This document shows, piece by piece, positions 1-40,304 of a stretch of DNA of 40,304 nucleotides (position 1 is the stretch's first letter; every line of letters starts with the position of its first letter). The stretch is taken from NCBI GenBank assembly GCA_013214545.1, contig JABSQB010000031.1, forward strand, positions 1 through 40,304, written 5' to 3'. The notes beneath the pieces are model-generated. The model was not told where the DNA came from and searched no databases. It saw nothing but the letters and a program-made list of their open reading frames with translations. This stretch comes from Henriciella sp. GTDB taxonomy: Bacteria; Pseudomonadota; Alphaproteobacteria; Caulobacterales; Hyphomonadaceae. The position numbers and the translations under genes were made by a program.

Positions 1-60
1 ATAGAGGAAGCGCAAGAACCCGAGCTCACCCCTGAAACCACCGAACCGGAAGAAACCTAA
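1..60 (+). CDS. C-terminal end of an unidentified protein (partial)
   Basis: Frame 1 is open from the first base to a TAA at 58-60 and encodes 19 residues rich in Glu, Pro and Thr. An acidic, low-complexity tail like this is common at the end of bacterial proteins, but nothing identifies the family. The stop overlaps the last codons of the convergent leucine-dehydrogenase-family gene, a plausible tail-to-tail arrangement. The call rests only on the open frame and its position, so it may be chance. Confidence 0.4.
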   Translation: MEEAQEPELTPETTEPEET

Positions 61-1100
61 GCCCGAGCGGCAGCGATCCGCGATCGTGCAATATCGTCTG
101 CAACTTCATTCGTGGGGCGTCCGCTGGCGAGGGCATCATCGAGCACCCCGCCCAGGGTTTCCATCAGCGTGTCGAGCTTCTGGTTCACCCATTCGCGCGA
201 ATAGGTGCCAGAGATTTCGGCTGCGACATTGATGATGCCGCCGCCATTGATCACATAATCAGGCGCGTAGAGGATCCCGGCGCGCCGAACAAACTCGCCC
301 ATGGCCGGGACGACCAGCTGATTATTCGCGCCGCCTGCGATGACTTTAACCTTCAGGCGTTTCAGCGTGTCTTCATTGATGATCGCTCCCAGCGCATTCG
401 GCGAAAAGATATCGGCATCGACATCATAGATCTCATCCGGTGCGACGATCTTCGCGCCTGTGGCTTTGGAGACTTCGGCCAGAGCCTCCTGGTCGATATC
501 GGTGATCACCAGATTGGCGCCCGCCTCGGCAAGATGGCCGCAGGCATAGCCGCCGACGGAGCCAACCCCCTGAACCGCCACGGTCTTGCCATTCAGATCG
601 TCGCTGCCAAAAGCGCGCATGGCGGTTTGTTGAATGCCTCTGAACACGCCGAGCGCCGTTACAGGAGAGGGATCACCGCTGGCTGCCGCCCCGGTCGTCA
701 ATCCAGCGGCGAAGCGTGTTTCCTTGGCGGCGATCTCAATATCGGCGGTATCGATCCCGACATCTTCAGCCGTCCAGTAGCGGCCTTGCAAGCTGTCGAC
801 GGCCCGGCCAAAGGCCCGGAACAGCGCCTCGGATTTATCGGTCTTTGAGTTTCCCCAAATCACCGCCTTGCCACCGCCATGCGGAATCGAGGCCATGGCA
901 TTCTTGTAGCTCATGCCCTGGCTGAGACGCAGCGCGTCCGTGACCATGGCATTGCTGTCTGGATAGTCCCACATCCGGGTGCCACCAGATGACGGGCCAA
1001 GCGCCGTCGAGTGCACAGCGATGACCGCGCGCAGACCGCTCGCTTGGTCGCTGAAAAAGTGAACGCCTTCGTGATTATCAAAAGAAGGATTGTCGAACAT
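57..1100 (-). CDS. Glu/Leu/Phe/Val dehydrogenase family protein, leucine dehydrogenase-like
   Basis: Predicted cytoplasmic NAD-dependent oxidative deaminase of branched-chain or aromatic amino acids. With the start used here (347 aa) the substrate and catalytic lysines of the family are K66 (SYKNA) and K78 (GGGK), close to K68/K80 of characterised leucine dehydrogenases. The catalytic Asp is in TAEDVG (about residue 113), and a Rossmann GxGxxG follows at about 178-183. The frame also opens at ATGs at 1109 and 1127 and a TTG at 1136. I prefer 1100 because the protein then begins MFDNP as relatives do, although GGAG lies only 3 nt upstream. It is last in a minus-strand run behind the hydrolase (73 nt gap with this start). 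The substrate (Leu, Val or Phe) cannot be read from sequence. Confidence 0.88.
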   Translation of the reverse strand: MFDNPSFDNHEGVHFFSDQASGLRAVIAVHSTALGPSSGGTRMWDYPDSNAMVTDALRLSQGMSYKNAMASIPHGGGKAVIWGNSKTDKSEALFRAFGRAVDSLQGRYWTAEDVGIDTADIEIAAKETRFAAGLTTGAAASGDPSPVTALGVFRGIQQTAMRAFGSDDLNGKTVAVQGVGSVGGYACGHLAEAGANLVITDIDQEALAEVSKATGAKIVAPDEIYDVDADIFSPNALGAIINEDTLKRLKVKVIAGGANNQLVVPAMGEFVRRAGILYAPDYVINGGGIINVAAEISGTYSREWVNQKLDTLMETLGGVLDDALASGRPTNEVADDIARSRIAAARA

Positions 1101-1173
1101 GCGCTCCATCCATCGCCATGGTTGCATCTGAAACAAAGCGGCGGTGTAACGCCTTCGGACGCAGGGTCAACAA

Positions 1174-2229
1174 TCAGTCTGGAGTTCGTCCGGGAACTTC
1201 TCCGACATTGCTCGGCAATGGTGCGCTCGGATCCCGCAAGAATGTCAGCACATCCTCGAACACGGTCTCGGCCTGCAGGTCGCGCAGCAGCATGTGATAG
1301 CCCTCTGGATAATAGGCGGTACGGACATGCTGGGGCAGCCGCTTCGCCGTTCGGCGAACACCGCGTTTCGGGATCACAATGTCCTTGGCGCCATAAGTCA
1401 GCAGCGTCGGAATTTCTGTCGGAAGTTTCGGCGCGGCGCGATGGGCGTTTTCCATCAGCGAGACGACGCCGTGCACCTGCTCGATCTTATTGGTGCGAAT
1501 GCCCAGCGGATCGGTCCACAGGCGTTGTAGCATTTCCACATTATCGCTGGGTTCGATTTTGACGAATCGCGGCGGGCGCACGACCCAGCCTGGACGCACA
1601 CGCACGCTGCTCCACAAGGCAACGCGCTGGACCACTGGGATTGAACCCCAACCACGCAGTCCGGGGCCAGACAGGACAACGCGGTCGACCCCTTCTGGCG
1701 GGCGATCAGAGCCAAAAGCCGTCATCGTCATCGCGCCGCCCATGGATATACCCACCACGGCCAGAACAGCTTCAGGATGCTCCGCTTTGACCAGACGGAC
1801 GACGGTGCGCAGGTCTTCGCGCATGGATTCTTCGTCAGGCCACTGGCCCCGCCCATACGAGCGACCAAAGCCGCGCTGGTCATAGGCGTAGGTCGCGACA
1901 CCGCGCTCGGCCCAATAAGGCGCCGCCATGTGGAAGGCATTGGCATAATCATTCATGCCATGAACGCCGACAATGACAATCTCCGGGGCCTGTTCTGTGT
2001 CCCAGACGGTCAGCCCGAGCTCAGCCCCGTCAAAGCTGATCATGCGATTGGCTTCAGGCTCCAATTGCGGCATGGGCGGGTTCTCCAATTCTAGGGCCTT
2101 TAATGTGGCTGGTGTGACGCAGGCTGCCAGAAAGCCAAAGGCGATGGCAATCAGGAGAGCAAGGCCTGCACCCGCTTTCGCAATTCGGGCAAGAGTTCGG
2201 TTTCGAACCAGGGATTGCGTTTCAACCAT
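1174..2229 (-). CDS. alpha/beta hydrolase, lysophospholipase-like lipoprotein
   Basis: 351-residue serine hydrolase resembling monoacylglycerol lipase/lysophospholipase (PldB-like). The N-terminus has a basic stretch, a hydrophobic segment and a lipobox L-A-A-C with Cys37, so it is probably a membrane-anchored lipoprotein. The nucleophile elbow is G-I-S-M-G with Ser162. The acid is likely in GAKDIVIP and the His in EGYHMLLRD near the C-terminus. The frame extends upstream to 2343, but ATG 2229 is chosen because GGAG sits 9 nt before it and the signal peptide then lies at the N-terminus. This leaves a 79-nt overlap with the 3' end of the upstream glycosylase gene, so the two are probably translationally coupled. 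The natural substrate is unknown. Confidence 0.85.
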   Translation of the reverse strand: MVETQSLVRNRTLARIAKAGAGLALLIAIAFGFLAACVTPATLKALELENPPMPQLEPEANRMISFDGAELGLTVWDTEQAPEIVIVGVHGMNDYANAFHMAAPYWAERGVATYAYDQRGFGRSYGRGQWPDEESMREDLRTVVRLVKAEHPEAVLAVVGISMGGAMTMTAFGSDRPPEGVDRVVLSGPGLRGWGSIPVVQRVALWSSVRVRPGWVVRPPRFVKIEPSDNVEMLQRLWTDPLGIRTNKIEQVHGVVSLMENAHRAAPKLPTEIPTLLTYGAKDIVIPKRGVRRTAKRLPQHVRTAYYPEGYHMLLRDLQAETVFEDVLTFLRDPSAPLPSNVGEVPGRTPD

Positions 2230-2741
2230 GCATTGTTTCTCCAGCTTGGATGTGGCGTAACAATGACGCCCTGATCGAGAAAACTCTGCCACTTTTTGAC
2301 CGTGGCCGTGAGCGTTTTTTCCATCTGATCGCCGATATGCCATTTTTGAGCATAGCCGCCGATCAATAGCGTCAGGTCGATATTCGGGAGCCGCTCAAGC
2401 AAGGGCGCGCGCCAGGTCTCAGCGCAACGCTTCATCGGCGGAATATCGCCGCCACTCTTGTCATAGCCCGGGAAGCAAAACCCCATTGGCACGATCGCAA
2501 CCTTCGAGGCGTCATAGAATGTGGCTTCGTTCAATTGCAGCCAGTCGCGCAAACGGACACCTGATGGATCGGTGAAGGGGCGGCCTGATTCCATGGCGAG
2601 ATTGCCTGGCGCCTGCCCGGCAATCAGGATCCGGGCAGTGTCTGAGACTTGCAGAACCGGGCGCGGCGCGCGCTCCATGTCGGCTTTGCATAATTGACAT
2701 GCACGGATCTCGGCTACGAAACCATGGAGAACAGTGCTCAT
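2151..2741 (-). CDS. uracil-DNA glycosylase family protein (Fe-S, family 4/5-like)
   Basis: 196-residue protein of the UDG superfamily. Visible are a motif-A-like G-Q-A-P-G (42-46) and the C-terminal H-P-S loop (164-166). Four cysteines are spaced as in Fe-S glycosylases: C15-x2-C18 and C89-x16-C106. Family 4/5 enzymes excise uracil or deaminated bases, and their cluster is structural. Some COG1573 members have no demonstrated glycosylase activity, so the enzymatic role is inferred. It is the first gene of a minus-strand run with the overlapping hydrolase gene and is divergent from the pirin gene, with only 44 nt between the two start codons, so the promoters must overlap. Confidence 0.82.
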   Translation of the reverse strand: MSTVLHGFVAEIRACQLCKADMERAPRPVLQVSDTARILIAGQAPGNLAMESGRPFTDPSGVRLRDWLQLNEATFYDASKVAIVPMGFCFPGYDKSGGDIPPMKRCAETWRAPLLERLPNIDLTLLIGGYAQKWHIGDQMEKTLTATVKKWQSFLDQGVIVTPHPSWRNNAWLKRNPWFETELLPELRKRVQALLS

Positions 2742-2785
2742 TGAACTAGCTACCCTTTTGCAGATCGACAGATAAGGACGAGATC

Positions 2786-3700
2786 ATGAGTGCCCTGATT
2801 GAGCAAATCATAAAACCGCGAGAAAAAGATCTTGGCGACGGTTTTGTCGTGCGCCGGATATTGCCGTTTCACAGCCGGAAAATGGTCGGTCCGTTTATCT
2901 TCTTCGATCATTTCGGACCGGTGGAGTATGCCCCGGGCAAGGGCTTTGATGTGCGACCGCACCCCCATATCGGCCTCTCGACCGTGCCCTTCCTTTTTGA
3001 GGGCGCGATCCGTCACAAGGATAATCTCGGCAATGATCTGGTCATCCGTCCCGGGGCCGTGAACTGGATGACGGCCGGACGCGGCATCTGCCACTCTGAA
3101 CGCACGCCTGACGAAGAACGCGCTGCTGGGCAAAGCATGCACGGCATCCAGACCTGGGTCGCGCTGCCGAAGGAATATGCGGAAATCGCACCCGATTTCG
3201 TTCACCATCCCGCGGATACTTTACCTGAGTTTGATCTTGGCGGCGCGCATGCGCGTGTCCTCGCTGGCACAGCGTTCGGACACACCGCGCCCGTCGATTT
3301 CCCATGGGGCATTTGGTATGTCGGCGCCGAAGCAGACAATGGCGCGGCCTTCACCATCGGCGCCGAAGAAGCTGAAGAGCGCGCGCTGTATGTTGCCTTT
3401 GGCACGGCGACCATTGACGGCGAGACCGTTGAAGCAGGTCAAATGGCCGTACTGAAGGATGGCACCGATGTGCCGGTTACCGTCTCACCGGGCACGCGTT
3501 TCATGCTGGCGGGCGGGCAGACCATGGACGGACCGCGCAAGATTGACTGGAACTTCGTCGCCACCGATACCGATCGCATCGAGCAGGCGAAAGCTGACTG
3601 GCGCGCCTCTGCCGCTGGAAACTGGACCGACACGCCCTTCACGCTGCCCGAAGGCGAAGAGGACTATATCCCCCTGCCCGAAGATGTAACGGTTTCATAA
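2786..3700 (+). CDS. pirin family protein
   Basis: 304-residue bicupin. The N-terminal cupin holds the pirin metal ligands: H59 and H61 in the HPHIG motif, then H103 and E105 in the ICHSER motif. Pirins bind a single metal, and several bacterial members have quercetin 2,3-dioxygenase activity while others act as regulators, so the job here is open. The start is supported by AAGGACGAG 6-8 nt upstream. It is divergent from the glycosylase gene and followed 69 nt later by the M28 peptidase. Confidence 0.92.
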   Translation: MSALIEQIIKPREKDLGDGFVVRRILPFHSRKMVGPFIFFDHFGPVEYAPGKGFDVRPHPHIGLSTVPFLFEGAIRHKDNLGNDLVIRPGAVNWMTAGRGICHSERTPDEERAAGQSMHGIQTWVALPKEYAEIAPDFVHHPADTLPEFDLGGAHARVLAGTAFGHTAPVDFPWGIWYVGAEADNGAAFTIGAEEAEERALYVAFGTATIDGETVEAGQMAVLKDGTDVPVTVSPGTRFMLAGGQTMDGPRKIDWNFVATDTDRIEQAKADWRASAAGNWTDTPFTLPEGEEDYIPLPEDVTVS

Positions 3701-3769
3701 GCAACCTTGTCGCCCTTATCGCCCTGTGTCAGACCGGCGCGATAAGAACTATGACAGGAGGCAGACGAC

Positions 3770-5539
3770 ATGTTGCGTCTTGCGATAACCGCATCAGCGT
3801 TAGCGCTGATGACTGCGTGTGGTCAGAGCACCGAGGATACCACCCCGTCCGTCACACCGTCAGCTCCGCCCGTGGAAGCGGATGCAGGTGACAGCTCTCA
3901 GCTGCTGATGCCTCTGCCAGAAGGCACAACCGCCGCCATTCGGGCCGACGATCTGCGTCAACGCATTGCCGCGCTTTCCGATGACGCATTTGAGGGCCGC
4001 GGCCCAGCTGGCGAGAAAGGCGAGCAAGCCGCAGACTGGATTGCCGCGGAAATGGAACGTGTTGGACTGCAGCCAGCGGGCGAAGACGGCACCTGGTTCC
4101 AAACCGTGGGCATGGTCGAGCAAGCGCTCGACGAAAACGCTTCGGCTCTGACCTTCTCCGGCGGCGCATCGGGGGAAGATTTTCCGATGACTCTGAAAGA
4201 AGACGCCGTCATCTGGACCAAGAAACAGGATCGCACGGAAGCCGCATGGTCTGGCTCTGAACTGGTTTTTGTTGGCTATGGTGTCGTCGCTCCGGAATAT
4301 GGCTGGAACGATTATGAAGGCCTTGATGTGGCGGGTAAGACCGTCGTGATGCTGGTCAATGATCCAGGCTACGCCCGCGAAGACGAGCTCTTCAAAGGCA
4401 AGTCCATGACCTATTATGGTCGCTGGACTTACAAGTTCGAGGAAGCTGGCCGTCAGGGCGCGACCGGCGCGATCGTCATCCATGAAACGGCGCCGGCTTC
4501 TTATGGCTGGGATGTGGTGGCCAATTCCTGGTCTGGCGCGCAGGCCGATCTGGTTCGCAGCGATGGCGGTGACAATCGCACCCTGTTCGAAGGCTGGATC
4601 ACGGAAGAAACCGCCCGCGCCCTGTTCGCGGAAGCCGGACTGAACTTTTCCGATCTGAAAGACCGGGCGATGATGGAAGGATTTCGCTGGGTAGATATGG
4701 GCGACCTCACCGTGAGCGGAAATTTGGCCCAGTCGGTCAGCACCACCGAGTCGCGCAATGTTGTCGGCATGCTGCCCGGCAACACAGCGCCGGATGAGTA
4801 CATGCTGTTCACAGCGCACTGGGATCACCTCGGCAAGAAGAGCGAAGAGAAGGCCGGTGAACCGAACCAGGACTTCTACCGCGATGACATTTTCAACGGC
4901 GCCGTAGATAATGCCACGGGCACATCAGCCCTACTGGAAATGGCCGAAGCCATGGCAGCGGAAGAGATTGACCGTTCCGCGCTGTTCCTGGCGGTGACGC
5001 TGGAAGAGTCCGGCCTGCTCGGATCTGCCTATTATGCCGAAAACCCGACCGTCGCGATGAACCAGATCGTCGCCGGCCTCAACATGGACGGCATGCTGCC
5101 AGTCGGGCAGACCAAAGACATGGTGGTGGTCGGCTATGGGGCGTCAGAGCTCGAAGATCTGCTGAAAGAGCATCTCGACGAGACCGGCCGCGTCATCGTG
5201 CCGGACCCGAACCCGCAGGCGGGTTACTTCTATCGCTCTGACCACGTCTCATTCGCCAAGAAAGGCGTACCGATGCTGTATGCCGATGGCGGATTCGACA
5301 AGGTGGATGGCGGCGTCGCTGTCGGTAAAGCGATTGGCGATACTTACACTGCGCAACGCTATCACAAGCCGATGGACGAATATGAAGAGGACTGGGACCT
5401 GTCCGGCATGGAGCAGGATATTACAGCCCTGTATTCAGTCGGATTGAAAATCGCGCAGTCGGATGCCTGGCCAACTTGGTATCCAGGCAATGAATTCGAA
5501 GCGATCCGGCAAGCCTCTCTGGCTGAACGCGAAGAGTAG
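3770..5539 (+). CDS. M28 family metallopeptidase, lipoprotein with PA-type insert
   Basis: 589-residue envelope aminopeptidase. The N-terminus carries a lipoprotein signal with lipobox M-T-A-C (Cys17), followed by a Ser/Thr/Pro-rich linker. A protease-associated-type insert (about 160-300) precedes the M28 zinc peptidase core. Candidate ligands and catalytic residues lie in AHWDH (about 350), VDNATG (about 379), LEES (about 411), MDG (about 440) and RSDHVSF (about 491). Family members release N-terminal amino acids from peptides. An AGGAGG ribosome site lies 9 nt before the ATG. The stop is 8 nt before rlmJ, so the two are probably cotranscribed. Confidence 0.92.
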   Translation: MLRLAITASALALMTACGQSTEDTTPSVTPSAPPVEADAGDSSQLLMPLPEGTTAAIRADDLRQRIAALSDDAFEGRGPAGEKGEQAADWIAAEMERVGLQPAGEDGTWFQTVGMVEQALDENASALTFSGGASGEDFPMTLKEDAVIWTKKQDRTEAAWSGSELVFVGYGVVAPEYGWNDYEGLDVAGKTVVMLVNDPGYAREDELFKGKSMTYYGRWTYKFEEAGRQGATGAIVIHETAPASYGWDVVANSWSGAQADLVRSDGGDNRTLFEGWITEETARALFAEAGLNFSDLKDRAMMEGFRWVDMGDLTVSGNLAQSVSTTESRNVVGMLPGNTAPDEYMLFTAHWDHLGKKSEEKAGEPNQDFYRDDIFNGAVDNATGTSALLEMAEAMAAEEIDRSALFLAVTLEESGLLGSAYYAENPTVAMNQIVAGLNMDGMLPVGQTKDMVVVGYGASELEDLLKEHLDETGRVIVPDPNPQAGYFYRSDHVSFAKKGVPMLYADGGFDKVDGGVAVGKAIGDTYTAQRYHKPMDEYEEDWDLSGMEQDITALYSVGLKIAQSDAWPTWYPGNEFEAIRQASLAEREE

Positions 5540-5547
5540 GCGAAGCG

Positions 5548-6333
5548 ATGCTGTCCTATCAGCACGGGTTTCACGCCGGCAATAAGGCAGACGTGCTGAA
5601 ACATGCCGTCTTGCATGCAGTGCTGGAAACTGAGGCTGAGGCGGGCGGGCCTTTACTCTATGTCGAAACCCATGCGGCGCGCGGCTTCTACGATCTGAAG
5701 AGCGCGCAATCGGTGAAAACCGGGGAAGCCGAAACGGGTGTCCTGGCCATGCCTAAAGCTGGCAAAGCGCCAGGCGCGCTTCAGCCCTGGCTGCGGCATG
5801 TGCAATCAAAAGGTGTTGGTTCCTATCCCGGCTCTCCGGCACTTGCGGTCCAGCTCCTGGGACCAAAGGCTCGACTGGCGCTGTTCGAATTGCACCCGGC
5901 TGAACACAAGGCGCTGTCGCAAGCCCTGCGCAATGATGAGCGCGTCCAGATCCGCAAGGAAGACGGCTATCGCGGCGCTCTGCGGCTGCAGCCGAGACGC
6001 GGGGAAGAGATGCTGGTCATGCTCGATCCGAGCTATGAAACCGAAGCGGACATGGATGCGCTGGCCAATTGGGTGCCGCGCGCGATGCGCAAGTGGCCGA
6101 AGGCAAGATTCCTGATCTGGTTACCCTTGTTCGCCGATGGCAGAGAAGAAGAGTTTGGCGCCTTCCTGTCCGAACTGGACGAGGGCTTCGTGGCCGGCAG
6201 TCGCTGGGCGCGCAAGAGCGATGATCCGTCTGCTCTGGAGGGTTCAGCCATGATCGGACTAAGAATTGGCGGCGCCGCAGCGCGGAAATCGTTCGCAATT
6301 GCTGCAGAATTGGACAAGCTTTGGCGCGACTAA
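5548..6333 (+). CDS. rlmJ: 23S rRNA (adenine(2030)-N6)-methyltransferase RlmJ
   Basis: 261-residue SAM-dependent methyltransferase. The N-terminal signature (MLSYQHGFHAGNKADVLKH) is characteristic of RlmJ, which methylates A2030 of 23S rRNA. Motif IV, DPPY in the E. coli enzyme, reads D-P-S-Y here (residues 160-163). That single substitution retains the Asp, first Pro and Tyr, so activity is likely retained but worth noting. The ribosome site is weak (GGCGAAG). The ATG lies 8 nt after the peptidase stop, consistent with coupling. Confidence 0.95.
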   Translation: MLSYQHGFHAGNKADVLKHAVLHAVLETEAEAGGPLLYVETHAARGFYDLKSAQSVKTGEAETGVLAMPKAGKAPGALQPWLRHVQSKGVGSYPGSPALAVQLLGPKARLALFELHPAEHKALSQALRNDERVQIRKEDGYRGALRLQPRRGEEMLVMLDPSYETEADMDALANWVPRAMRKWPKARFLIWLPLFADGREEEFGAFLSELDEGFVAGSRWARKSDDPSALEGSAMIGLRIGGAAARKSFAIAAELDKLWRD

Positions 6334-6472
6334 TTTAACAATTAGCCCCTTGAATTGTGCGTCTGATTGAGCTGCAACACGCCAGATAAAGTCCCCATGC
6401 GTTTAAAATGACTATCTCATCGCAAAACCACTGCACGGCAATATCTGCGCGCTTCAACCGGTCGATCGCGTT

Positions 6473-7009
6473 ATGAACCTGCTATTCCGACTGCTCTGGG
6501 TGATGTTGCGGGCGCAGTTTGGCGCCAAGCATGAGCCTGTTACCGCTCCGGCGCAGCTCAAGTTTCGAGTTTGGCTGACCGATCAGGACATGTTCCTGCA
6601 TATGACGAACAGCCGGTACCTTTCGTTCAGCGACCTGGGTCGCATGGATTTGTTCATTCGCTCCGGTTTGCGCAAGCTACTTAAAGCCAAGCGTTGGCGA
6701 ATGGAAATCCGCGGCCAGACCATGACCATCAACAAGATGCTCAAAGCCCCCAAGCCATTCGTGCTGGAAACCCAAATCCATGGTTGGGACAATCAGCTTC
6801 TGGTCATGGGGCAAACCTTTCTGCGCAATGGCAAAAATCACGCACGAGTGGTGACCCTGCTCGAAATCCTCGACTCTTCGGACAATCCGGTGCCCCCTCA
6901 GGCCCTGATCGATCAGATTCAGCCGGAAACGACCTCGCCCGAACTCTCGTCCGCGCTGCAGGACTTGATACTCTCTTCCCGTGCAAACGGCACGGACGCG
7001 CAGAAGTAA
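6473..7009 (+). CDS. hotdog-fold thioesterase family protein
   Basis: 178-residue protein resembling 4-hydroxybenzoyl-CoA thioesterase-like and THEM6-like hotdog proteins. The typical segment around DQDMFLHMTNSRYLSF (about 37-53) corresponds to the hotdog helix, where an acid or Asn usually acts. A hydrophobic N-terminal stretch (LLFRLLWVMLRAQF) may be a membrane-associated helix. The substrate is presumably an acyl-CoA, but specificity cannot be read. No Shine-Dalgarno is evident before the ATG. The 139-nt gap upstream shows no gene and no clear hairpin. Confidence 0.75.
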   Translation: MNLLFRLLWVMLRAQFGAKHEPVTAPAQLKFRVWLTDQDMFLHMTNSRYLSFSDLGRMDLFIRSGLRKLLKAKRWRMEIRGQTMTINKMLKAPKPFVLETQIHGWDNQLLVMGQTFLRNGKNHARVVTLLEILDSSDNPVPPQALIDQIQPETTSPELSSALQDLILSSRANGTDAQK

Positions 7010-7060
7010 AAACTCAATCTACCCTTAAATGTATTGCAATTTTTGCACTTTACGATTGTG

Positions 7061-7084
7061 CGAATACTTAATTGTGTGTATTCG
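7061..7084. promoter_or_regulatory. inverted repeat upstream of the small gene
   Basis: CGAATAC (7061-7067) and GTATTCG (7078-7084) are perfect 7-bp inverted arms around a 10-nt A/T-rich spacer. A second symmetric pair, TGCAA/TTGCA, lies at 7035-7047. They fall between the thioesterase stop and the next start and could be operators or a weak hairpin. No T-tract follows, so an intrinsic terminator is unlikely. Confidence 0.35.
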
Positions 7085-7112
7085 TCGCGCTATTGCTTCA
7101 GTGGATTACACG

Positions 7113-7346
7113 ATGAACTTAAGAACCTCACCCTGGACGTTCCACACACAGGTTTTGACGCGCGCGTTAAACGACCTTGAATCGGCTTGCAGTGCAGCGC
7201 CAAACACGCAGGAATACAAGTTCTATCGCGCCGAAGCGCCGGTCGTCCTGGAAGAAGCGCGCGAAGCGCTGGCGGCATTGACGCGCTATGTTCAAGACTT
7301 GGAATCTCCGTTGCCGAACGAGCAACCTACAGAGACCCGCGAATAG
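7113..7346 (+). CDS. small hypothetical protein (77 aa)
   Basis: I do not recognise this family. The frame is open from 7029, but the extra N-terminal residues are Cys-rich and encoded by the A/T-rich intergenic stretch, so I place the start at ATG 7113. The product is hydrophilic with an Ala/Glu/Leu-rich central helix (EAPVVLEEAREALAALTRYV) and an acidic, Pro-containing tail. No signal peptide or membrane segment is visible. It lies 67 nt before the DUF2855 gene on the same strand. It may be a real small gene, but translation is unproven. Confidence 0.5.
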   Translation: MNLRTSPWTFHTQVLTRALNDLESACSAAPNTQEYKFYRAEAPVVLEEAREALAALTRYVQDLESPLPNEQPTETRE

Positions 7347-7413
7347 GTCCTCCAACGTCAAGCTTGATTCTCGCCGGTCTCGCGCACAAGGTGCGTGAAA
7401 ATCGGAGGATCAG

Positions 7414-8487
7414 ATGACCAAACAGCACCTCATTTCAAAATCCAACATTCGCGAGACCAAATGGAACGACGCGTCGCCAACGGATTTAGCGGATGGAGAT
7501 GTGCGGCTCAGCCTCGATGCGTTCGCCTTGACTGCAAATAACGTCACCTATGCGGCGTTTGGCGGCCCGCCCATGCAATACTGGAACTTCTTCCCGGCCA
7601 GCGACACATCGCAGGGCCGCGTGCCGGTCTGGGGCTTTGCCACCGTCGCTGAGTCCAAGGCCGAGGGCATCACGGCCGGTCAGCGCGTTTACGGCTATTT
7701 CCCGATTTCTGAAGAACTGGTCGTCAGCCCGATGCGCGTGTCTGAGCGCGGCTTCATGGACGGCGCCGCGCACCGACAAGGCCTCGCCCCGATCTATAAT
7801 TCGTACGCCTTCACCGCGACGGACCCCGCTTATGTCGAAGGAACGGAACCTGAGCAGATGCTGTTTCGTCCGCTCTACATGACCGGATGGATGATCTGCG
7901 ACTTCCTGATGGAGGCGGATCCACGCCCTGACGTCGCTGTCATCTCCAGCGCTTCGTCCAAGACCGCGATCGCAGCGGCGCATAGCCTGCAGCGCCGCGG
8001 CGTTCGCACCGTAGGCGTAACTTCACCGCGCAATGTTGAATTCGTGACCAAAAGCGGCCTCTATGACGAAGTGCTGACTTATGACGATGTCAGCAATTAT
8101 AGTGGCTCGGGAACAGCCGCCTATGTCGACTTTGTCGGCCGCCCGGCGCTGACCAAGGCCGTGCATGAGGCGTGCGGTGACAGCCTGGCGCACAGCATGG
8201 TCATTGGCGCAACCGATTGGGAAACCGATCGTATGCCGACCGCTGACCTGCCGGGGCCAACGCCGACCTTGTTCTTCGTTCCTGATTATGCCGCAAATCG
8301 CGCCAAACAGTTGCCGCCCGGCGAACTGGACAAACGCACAGGCGCGGATCTCGTGGCGTTCTATCCGGTTTCGCGCTCATTCGTGACACCAAAACCTGTC
8401 AAAGGCGCCGATGCCATCGCGCAGGCCTGGGTGGACACGGTCGAAGCGAATATCCCCGCGGATCAGGGTCTTGTCTGCGAGTTTTAG
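7414..8487 (+). CDS. DUF2855 family protein
   Basis: 357-residue protein of the uncharacterised DUF2855 family. It looks distantly like medium-chain dehydrogenase/reductases: an N-terminal GroES-like half, then a Rossmann-like segment near VAVISSASSKTAIAAAHSLQ (about 170-190), with S-A-S-S-K in place of a canonical GxGxxG. A GGAGG ribosome site lies about 6 nt before the ATG. Its stop overlaps the last codon of the convergent OmpA-family gene by 4 nt. The reaction and substrate are unknown. Confidence 0.85.
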   Translation: MTKQHLISKSNIRETKWNDASPTDLADGDVRLSLDAFALTANNVTYAAFGGPPMQYWNFFPASDTSQGRVPVWGFATVAESKAEGITAGQRVYGYFPISEELVVSPMRVSERGFMDGAAHRQGLAPIYNSYAFTATDPAYVEGTEPEQMLFRPLYMTGWMICDFLMEADPRPDVAVISSASSKTAIAAAHSLQRRGVRTVGVTSPRNVEFVTKSGLYDEVLTYDDVSNYSGSGTAAYVDFVGRPALTKAVHEACGDSLAHSMVIGATDWETDRMPTADLPGPTPTLFFVPDYAANRAKQLPPGELDKRTGADLVAFYPVSRSFVTPKPVKGADAIAQAWVDTVEANIPADQGLVCEF

Positions 8488-9536
8488 TCTGAACGCTCGC
8501 GCACCATGAACTCAGTCCGCTGGTTGCGGGCGCGCGCCTCCGGCGTGTCGCTTTGATCCAGCGGATTTTGAGCGCCAAAGCCGCGCGGGATGATCGCGTC
8601 GCGGTCGGCAAAGATCGATAACTGATCGCGGATCGCGGACGCGCGGTTTTGTGACAGTTCCTGCACGTCAAATTCATCTGAAGGTGCGGCAGCGTGCTGT
8701 CGGATTTCGATTTCGTAGGCGCGGCACAGATGAGCAATGCCGGCCAGCGCATCCATCAAGGGTTTGTTGGCATTCTCGACGATCGCCTCGCCCGGAACAA
8801 ACGTGATCGTTCGCCCATTAATCGTGTCGAACAGGGCATTGTCGCATTCGTACAGCGTTGGAGCCGTACTGAGATCAATCAGCGCCTGCCCGACGGGTTT
8901 TTCTTGCCCTGGAAATGCAATCGCGTTCACAGCGACATATTCGGTATCATCATTGTTCAGGGCGATGCTGATCGCGTTCAATGCAGAGCGATAGGCGTCC
9001 TGTTCGCTCGACTGGTTCGGGGCCGTGCCTTTCAGCACAACAACCTGGCTTTTAACCTCCGCCTCCATCCAAGGGATCCGCATTGCTTCGAAGGCGTCGT
9101 TCAACTTGTCTGAGACATCGGCGCCCTGGAACCGCAATTCGATCTCGTTGATCACTTGCTGAACGCTTTCGCCGATCAACGGATCGTTCTCGAAAGCGTC
9201 TTTGGCGTTTCGAAACCCGTCAATCCGGCTTGCCGGATCAGGCGCCAGACCGCCAATCGTTGCCGTCTGCCCATCCCAGGCCACTGTCACCCACGGAAAA
9301 CCCTGCCCCGCCAGGCTCCGCCCGATACGCTGCGCTGTGATTATCGGCTGTTCGCTGCCTGACTCTTCGACACTGGCAATAGCGACGAGGCGACCATCAA
9401 CGACCTGAAAGAATTGGCCTTCTGGCAGTTCGACACACTGCGCCGCTTTCGCCAGATTGGCACTATCGGGTGGACCGCAGGACGCCAGACCTGCAGAAAA
9501 AACCAATGCAATCACGCTGTTGCGCGTTGAACGCAT
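8484..9536 (-). CDS. OmpA-family lipoprotein with BON-like repeats
   Basis: 350-residue outer-membrane-associated protein. The N-terminal signal ends in a lipobox L-A-S-C. Two BON-like stretches follow (WVTVAWDGQTATIGG, and one around VVVLKGTAPNQ). The C-terminal OmpA/MotB peptidoglycan-binding domain is visible from FVPGEAIVENAN through the helix SQNRASAIRDQL to NQRTEF. The order BON-BON-OmpA recalls mycobacterial ArfA. The frame opens at a TTG at 9548, but ATG 9536 is preferred because GGGGCGAG lies just upstream and the signal peptide is then compact. A TATAGTACA stretch at about 9551-9559 (minus strand) could contain its -10 element. Confidence 0.82.
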   Translation of the reverse strand: MRSTRNSVIALVFSAGLASCGPPDSANLAKAAQCVELPEGQFFQVVDGRLVAIASVEESGSEQPIITAQRIGRSLAGQGFPWVTVAWDGQTATIGGLAPDPASRIDGFRNAKDAFENDPLIGESVQQVINEIELRFQGADVSDKLNDAFEAMRIPWMEAEVKSQVVVLKGTAPNQSSEQDAYRSALNAISIALNNDDTEYVAVNAIAFPGQEKPVGQALIDLSTAPTLYECDNALFDTINGRTITFVPGEAIVENANKPLMDALAGIAHLCRAYEIEIRQHAAAPSDEFDVQELSQNRASAIRDQLSIFADRDAIIPRGFGAQNPLDQSDTPEARARNQRTEFMVRERSD

Positions 9537-9609
9537 ATCTCGCCCCAAAATGTACTATACATGCGATGACTAGCTCTGATCGCGTGTAATTGGAAGGCAA
9601 TATGCTGCG

Positions 9610-10899
9610 TTACGGACGGAATTCTTGCCCATTCTTGATTACAAGTTGGATAGACTTCAGCGCCGAGATGTCTTCAAGCGGATCGCGATCGAGAACCACC
9701 ATATCGGCGAATTTGCCCGCCTGCAGCGACCCAATATCGTCAGCCATCTCGACATGTTCAGCCGCGATAATTGTCGCCGCCCGAATGGCCTCTTCAGGCG
9801 TGAAGCCCGCTTCTACCATCAACAGAAACTCTTCTGCGTTCTCGCCATGTTTGGACACGCCCGTATCGGTACCAAACGCGATATTCACACCGCCTTCTCT
9901 GGCCCGGCGCAGCATGTCCAGCATGAGCGGTCCGACAATCGCGGCTTTCTCTCGAGAAGGCTGCGGCAACCAGGGCTGATCTGTCCAGCCCGTGACCGTC
10001 ACACCGGCGAGGACCGTCGGCACCAGCGTGCCACCCGTTTCGCGGAAGATCGCGATGGTCTCGTCATCGAGATAAGTGCCGTGCTCAATTGATTGCACGC
10101 CATTGCGCAGCGCCGCCTCGATGCCGCCTTTGCCATGCGCGTGGGCTGTCACCTTGCGGCCCATCATCGCCGCTGTCTCGACAATAGCGGCAATCTCATC
10201 ATCGAAAAATTGCTGCTCCAGTCCGGCTTTGGTGTTGGACAGGACGCCGCCCGTCGCGGTGATCTTGATGACATCAGCGCCAGACCGGATCGCCTCACGC
10301 ACCGCCCGGCGGCAATCCTCAGCGCCGTCGCAAGTGTTCGGGCCTGTGAAGATCGCCGTCAGAGCCGGTGAAAATCCGTTCGCATCGCCGTGTCCACCGG
10401 TCGGGGTAATGGCGCGCCCGGACGCGCGAATGCGCGGGCCAGGCACTTTGCCCGCACGGATCGCGTCGCGCAGAGAGAAGACCGCCTCGTTCGGGCCGCC
10501 TACGTCCTGCACGGTCGTAAAGCCCGCAAGCAAGGTTGTCTTTGCGTTCGCCGCGCCATCCAGCGCCGCATCGACTTCGGAATCGCTCAGGAATTTCATC
10601 CGCGATGTCGGCGAAAACTCGTTGGTGATATGGACGTGACTGTCGATCAGACCCGGAATGACATAGGACTCGCGCAGATTGACGACGCGTACATCGTCCG
10701 GATGCGACTGGAACCCGCGTTTAATGTTGACGATGCGTCCATTCTCGATGGTGATCGAACGGTTGCGCAGATAGCCCTCACCCGGCTCTGCCAGCACATA
10801 TCCTGCCTCGACCACGGTTTTTGCGTCCTGCGCCTGCCCACCAGCTGCGACTCCCAACGCAGCCAGCGCGAGTGCGCAGATTTTTGTCATTGTTTTCAT
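9610..10899 (-). CDS. secreted amidohydrolase family protein
   Basis: 429-residue metal-dependent hydrolase of the imidazolonepropionase/Xaa-Pro dipeptidase-like branch. A signal peptide ends around GGQAQ (about 20-24). Metal ligands appear as H88-x-H90 in GLIDSHVHI, a likely carbamylated Lys in DVIKITATGG, histidines in TAHAHGKGG and SIEHGTYLDD, and the catalytic Asp in FGTDTG. A characterised neighbour of this subfamily hydrolyses dipeptides with C-terminal proline, but the substrate here is inferred only. A GGGAG ribosome site precedes the ATG. Confidence 0.87.
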   Translation of the reverse strand: MKTMTKICALALAALGVAAGGQAQDAKTVVEAGYVLAEPGEGYLRNRSITIENGRIVNIKRGFQSHPDDVRVVNLRESYVIPGLIDSHVHITNEFSPTSRMKFLSDSEVDAALDGAANAKTTLLAGFTTVQDVGGPNEAVFSLRDAIRAGKVPGPRIRASGRAITPTGGHGDANGFSPALTAIFTGPNTCDGAEDCRRAVREAIRSGADVIKITATGGVLSNTKAGLEQQFFDDEIAAIVETAAMMGRKVTAHAHGKGGIEAALRNGVQSIEHGTYLDDETIAIFRETGGTLVPTVLAGVTVTGWTDQPWLPQPSREKAAIVGPLMLDMLRRAREGGVNIAFGTDTGVSKHGENAEEFLLMVEAGFTPEEAIRAATIIAAEHVEMADDIGSLQAGKFADMVVLDRDPLEDISALKSIQLVIKNGQEFRP

Positions 10900-11021
10900 T
10901 CCTGTCTCCCATTTCGGTCAATTTGAACGCGAAGCCATGATTGGGCAAGCCAAGGTGCGGGTTGAGCCTTGGATTTGCCGGAATCCTCACGCATGTTTGA
11001 TAGGCCAGGAAAGGGAACATC

Positions 11022-11855
11022 ATGAAGTCTTGGCTGTTTGCGCTGATCGGCGCATGGGCATTGGCGCCGCTAGCACAAGCCCAGAGCGCGCAAGTGTTTG
11101 ATCGTCCAGATGCAGAGACCGACCAGTTGGTTCAAGAATGCCTCGAAACCGAAGGCGTCACCATGCTCGAGGGCAGCGATGTCATCTGCTACAATGCCGC
11201 GATCTTTCCCGAACAATTCCTGAAACTGAACGCCCTGCCCGATGCCAGCCGGATCATCATTACCAGCCCGGGCGGAAACGTCGCCACCGCGCGGGGGATG
11301 AGCACGATCCTCGACAATCGCGGTGAGCCTGCGGTCATTGCCGGACAATGCATGTCGGCCTGCGCCATGGTGATTCTGCCTGGACTGGACGAGGTTCACA
11401 TCCACCACACCGCCCACATTGCTGTGCATGGCATCACGATGATGGATTACCGCACCTGGTGGGGCTGGTTGAAGGATGATGCCCCGCCCACCCCGATCGC
11501 GCTGATGTCGGCGCAGCTCGGCTATGATTTTGGCTATGTCATGCATCGCAGCGGCGCCGACCATATGCGTGATCATCTCAAAGGTCAGGACGTCGACATT
11601 GAATATATCGATCGGGTCAGCACGCGCATGCAGGATGCCGCCCTCGCCTATGATTGCCGCGTCGATCCAAAAGACTATTGGGGCATGCTGGACGCAGACC
11701 ACATCCGCGATTTCCTGGGCGACCGTATCTCCCGAATGGAAGCGTTCGCACAGACCTGGGACGATCCGAACAACCAGATCTACAAAGACATCACTGAGCC
11801 GATCTCAGCCCAGACATATATATTTGAGAGCGATCTCGAAGACGCCGACTGCTAG
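11022..11855 (+). CDS. secreted ClpP/crotonase-fold-like protein (COG3904-type)
   Basis: 277-residue protein with a Sec signal peptide (cleavage likely after AQA, residue 20). Two blocks resemble ClpP-like periplasmic proteins: S-P-G-G-N-V (an oxyanion-hole-like Gly-Gly turn) and G-Q-C-M-S-A-C-A-M with a candidate nucleophilic Ser between two cysteines. A His-rich segment (VHIHHTAHIAVHG) follows and could supply the catalytic His. Such proteins are uncharacterised putative serine peptidases. The start follows a good AGGAAAGGGAA stretch. Confidence 0.65.
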   Translation: MKSWLFALIGAWALAPLAQAQSAQVFDRPDAETDQLVQECLETEGVTMLEGSDVICYNAAIFPEQFLKLNALPDASRIIITSPGGNVATARGMSTILDNRGEPAVIAGQCMSACAMVILPGLDEVHIHHTAHIAVHGITMMDYRTWWGWLKDDAPPTPIALMSAQLGYDFGYVMHRSGADHMRDHLKGQDVDIEYIDRVSTRMQDAALAYDCRVDPKDYWGMLDADHIRDFLGDRISRMEAFAQTWDDPNNQIYKDITEPISAQTYIFESDLEDADC

Positions 11856-11934
11856 CCGCTCGCCCGAATCCTCAGCAGCCCGCCGCAATACGCAACCGCC
11901 CCTATTGCACGAAAGAATGAGTCATGCCATGAAT

Positions 11935-11955
11935 TGCAAATCATTCTCATTTGCA
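11935..11955. promoter_or_regulatory. Fur-box-like palindrome before the 75-aa orphan gene
   Basis: TGCAAAT (11935-11941) and ATTTGCA (11949-11955) form perfect 7-bp inverted arms around a 7-nt spacer. The central 19 bases match the classical Fur consensus at 12 of 19 positions by my count. The right arm abuts the AGGA ribosome site of the small gene (ATG 11966), so a bound repressor could block expression. Fur is the inferred regulator; only the palindrome is observed. Confidence 0.5.
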
Positions 11956-11965
11956 GGAAAACCCT

Positions 11966-12193
11966 ATGTGCTATCATTTTCAATCCAGCGACATGCTCGA
12001 ATGGCTGAAAACGCAAGTGCGCGTCATCGAAGCCTGGCGCGAGGACGTCGCCAGCCGACCAGATCTCGATATGGAGATGATCACGCGTCTGGAGCATCAC
12101 TATCAATGGCTGACAGCCGAAGTGCTCAATCTTGAAAACCGCGCCCAGCCCCGCCGCTCGGTTGCTGGGTTCGGCGCTTTGCACGCCGTCTGA
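11966..12193 (+). CDS. small hypothetical protein (75 aa), possibly iron-regulated
   Basis: I do not recognise this family. The frame extends to a TTG at 11951, but ATG 11966 has AGGAAAA about 6 nt upstream and is preferred. The product has a Cys-Tyr-His-Phe start, a Trp/Met/Glu-rich helical middle (LEWLKTQVRVIEAWRED, then RLEHHYQWL) and a short basic tail. There is no signal peptide. The Fur-box-like palindrome directly upstream is the best clue to function. Its stop (12191-12193) abuts the stop expected for the convergent MaoC-like gene if that gene's frameshift is corrected. Confidence 0.6.
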   Translation: MCYHFQSSDMLEWLKTQVRVIEAWREDVASRPDLDMEMITRLEHHYQWLTAEVLNLENRAQPRRSVAGFGALHAV

Positions 12194-13122
12194 TCAGGCC
12201 AGCAGCTCCGGCGGATAGGCCTCATAAAGTGTTTCAGCACGCCGTGATTGAGCAGCGTCTCAGCCAGCTGGGTTTCGCCTGACGCGTCGAAGATGCGCGT
12301 CCGCGTCCAGTAATTCTCGGTCCGCCGCCCTTGTGACAGCGCGACGATCTCGCGCCGGATCAGGTAATCCTCATCGACAAAGAGTGGGCCATTCACATAG
12401 CGGATCTCAAGGTCGGCAAACAAGCCGATCGCCGGACCTTTGACCGGAAAGCCCGCCATCCGGTTGGTGTACTCGGCCAACACACTGATCATCTCGGTCG
12501 GAATGATCGCGCGGCCCCAGGGTGAAGACTCCGCTGTGTCGTACCAGGGCGTCCGCTCGGTGATCTTCTCCAGTTTCTCGCTCAGCGAGAACGGATACAA
12601 AGCCCCCATATTCTGATCGGCGGCCATCTTGATCGGTTCATCCTGCTTGCCTACCATGCCGACAGCAAGATCAGACAGAATGACCAGCTCTCCGGCGGGT
12701 CGAAGCTTCGCCATACGCGCCTCGAGCAAGGTCTCGCCATGCTCCGGGCCAAGCGTGGCAGAGGCTTCCAGAACCGGCGTGCCGTCCGCCTTCTCCGCCC
12801 AGCAGGCTGCCCGGGTTTCAGTCTCACGCTTTACGAAGACCCGGACCTGCTCACCCTCGACCACCATGTTCTTGTAATGGCAGGAAATGCAGCCGCGCTC
12901 GAACCAGTCCTTGCCCCAAAGCTTGACCAGCAGCGGATCGAACTGACTGAAATGCGTCGGCCCTTCAATCGGCCCGGCTTTAAAGCCGAGGCGTTCGGCT
13001 TCGGCATCATCATGGATGGATTTATGCCCGCCATATTCCTGCTCGATCAGCATATTGGCAGGCCCGCGCAATGGGCCGCTCAGCACCCCGTCCTGCTCGA
13101 GGATCGGCGTGTCGAAACTCAT
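12103..13122 (-). CDS. MaoC-like hotdog-domain protein with C-terminal frameshift
   Basis: Probable (R)-specific acyl-CoA or acyl-ACP hydratase-related double-hotdog protein. The N-terminal half has a MaoC-like segment around KSIHDDAEAERLGFKAGPIEGPTHF. The start at 13122 overlaps the phosphotransferase stop as ATGA and yields MSFDTPILEQ. As sequenced, the frame runs on to 12103 with an Arg/Ser/Trp-rich tail antisense to the small plus-strand gene. One extra base near 12217/12218 would instead give HFMRPYPPELLA followed by a stop at 12194-12196, a natural-looking terminus that removes the 91-nt overlap. I read this as a 1-nt deletion or sequencing error. Catalytic activity is not certain. Confidence 0.72.
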   Translation of the reverse strand: MSFDTPILEQDGVLSGPLRGPANMLIEQEYGGHKSIHDDAEAERLGFKAGPIEGPTHFSQFDPLLVKLWGKDWFERGCISCHYKNMVVEGEQVRVFVKRETETRAACWAEKADGTPVLEASATLGPEHGETLLEARMAKLRPAGELVILSDLAVGMVGKQDEPIKMAADQNMGALYPFSLSEKLEKITERTPWYDTAESSPWGRAIIPTEMISVLAEYTNRMAGFPVKGPAIGLFADLEIRYVNGPLFVDEDYLIRREIVALSQGRRTENYWTRTRIFDASGETQLAETLLNHGVLKHFMRPIRRSCWPDQTACKAPNPATERRGWARFSRLSTSAVSH

Positions 13123-14207
13123 CCTTCCATCCCGGCTTTGCGGGCACAATCAGCGGCAAAGGCCGCCAGCGGCGCAACCCGGGCTTCCATGGTCGCAGCT
13201 GCTGCGTTCGACGCCGTGCCGTCGCGCACCCGGCCAACAATCCCCTGACAAATCGCGGCCAGACGGAAGGCGTTATAAGCGAAATAGAAGTCGACCTCAG
13301 GCAGGCCGTCACGGCCAGTATGCTGGCAATAGAGCGCGGTATACTCTTCCATGGTCGGAATGCCGTAGGCTTTCAAATCCTCAATATCGACCAGGGCGCC
13401 TCTGGCCGGATCGGAGCTCGGCATCACCCAATTCATCAAGTGATAGGTGAAATCAGCGAGCGGATCGCCCAGTGTGCACAGCTCCCAATCCAGCACCGCG
13501 ATCACTTTCGGCTCAGTCGGATGCAGGATCATATTGTCGAGGCGGTAATCGCCATGGACGATCGTGGTCTTGTCGCCATCAGGAATGTTCTTGGGCAGCC
13601 AATCGATCAGCGCGTCCATATCCTGGATCTTCTTGGTCTCAGAGGCGACATATTGCTTAGTCCAGCGATGGGTTTGGCGGGCGATATAGTCGCCTTCCTT
13701 GCCAAACCCTTCCAGGCCCGCTGCGCGCCAGTCGACATTGTGCAAATCGGCGAAGGTCTTGACCTTGGCCTCATAGATGGCGCGACGCTCAGCAGGGTCC
13801 ATGCCCGGCAGCGTCCCATCCCACAGAATGCGACCTTCGACACAATCCATGATGTAGAAAATGGTTCCGACGACGCTTTCATCCATGCACAGCCCATAAG
13901 GCCGCGCCACGGGGAAGCCGAGCGGATAGAGCGCATCAATGACCCGAAACTCGCGGTCCACCGCATGGGCAGATGGCAGCAGCTTGCCCGGCGGTTTGCG
14001 GCGCATGACATAGGTCTTGCCGCCCGCGAACAATTTGTAGGTTGGGTTCGATTGACCGCCCTTGAACTGTTTGACGGTCAGAGGGCCTTCAAAACCTTCA
14101 ACATTTTCCGCCATCCAGGCTTCGAGATTGGCTTCGTTGAACTTGTGCGTATCGGCGACGTCTTTCGTGCCGGTGAACATTTCCTGCGCATTGCCGCTGT
14201 GTACCAT
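13119..14207 (-). CDS. phosphotransferase family protein (APH fold, ACAD10/11-like)
   Basis: 362-residue aminoglycoside-phosphotransferase-fold kinase of the group fused to acyl-CoA dehydrogenase in ACAD10/11. Visible are a nucleotide-binding K64-associated strand (GGKTYVMRRKPPG), the catalytic loop H218-G-D220-Y-R-L-D224-N and the metal-binding V-L-D240-W-E-L. Eukaryotic relatives phosphorylate 4-hydroxyacyl-CoAs, which makes a 4-hydroxy-acid catabolic role a reasonable inference, supported by the overlapping MaoC-like gene downstream. GGGAGG lies 6 nt before the ATG. Confidence 0.88.
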   Translation of the reverse strand: MVHSGNAQEMFTGTKDVADTHKFNEANLEAWMAENVEGFEGPLTVKQFKGGQSNPTYKLFAGGKTYVMRRKPPGKLLPSAHAVDREFRVIDALYPLGFPVARPYGLCMDESVVGTIFYIMDCVEGRILWDGTLPGMDPAERRAIYEAKVKTFADLHNVDWRAAGLEGFGKEGDYIARQTHRWTKQYVASETKKIQDMDALIDWLPKNIPDGDKTTIVHGDYRLDNMILHPTEPKVIAVLDWELCTLGDPLADFTYHLMNWVMPSSDPARGALVDIEDLKAYGIPTMEEYTALYCQHTGRDGLPEVDFYFAYNAFRLAAICQGIVGRVRDGTASNAAAATMEARVAPLAAFAADCARKAGMEG

Positions 14208-14284
14208 GGCGCACCTCCCAAGGTGATAAACTCTTCTGAGATCTGTTTAGCGAAGCCGTCGCAGGGGACAAGTCGGACGCAGGG

Positions 14285-14692
14285 TCAGCTGGCGGTGCGC
14301 AGGCTTTCAATCGCCGAAATCGCTTCCTCGGCGCGGGCTTCCGGCACGAAGATATGGTCATGGTGATAGGCGGCGATCGCGTTGCACGGAATGCCTGCCT
14401 CAGACAGTGCCGCGGCGACGCGCGCAAGGAACCCGACCGCTTGCAAATCTGAATAGACCGACAGCTCGAGCCAGGCCCAACGATTGTCATCAGGCGTGTC
14501 TTGATTGGCCTTTGTAATGACCGTCAGGCCTTCTTCTTCCTGGAACAGCATGGCGATCCCGCGCGACTCGCGCAGATTGACCAGCTCGACCCAGGAGGAC
14601 TGATCAGCTGGGATCGTCTCAAACCGCCAGACGCCGTCATGCCGTTTAACCGACAGTGTCGCGAGGAGCTTTGAGAGGTCCGCTTCGGCCAC
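14285..14692 (-). CDS. ACT domain-containing protein (COG3602-like)
   Basis: 135-residue stand-alone ACT-type protein. An N-terminal half (WRFETIP through GLTVI) and a C-terminal ACT-like half (WLELSVYSDLQAVGFLARVAAALSEAGIPC) suggest a tandem ACT arrangement. ACT domains bind amino acids and regulate enzymes, but no ligand can be named. The start is a GTG that shares one base with the purD stop (TAGTG), so translation is coupled to purD. Confidence 0.82.
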   Translation of the reverse strand: MAEADLSKLLATLSVKRHDGVWRFETIPADQSSWVELVNLRESRGIAMLFQEEEGLTVITKANQDTPDDNRWAWLELSVYSDLQAVGFLARVAAALSEAGIPCNAIAAYHHDHIFVPEARAEEAISAIESLRTAS

Positions 14693-15981
14693 TATTTCAG
14701 CGCCCGCCAGCCAATATCCTTGCGGTTGAAGCCTTCCGGCCAGTCGATCGCGCCAACCCCGGCATAGGCGCTATCAATCGCGCCGCGCAGGTCACTGCCG
14801 GTTGCGGTGACGCCGAGCACGCGGCCGCCGACCGCGATGAGTGATTTATCGCTGTCACGGTCCGTCCCGGCCTGGAAGACCGTCACATTGTCGATAGCAT
14901 TAGCGTCTTCCACACCTTTGATAATCGAGCCTTTCGGATAGGATTCCGGATAACCGCTCGTTGCCATCACGACGCAGGCGCTGGGTTGGAAGCTGTTGAC
15001 GCCCATCATCTCGGCAATCTCACGATGGCCATGCACAAGGCCACCTGTCGCGCAGGTCAGCAGCGCCGGAACGATATCGCCGGGCAGCCCTGCCATCAGC
15101 ACCTGACATTCCGGATCGCCAAACCGGGCATTGAACTCGACCACTTTCGGGCCCGACGCCGTCACCATGATCCCGACATAGAGTACGCCCTGATACGGCA
15201 TATCCTCGTCCGCCATCCCAGAGAGGAGTGGTTCAACAATCAGAGTCTGGACCAGTTCCATGATCCGCGGCGTGACAACCGGCGCCGGCGCGTAAGACCC
15301 CATGCCGCCAGTGTTGAGGCCCGTATCCCCGTCGCCGACCCGTTTATGATCCTGCGCTGGCGGCAGATAGATCGCGCCGTCGCCATCGGTCAGGACGAAG
15401 ATCGAGGCTTCCTCGCCGTCCATGAACTCTTCAATGACGATCTCTGTCGAGGCGTCACCGAACTTGCCGGTCATCATCGCTTCGACTTCATTCTCGGCCT
15501 CTTCCAGCGTGTCGCAAATGACGACGCCTTTGCCCGCGGCCAGCCCGTCCGCCTTGATCACGTACGGCGCATCCATGGTTTCGAGGAAATCGAGCGCCTC
15601 GGTGAGATCGGTGAACCGCCCATAGGCCGCCGTCGGGATGTCGAACTTCTTCATCATGTCCTTGGAGAAGCCCTTGGAGCTTTCCAGTTGTGCGGCTTTC
15701 TCGCTCGGCCCGAACACATCAAAGCCGCGGGCGCGCAGGGCATCGGACAGCCCAGCGGCGAGCGGCGCTTCCGGCCCGATCACGATCAGATCCGGCGAGA
15801 TTTGCAGCACCAGCTCCTGCATCTTGTGCAGGTCGGTGGGGTCAACTTCAAAGCAAGGGCCGATCTCGTCCATGCCAGGATTACCGGGGGCGCAAAACAC
15901 CTCGTCGACAATCTCAGACTGCGCGATTTTCCAGGCCAGGGCGTGTTCGCGGCCGCCCGATCCGACAACAAGAACTTTCAT
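14692..15981 (-). CDS. purD: phosphoribosylamine--glycine ligase
   Basis: 429-residue ATP-grasp enzyme (GAR synthetase) that joins glycine to 5-phosphoribosylamine in the second step of purine synthesis. The N-terminus VLVVGSGGREHALAWK is diagnostic. The ATP-grasp region includes PYVIKADGLAAGKGV and the metal-binding EFNARFGDPECQ. Length matches the family. It is divergent from xseA (143 nt between starts) and leads the coupled purD-ACT pair. The 143-nt divergent spacer should hold both promoters, but I could not pick convincing -35/-10 boxes. Confidence 0.97.
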   Translation of the reverse strand: MKVLVVGSGGREHALAWKIAQSEIVDEVFCAPGNPGMDEIGPCFEVDPTDLHKMQELVLQISPDLIVIGPEAPLAAGLSDALRARGFDVFGPSEKAAQLESSKGFSKDMMKKFDIPTAAYGRFTDLTEALDFLETMDAPYVIKADGLAAGKGVVICDTLEEAENEVEAMMTGKFGDASTEIVIEEFMDGEEASIFVLTDGDGAIYLPPAQDHKRVGDGDTGLNTGGMGSYAPAPVVTPRIMELVQTLIVEPLLSGMADEDMPYQGVLYVGIMVTASGPKVVEFNARFGDPECQVLMAGLPGDIVPALLTCATGGLVHGHREIAEMMGVNSFQPSACVVMATSGYPESYPKGSIIKGVEDANAIDNVTVFQAGTDRDSDKSLIAVGGRVLGVTATGSDLRGAIDSAYAGVGAIDWPEGFNRKDIGWRALK

Positions 15982-16124
15982 GCGGGCAGCTACTGGACCG
16001 GACTGCGCTTGCGATCAAGCCCTCAGTACAAGTTCGAAAGCGATTACAGACGCGCGCCGGCGCCCATCTCTGGCTCGACAAATCCCGGGGTGACGTCCGC
16101 GGGTCCGGCAGTTAGGCTTGGGCC

Positions 16125-17666
16125 ATGGCTGATTCACCTGCGTCCAACTTGCCCGAATTGACAGTCTCCGAGCTTTCATCGGCGCTGAAGCGTACGATCG
16201 AAACGGCCTATGACCATGTCCGCGTCCGCGGCGAGCTTGGCCGGGTCACGATTGCTCGCTCAGGTCACATGTATGCCGACCTGAAAGACGATAAGGCGGT
16301 GCTCAATACGATCATGTGGAAAGGCCAGGTTTCGCGCCTGCCCTTCCGACCCGAAGAAGGCCTGGAAGTGATCGCCACTGGCCGGATGTCGACTTATCCT
16401 GGCCGCTCCAACTATCAGCTGATCGCCGACAGCCTGCGCCCGGCCGGGGTTGGCGCGCTCATGGCCTTGCTCGAAGAGCGCAAGAAGAAGTTCGCCGCTG
16501 AAGGCCTGTTTGATGAGCGGCACAAGAAACCGCTGCCTTTCTTGCCGGCTACGGTTGGCGTTGTCACTTCGCCGACCGGCGCTGTGATACGAGACATCCT
16601 GCACCGCATTCGCGACCGATTTCCCGTCCGGGTCATCCTCTGGCCTGCGCTCGTTCAGGGCGACACGGCAGCCCCCCAAATCACCGCCGCCATTCGCGGC
16701 TTCAATGCGATGGCTGGCGAAGACCGTCCTGACGTCCTGATCGTTGGCCGCGGCGGAGGATCGATCGAGGATCTCTGGCCATTCAATGAAGAAGACGTCG
16801 TCCGCGCCGCATTTGAGAGTGAGATTCCGCTGATCTCTGCGGTTGGGCATGAAACAGATACGACCCTGATCGACTATGTCTCTGACGCCCGCGCGCCGAC
16901 CCCGACCGGCGCCGCCGAGATCGCCGTCCCCGTCCGGTCTGAATTGCAGTTACAAATCGGCGAGCTTCAGCAGCGCCTGATGCGCGCGCTGGTCCGCTAT
17001 ATTCGACGCGGCAGCGAACGGCTCGAGGCCACCCGCCTGCCGCGCGGCGATCGCCTGCTCGAAGCCAAACGGCAGCGCTATGACGCCATCTCTGATCGCC
17101 TACCTTTGGCCGTGCGCGGCCTGGTCGGGCGACAACGCTCGCGCCTTGATGCGGTCAGTGCAGGCCTGATCAGCCCGAAACAAGTCGTCGCGGCCAAACG
17201 CGCGCAGCTGGAAAACCTCTCCGCGCGCCTCGGCGCCGGGCTGTCGCGCGCGGCGTCACAGAAACGGATCGCGTTTGCTCGCACCGCTTCGCGATTGCGG
17301 CCTGAGCCGCTGATCGCAGACACCAAGCGCGCCCGCGCAGCGTTGATCGATACCGCCGGGCGCGCCCGTCCGGCGCTGTCGCGGGTGCTCGACCAGAGAC
17401 GCAATGCACTCGCCTCTCAAGGGAAACTCCTGGAGACGCTCTCCTATCAGGCGACCCTCGGCCGCGGCTACGCCATCGTGCGCGATGCAGACGGCAAGGT
17501 GCTGCGTTCTGCCAAAGCCGTTTCAGCCTCCAGCACAGTCGACGTTACGCTCACGGATGGAACGGTCGAACTATCGCCGACCGGCCCAGCAAACACTGGC
17601 GGTGCGGCGAAACCAAAGCCGAAAAAGGCAAAATCCAAGCCCTCTGATCAAGGCAGCCTGTTCTAG
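16125..17666 (+). CDS. xseA: exodeoxyribonuclease VII large subunit
   Basis: 513-residue XseA. An N-terminal OB-fold (VRVRGELGRVTIARSGHMYADLKDD) is followed by the catalytic domain with V-G-R-G-G-G-S-I-E-D-L-W and AVGHETDTTLIDYVSDARAPTPTGAAE. A long Arg/Ala-rich coiled-coil region (about 270-440) and a C-terminal GRGYAIV segment complete it. The last 25 residues are Lys/Pro-rich. With XseB it degrades single-stranded DNA; xseB is not in this window. The ribosome site is weak (AGGCTTGGG). Confidence 0.96.
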   Translation: MADSPASNLPELTVSELSSALKRTIETAYDHVRVRGELGRVTIARSGHMYADLKDDKAVLNTIMWKGQVSRLPFRPEEGLEVIATGRMSTYPGRSNYQLIADSLRPAGVGALMALLEERKKKFAAEGLFDERHKKPLPFLPATVGVVTSPTGAVIRDILHRIRDRFPVRVILWPALVQGDTAAPQITAAIRGFNAMAGEDRPDVLIVGRGGGSIEDLWPFNEEDVVRAAFESEIPLISAVGHETDTTLIDYVSDARAPTPTGAAEIAVPVRSELQLQIGELQQRLMRALVRYIRRGSERLEATRLPRGDRLLEAKRQRYDAISDRLPLAVRGLVGRQRSRLDAVSAGLISPKQVVAAKRAQLENLSARLGAGLSRAASQKRIAFARTASRLRPEPLIADTKRARAALIDTAGRARPALSRVLDQRRNALASQGKLLETLSYQATLGRGYAIVRDADGKVLRSAKAVSASSTVDVTLTDGTVELSPTGPANTGGAAKPKPKKAKSKPSDQGSLF

Positions 17667-17905
17667 TTTACCGCCGCCATTGGCGAGCCCCGTTCTTACA
17701 AGCGATGTCACACACGCGGCCAAAATTGCCGCGCGACAAATCAAGGGCTAATAATTCAGTGAAAAATGAACTATATGTTTATCCGTTCACCCAAAATCCC
17801 GGTCAGATTTTTCGGGATGGAAACCTCTGACCGCTATTAGGGTTAACACCGAATTCCAAAAGGCCACACGCACGCAAGTGCAATTATAATAGAAGCTTCC
17901 TCCCG
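17667..17905. promoter_or_regulatory. 239-nt intergenic region upstream of the RND efflux genes
   Basis: No gene is visible. It contains a GC hairpin (CGCGGC 17715-17720 / GCCGCG 17728-17733) lacking a T-tract, and an inverted repeat ATCCCG (17796-17801) / CGGGAT (17813-17818) with an 11-nt spacer. A TATAAT hexamer lies at 17885-17890, 15 nt before the adaptor ATG, without a good -35 at the expected distance. The second repeat is a candidate operator for the efflux operon. No local regulator gene is present. Confidence 0.35.
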
Positions 17906-18994
17906 ATGCCGTCCATGCCCAATTCCGTCCGCATAGCAGGGTTCATCCTGTTGGCGTTGTTAATCTACTTTGTCGGGAGCGCCCTGTTCCGCGCGCCGGC
18001 TGAAGAAACGACCGTTTCAGACACTGCCTCTACGGCGCCGATGGCGCGCGCTGTGCCGCAAGTGATCGTATCGCCTGCGCAGACCAGACCGCACACGATC
18101 TTTGCGACCCTCAAAGGCAGCACCGAGCCTGATCGTGAAGTCACTGTGCGCGCTGAGACCATGGGTACCGTCATCAATGCGTCGGTCGCGGAAGGACAAG
18201 CGGTCACGCGTGGCACGCTCCTGTGCGGCCTCGATGTCGAAAGCCGCGCCGCGCGAATTGCGGAAGCAGAAGCTGGCGTTGCCTCAGCAAAACTGGATTA
18301 TGAAGCGGCCCAGCAGTTGGAAGAAAAAGGCTGGACGACGTCTAACAATGCTGCTGCTGCCAAGGCCGTCCTCGACCGCGCTGAAGCAAGCCTCGCCGCC
18401 GCGCGTATCGAACTGAACAAGACGCGAGTGACCGCGCCATTTAACGGCGTGTTCGAAGCCCGCATGGCCGAACGCGGCGACTTCCTGTCTGTCGGTGCGC
18501 CTTGTGGCCGCCTGGTCGATCTTGATCCCATCGTCATCGCCGTCGACGCGACAGAGAATGAGCGCAACGCGATTGATCCAGCGACCCCGGTTGCTGTCGA
18601 GCTCGCCACTGGATTACGCGCTGAAGGTACAGTCCGCTTTATTGCTCGCAAAGCAAATGAGCAGACTCGAACCTTCCGGGTTGAGATTGAACTGCCAAAT
18701 CCTGACAATCTGATTGCTGCAGGTTTGACGGCGACGGTGAAAGTCGGGCTTGGCGAAGCCGCGGCTGTTCTGATGACGCCCGCCTCCCTCGTTCTGCATG
18801 ATGATGGCCGCGTCGGGGTGCGTTATGTCGATGCCGAAGAGCTGGTTCAGTTTGCCGAGGTTACGGTCGTCGATGACGCCCCGGATGGCATCTGGGTGAC
18901 CGGTATCCCGGATGGCGCGAACCTTCTGGCGGCTGGCCAGGACTTCCTGCGTGAAGGCGTTAAGGTCAGCCCGCAGAAAAGTCAGGAGCGCTAG
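17906..18994 (+). CDS. RND efflux periplasmic adaptor subunit
   Basis: 362-residue membrane fusion protein. An N-terminal membrane anchor (IAGFILLALLIYFVGSALF) is followed by a lipoyl/barrel-sandwich half (STEPDREVTVRAETMGTV), an Ala-rich alpha-hairpin (about 105-165), the second lipoyl half (KTRVTAPFNGVFEAR) and a beta-barrel domain. It links the inner-membrane permease to an outer-membrane channel. The permease gene begins 3 nt after its stop. No TolC-type gene is nearby, so an unlinked channel is presumably used. An alternative start at the second ATG (17915) is possible. Confidence 0.92.
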   Translation: MPSMPNSVRIAGFILLALLIYFVGSALFRAPAEETTVSDTASTAPMARAVPQVIVSPAQTRPHTIFATLKGSTEPDREVTVRAETMGTVINASVAEGQAVTRGTLLCGLDVESRAARIAEAEAGVASAKLDYEAAQQLEEKGWTTSNNAAAAKAVLDRAEASLAAARIELNKTRVTAPFNGVFEARMAERGDFLSVGAPCGRLVDLDPIVIAVDATENERNAIDPATPVAVELATGLRAEGTVRFIARKANEQTRTFRVEIELPNPDNLIAAGLTATVKVGLGEAAAVLMTPASLVLHDDGRVGVRYVDAEELVQFAEVTVVDDAPDGIWVTGIPDGANLLAAGQDFLREGVKVSPQKSQER

Positions 18995-18997
18995 GTC

Positions 18998-21900
18998 ATG
19001 AACGCTCTTATCGATGGTGCAATTGATCGCGCTCGGATGGTGCTGGCGATTTTGATCGTCGCCCTGATTGCCGGGGCGATGACTTATATCAACCTGCCGA
19101 AAGAAGCTGACCCGGATGTGCCGATCCCGTTTGTTGGGGTGACCATCCCACTCGAAGGCGTGTCGCCGGAAGACGCCGAGCGCCTGCTCGTCCGTCCGGT
19201 TGAGACGGAGCTGCAGAGCATTGAAGGGGTCAAGCAAATCGACTCGTTCGCGCTGGAAGGCGCCGGCCAAATCATTATCGAGTTCGACGTCTCGTTCGAT
19301 CAGGACCAGGCCGTGCTCGACGTGCAGGAGAAAGTCGACCTCGCCCAGCGCGAGTTCCCTGACGAAGCGCGCGAGCCGATCATTACCGAGATCAACGCCT
19401 CACTGTTTCCGATCCTGAACATCAACTTGTACGGCGACGCGCCGGAACGCGGCCTCTACAAGATTGGTCAGGAATTGCAGGAAGAGCTGGACGGTCTGGA
19501 AGGCGTGCTTGAGGCGCGCCTGCAAGGCGACCGTGAAGAAGTGCTCGAAATCGTCGTCGATCCGGCCAAGCTGGAAGCCTACAACCTGTCCTATCAGGAG
19601 ATCTTTGCTGCCGTCGCCAACAATAATCGACTGGTACCTGCCGGTCGCATCGACATGGGCGAAGGCCGCTTCCCGGTCAAAGTCCCTGGCCTGATCAAGA
19701 CCGCGCAGGATGCTTTCGACCTGCCGGTCAAGTCGCAAGGCGATTCCGCGATCACGCTGGCTGATGTCTCTACTGTCAGACGGACCTTCAAGGACCGTGA
19801 GCAATACGCCAAGTTTAATGGCCAGCCCGCCGTTTCTCTGCAGATCGTCAAACGCACCGGCGCGAACATTCTCGACACGGTGGCCGAGGTTCAGGAAGTG
19901 GTCGAAAAGCACCAAGCTCGCTGGCCAGACACGATCAATGTGGCGCTGACCTCTGACATGTCGGAGATGATTGATAGTCAGCTCGGCCAGCTGCAATCCT
20001 CGATCGCTGTTGCGGTGGTCCTGGTGATGATCATTGTTGTTGCAGCACTGGGGCTTCGCTCTGCCGCAATGGTCGGCCTCGCTATTCCCGGCTCGTTCGT
20101 TATGGCCTTCCTGATGCTCGGCATGTTTGGCTACACGATCAATATGATGGTGATGTTCGGCATGGTCATCGCGGTCGGCATTCTGGTCGATGGCGCGATC
20201 GTGGTGGTCGAATATGCCGACCGCAAGATGGCCGAAGGGCTGGATCGCAAGCAAGCCTACGCGATGGCGGCGAAACGCATGTTCTGGCCGATTGTTGCTT
20301 CTTCGGCGACGACGCTCGCCGCCTTCTTCCCGTTCCTGTTCTGGGACAGCCTGGTTGGCAAGTTCATGTCCTACCTGCCGATTACGCTGATTTTCGTGCT
20401 TGTTGCGTCTTTGATCATGGCGCTGATCTTCCTGCCAGTCCTGGGCTCTGTCCTCGGCGGTCGCGGGACCAAGGAAAGCAATAACGGTCTGGTCGAAGTG
20501 TCTGGCGTCGGCGGTGATCCGCTCGAAGCGCCAGGCTGGTTCGGAAAATATGCCCGCGCAACCAACGCGCTGATCCAGCGTCCGATCCTGGTCACAGCCG
20601 GGGCCGTTGCGGTCATCTTTGCGATCTTCACCTGGTTTGGATCCACCGATCACAAGTCAGAGCTATTCCTGGATGTCGAACCTGAACAGCTCTACGTGTT
20701 TGTTCAGGCGCAAGGCAACATGTCCGCCGATGAGGAATATGAGATCGTCGATCGCGTCGTTGACCGCTTGCTGCCGCTGGATGGCATTGAGTCGATGGCC
20801 TCAACCTCAGGCAGCGAAGGCTCAGGCTCGTTCAACTTTGATGGCGTCGCCTCACCGCCGCAGGACACGATTGGTCGTATTCTGATCAATCTGAAAGATC
20901 GCGAGACCGGCTATGATGGCCGCGTCACCGAACAAAATATCCGCGCCGCCCTGGTTGGTGTGCCGGGCGTGCGCACCGAAGTGCAAAAGCTCGAGCAAGG
21001 CCCGCCGGTCGGCAAGGACGTCCAGATTGCCGTGCGCTCCAATGATGGCGCCGCCTTGCTCGAAGTCGCCGCTCAGGTCCGCGGGTTCGTCGACAGCATG
21101 GACGGCCTGCGCGAGATTGAGGACTCCCGTCCCCTGCCCGGCATTGAGTACCAGCTCGAAGTTGACCGCACACAGGCCGGCAAGTTCGGCGTCGATGTCA
21201 GCCAGGTTGGCGCGGCGGTTCAGCTCGTAACGAACGGCATTCTGGTCGGCCGCTATCGGCCCGATGATGCGCTCGACGAAATTGATATCCGTGTCCGCCT
21301 GCCAGAAAGCGAACGCAGCGTTCAGGCCCTCGACCGGCTCCGTATCGCAACGCCGGGTGGCCAGGTGCCGCTGTCGCAATTTGTGACCCGCGTTCCGGCG
21401 CAGAAAGTGACCAAGATCGAACGCCGCGATGGCAAGCGGGTCATTCAGATCCGGGCGAACGCTGTCGTACAGGGCGAAGGCGCCGCAAAAGTCGCTGAGA
21501 TCAAGGAATGGCTGGCAACCGCCAATCTGAACCCGGCCGTCGACGTTCAGTTCGAAGGCGCTGATGAGGATGCCGCTGAAGCTGCGGCCTTTTTCCAGAT
21601 CGCAGCGCTGTCAGCTCTGTTCCTGATGGGCATTATCCTGCTTTGGGAATTCAACAATTTCTATCATGTGGTGCTGACGCTCTCAGCGGTCGTGCTCTCT
21701 ACCGCGGGCGTCCTGATCGGCATTCAGCTGATCCTGCCATACATTTCGACCCTGATGATCGGGACCGGGATTGTCGCGCTGGCGGGGATCGTGGTGAACA
21801 ATAATATCGTGCTGATCGATACCTATCAGCGCCTTAAACGCGATGGCCGGACCAGCGAAGAAGCGTCGATCGCTGCCGCGGCCCAGCGTATCCGCCCGAT

Positions 21901-22231
21901 CCTGCTGACCACGCTGACGACCATTTGCGGCCTGCTACCTATGGTGTTCATGATGAATGTCAGTTTCATCCGAGGCGAAATCTCGTTTGGCGGCGTCACC
22001 GCAGAATGGTGGGTGCCCCTGGCAACCGCCGTGGTGTTCGGACTCGGCTTCTCGACCATGCTGACTTTGATCGTGACGCCTGTCTGGCTCGCTGCACCTG
22101 CCAAGCTTGGCCGCTGGCGTGATAGCATGATCAATCGCCTTCTGGGCCGCGAGGTACAACCCGAACTGGACCCGGTTGAAGACAAAGGCTGGGCAACGCC
22201 AGAGCCGGATATCCGCCCGGCTGCCGAGTAA
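18998..22231 (+). CDS. RND efflux transporter permease subunit (AcrB-like)
   Basis: 1077-residue inner-membrane RND pump, full length for the HAE-1-like group. TM1 is at about residues 14-34, the first large periplasmic domain follows, then the TM2-6 block (about 330-480), the second periplasmic domain and the TM8-12 block. AcrB's proton-relay D407-D408 pair reads V-D398-G399 here, and the AcrB K940 region reads NNNIVLIDTYQR, so the classical relay is only partly kept. CAGGAG lies before the ATG. The substrate range cannot be read. It converges on fabY with a 15-nt gap and no visible terminator. Confidence 0.94.
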   Translation: MNALIDGAIDRARMVLAILIVALIAGAMTYINLPKEADPDVPIPFVGVTIPLEGVSPEDAERLLVRPVETELQSIEGVKQIDSFALEGAGQIIIEFDVSFDQDQAVLDVQEKVDLAQREFPDEAREPIITEINASLFPILNINLYGDAPERGLYKIGQELQEELDGLEGVLEARLQGDREEVLEIVVDPAKLEAYNLSYQEIFAAVANNNRLVPAGRIDMGEGRFPVKVPGLIKTAQDAFDLPVKSQGDSAITLADVSTVRRTFKDREQYAKFNGQPAVSLQIVKRTGANILDTVAEVQEVVEKHQARWPDTINVALTSDMSEMIDSQLGQLQSSIAVAVVLVMIIVVAALGLRSAAMVGLAIPGSFVMAFLMLGMFGYTINMMVMFGMVIAVGILVDGAIVVVEYADRKMAEGLDRKQAYAMAAKRMFWPIVASSATTLAAFFPFLFWDSLVGKFMSYLPITLIFVLVASLIMALIFLPVLGSVLGGRGTKESNNGLVEVSGVGGDPLEAPGWFGKYARATNALIQRPILVTAGAVAVIFAIFTWFGSTDHKSELFLDVEPEQLYVFVQAQGNMSADEEYEIVDRVVDRLLPLDGIESMASTSGSEGSGSFNFDGVASPPQDTIGRILINLKDRETGYDGRVTEQNIRAALVGVPGVRTEVQKLEQGPPVGKDVQIAVRSNDGAALLEVAAQVRGFVDSMDGLREIEDSRPLPGIEYQLEVDRTQAGKFGVDVSQVGAAVQLVTNGILVGRYRPDDALDEIDIRVRLPESERSVQALDRLRIATPGGQVPLSQFVTRVPAQKVTKIERRDGKRVIQIRANAVVQGEGAAKVAEIKEWLATANLNPAVDVQFEGADEDAAEAAAFFQIAALSALFLMGIILLWEFNNFYHVVLTLSAVVLSTAGVLIGIQLILPYISTLMIGTGIVALAGIVVNNNIVLIDTYQRLKRDGRTSEEASIAAAAQRIRPILLTTLTTICGLLPMVFMMNVSFIRGEISFGGVTAEWWVPLATAVVFGLGFSTMLTLIVTPVWLAAPAKLGRWRDSMINRLLGREVQPELDPVEDKGWATPEPDIRPAAE

Positions 22232-22246
22232 GGCGCAGTCCGTTCT

Positions 22247-24172
22247 TCAGGTCATGTCTGAATAAGGCGTCTCGGTCGGCAGCGAGATCGGGTTCGTCGA
22301 TCCCTTTATCGAGATAGCCCGGTCGGTCATCAGAACGTCTGCGTCCGATATCACCTCTTCGCCGAAGCGATAGATCGGGGCGTACTCACCGCGATCGGCA
22401 TCGTCGAGATAGGCTTGCGACTTGGCCAGTACAGGCTCCCGGCGCTTGGCATAGGCCTCAAACGCGTCTTTGCCGTGCCGCCGTTCAAGCATCGCCTCGG
22501 TCCGCGTCGGCGACAGGACCACAGCAGAGGCATTGTTGCCGCCAAACCCTTTCGAATTGAGAATGGCGACTTCAAGATCCTCCGGCGCCCGCTCCTGATG
22601 CGCCGGGCCGAGGCTCAGGCGATCGGAGAACACATCGTCAGCGACGGAGTCCAAGGTCGAAATCCCGGGCAGAACGCCATATTCAAAGCAACCAAGCGCG
22701 GTGGCGAGCTGGTCGCCGCTGGCTGGCGCGATGGTGTGGCCGAGGAAGGCTTTCACCGCAACCAGCGGCCAGTCCTTGATCCCGAACGTTGCAGCGACCT
22801 GATCGAAGATCTGGGATTCCGTCACCCGGTTCTGCGGTGTGCTGGAGCCATGCGCCATGATGAAACTATGGTCTTGAACCGTCTCTCTTCCGGCAACCGC
22901 GGAGGCCGCCGCAACGGCCTTGGCCATGCTGATATGATTGCCTGGTCCCGGCGCGGTAATCGACTTCTTGGTGCCATCTGCATCAACGAAAACATCGGTG
23001 ATTGACCCCAGGCATGGCGCCCCAAGCTCCAGCGCCAGCGCGTCATCCATCAGAATGAAATACTGGCTCGCCTCGCCGATCGTGAAGCCGCAATTGTTGC
23101 CGAATGGACGACTCGCACGGCGATAATCGATCTCGCCGTCGCCGTAGATCTTGGTCATGTTATCGTCGGTGGCAAGCGCCCCCATGGTGCCGAAACCGTC
23201 CATGATTTCCGGCACCACGGGCGCTTCACTATTTCCGACCATGGCGACGCGCACTTTGCCCGCCTGAATGTCGGCCACCGCATGACGCAGGTTTGAGAGG
23301 AACGTCGCGCAGGCGGCCACGGCGCTGCTGGCAATGCCAACATTCGACAGCACATAGGCATTGATAAAATCTGTCGGCATCGAATTGATGCCCATGACCA
23401 GAGACTTCGCGGTCACACGCTGCCCCATCATCCGGGCCTGATGCATGCCGCCATAGCCTTCACGGTCCATCTGGCCGAAGCCGCTGCTGGAATAGACGCC
23501 AACCTCATCCGGTTCGATACAGGCGAGCACATCGTCCCAATCAATGCCGAGCGACCGCAGCGCGTCCGTGGCGCCAAACAAAGCCATTTGCAGGCCTCGC
23601 GGTTGGAAGCGGGAATTGTACAATCCAGCAAGTTCAAATCCGCGCGGCAACTGGCCAGCCGCCTTTACCGGAAACTCACGTACATTCGACAGGAAGACGT
23701 TCAGGTCGCCTTTGATCGTCACCTGTACGCGCGTGTCATCATGCGGTGCGATGGACCAGCTCTCGGGCACAGGGTCAGGGATCGCAGATTTGTCTGCGAT
23801 CAGCCGAATGGTTTCCTCGCCATCCTCGGCCAAAGGCGAGAGCGCCGCGCTCGACTGCCAATACAGCGCATCGACATCAAACCGTTCCGGTTCCACCCGC
23901 CGAACCAGTGTGCCGTCCATGACCGCAGTTGTGTAGCGCTCGGCGACTTGCTCGGCGCTTAGGGATTGCTCCGCGCCATCTTCGCCTGTTTCGAGAAAAC
24001 CCTGTCCCTCGTCAGCTTTGACCAGGCCCATCATCACCGCGAGGCTGACAATGGTCTCAAGCGCGGTTTCTTCCGGCAAGGCATCGATGACCATTCGGCG
24101 ATAAGCCTGGTGTCCCGAGGTGCGACCGGCAGCGTTGACGCCGCCCATGCTGACAATGACTGGTAAGCGCAT
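22247..24172 (-). CDS. fabY: beta-ketoacyl-ACP synthase FabY
   Basis: 641-residue ketosynthase. The N-terminus (RLPVIVSMGGVNAAGR followed by YRRMVIDALP) and segments such as RASRPFGNNCGF and SKGFGGNNA match what I know of Pseudomonas FabY (about 634 aa), which condenses acetyl-CoA with malonyl-ACP to initiate fatty acid synthesis. The active-site Cys288 is in AACATF. The catalytic histidines are in HGSSTPQN and KAFLGHTIAPASG. The frame extends to a TTG at 24223, but ATG 24172 matches the family N-terminus and leaves the inverted repeats upstream outside the coding region. It is divergent from selA. Confidence 0.87.
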   Translation of the reverse strand: MRLPVIVSMGGVNAAGRTSGHQAYRRMVIDALPEETALETIVSLAVMMGLVKADEGQGFLETGEDGAEQSLSAEQVAERYTTAVMDGTLVRRVEPERFDVDALYWQSSAALSPLAEDGEETIRLIADKSAIPDPVPESWSIAPHDDTRVQVTIKGDLNVFLSNVREFPVKAAGQLPRGFELAGLYNSRFQPRGLQMALFGATDALRSLGIDWDDVLACIEPDEVGVYSSSGFGQMDREGYGGMHQARMMGQRVTAKSLVMGINSMPTDFINAYVLSNVGIASSAVAACATFLSNLRHAVADIQAGKVRVAMVGNSEAPVVPEIMDGFGTMGALATDDNMTKIYGDGEIDYRRASRPFGNNCGFTIGEASQYFILMDDALALELGAPCLGSITDVFVDADGTKKSITAPGPGNHISMAKAVAAASAVAGRETVQDHSFIMAHGSSTPQNRVTESQIFDQVAATFGIKDWPLVAVKAFLGHTIAPASGDQLATALGCFEYGVLPGISTLDSVADDVFSDRLSLGPAHQERAPEDLEVAILNSKGFGGNNASAVVLSPTRTEAMLERRHGKDAFEAYAKRREPVLAKSQAYLDDADRGEYAPIYRFGEEVISDADVLMTDRAISIKGSTNPISLPTETPYSDMT

Positions 24173-24202
24173 AGAAAAGTCCGTCCGGGTTTGTCTTCGA
24201 TA

Positions 24203-24232
24203 TGTCCGCATTCGTTCGGACAAAAGCGGACA
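24203..24232. promoter_or_regulatory. repeated TGTCCG/CGGACA inverted sites between fabY and selA
   Basis: TGTCCG at 24203-24208 is mirrored by CGGACA at 24217-24222 (8-nt spacer), and TGTCCGC (24203-24209) again by GCGGACA at 24226-24232. The cluster lies about 31-60 nt before the fabY start and about 108 nt before selA. The symmetry looks like an operator for a dimeric repressor, most likely controlling fabY. The cognate regulator is unknown. Confidence 0.45.
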
Positions 24233-24339
24233 CTAGAAGCTATTCGAGATCGGGCTCAACACCTAATTTTGATAGATTGCACTCCTGCCCCAGCGGGACA
24301 CCTGCTTGCGCGAGCGTCTCAGTTCGGAAACAATAACGT

Positions 24340-25731
24340 ATGCAAGATCAGCTCAGACGCCTTCCTCAGGTCCAGACGCTGCTGGAAACGCCCGAAGCGG
24401 CAACGCTGATCGCGTTGCACGGCCGCGCCGATGTGACTGAGGCAATTCGCGCTAAGCTCGAGGTCACGCGCGCCAAGATACGCGCCGCAGCGGGGGCGAC
24501 CTTGCAGCCCGTCACAGCGCAATCCCTGTTCCAGGAAATCGGGTCTGAACTCGCTGCCGCCAATGCCCAGACCTTGAAACGCGCGGTCAATGCGACCGGC
24601 GTGATCATTCACACCAATCTCGGCCGCGCGCGCCTCGCCCCGGAAGCGATACAGGCGATGCAAGAGGTTGCCGCGAATTATGCCTCGCTGGAACTCGATC
24701 TCAGCGACGGCAAGCGCGGCTCGCGCCACGCGCATGTCGAGGCACTTATTTGCCAGCTCACCGGCGCGGAAGCGGCGATGGTCGTCAATAATTGCGCTGC
24801 TGCGATCCTCACCTGCCTGAGCGCACTCGGCGCTGGCCGAGATGTGATCGCGTCGCGCGGGGAATTGGTCGAAATTGGCGGCTCGTTCCGGATGCCGGAT
24901 GTGATCACGCAAAGCGGCGCGCGGCTGAAAGAAGTCGGCACGACTAACAAGACGCATCTGCGCGACTATCAATCCGCCATTGATGAAGACACTGCGCTGC
25001 TCCTGAAAAGCCATACCAGTAATTACAGCATTGTCGGCTTCACCTCTGTCCCAACGCGCCAGGAGCTGTCGCGACTGGCACGAGAGACAGGCACCATTTT
25101 GGTCGAGGATTTGGGTAGCGGCGTGCTGATCGATCTGTCTCAGCACGGCCTGAACCAGGAACCGGTGGTGGGCGACGTTCTGAAAGCTGGCGTCGATCTG
25201 GTGACGTTTTCTGGCGACAAGCTCCTTGGTGGTCCGCAGGCCGGGGTTATTGCCGGCCGCCGCGCGCTGGTCGAGACGATCAAGAAGCACCCGATCGCGC
25301 GGGCTGTGCGCATCGACAAGCTCTCACTCGCCGCCTTGCGCGCGACGCTGGAACTGTACCGCCCGCCGCATGATCCGATGGCGCGCATTCCGGTGCTGAA
25401 CATGCTGGCCGAGCCGATCCAGCAGGTCGAAGCGCGGGCGCACAAGCTGCTGTCAGTGCTGGGTGCGCATGGCGTCCTTAAGTCGGATCTCATAGAGACC
25501 ACGGCACGGGCAGGCGCTGGGTCGCTGCCCAATCAGGACCTGCCGAGCTTCGCGGTCGCGCTGACCAGCCCGGCGCAATCCGTCGAACAGCTGGCGTCTG
25601 CCTTGCGCGATGCGGAGACACCGGTGATTGGCCGCATCTCGAAGGACCAGCTGCTGCTCGATATGCGCACGGTGAGCGAGGATGAAGTCGCGCTGATCGC
25701 TGACGTCTGCCAATCCATTCTGCCTGAATGA
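24340..25731 (+). CDS. selA: L-seryl-tRNA(Sec) selenium transferase
   Basis: 463-residue PLP enzyme that converts Ser-tRNA-Sec to Sec-tRNA-Sec with selenophosphate. The PLP-binding lysine is K294 in S-G-D-K-L-L-G-G-P-Q-A-G, matching K295 of E. coli SelA. The N-terminal segment (LRRLPQVQTLLETPEA) is also typical. It opens a plus-strand selenocysteine cassette, and its TGA overlaps the selB ATG. The ribosome site is modest (GGAA). The 167-nt divergent region shared with fabY should hold the cassette promoter; TTGATAGATT near 24272 is only a weak -10 candidate. Confidence 0.96.
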   Translation: MQDQLRRLPQVQTLLETPEAATLIALHGRADVTEAIRAKLEVTRAKIRAAAGATLQPVTAQSLFQEIGSELAAANAQTLKRAVNATGVIIHTNLGRARLAPEAIQAMQEVAANYASLELDLSDGKRGSRHAHVEALICQLTGAEAAMVVNNCAAAILTCLSALGAGRDVIASRGELVEIGGSFRMPDVITQSGARLKEVGTTNKTHLRDYQSAIDEDTALLLKSHTSNYSIVGFTSVPTRQELSRLARETGTILVEDLGSGVLIDLSQHGLNQEPVVGDVLKAGVDLVTFSGDKLLGGPQAGVIAGRRALVETIKKHPIARAVRIDKLSLAALRATLELYRPPHDPMARIPVLNMLAEPIQQVEARAHKLLSVLGAHGVLKSDLIETTARAGAGSLPNQDLPSFAVALTSPAQSVEQLASALRDAETPVIGRISKDQLLLDMRTVSEDEVALIADVCQSILPE

Positions 25732-27614
25732 TGCACAAGACCATCGCGGTCATCGGCCATGTCGATCACGGCAAGACAGCGCTGGTGAAGGCTCTGACCG
25801 GCGTCGAGATGGACACGCTCGCCGAAGAGCGCGCGCGCGGGTTGACCATCACGCTCGGGTTCGCCCATCGCGAGACGGAGCGCGGATGGCTGCATTTCAT
25901 CGACGCGCCGGGCCATTCTGATTTCGTGCGCACCACAGCTGCCGGACTAAGCGGCGTTGACGGGGTGCTGCTCGCGGTATCATGCACGGATGGCATTCAG
26001 GCGCAGACGCGCGAACATTTGCGCCTCGCCCACTGTCTCGGCATCCGGCAGATCATCGTTGCGCTGACGAAGGCTGACCTCGCCGCTGATGTGGTGGTGG
26101 TGCGCACCCGAGCCGAGATCGAGTCAGAGCTGAACGCCTATTCGATCGAGCCTGTCGCTATTGTCGCTTCATCCTCGCTGACCGGTAAGGGTTCGGACTC
26201 TCTTGGACAGGCTCTGGAGCGCTTTCTGGACCTGCCTCAGCACAGGGTTCGTTTGCCGGGTTTCTACCTTCCCGTGGACCGGGTCTTCACCGCGCCAGGG
26301 GTCGGAACCGTGGTCACCGGAACCCTGATCGGCGGCGAAATTGCGCGCGAGGATGCGGCAGCAATTGCGCCGAACGGCCCCGCAACAAGCGTGCGCAGTC
26401 TACAGGTCGCGGGTACTGATCAGACCTCAGCGACGCCCGGATCGCGCGTCGCGGTCAACCTGCGCGGGCTCGAGACATCCGCGCTCCGAAAAGGCTCCGT
26501 GGTCTATGCTCCTAACGCCGGGTTCGAGCCATCAAACCGGTTTGATGTCGCCCTCGACGCGGCGGACAAAGACGGCCTGCACCTCAAACACATGGATGAG
26601 GTCATGGTGATGCTCGGCACCGCTTACGAACCCGCCCGAGTGCGCTTCCACACGCCAGATGTCGCCGCGGGCGAAACCGTCCTGGCACAGCTGGCGTTTA
26701 ACCGGCCGCAGGTCGGCTATACAGGCCAGCGCCTTGTCCTCCGCAATCCAGCAGCGGCGCAAATCATCTGCGGCGGCGCGATTATAGACTCGGTGGCATC
26801 GCCGGGTCGGCGGAACAAGGACGCACACCAAGCCGTCCTGCGCGCCGCACTTGAGGGCGCGCCAGACGCCATCGCCAACGCGCTCGCCGACCGGGACAAG
26901 GGTGTCGTCTCACTGCCCGAATTGGCGCGGCTCTCCGGGCTCAATCCCGATCAAATCACGCCGCTGCTCAAGGCGTCATTTGAGCTGGGCAAAGCGGGAC
27001 TCGCACTCCGCACCTCTGATATTGAGCGCACCTGCAAGGCGTTTCTGACCGCCCTCGCCGCGCAGCATGAAGCTCGGCCGCTGCGCCCCCATCATCCAAT
27101 CGACGCCTTTCGCACCGCACTGGGCCGCCTGCCAAAAGCGCTCGTTGAACAGGCTGAACGCCGTCTGCTTGATGCAGGCCAGGTCATCGCTGATGAAACT
27201 GGGGTGGCTCTTGCGAGCCATGACCCGCTGGCGCACATCACGCAGGAGCAAGCCGCAGCGCTCGCGGATCTCGAACAGCAATTGCAAACCCTCGCCCTTC
27301 GCCCCGGATCGCGGCTCGACCCTAAATCAACGTCACCTGAGCAGGACGACATGATCGAGCTTCTGATGGCCACCGGCAAGGTCATCCGCCTGTACAATCA
27401 TGCGCTTAATCAGCAGGTCTTGCTGCATGTGAGCGCGATCCAGTTGGCCAGAGAAACGCTTCAGCAGGCCTTTCCTGGCAATGCACATTTCACCACAGGA
27501 GAAGCCCGCAGCGCGCTGAAGACAAACCGGAAAATCATCGTGCCCTTGCTCGAGTTCCTGGACGCTGAGGGCACCACCAAGCGCGAAGGGGATGTGCGCT
27601 ACATCACGGGTTGA
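25728..27614 (+). CDS. selB: selenocysteine-specific translation elongation factor
   Basis: 628-residue GTPase that binds Sec-tRNA-Sec and the SECIS hairpin to recode UGA. G1 is GHVDHGKT (about 10-17), G3 is DAPGHSDF and G4 is TKAD. EF-Tu-like domains II and III follow, then C-terminal winged-helix repeats (about 400-628) that bind the SECIS RNA. ATGA overlap with selA implies coupling. An adjacent second Met codon (25731) is an equally possible start. The intact length and motifs argue for a working factor. Confidence 0.96.
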   Translation: MMHKTIAVIGHVDHGKTALVKALTGVEMDTLAEERARGLTITLGFAHRETERGWLHFIDAPGHSDFVRTTAAGLSGVDGVLLAVSCTDGIQAQTREHLRLAHCLGIRQIIVALTKADLAADVVVVRTRAEIESELNAYSIEPVAIVASSSLTGKGSDSLGQALERFLDLPQHRVRLPGFYLPVDRVFTAPGVGTVVTGTLIGGEIAREDAAAIAPNGPATSVRSLQVAGTDQTSATPGSRVAVNLRGLETSALRKGSVVYAPNAGFEPSNRFDVALDAADKDGLHLKHMDEVMVMLGTAYEPARVRFHTPDVAAGETVLAQLAFNRPQVGYTGQRLVLRNPAAAQIICGGAIIDSVASPGRRNKDAHQAVLRAALEGAPDAIANALADRDKGVVSLPELARLSGLNPDQITPLLKASFELGKAGLALRTSDIERTCKAFLTALAAQHEARPLRPHHPIDAFRTALGRLPKALVEQAERRLLDAGQVIADETGVALASHDPLAHITQEQAAALADLEQQLQTLALRPGSRLDPKSTSPEQDDMIELLMATGKVIRLYNHALNQQVLLHVSAIQLARETLQQAFPGNAHFTTGEARSALKTNRKIIVPLLEFLDAEGTTKREGDVRYITG

Positions 27615-27671
27615 CCCTCATCAGAATTCTGTTTGCAGCCCGTTCATTCGCGCCTAAATCAAGTCCCATGC

Positions 27672-27767
27672 GGAGGCGACTGGAGTCTGGTGGCTTCCCT
27701 GGTCTTCAAAACCAGCGACGCGTCGTCATCGGCGTGTGGTGGGTTCGATTCCCATCCGCCTCCGCCA
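27672..27767 (+). tRNA. selC: tRNA-Sec (anticodon UCA)
   Basis: A 96-nt cloverleaf with the long extra arm of tRNA-Sec. The anticodon arm is CTGGT / loop CTTCAAA / ACCAG, with anticodon TCA at 27706-27708. The long acceptor pairs GGAGGCG with CGCCTCC; the eighth pair would be an A-C mismatch. The T arm is GTGGG / TTCGATT / CCCAT. A variable arm with ACGC/GCGT pairing lies at 27718-27735. Discriminator G and encoded CCA end at 27767. It lies 57 nt after selB and 67 nt before the thioredoxin-fusion gene on the same strand, so it may be processed from the operon transcript. Confidence 0.95.
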
Positions 27768-27834
27768 AGCCGCCTGACGCGGCGCAACTGATGGACAAGG
27801 CTCGCAGAACTCGCATAGCTTTGCGCAGGAGACG

Positions 27835-29424
27835 ATGATGGCTGACCTACCTGAATTTGAACTGACAGACCTCGATGGCGCGCCGCGGGCTTTCCCGACT
27901 TCGAACCCCAGCCTGATCTGTTTCGTCAAAGAAGACTGTGAAACCTGCAACACCGCCGCACCCGTGATTGAGGCGTTCGCGAACGCCTATGGCGAGAATG
28001 CAAATGTGTGGATGGTCAGCCAGACCAGCGAGGGCAGCCTGGTCCTGAAAGACCGTCACGGTCTGACCCTGCCCATCCTGGATGATTCTGATCTGAAGAC
28101 GTCTTTTGCTTACGGCTTTGACATCGTACCGGCGCTGTACTGGTGCCCGGACGGCAAAACACCAGAGATGCAATTCGAAGGCTTCGTGAAATCCGAATGG
28201 CAGGATGTCGACGGCAAGATTTCTGCGGCCTTGAAGTCAGGTCCGGCAACAGTCGATTGGGACGCCTTACCCGATTGGCGCCCGGGCTGCGGGTCAAAGC
28301 ATCTCGATCCGGAAATCCATGACCGCTTGCTCGCGGAAGCCGAAGACAGCCCGATCCGTGCCCGCAAGATCGATATTGCAAGCGCCGACGATGTCGCGGA
28401 ATTCATGTTCGATCAGGGCTTTTCAGATGGCTTGCCACTGGTGCCGCCAACGCCGGAGCGCGTGATGCGTATGCTGGGCGGAACGTCCCGCTCGCCACAG
28501 GAAGTGATTGCTGAGATGCCCCCGAATATGGGCGAAGCGACGATTGAGAAGATCGCCATCAATGCCGTTATGGCGGGCTGCAAACCGGAATATTTGCCGG
28601 TCGTGATCGCAGCGCTGGAAGCCGTTTGCACGGATGAATTCAACATTCACGGCGTCATGGCGACGACTATGGGCGCCTCACCGGTGCTGGTCGTCAATGG
28701 CCCAATTCGCGACCGGATTGGCATGAATAGCGGGCTGATGGCGCTTGGCACCGGCAACCGCGCCAATGCCACGATTGGTCGTGCGGTGCGCCTCGCCATC
28801 CGCAATATCGGGGGCTCGAAACCCGGGGGAACCGATCGTTCAACCCTCGGCAGTCCAATGAAGTTCACCATGTGCTTCGCGGAGCGCGAAGATCGCTCAC
28901 CCTGGGCGCCGCTGCATGTCGAGCGCGGGTTCAAGGCGGAGGACTCCGTCGTCACCGTCTTCGCGATGACATCCGGACCTGTCCACATTGTCGATCAGGA
29001 ATCGCGAGCGCCGGATGAGATGGCTGGAACTTTGGGACTGGGCCTGGAATCCATGTTCCTGCCAAAGTACCACATGATGCCTGTGGACTCGCTGCTGGTG
29101 GTTTGCCCGGAACATATCGATACGCTCATGCGCGATGGGCTCTATGAAAAGGATCGCCTGCGCGCCCGCATTCAGGACGTGACCAAGCGGCCCTTGCGCG
29201 ACATGGTCGCTGATGAGGTTTCAGGCGCCGGCATGACGAGAGCTGCAGCGGCCAATCTCAGCGATGAGCAACTCGCCAATCTCGTACCGAAATTTGCCAA
29301 GCCGGAGCATATCCATATTGTTGTGGCTGGGTCAGATGCGGGCAAGTTTTCGAGCGCCTATCACGGCTGGGTCACCGGCGCGATGGGATCGCAATCGGTG
29401 TCTCGCAAGATTGAAGAGGTTTAG
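27835..29424 (+). CDS. thioredoxin-domain fusion protein, UGSC selenoprotein neighbour
   Basis: 529-residue cytoplasmic-looking protein. Residues about 1-125 form a thioredoxin/TlpA-like domain with the redox pair C34-E-T-C37. A linker with GCGSKH (Cys152) leads to a large uncharacterised domain (about 180-525) with the blocks DGLPLVPPTPERV, VNGPIRDRIG and TGNRANATIGRA. I do not know a proven function for that domain. AGGAGACG precedes tandem ATGs at 27835 and 27838. Its stop is 14 nt before the selenoprotein gene, so cotranslation and a redox partnership with its U-x-x-C motif are likely but inferred. No in-frame UGA occurs inside. Confidence 0.82.
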   Translation: MMADLPEFELTDLDGAPRAFPTSNPSLICFVKEDCETCNTAAPVIEAFANAYGENANVWMVSQTSEGSLVLKDRHGLTLPILDDSDLKTSFAYGFDIVPALYWCPDGKTPEMQFEGFVKSEWQDVDGKISAALKSGPATVDWDALPDWRPGCGSKHLDPEIHDRLLAEAEDSPIRARKIDIASADDVAEFMFDQGFSDGLPLVPPTPERVMRMLGGTSRSPQEVIAEMPPNMGEATIEKIAINAVMAGCKPEYLPVVIAALEAVCTDEFNIHGVMATTMGASPVLVVNGPIRDRIGMNSGLMALGTGNRANATIGRAVRLAIRNIGGSKPGGTDRSTLGSPMKFTMCFAEREDRSPWAPLHVERGFKAEDSVVTVFAMTSGPVHIVDQESRAPDEMAGTLGLGLESMFLPKYHMMPVDSLLVVCPEHIDTLMRDGLYEKDRLRARIQDVTKRPLRDMVADEVSGAGMTRAAAANLSDEQLANLVPKFAKPEHIHIVVAGSDAGKFSSAYHGWVTGAMGSQSVSRKIEEV

Positions 29425-29438
29425 AAGAAGGAGGACGA

Positions 29439-29957
29439 ATGACAGTCATTCTAGATCCAACCAATGAATCCGTTCCTGTCAGTCGGCAAATCACGCCGCG
29501 CTCTGGCCAGGTCTCGGGTGTGGTTGGCTTGATGGACATTCGCAAACCCAGAGGAGACATTCTGCTCGATGAGCTGGAACGTCTGCTGGCGGACCGGATG
29601 CCGGAGATTGAGGTTCGGCGCTATGCCAAACCGACCTTCACCAAGCCCTGCCCCGATGATTTGCGCGCTCAGATGAAAGCAGAATGTGACTTCGTGGTTG
29701 AAGGACTAGCTGACTGAGGGTCTTGTACGACGTGCAGTATGCACGACACAGTCTGGTTTGAAATCCAGGGCCTTCCGGCAGTCACAATCGCTTCGAGCGA
29801 GTTTCACAATGCTGCTGTCACACAGCGCGAGGCACTCGGCATGAACGATGCCCGCTTCGTCTTGGTTGATCATCCGATTCAGGATGCGACCGATGAAGAA
29901 ATGCGCGCCAAGGCAGCCGCGGTTTATGACCAGGTGGTGGACGCACTCACCGCTTGA
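29439..29957 (+). CDS. UGSC-type selenoprotein (Sec at residue 93)
   Basis: 172-residue selenoprotein read through TGA 29715-29717. Before the TGA are 92 codons after a strong AAGGAGG site; after it the same frame continues for 79 codons to TGA 29955-29957. The product contains U93-G-S-C96-T-T-C99-S-M-H-D, a redox-type U-x-x-C-x-x-C. The downstream part (GLPAVTIASSEFHNAAVTQREALG through VDHPI) is a coherent conserved-looking domain, not a random extension. It matches the UGSC-containing selenoprotein family I recall from marine metagenome surveys; its function is unknown. The Sec machinery flanking it and the SECIS-like hairpin support Sec insertion. Confidence 0.92.
29724..29750 (+). promoter_or_regulatory. 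bacterial SECIS-like hairpin
   Basis: CGTGC (29731-29735) pairs with GCACG (29741-29745) around an AGTAT loop. TGT (29724-29726) can pair with ACA (29748-29750) as a lower stem across an internal loop. The apical loop starts 18 nt after the UGA and has G as its second base, which fits the bacterial SECIS model as I know it (G early in the loop, stem of at least 4 bp, short spacing). It lies wholly inside the coding sequence, as bacterial SECIS elements do. Confidence 0.8.
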
Positions 29958-29978
29958 GCCAATGACACACCAATCAGG

Positions 29979-30012
29979 GCAGCCCGGTTGGCAAACCGGG
30001 CTGCTTGTTTTT
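29979..30012 (+). terminator. intrinsic terminator after the selenoprotein gene
   Basis: A perfect 11-bp stem (29979-29989 / 29994-30004) with a GGCA loop is followed by TTGTTTTT (30005-30012). It begins 21 nt after the selenoprotein stop and 55 nt before the preferred selD start. It should end most of the selA-to-selenoprotein transcript. The ATG at 29988 that would start a longer selD frame lies inside this stem. Confidence 0.85.
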
Positions 30013-30016
30013 GCGA

Positions 30017-30034
30017 CGGTCAGTTTTCTGACCG
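30017..30034 (+). other. second hairpin in the selD leader
   Basis: CGGTCAG (30017-30023) and CTGACCG (30028-30034) form a perfect 7-bp stem with a TTTT loop. It sits directly behind the terminator and 8 nt before the AAAGGAA ribosome site of selD. It may shape the selD leader or protect the 5' end of a processed mRNA. There is no T-tract, so it is not a second terminator. Confidence 0.5.
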
Positions 30035-30059
30035 ATCTTTGGAAAGGAACAGACCAGAT

Positions 30060-32231
30060 TTGAACGCTGCCCGCCCGCTTCCGATTACGCGCAACCTGGT
30101 CTTGCTGGGCGGCGGTCATGCGCATGCCTTGGTACTGAAGAAATGGGCCATGGCGCCTTTGCCAGGGGCGCAGGTCACTTTGGTCGATCCAAATCCCAAG
30201 GCGCCTTATACGGGCATGCTGCCGGGCTATGTTGCAGGCCATTATCAGCGCCGGGACCTCGACATCGATCTGGTACGGCTGGCGCGTGAGGCGGGCGCTC
30301 GTCTGATCATGGATCGCGCCATTGGTATCGATACGGCCTCGCAACGCGTTCAGCTGCAATCTCGGCCCGCCATTGCCTATGATACACTGTCTGTTGATAT
30401 CGGGATCACTTCGAAGCTGACAGAATTGCCGGGCGCAGCGGCGCATCTTGTTCCCGCCAAGCCGCTTGGCGCATTTGCGCAAGCCTGGACGAGGCTTGTA
30501 CAGCAGGTACACGAAACGCAGGTGCCACCTAAGATCGCAATCCTCGGCGCAGGGGTTGGCGGCGTCGAGGTGGCCCTGGCCATGGCCTATCGGCTTGAGG
30601 CGATGGACCTTCCCGGCAAGATCGTCCTAATCGAAGCGGGCGAGACGATCCTGCGCGAAACCGATGCCGGGGTGCGCAGAAAACTGCACGCGGAGCTGGC
30701 GCGCGCCCAAGTCGACATCCTGAGCGACATGACAGTGACGCGCATCACCGCGGATGGCGTCCTCATCGGCGGCGAAGAGCGACTCATTCCAGCGAGTTTC
30801 GTGGTCAGCGCCGCCGGAGCCGCGCCGCAGGCCTGGCTGACCGAGACAGCACTGGATCTGGATCATGATTACATCGCCGTCGATGAGACACTGCGCTCCA
30901 CCAATACACCGCATGTCTTCGCCGCTGGAGATTGCGCGCATCTTGTCCACGCTCCGCGACCCAAAGCGGGCGTCTTCGCGGTGCGCCAGGCGCCAGTTCT
31001 GTTCGACAATTTGCGCGCGGATCTTTCCGGCCGGCCTTTACGCAAATTCTCGCCGCAGCTGTCCTATCTGAAATTGATCTCGACCGGCCGGAAATCGGCG
31101 ATCACCGACAAATGGGGCATCGGGCTCTCCGGCGCGTGGGTCTGGCGCTGGAAGGACCGCATCGATCAGCGCTTCATGGACCAGTTTCGAGAGCCGATGG
31201 AGATGCAGGTACCGACACTGCCGGATCTTCATGCTGCCGGGCTCGACCAATTGCTGAACGCGCATGCACATCAGTGCGGTGGCTGCGGGGCGAAAGTGGC
31301 CCAAAGCACGCTGTCCGAAGGTCTCGGGCACGGATCTGGTGCCTCACTTGAGGACGCTGCGGTCATAGAGCGAGACGGCAAAGCCCAGGTCTTCAGCACC
31401 GATCATTTGCGGGCCTTCAATGCCGATCCTTACATGGTCGCCAAAGCCGCCGCCGTGCATGCGCTGGGTGATGTCTGGGCGATGGGCGCAGTGCCGGAGG
31501 CCGTCCTCGCGCAGATCATCCTGCCGCCGCTCTCGCCAGACAAACAAGCCCTGATGATCGAGGAGATTATGGCCGGTGCAGGCGAAGTCTTTTCCGCCTG
31601 CGGGACGAAGATTGCCGGCGGGCATACCAGCATGGGCGCGGAGCTGACCGTCGGCTTCTCGATCACCGGTCGCCTCGATGGCCCTGCGATCACACATAAG
31701 GGCGCGCAGCCTGGCGACGTCCTGATGCTGACCAAGCCGATCGGGACCGGCACCCTGCTCGCCGCAGAGATGCGTCAGCTTGCCGACGGTGCTGACTATC
31801 AGGCGGCGCTGGAAGTGATGTGTCGACCGCAGGCCACGGCCTCGCAGCTGCTCAGCGCGCATGCGACGGCGCTGACCGACGTGACCGGGTTTGGCCTTGC
31901 CGGTCACTTGTTCAACATCCTCGACGCATCAGGCGTCTCGGCGCGGCTCGATCTGCAAGCTATTCCGCTGCTCGACGGCGCTCTGTCGCTGGCCGAGCGC
32001 GATGTTCGGTCGACACTCTGGCCTGCGAATTTTGCTCAAAGCGCGCGCATGACGATGACACAATCTGCGCGGAGCGACCTGCTCTTCGATCCGCAGACCT
32101 GCGGCGGCTTGTTGGCCGCCATTCCGGCCAAGGCCGAAGCCGAATTAATCGCCGCGTTCCAATCCGCCGGGGAACCGATCTGGAAGATTGGTGACATCTC
32201 CGCAGGCGATCCTCATATTCTCGTAGAATGA
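30060..32231 (+). CDS. selD: FAD/NAD(P) oxidoreductase-SelD fusion (selenide, water dikinase)
   Basis: Bifunctional protein of 723 residues from the TTG start. Residues about 1-370 form an NDH-2-like FAD/NAD(P) oxidoreductase: an N-terminal L-L-G-G-G-H-A-H-A, a second Rossmann motif ILGAGVGGVE, and VFAAGDCAH. The C-terminal part (about 400-723) is SelD, making selenophosphate from selenide and ATP, with the C-G-A-K-V catalytic motif. SelD therefore carries Cys rather than Sec. The open frame extends to an ATG at 29988, but that lies in the terminator stem; TTG 30060 has AAAGGAA upstream and gives the family-like N-terminus. Such fusions are known; the oxidoreductase may feed or handle reduced selenium (inference). 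Confidence 0.92.
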   Translation: MNAARPLPITRNLVLLGGGHAHALVLKKWAMAPLPGAQVTLVDPNPKAPYTGMLPGYVAGHYQRRDLDIDLVRLAREAGARLIMDRAIGIDTASQRVQLQSRPAIAYDTLSVDIGITSKLTELPGAAAHLVPAKPLGAFAQAWTRLVQQVHETQVPPKIAILGAGVGGVEVALAMAYRLEAMDLPGKIVLIEAGETILRETDAGVRRKLHAELARAQVDILSDMTVTRITADGVLIGGEERLIPASFVVSAAGAAPQAWLTETALDLDHDYIAVDETLRSTNTPHVFAAGDCAHLVHAPRPKAGVFAVRQAPVLFDNLRADLSGRPLRKFSPQLSYLKLISTGRKSAITDKWGIGLSGAWVWRWKDRIDQRFMDQFREPMEMQVPTLPDLHAAGLDQLLNAHAHQCGGCGAKVAQSTLSEGLGHGSGASLEDAAVIERDGKAQVFSTDHLRAFNADPYMVAKAAAVHALGDVWAMGAVPEAVLAQIILPPLSPDKQALMIEEIMAGAGEVFSACGTKIAGGHTSMGAELTVGFSITGRLDGPAITHKGAQPGDVLMLTKPIGTGTLLAAEMRQLADGADYQAALEVMCRPQATASQLLSAHATALTDVTGFGLAGHLFNILDASGVSARLDLQAIPLLDGALSLAERDVRSTLWPANFAQSARMTMTQSARSDLLFDPQTCGGLLAAIPAKAEAELIAAFQSAGEPIWKIGDISAGDPHILVE

Positions 32232-32283
32232 CCAAGCAGAAGGGCTCGGGCCACGCTCACGCCTAATCGCCTGAAAACACGAC

Positions 32284-32298
32284 GAACAGCACTTGTTC
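32284..32298. promoter_or_regulatory. GAACA-N5-TGTTC inverted repeat before the tricorn gene
   Basis: Perfect 5-bp inverted arms, GAACA (32284-32288) and TGTTC (32294-32298), lie 51 nt before the tricorn-type protease ATG. The rest of the 117-nt gap after selD shows no gene or convincing terminator. It could be an operator. It is not the direct-repeat LexA box usual in Alphaproteobacteria. A short repeat like this can occur by chance. Confidence 0.25.
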
Positions 32299-32348
32299 AT
32301 TCCTGCCGAGCTTCTAAGGTCGCCACATCTGTAAAGCTGGGACCAGAA

Positions 32349-35300
32349 ATGAAGAACTCACTGATCGCGCTCGCCTCACTCTCACTCGCTGCAATGGGAG
32401 GCGTCGCGACGGCGCAAGATCGCGGCTATTATCAATCACCTTCAATCAGCGGCAACACACTGGTCTTTTCCAGCGAGGGCGACCTTTGGCGCACCCGCGC
32501 GAGCGGTGGCACTGCCGTTCGTCTGACGACGCATCCTGAGGTCGAGTCCTCGCCCATTCTGTCACCAGATGGCAGATGGATCGCCTTCCAGGCGAGCTAT
32601 GATGGTCCTTCCGAAGTTTACATGATGTCCGTGTCCGGCGGCGCCCCAAAGCGGGTCACCTATGAAGGCGGCGGAGCGACCGTCCGGGGTTGGGTCGATG
32701 ATCAGCGTATCCTGTATCGCGCGACCAATATTTCGGGCCGCATACCACGGATCCTGAGAACGGTTGATCGCAACACGCTCGAAACCGCCGATCTGCCTTA
32801 TGACAATGCAGATCTGGCCGCGGTCGATGCGGGTAATAATGAGATCTTCTTCACCCGTTATGGCCTCTCCATGTTCTCTGATAACGCGGTTCTGTATCGC
32901 GGCGGACGGATGGCGCAGCTCTGGCGCGGCGGGCTAGACGGTGGTGCCGAAGCGGTGCGTCTCGCCGCTGATTTCGGGGCCCCAATCCGTCACCCGATGT
33001 ATGCCGACGGCCGGGTCTATTTCATCAGCGACAAGTCAGGCGCCGACAATATCTGGTCGGTCGATCGCGACGGCAATGACGCCCGCCAACACACTGATCG
33101 CGCGCAATGGCAAATCAGAACGCCGCAAATACACGAGGGTAAGATTGCCTTTCAGAGCGGCGCTGACCTGTTCACTTATGACCCGGCGAGTGACGAGACG
33201 GAGCAGATCAATCTGTTCCTGATGAGCGACAGCGATTATCGCCGCGAACGCTGGATCGATAACCCGCTGGCCTATCTGGAAAGTGCGCGAATGAACCCTC
33301 AAGGCGATGCGGTCACGGTCACTGCTCGCGGGCGTGTGGCAGCCGCCTTTACTGGCCAGCGGCGGCGCGTCGATCTACAATTTGCCAAGGAAAAGCGCGC
33401 GCGCTCCGCCGCTTATAGCGGTGACGGCGAGTCGATCTACGTCATTCTCGACCACGATTCGAGCGGCGAAATCTGGCAGTTCCCGGCCAATGGGCTGGGC
33501 GAGCCGGTTCAGCTCACCGCGTCGTCAGACACTTATATCTGGGGTCTGTACCCGTCTCCGCATGACAACACGCTGCTCTATTCCGACAAGAAGGGGCGCT
33601 TGTTCTTGTTCGATCCGGAGACTCGGCGATCAAAGCTGATTGAAGAGACACAGAGCGGTAATGACTTTGCCTTTTATGGCTTCAGCTGGTCTTCCGGTGG
33701 GCGCTATATCGCCTACACGTTCTTTGACGAGCGGGCCCTGCCACGGGTGGCGCTGTACGACACCCAGACCGAGCGCCGAACCGTTGTGACGACCGGAAAG
33801 TACGAGTCCTTCGCACCCGCTTTCTCCGCAGACGGCGCCTGGCTCTATTTCATTTCCAATCGGAACTTCAACGCTACGCCCGGATCGCCTTGGGGTGACC
33901 GCAATATGGGCCCGGCCTTCCAGTCGCGAGGCCAGTTGTTTGCGGTTCAGCTCGACCCTGAGGCAGACTTCCCGTTCGAGGCGCCAAGTGAGCTCGATGA
34001 GGAATCCGGCTCAAGCGAAAACGGCTCGGATGAAGAAGACGCAGATGCGGATGAAGGCGAGGCAGATATCAACGTCTCGAACCTGTCCGCCCGGCTGTAC
34101 CAAGTGCCGGTTGAGCCGGGCAATTATCGCGCCCTCGCTGCGACGGCCAAGCATCTGTTCGTGATCAATACAAACGGGTCAGCGACCCTGCAGCGCCTGG
34201 CGTTTACGCATGAAAGCCCGGAACTGTCGGACTATGCGTCTAACGTTCAGGCGTTCGAATTGTCGGCTGACGGCAAGAAGCTGTTCCTGCAGACGGGCAA
34301 TGGGCGCGACCCGCGGTTCGTGATCGTAGCGTCGGACAAGGACCTGCCCTCCGATACCAGCAAGCAGACCGTGCGCCTGTCAGACTGGACCCTTCGAATT
34401 GATCCGAAGGATGAGTGGCGGCAACTGGTTCTGGATGCCTGGCGCCTGCACCGGGATTTTGCTTATGACCCCGATTTGCGCGGCGTTGACTGGGAGGCGG
34501 TTCGCGACCGCTATGTCCCTCTGCGCGATCGCATCGGGCATCGCTCCGAAGTGAATGACTTGCTGCGCCAGATGGCGGCTGAGCTTGGGATCCTGCACAG
34601 TCAGGTCCGCGGCGGCGATCAGCCAGACGATGCTGAGAGCGGCGTGCCGAGCTTCCTCGGCGCAACCTATTCTGCGCGTGCGAACGGTCTCGAGATAACC
34701 GGCATTTACACAGGTGAGCCGGACCGGATTGAGACCCTCGGCACACTTCAAAAGCCGGGGATCGATGTCGCTGTCGGAGACATTCTCACGGCCATTGATG
34801 GCACGCCTATCCGAACGCGGATCGATCTTGCCAATGCCCTGACCATGAAGGCCGGCCAGGAAGTCCTGCTCGACCTCAGCCGAAACGGAAACGCGTTTCA
34901 GGAGATCGTGAAGCCAATGACCGGGCGGCAGACCGCCATGCTGCGTTACCGTAACTGGGTCGAAGGCAATCGCGCGCGAGTGGCGGAGAAATCGGACGGA
35001 ACGGTCGGCTATCTGCACTTGCGCGCCATGACCGCGTCAGATCTCGCCAGCTTCGCCCGCGATTTCTACGAGCATTATGACAAGCCTGGCCTGATCATTG
35101 ATGTGCGCGGCAATAGTGGCGGCAATGTCGACAGTATCATTCTGAGCACCCTCTTGCGGCAGGCCTGGGCCTTCTGGCGCCGGCCCGATCATGGCCCGGC
35201 CACGACCAATATGCAGCAAACCTTCCGCGGACACCTCGCCGTGTTGATCAATGAAGGCACTTACTCAGACGGTGAAACGTTTGCCGCGGGCATCAAGACG

Positions 35301-35624
35301 CTGGATCTCGGCCCGACGATTGGCACACAGACGGCCGGGGCCGGCATCTGGCTGTCAGACCGCAATCCGCTAAGTGATCGCGGTCAGGCCCGGATCGCTG
35401 AGTTCGCGCAATATGGCGCTGATGGACGCTGGCTGATCGAAGGCCGCGGGGTCTCGCCAGATATTGAAGTCATCAATCCGCCGAACGCGACCTTCCTGGG
35501 CGAAGACGCACAGCTGGCCCGCGCTCTGTCCTATCTCGGTGACAAGATCGCGGCTGAGCCGATTCCGGATCTGCAACCACGGCCATTGCCGCCGCTCGGA
35601 ACCCCAGGCGAAGATGTGGATTGA
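32349..35624 (+). CDS. tricorn-type protease, S41 family
   Basis: 1091-residue periplasmic tricorn homologue. A signal peptide ends near VATAQ (residues 19-23). Beta-propeller WD40/TolB-like repeats fill about 25-650, with a strongly acidic low-complexity insert (DEESGSSENGSDEEDADADE, about 551-570). PDZ and S41 core domains follow. The catalytic nucleophile is S973-D974 in EGTYSDGE, and the Glu is in IEGRGVSPDIEV. His750 is kept, but the Ser preceding it in archaeal tricorn is Leu here (GILHSQV). Tricorn degrades oligopeptides, so a role in periplasmic peptide turnover is inferred. Confidence 0.92.
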   Translation: MKNSLIALASLSLAAMGGVATAQDRGYYQSPSISGNTLVFSSEGDLWRTRASGGTAVRLTTHPEVESSPILSPDGRWIAFQASYDGPSEVYMMSVSGGAPKRVTYEGGGATVRGWVDDQRILYRATNISGRIPRILRTVDRNTLETADLPYDNADLAAVDAGNNEIFFTRYGLSMFSDNAVLYRGGRMAQLWRGGLDGGAEAVRLAADFGAPIRHPMYADGRVYFISDKSGADNIWSVDRDGNDARQHTDRAQWQIRTPQIHEGKIAFQSGADLFTYDPASDETEQINLFLMSDSDYRRERWIDNPLAYLESARMNPQGDAVTVTARGRVAAAFTGQRRRVDLQFAKEKRARSAAYSGDGESIYVILDHDSSGEIWQFPANGLGEPVQLTASSDTYIWGLYPSPHDNTLLYSDKKGRLFLFDPETRRSKLIEETQSGNDFAFYGFSWSSGGRYIAYTFFDERALPRVALYDTQTERRTVVTTGKYESFAPAFSADGAWLYFISNRNFNATPGSPWGDRNMGPAFQSRGQLFAVQLDPEADFPFEAPSELDEESGSSENGSDEEDADADEGEADINVSNLSARLYQVPVEPGNYRALAATAKHLFVINTNGSATLQRLAFTHESPELSDYASNVQAFELSADGKKLFLQTGNGRDPRFVIVASDKDLPSDTSKQTVRLSDWTLRIDPKDEWRQLVLDAWRLHRDFAYDPDLRGVDWEAVRDRYVPLRDRIGHRSEVNDLLRQMAAELGILHSQVRGGDQPDDAESGVPSFLGATYSARANGLEITGIYTGEPDRIETLGTLQKPGIDVAVGDILTAIDGTPIRTRIDLANALTMKAGQEVLLDLSRNGNAFQEIVKPMTGRQTAMLRYRNWVEGNRARVAEKSDGTVGYLHLRAMTASDLASFARDFYEHYDKPGLIIDVRGNSGGNVDSIILSTLLRQAWAFWRRPDHGPATTNMQQTFRGHLAVLINEGTYSDGETFAAGIKTLDLGPTIGTQTAGAGIWLSDRNPLSDRGQARIAEFAQYGADGRWLIEGRGVSPDIEVINPPNATFLGEDAQLARALSYLGDKIAAEPIPDLQPRPLPPLGTPGEDVD

Positions 35625-35668
35625 TTGGAAGCGATCAGGGACGGTGCACCCCGCCACCACACGCCATC

Positions 35669-35701
35669 AAAAAAGGACGGCCTCTGCGAAAGCCGTCCTT
35701 T
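35669..35701 (-). terminator. intrinsic terminator, minus strand, for the GST gene
   Basis: AAAGGACGGC (35672-35681) pairs with GCCGTCCTTT (35692-35701) in a 10-bp stem with a 10-nt loop. Read on the minus strand, the stem runs into TTTTTT, which suits termination of the glutathione transferase transcript. On the plus strand only TTT follows, so it is a weaker stop for the tricorn gene. The position between convergent genes fits. Confidence 0.8.
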
Positions 35702-35776
35702 GAAAGACTGGGTAAATAACTGACCTTCCGCGGAGAGTTCCGGGAGGAAACGGACAGAAGGCCCTACCCAGACCGA

Positions 35777-36484
35777 CTAAACACCCGCGGGGTAAAGGCT
35801 GTCTGTGCCCCGGGTCACATAAGCCATGAGGGTCGCATCGCTTTTTATCAGGCGCCCGAGTGGCTTCTCTTCTGGTGTAACGATTGCAGCGCGCAGCATC
35901 GGGACGACGCTATAGTCAGCGGCTGTCGGCGCATCGCCGAACAGGAATGGCTTGTCGGCGAGCAGATCGACAATCGCGGTGATATCGCGCTCCACCCGGT
36001 CAAATCGCTCATCGGCGCTCTGCCGCCCCATGCCCTGCCCGTGCAGCCCTTGCAGGGCCTGCTTGCGGGCCATAGCCGGGACGAAGGCGCGCAGGAACCA
36101 GGGAAAATCGCTGAAGAAGACGCGGCGAACATGGGCCCAATTATCGTCCTCGCCCCAGCGATCCATGAGAATCGCAAAATAGAGATGCTCTTCGACCATG
36201 CGGATTACCGCGTGCGAGGTCGCCCGCTCTGCGGCGTTCAGGCCTTCATTGAAATCCTTGCCGCTGATCGCCTCGACATGGGTGCGGATCTGCTCGCTAT
36301 CAGCGATGACCGTGCCATCAAGTTCGATGACCGGGAACTTGCCTTTCGGCGACTTTCGCGGGTCGGACGTGACGTTCAGATCAAACGGCAGACCTGAGGC
36401 TTTGAGCATGCACCAGGCTTTCATACAGAACGGGCTGGCGGAGGGTTCACCGAAGGCGTCAGGGAAGAGTGTGAGGGTAATCAT
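35777..36484 (-). CDS. glutathione S-transferase family protein
   Basis: 235-residue GST-fold protein. The thioredoxin-like N-terminal domain has SPFCMKAWCMLKASG near residue 15 and the cis-Pro region KFPVIELDG with the following DSEQI. An all-helical C-terminal domain includes FLFGDAPTAADYSV. It resembles the Tom37/metaxin-like bacterial GSTs. The frame extends to 36532, but ATG 36484 follows AAGGAC and gives the usual short N-terminus. It is divergent from a YafY-type regulator, 80 nt apart, which may control it. Substrate unknown. Confidence 0.87.
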   Translation of the reverse strand: MITLTLFPDAFGEPSASPFCMKAWCMLKASGLPFDLNVTSDPRKSPKGKFPVIELDGTVIADSEQIRTHVEAISGKDFNEGLNAAERATSHAVIRMVEEHLYFAILMDRWGEDDNWAHVRRVFFSDFPWFLRAFVPAMARKQALQGLHGQGMGRQSADERFDRVERDITAIVDLLADKPFLFGDAPTAADYSVVPMLRAAIVTPEEKPLGRLIKSDATLMAYVTRGTDSLYPAGV

Positions 36485-36564
36485 GGGCGGGTCCTTACTG
36501 TTGACAGCCGGGTAGCACGCGGCTCCTGTCATTTTTTGTCAGCAACATCTGCTAGGAACGTCCC

Positions 36565-37263
36565 ATGGCCAAAAGTGACCGTCTTCTGCAATTGATGCAA
36601 TGCCTGCGTACGTTCTCGCCGCCGGTCAAAGCGCAGGCGTTGAGTGATGAGCTCGGCGTTTCCCTGCGCACGATCTATCGCGATATCGAGACGCTGCGGC
36701 GCTCCGGCGCGCTGATCGATGGCGAAGCCGGCTATGGCTATACCTTGCAGGAAGACCCGGCCCTGCCGCCAATGATGTTCAGCCGCGATGAGATGGAATC
36801 CATCGTACTCGGCCTGCGCGAAGTGGTGCAGGTGGCCGATCCGGTGCTCGCCAAGGCTGCCGAGAACGCCCTGTCCAAGCTCAAAGCGTCCCTGCCCGAA
36901 AGGATGCGCTCTGAGTTCGAACACGCGGTGCTTTATGCCAAGCGGTTCTATTGCCGCCCGGAAATTGCCATCGATATCGCCGCCTTCCGGCAAGCGACGC
37001 GCAATGAGCAGGTGGTCGAGATCAGCTATCAGGATGCTGAGGAGAATCCGACCGTGCGGACCATTCAGCCGCTCGCAATCGTGTTCTTCGATCGCTCCCT
37101 CGTCGCCCTGGCCTGGTGCGAACTGCGCCAGGACTATCGCTCCTTCCGGATCGACCGAATCCGCGAGATGACAATCATGGATCGCTCCTTCCGGCCACGC
37201 CGGGTCGCCATGCTGCGCGAGTATCTGGACCGGCTCGAACAGCCAGGGCCAGACAATTGCTGA
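36565..37263 (+). CDS. YafY family HTH/WYL transcriptional regulator
   Basis: 232-residue regulator. An N-terminal HTH_11 winged helix (about 1-60) has the recognition region LGVSLRTIYRDIETLRRSGALI. The C-terminal WYL domain (about 135-225) includes AWCELRQDYRSFRIDRI. WYL domains sense nucleic-acid or small-molecule ligands. It is divergent from the GST gene and lies 85 nt upstream of scoA on the same strand, so either neighbour may be a target. Confidence 0.9.
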   Translation: MAKSDRLLQLMQCLRTFSPPVKAQALSDELGVSLRTIYRDIETLRRSGALIDGEAGYGYTLQEDPALPPMMFSRDEMESIVLGLREVVQVADPVLAKAAENALSKLKASLPERMRSEFEHAVLYAKRFYCRPEIAIDIAAFRQATRNEQVVEISYQDAEENPTVRTIQPLAIVFFDRSLVALAWCELRQDYRSFRIDRIREMTIMDRSFRPRRVAMLREYLDRLEQPGPDNC

Positions 37264-37313
37264 CCGCTCGCTTCTAAGCGAAATTGTTCACATAAATTGA
37301 GCCGAATGATCTC

Positions 37314-37325
37314 TTGCAATTGCAA
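37314..37325. promoter_or_regulatory. TTGCAATTGCAA palindrome upstream of scoA
   Basis: A perfect 12-bp palindrome centred about 30 nt before the scoA ATG. It contains TGC-N4-GCA, which resembles the TGC/GCA half-sites reported for PhaR, a regulator of polyhydroxybutyrate metabolism in Alphaproteobacteria. A link to ketone-body/PHB metabolism is therefore plausible, but the regulator is inferred. The nearby YafY protein is an alternative. Confidence 0.4.
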
Positions 37326-37348
37326 TAGTCACTGCGTAACGAAGGCGC

Positions 37349-38047
37349 ATGAGTAAAATCTATGAAAGCGCTACCGCAGCGCTAGACGGGGTCCTATTCG
37401 ACGGCATGGTGATTGCCGCCGGCGGATTTGGCCTGTGCGGTATTCCCGAACTCTCGATCCAGGCGATCCGCGATGCGGGCACCAAGGATCTGACCATCTA
37501 TTCCAACAATGCCGGCGTCGATGATTTCGGTCTGGGGCTTCTGCTGCAGACCAAGCAGATCAAGAAGATGTGCTCGTCTTATGTCGGCGAGAACGACTTG
37601 TTCATGCAGCAATACCTCTCTGGCGAGTTGGAGCTGGAGTTTAATCCGCAAGGCACGCTCGCTGAGCGCATGCGGGCCGGAGGCGCTGGAATCCCGGGCT
37701 TCTACACCAAGACCGGTGTCGGCACCGTCATCGCCGAAGGCAAGGAAGTGAAGTCCTTCAACGGTGAAGACTATATCATGGAGGAAGGCATCTTCGCCGA
37801 CCTCGCCATTGTCAAAGCCTGGAAAGCCGACAAAACCGGCAACGCGATCTTCCGCAAGACGGCGCGCAACTTCAACCAGCCCGCCGCCACCTGCGGCAAG
37901 ATCTGCGTCATGGAAGTCGAAGAGATTGTGGAGCCCGGCGAGCTTGATCCGGACGCGATCCACATTCCCGGCATCTATGTGCACCGCCTCGTGCAAGGCA
38001 CGTTCGAGAAGCGGATTGAACAACGTACAGTAAGGGAGCGCGCCTAA
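37349..38047 (+). CDS. scoA: succinyl-CoA:3-oxoacid CoA-transferase subunit A
   Basis: 232-residue alpha subunit of the two-subunit CoA-transferase that moves CoA from succinyl-CoA to acetoacetate. The N-terminal block [20 protein letters not shown] and the [15 protein letters not shown] segment are typical. [16 protein letters not shown] is the conserved mid-protein loop. GAAGG lies before the ATG. The TAA stop overlaps the scoB ATG (TAATG), so the subunits are made in a coupled way. Confidence 0.94.
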
Positions 38048-38676
38048 TGCCCTGGGATCGAAATCAAATGGCGGCGCGCGCCGCGCAAGAGCTGGAAGAC
38101 GGCATGTATGTCAATCTCGGCATTGGCATCCCGACTCTGGTCGCGAACCATATTCCAGATGGCATGACGGTGACGCTCCAGTCTGAGAATGGCATGCTTG
38201 GCATGGGCCCTTTCCCATATGATGGCGAAGAAGACCCAGACCTGATCAATGCGGGTAAGCAGACCATCACTGAATTGCCGCACACCGCCTATTTCGACAG
38301 CGCCACCAGTTTCGGCATGATCCGCGGCGGCAAGATTGCCATGGCCATTCTCGGCGCCATGGAAGTGGCTGAGAATGGCGACCTCGCCAACTGGATGATC
38401 CCGGGCAAGCTGGTCAAAGGCATGGGCGGGGCCATGGACCTGGTCGCTGGTGTCGGCCGCGTTGTGGTGATCACCGACCACAACAATAAGAAAGGCGATG
38501 CCAAACTGCTGAAGGCATGCACCCTGCCACTCACTGGTCTGGGCGTGGTTGATCGGATCATTACCGATCTTGGCGTCTTTGATGTGGTTGAAGGAGGTCT
38601 GAAAGTCGTCGAGCTGGCCCCGGAAGTGACCATGGACGTGGTCCACGAACGGACTGAAGCCGCGATTGTGGGATGA
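38047..38676 (+). CDS. scoB: succinyl-CoA:3-oxoacid CoA-transferase subunit B
   Basis: 209-residue beta subunit. The catalytic glutamate, which forms the glutamyl-CoA intermediate, is Glu47 in [10 protein letters not shown]. The N-terminal [13 protein letters not shown] and later [12 protein letters not shown] blocks fit the family. Its TGA overlaps the ATG of the next gene. Together with subunit A it activates acetoacetate for ketone-body use or PHB turnover. Confidence 0.94.
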
Positions 38677-39416
38677 AGGAATACGGGCCGACCACTTTTG
38701 GCGACTTGCACGCTGACGAGTATGACGCCCTGCACGATCCTGGCACGACGGACGCTTGCGTCGATCTGATAGCAGAGCTCGCCGGCACCAGAGAGGTGCT
38801 GGAACTCGCAATTGGAACGGGGCGCATTGCCCTGCCCCTCGCCGCGCGCGGCCTCTCTGTTTCAGGGTTTGATGCCTCGCCGGAAATGCTCCAGAAGCTG
38901 CGCGAAAAACCCGGCGGCGAGGCGCTTCAGACCTGGGTCGCCGACATGGCGCGCTTTGATCTCGGCCAGATGTTCGATTTCGCCTATCTGGTCTTCAACA
39001 CGCTTTACAACCTGACCTCGCAGCAAGCGCAGACGGATTGCTTTCAATGCGTCGCTAAGCATCTGCGCCCCGGCGGCCAGTTTCTGGTCGAAGCCTTCAT
39101 GCCCAACCGCGAGCGGTTTGAGAACAACCAGGCCGTCCGCACCAAAAAAGTCAGCTTTGACAGCGTCTTGCTCGAGGCGGCGCAGCATGATCCTGTCGCG
39201 CAGACTATTCATTATCAACGCATCCGCTTCACTGAAGACGGCACCAGTCTCAATCCTTTGCCGATGCGCTATGTCTGGCCCTCCGAACTCGACTTGATGG
39301 CGGCGCTGGCTGGTCTGCGCCCCGTTGCGCGTTGGGGCGGGTGGCAGAAACAGCCGCTCTCTGCATCCAGCAACATGTATGTCATCGTCTACGAAAAGCC
39401 TGCGACAGAGGCCTGA
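38673..39416 (+). CDS. class I SAM-dependent methyltransferase
   Basis: 247-residue Rossmann methyltransferase. Motif I is [19 protein letters not shown] (about 32-50), followed by the acidic motif [11 protein letters not shown] and motif IV-like [14 protein letters not shown]. The substrate is not evident. The ATGA overlap with scoB implies cotranslation, which is unusual company for a CoA-transferase and may just be operon packing. Confidence 0.87.
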
Positions 39417-39498
39417 CCCCATCCTTCCCGCAACGGCATGGATTGAACCTGCCTGCTGACCAATTATGGCTTGCGTCCAAGACGTAAGGAGAGCCGTG

Positions 39499-40304
39499 AT
39501 GCCTCAAGGTGCGATGCCCGTTCTGGTCGGTGTGGGCCAGGTGACAGATCAATGGGACGGAACCGCTGGACCTGACGGCGCCCCCTCCCCGAAAAGCCTG
39601 TGCGTCACAGCCAGCAAGCTGGCGCTCGACGATGCTGGCATTGCGGCGTCCGAAATCGATACGCTAGCCGTCGTCCGCATCTTTGAAGACAGCGTTCCGG
39701 GCGATCGTCATCCGCACGGTCACAATACCAACCTGCCTGGCACGATTGCGCGTGATATTGGCGCAAGCCCGACCCGCGCCATCTATGCCGCCGTTGGGGG
39801 GCAAAGCCCGCAACAGCTCGCCAATGAAATGGCGGCGCGCATCCATGCTGGTGAAATCGAGTGCGCACTGGTCACCGGATCGGAAGCCAACAAGGCCTCC
39901 AAAGCAGCCCGCAAACACGGCGTGAAAATTGACTGGGCGGACGGCGATGACCTGGCCTTCGAAGATCGCGGCATGGGCGAGATGCTGCTGTCGCGCCCTG
40001 AGATCAAACATGGGATCGTCGCGCCGGCCTATTTCTATGCCCTGTTCGAAAACGCCATGGCGGCCCGCGACGGACAGACCCGCTCTGAGCGCCGAGCTGA
40101 AATGTCGAGCCTGTTCGCAAAGTTCGCTGCGGTCGCGGCCAGCAACCCAAACTCGCAGTTCGATACCAGTACGTTTAATGCCGAGTTTTTGGCAACACCC
40201 AGCAAGGCCAACTACCCGTTCGCCGATCCGTTCCTGAAATGGCATATCGCCCAGGACGCGGTGAACCAGGCCGGGGCCTTCCTGATCATGTCAGACAGCA
40301 AAGC
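39499..40304 (+). CDS. thiolase-fold protein, acetyl-CoA acetyltransferase-like (3' truncated)
   Basis: The frame opens at ATG 39499, with AAGGAG about 8 nt upstream, and runs off the window edge after 268 codons. The N-terminus PVLVGVGQVTDQ, the ALDDAGI segment, and ALVTGSEANKAS then FEDRGMGEMLLSRPEIKHGIVAPAYFYALFE resemble proteins annotated as acetyl-CoA acetyltransferase of the SCP-x-like thiolase group. Around residues 97-106, where classical thiolases place the nucleophilic Cys, the sequence reads A-A-V-G-G-Q-S-P-Q-Q, so that Cys appears absent. Its position after scoAB fits acyl-CoA metabolism. The C-terminal half, with the remaining catalytic motifs, lies outside the window. Confidence 0.82.
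   Translation, partial: MPQGAMPVLVGVGQVTDQWDGTAGPDGAPSPKSLCVTASKLALDDAGIAASEIDTLAVVRIFEDSVPGDRHPHGHNTNLPGTIARDIGASPTRAIYAAVGGQSPQQLANEMAARIHAGEIECALVTGSEANKASKAARKHGVKIDWADGDDLAFEDRGMGEMLLSRPEIKHGIVAPAYFYALFENAMAARDGQTRSERRAEMSSLFAKFAAVAASNPNSQFDTSTFNAEFLATPSKANYPFADPFLKWHIAQDAVNQAGAFLIMSDSK

Follow-up and report, generated by a model that had tools for sequence, protein, structure and literature searches.

A UGSC-family selenoprotein gene with an in-frame UGA in Henriciella sp., its thioredoxin-linked upstream partner and a likeness to PrdB/GrdB selenoproteins

In the genome of Henriciella sp. (assembly GCA_013214545.1, contig JABSQB010000031.1, positions 1 to 40,304; this whole 40,304-nucleotide stretch is called the window below), two short open reading frames follow one another, parted by a TGA. 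Do they form a single selenoprotein gene, and what might its product do? A preliminary description of the DNA had joined the two frames and had assigned them to the UGSC type. UGSC was counted among the already described families in 2008 and stood among the commonest selenoproteins of ocean-sampling metagenomes, with 255 sequences (UGSC passages of PMC2398784). The corresponding passages of a 2026 review call the functions of UGSC-like families largely uncharacterised so far (PMC13188914).

The reading frame starts with the ATG at 29439, continues through the TGA at 29715–29717 (codon 93) and closes with the TGA at 29955–29957. The residues directly after the UGA are G-S-C-T-T-C-S, and the ATG of the second fragment lies at 29739 (Table 1). 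The read-through protein matched PF24696 with an E value of 7.6e-50 and 169.8 bits (cut-off 25; model positions 2–171 of 172) and NF041046, named 'UGSC family (seleno)protein', with 172.4 bits (cut-off 125; model positions 4–147 of 147). With an uninterrupted frame, both halves matching the same family models and both cut-offs exceeded, the joining of the fragments and the family name held good. Judged from its sequence, the stretch is one selenoprotein gene and a genuine member of a family that was itself already known; set against PF24696, NF041046 and the UGSC-containing protein in the UGSC passages of PMC2398784, it matches over its full length, carries U-G-S-C and shows no differences in the protein itself. 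The predicted truncation by standard gene calling was found in 114 of 120 listed public proteins, which end with the residues preceding the Sec codon (115 by pattern, less P0004, which spans the site and has like ending letters by chance).

Table 1. Features in and around the UGSC gene (positions in the window)
Feature	Position	Strand	Details
selA, L-seryl-tRNA(Sec) selenium transferase	24340..25731	+	TIGR00474 580 bits, cut-off 267.9
selB, Sec-specific elongation factor	25728..27614	+	TIGR00475 269.6 bits, cut-off 242.25; winged helix PF09107
tRNA-Sec (selC), anticodon TCA	27672..27767	+	ARAGORN; Rfam RF01852 74 bits, gathering 47
Partner gene tlpU (name given here)	27835..29424	+	529 residues; 14 nt from its end to the UGSC start
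Shine-Dalgarno-like AAGGAGG ahead of the UGSC start	29428..29434	+	direct reading
UGSC selenoprotein gene	29439..29957	+	172 residues; Sec93, C96, C99; PF24696 and NF041046
Sec codon TGA (codon 93)	29715..29717	+	TGA in 72/72 readable sites
SECIS hairpin	29731..29745	+	stem 29731–29736 with 29740–29745; loop 29737–29739 GTA
Terminator-like hairpin, then T run	29977..30006	+	between UGSC gene and selD; 13 pairs
selD fused to N-terminal pyridine-nucleotide oxidoreductase	29988..32231	+	TIGR00476 266 bits, cut-off 125; TIGR03169 501 bits, cut-off 310

The readable sites comprise the window and 71 of 73 related loci from named genomes; L072 and L073 were left out of the count because the site is lost at a contig end. 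UGSC forms without the TGA, which came from family searches of whole genomes, carry Cys, as C-G-S-C in L078, L096, L097 and L100 and as C-S-T-C in L098; the search patterns for the 73 related loci left out the Sec codon, but a single protein query reaches near relatives only, so that Cys forms are under-counted among these loci. A deliberately diverse alignment of 26 UGSC members, with identities to the window protein down to 21%, supplied the comparison with the family that the preliminary description had proposed: homologues reach across the UGA, with Sec or Cys at position 93 in 26 of 26 rows. Position 93 (U/C), C96, P7 and F122 are invariant, and C99 is substituted in several members; the window protein has the complete U-x-x-C-x-x-C motif (U93, C96, C99). 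Exceptions at position 93 among the 120 listed public proteins are a Gly in P0002 and a Trp in three proteins from contigs shorter than 1 kb, in which the UGA may have been misread as Trp.

Some individual loci differ in other ways. The UGSC gene of L062 (7602–8105) has Phe in place of C96 (G-S-F) and retains both UGA and SECIS. In genome G277 (L077/L109), a C-G-S-C gene has its frame broken by a frame change and by a stop at another place, and lies near an intact gene for partner-C, a domain described below. Genome G139 holds two distant UGA forms (L075/L108 and L079/L107), reading U-G-S-C-S-S-C and U-G-S-C-S-S-W; a hairpin follows in both cases, and partner-C lies close to each.

A SECIS-like hairpin after the UGA had also been proposed. 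It starts 13 nt past the UGA, with nucleotides 17–22 pairing with 26–31 around a GTN loop (the U of UGA counted as 1). The loop GU, which is read by SelB, lies at nucleotides 23–24, the same place as in the E. coli fdhF sequence. The stem is complete, with six pairs, in 71 of 72 sites, L047 retains five, and synonymous codons covary in support of the hairpin. Residues 98 and 102 are encoded by ACG/CAC (44 sites), ACG/CAT (20), ACA/CAT (5) or TCG/CAC (3, with Ser at 98); the non-pairing combination ACA/CAC is absent among the 72 sites. The codon of Cys99 is TGC in 72/72 and that of Ser100 is AGT in 71/71 (L047 has Cys), and residue 101 may be Met, Leu or Val, yet its codon is NTG every time.

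For the covariation analysis, the 72 sites yielded 42 distinct 48-nt sequences, which two distant Sec forms brought to 44 rows; L002, identical to the window, was omitted. Across these rows 99.6% of the stem cells pair, and in one distant Sec form a stem C-G pair is replaced by G-C together with a change from Cys99 to Trp. Paired share, doubly changed cells and covariation score were reached by 0 of 500 shuffles and pair count with pair-type count by 16 of 500, the shuffles taking no account of relatedness among the rows. Synonymous variation is marginally lower in codons 94–104 as a block (10 versus 40 columns, Mann-Whitney p 0.049), and this signal sits in the codons of the SECIS stem, not in the whole block. 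There is thus strong sequence evidence that UGA 93 is read as Sec.

The Sec machinery surrounds the gene as the preliminary description had it, with selA, selB and tRNA-Sec upstream and selD downstream, and TIGR00474, TIGR00475, ARAGORN with RF01852, and TIGR00476 confirmed each component (Table 1). The first two genes overlap by 4 nt. An island of this kind is also present in Sulfitobacter litoralis DSM 17584 (L020). The real start of selD is probably downstream of the TTG at 29988. Its motif Q-C-G-G-C-G-A-K is the Cys form, and the gene is an Ndh-SelD fusion with CxxC of the kind described in PMC2398784, with no difference noted from the account given in those passages. Six terminator-like sites were found in the region against 6.1 expected from shuffles; the one between the UGSC gene and selD has the most pairs.

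UGSC and Sec synthesis go together across the order. A family search of whole genomes found UGSC in 5 of 398 genomes of the phylum and in 21 of 299 genomes of the order, in 22 places, of which 18 have one TGA and 4 have none. Within the genus it is carried by a patchy minority (6 of 22 genomes). A selA gene above the cut-off is present in 17 of the 299 genomes, all 17 of which have UGSC; in four further genomes selA-like matches are weak and below the cut-off. Three of the four UGSC carriers without selA have no in-frame UGA, and one, G649, has a UGA.

The G649 locus (L030 6541–9057, the same as L082) consists of a UGA-form UGSC gene and a shortened partner gene in a genome that yielded no selA. 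It is flanked by two open frames that look like IS6-type transposases, and may be a decaying relic of a Sec island.

In the window's own genome, UGSC is likely to be the sole selenoprotein, six other families having been searched. We found no PF07355 match, no internal stop in 9 AhpC/TSA or 8 CMD matches, Fdh-alpha only as weak fragments below the cut-off, and neither SelW nor tRNA selenouridine synthase; weak matches can escape such searches, as happened to that of the partner in the AhpC/TSA search. This genome probably maintains its Sec machinery for the UGSC protein alone, and the tie between selA and UGSC across the order suggests why these bacteria retain Sec.

The UGSC gene has a nearly constant companion. 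The product of tlpU comprises a TlpA-like thioredoxin domain with a CETC motif (residues ~1–135; PF00578, E 1.2e-5, slightly below the cut-off) and a second domain, here called partner-C (~150–525). Among the 69 loci with an observable position, 68 have a tlpU relative upstream of UGSC, the other four of the 73 loci starting at a contig end, and the spacing between the tlpU and UGSC matches is at most 118 nt, stop codon included, in 64 of the 68. The raw count of 70 partner matches takes in the window under two names, and the matches in L049 and L030 are partial. The exception is L064, whose UGSC gene has 8 kb of upstream sequence, yet no partner was found there.

An alignment of 18 rows shows 29 invariant columns in partner-C. 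The domain gave no match in Pfam, none in NCBIfam (proteins of the window, L101 and L107 scanned), none to a GrdE/PrdA-type family, and no PDB sequence match for the partner beyond its thioredoxin part and GabR-like matches at E 0.02. A partner-C profile picked up the domain in 6 of 6 divergent loci, three of them (L101, L107 and L109) contributors to the profile and three (L105, L106 and L108) independent of it. The distant relatives in L107 and L109 lack the thioredoxin part. In L097 and L098 partner-C and UGSC form one chain, as they do, with an internal UGA, in L099/L104; a fusion of UGSC to a domain named 'Unknown_1', which may be partner-C, is reported in the UGSC passages of PMC2398784. 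Near two Cys-form loci there is a thioredoxin-reductase-like gene (cut-off 343), scoring above it in L101 (403 bits) and below it in L103 (273 bits). Many UGSC-partner loci have no sel genes in the fetched stretch, and among the neighbours of some of these are what we take to be CaiB/BaiF-like, acyl-CoA dehydrogenase-like and transporter-like genes. The gene context points to no single substrate.

A joint model of UGSC and partner as one chain (locus L046) reached a mean pLDDT of 92.3 and a pTM of 0.81; the partner alone, predicted without an alignment, reached a mean pLDDT of 36. Residues 1–135 of the modelled partner share fold and CxxC with TlpA/ResA/DsbE-type thioredoxins, to which the partner adds the conserved domain of ~370 residues without a library match. 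The Foldseek and VIA-align lists that identify this TlpA/ResA-like fold were filled by the thioredoxin domain, so their matches bear on that domain and not on the folds of UGSC or partner-C; the viral structure library gave weak, mixed matches to the joint model. In the modelled UGSC, strands and helices alternate to the end, Sec follows immediately on the fourth strand, where a helix begins, and there is no closing strand hairpin. Measured against the order of strands and helices in the thioredoxin fold, UGSC as modelled does not look like a thioredoxin.

A different kinship emerged from profile comparison. PrdB/GrdB-like genes were found in 6 of 20 UGSC-bearing genomes chosen from the 73, and in each of the eight matches fetched (L118–L125) P-x-C follows an in-frame UGA; the two that were scanned gave matches to TIGR04483, the PrdB model, that stay under the cut-off. 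These eight together with five Cys forms made a profile of 13 proteins, with which UGSC aligned in hhalign over 71 columns (UGSC residues 80–159), Sec column on Sec column, with an E value of 5.8e-5 and a probability of 65.6, below the level usually trusted. The score of 40.2 compares with at most 19.9 in 100 column shuffles, ~13 on reversal and 14.2 for the partner profile. Since it stays at 36.3 with the two Sec/Cys columns masked and at 36.7 with residues 93–99 masked, the likeness goes beyond the motif alone. This suggests that the active-site region of UGSC bears a moderate resemblance to the PrdB/GrdB selenoproteins.

Other searches gave no such link. With HMMER, the 26 UGSC members matched 14 Pfam families at E values up to 10, PF07355 not among them; besides UGSC itself these were stray matches, the best at 0.011 in one member, with DUF116 at 0.052 in 3 of 26. 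The window UGSC protein had no PrdB/GrdB match in NCBIfam at E 1e-3, the UGSC profile met no PDB chain below E 0.89, and for the PrdB/GrdB-like profile the best solved structure was a designed protein at E 0.031, which is no clear relative. With PrdB and GrdB/GrdF/GrdH (PF07355, TIGR04483, TIGR01918), UGSC shares UxxCxxC and an aligned Sec column, but it is shorter, lacks a HMMER match and was not seen with a PrdA/GrdE-type partner. The Prd and Grd systems are known from anaerobes; the hosts of UGSC are presumably aerobic marine bacteria. UxxCxxC is the motif reported after Sec in grdBFH (PMC6778437), and Grd systems use it along with thioredoxin and thioredoxin reductase (PMC6778437, PMC13188914). 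For a GrdB-like pair, cleavage of a C-F bond has been proposed (PMC10838667), so the class is versatile. The UGSC passages of PMC2398784, PMC13188914, PMC9312934, PMC5330540, PMC10838667 and PMC6778437 state no link between UGSC and GrdB/PrdB. Neither the pairing with a partner nor the PrdB/GrdB likeness came up in the accessible parts of the searched literature, which mostly excludes subscription papers, and the likeness may already be published. New here are the upstream partner, built of a thioredoxin and an unnamed domain, and the likeness of UGSC to PrdB/GrdB.

Our preferred reading, which we consider somewhat more likely than not, is a thioredoxin-coupled, PrdB/GrdB-like selenoenzyme that would act on a small substrate, with chemistry and substrate as we infer them here and with the Sec machinery probably kept for UGSC alone. 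SelA, SelB and tRNA-Sec would insert Sec at UGA 93, directed by the hairpin 13 nt on. UGSC and its upstream partner would work as one reductase, as the near-universal pairing and the fusions suggest. Sec93, backed by C96 and usually C99, would be the nucleophile that attacks a small substrate held by partner-C, as PrdB/GrdB subunits do in D-proline and glycine reductases. C96 and C99 would help to release the product, and the partner's thioredoxin domain would reset the selenium with electrons from thioredoxin reductase.

Several observations count against this reading: the modest hhalign probability over 71 columns with no HMMER link; the absence of partner-C from the 13 PrdB/GrdB-like loci searched with its profile (0/13, in loci of only ~3.4 kb) and of any GrdE/PrdA-type family match; and the replacements of C99, Phe96 in L062, L064 without a partner and the UGA form of G649 without selA. 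A bolder version is tentative, and we would sooner doubt than assert it: that the pair represents a new class of two-component, thioredoxin-coupled selenoenzymes in marine proteobacteria, with PrdB/GrdB chemistry (selenol attack and reductive cleavage of C-N or other C-heteroatom bonds), for which alone the whole Sec-decoding system has been kept and shifted within the order as an island.

The view that the TGA marks a genuine stop or an error of sequencing, the two halves being separate or dead, might be drawn from the 114 public proteins that stop before codon 93 and from G649, which retains the TGA form without selA. We consider this extremely improbable: the TGA is constant in all 72 sites, the fetched loci conserve both halves at identities as low as 52%, the hairpin covaries, and other members have Cys at the same position. 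Sequencing error as the cause of the UGA was rejected in view of the constant TGA, the conserved halves and the covarying hairpin.

The remaining alternatives accept the Sec form. UGSC could be a thioredoxin-fold thiol/selenol oxidoreductase or peroxidase serving antioxidant defence; a likely Trx-like fold was given to it in 2008 (UGSC passages of PMC2398784), in the 2026 review it appears alongside Prx-, Trx- and Grx-like proteins (UGSC passages of PMC13188914), and a UxxC motif next to a thioredoxin-like partner gene fits redox work. We consider this unlikely, as the modelled order of strands and helices is unlike thioredoxin, the 26 members gave no Pfam match to a thioredoxin family at E values up to 10, and the profile likeness goes to PrdB/GrdB instead. 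Alternatively, the pair might be a carrier or sensor, for example of selenium or a metal, and not an enzyme for small organic substrates. Its frequent place beside Sec machinery (tRNA-Sec in 32 of 73 loci) is what a self-serving selenium module might show, whereas in many other loci the pair has no sel genes in the fetched stretch, in some standing beside the presumed metabolic and transporter-like genes named above, and the 29 invariant columns of partner-C are enzyme-like; this makes a carrier or sensor quite unlikely.

For the PrdB/GrdB-like selenoenzyme that we favour, the fixed partner, the thioredoxin link, the fusions and the PrdB/GrdB kinship are a guide to the protein pair, its reductant and the type of reaction, and the partner and this kinship lift the find above mere confirmation of a known family. 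A separate arrangement was observed in genome G484 (L099/L104, 7798–9500), where the fused UGSC and partner-C gene has an in-frame UGA reading U-S-T-C, and selA and a selB-like frame follow within ~1.3 kb downstream on the same strand. With this locus the order has a Sec island of a second kind.
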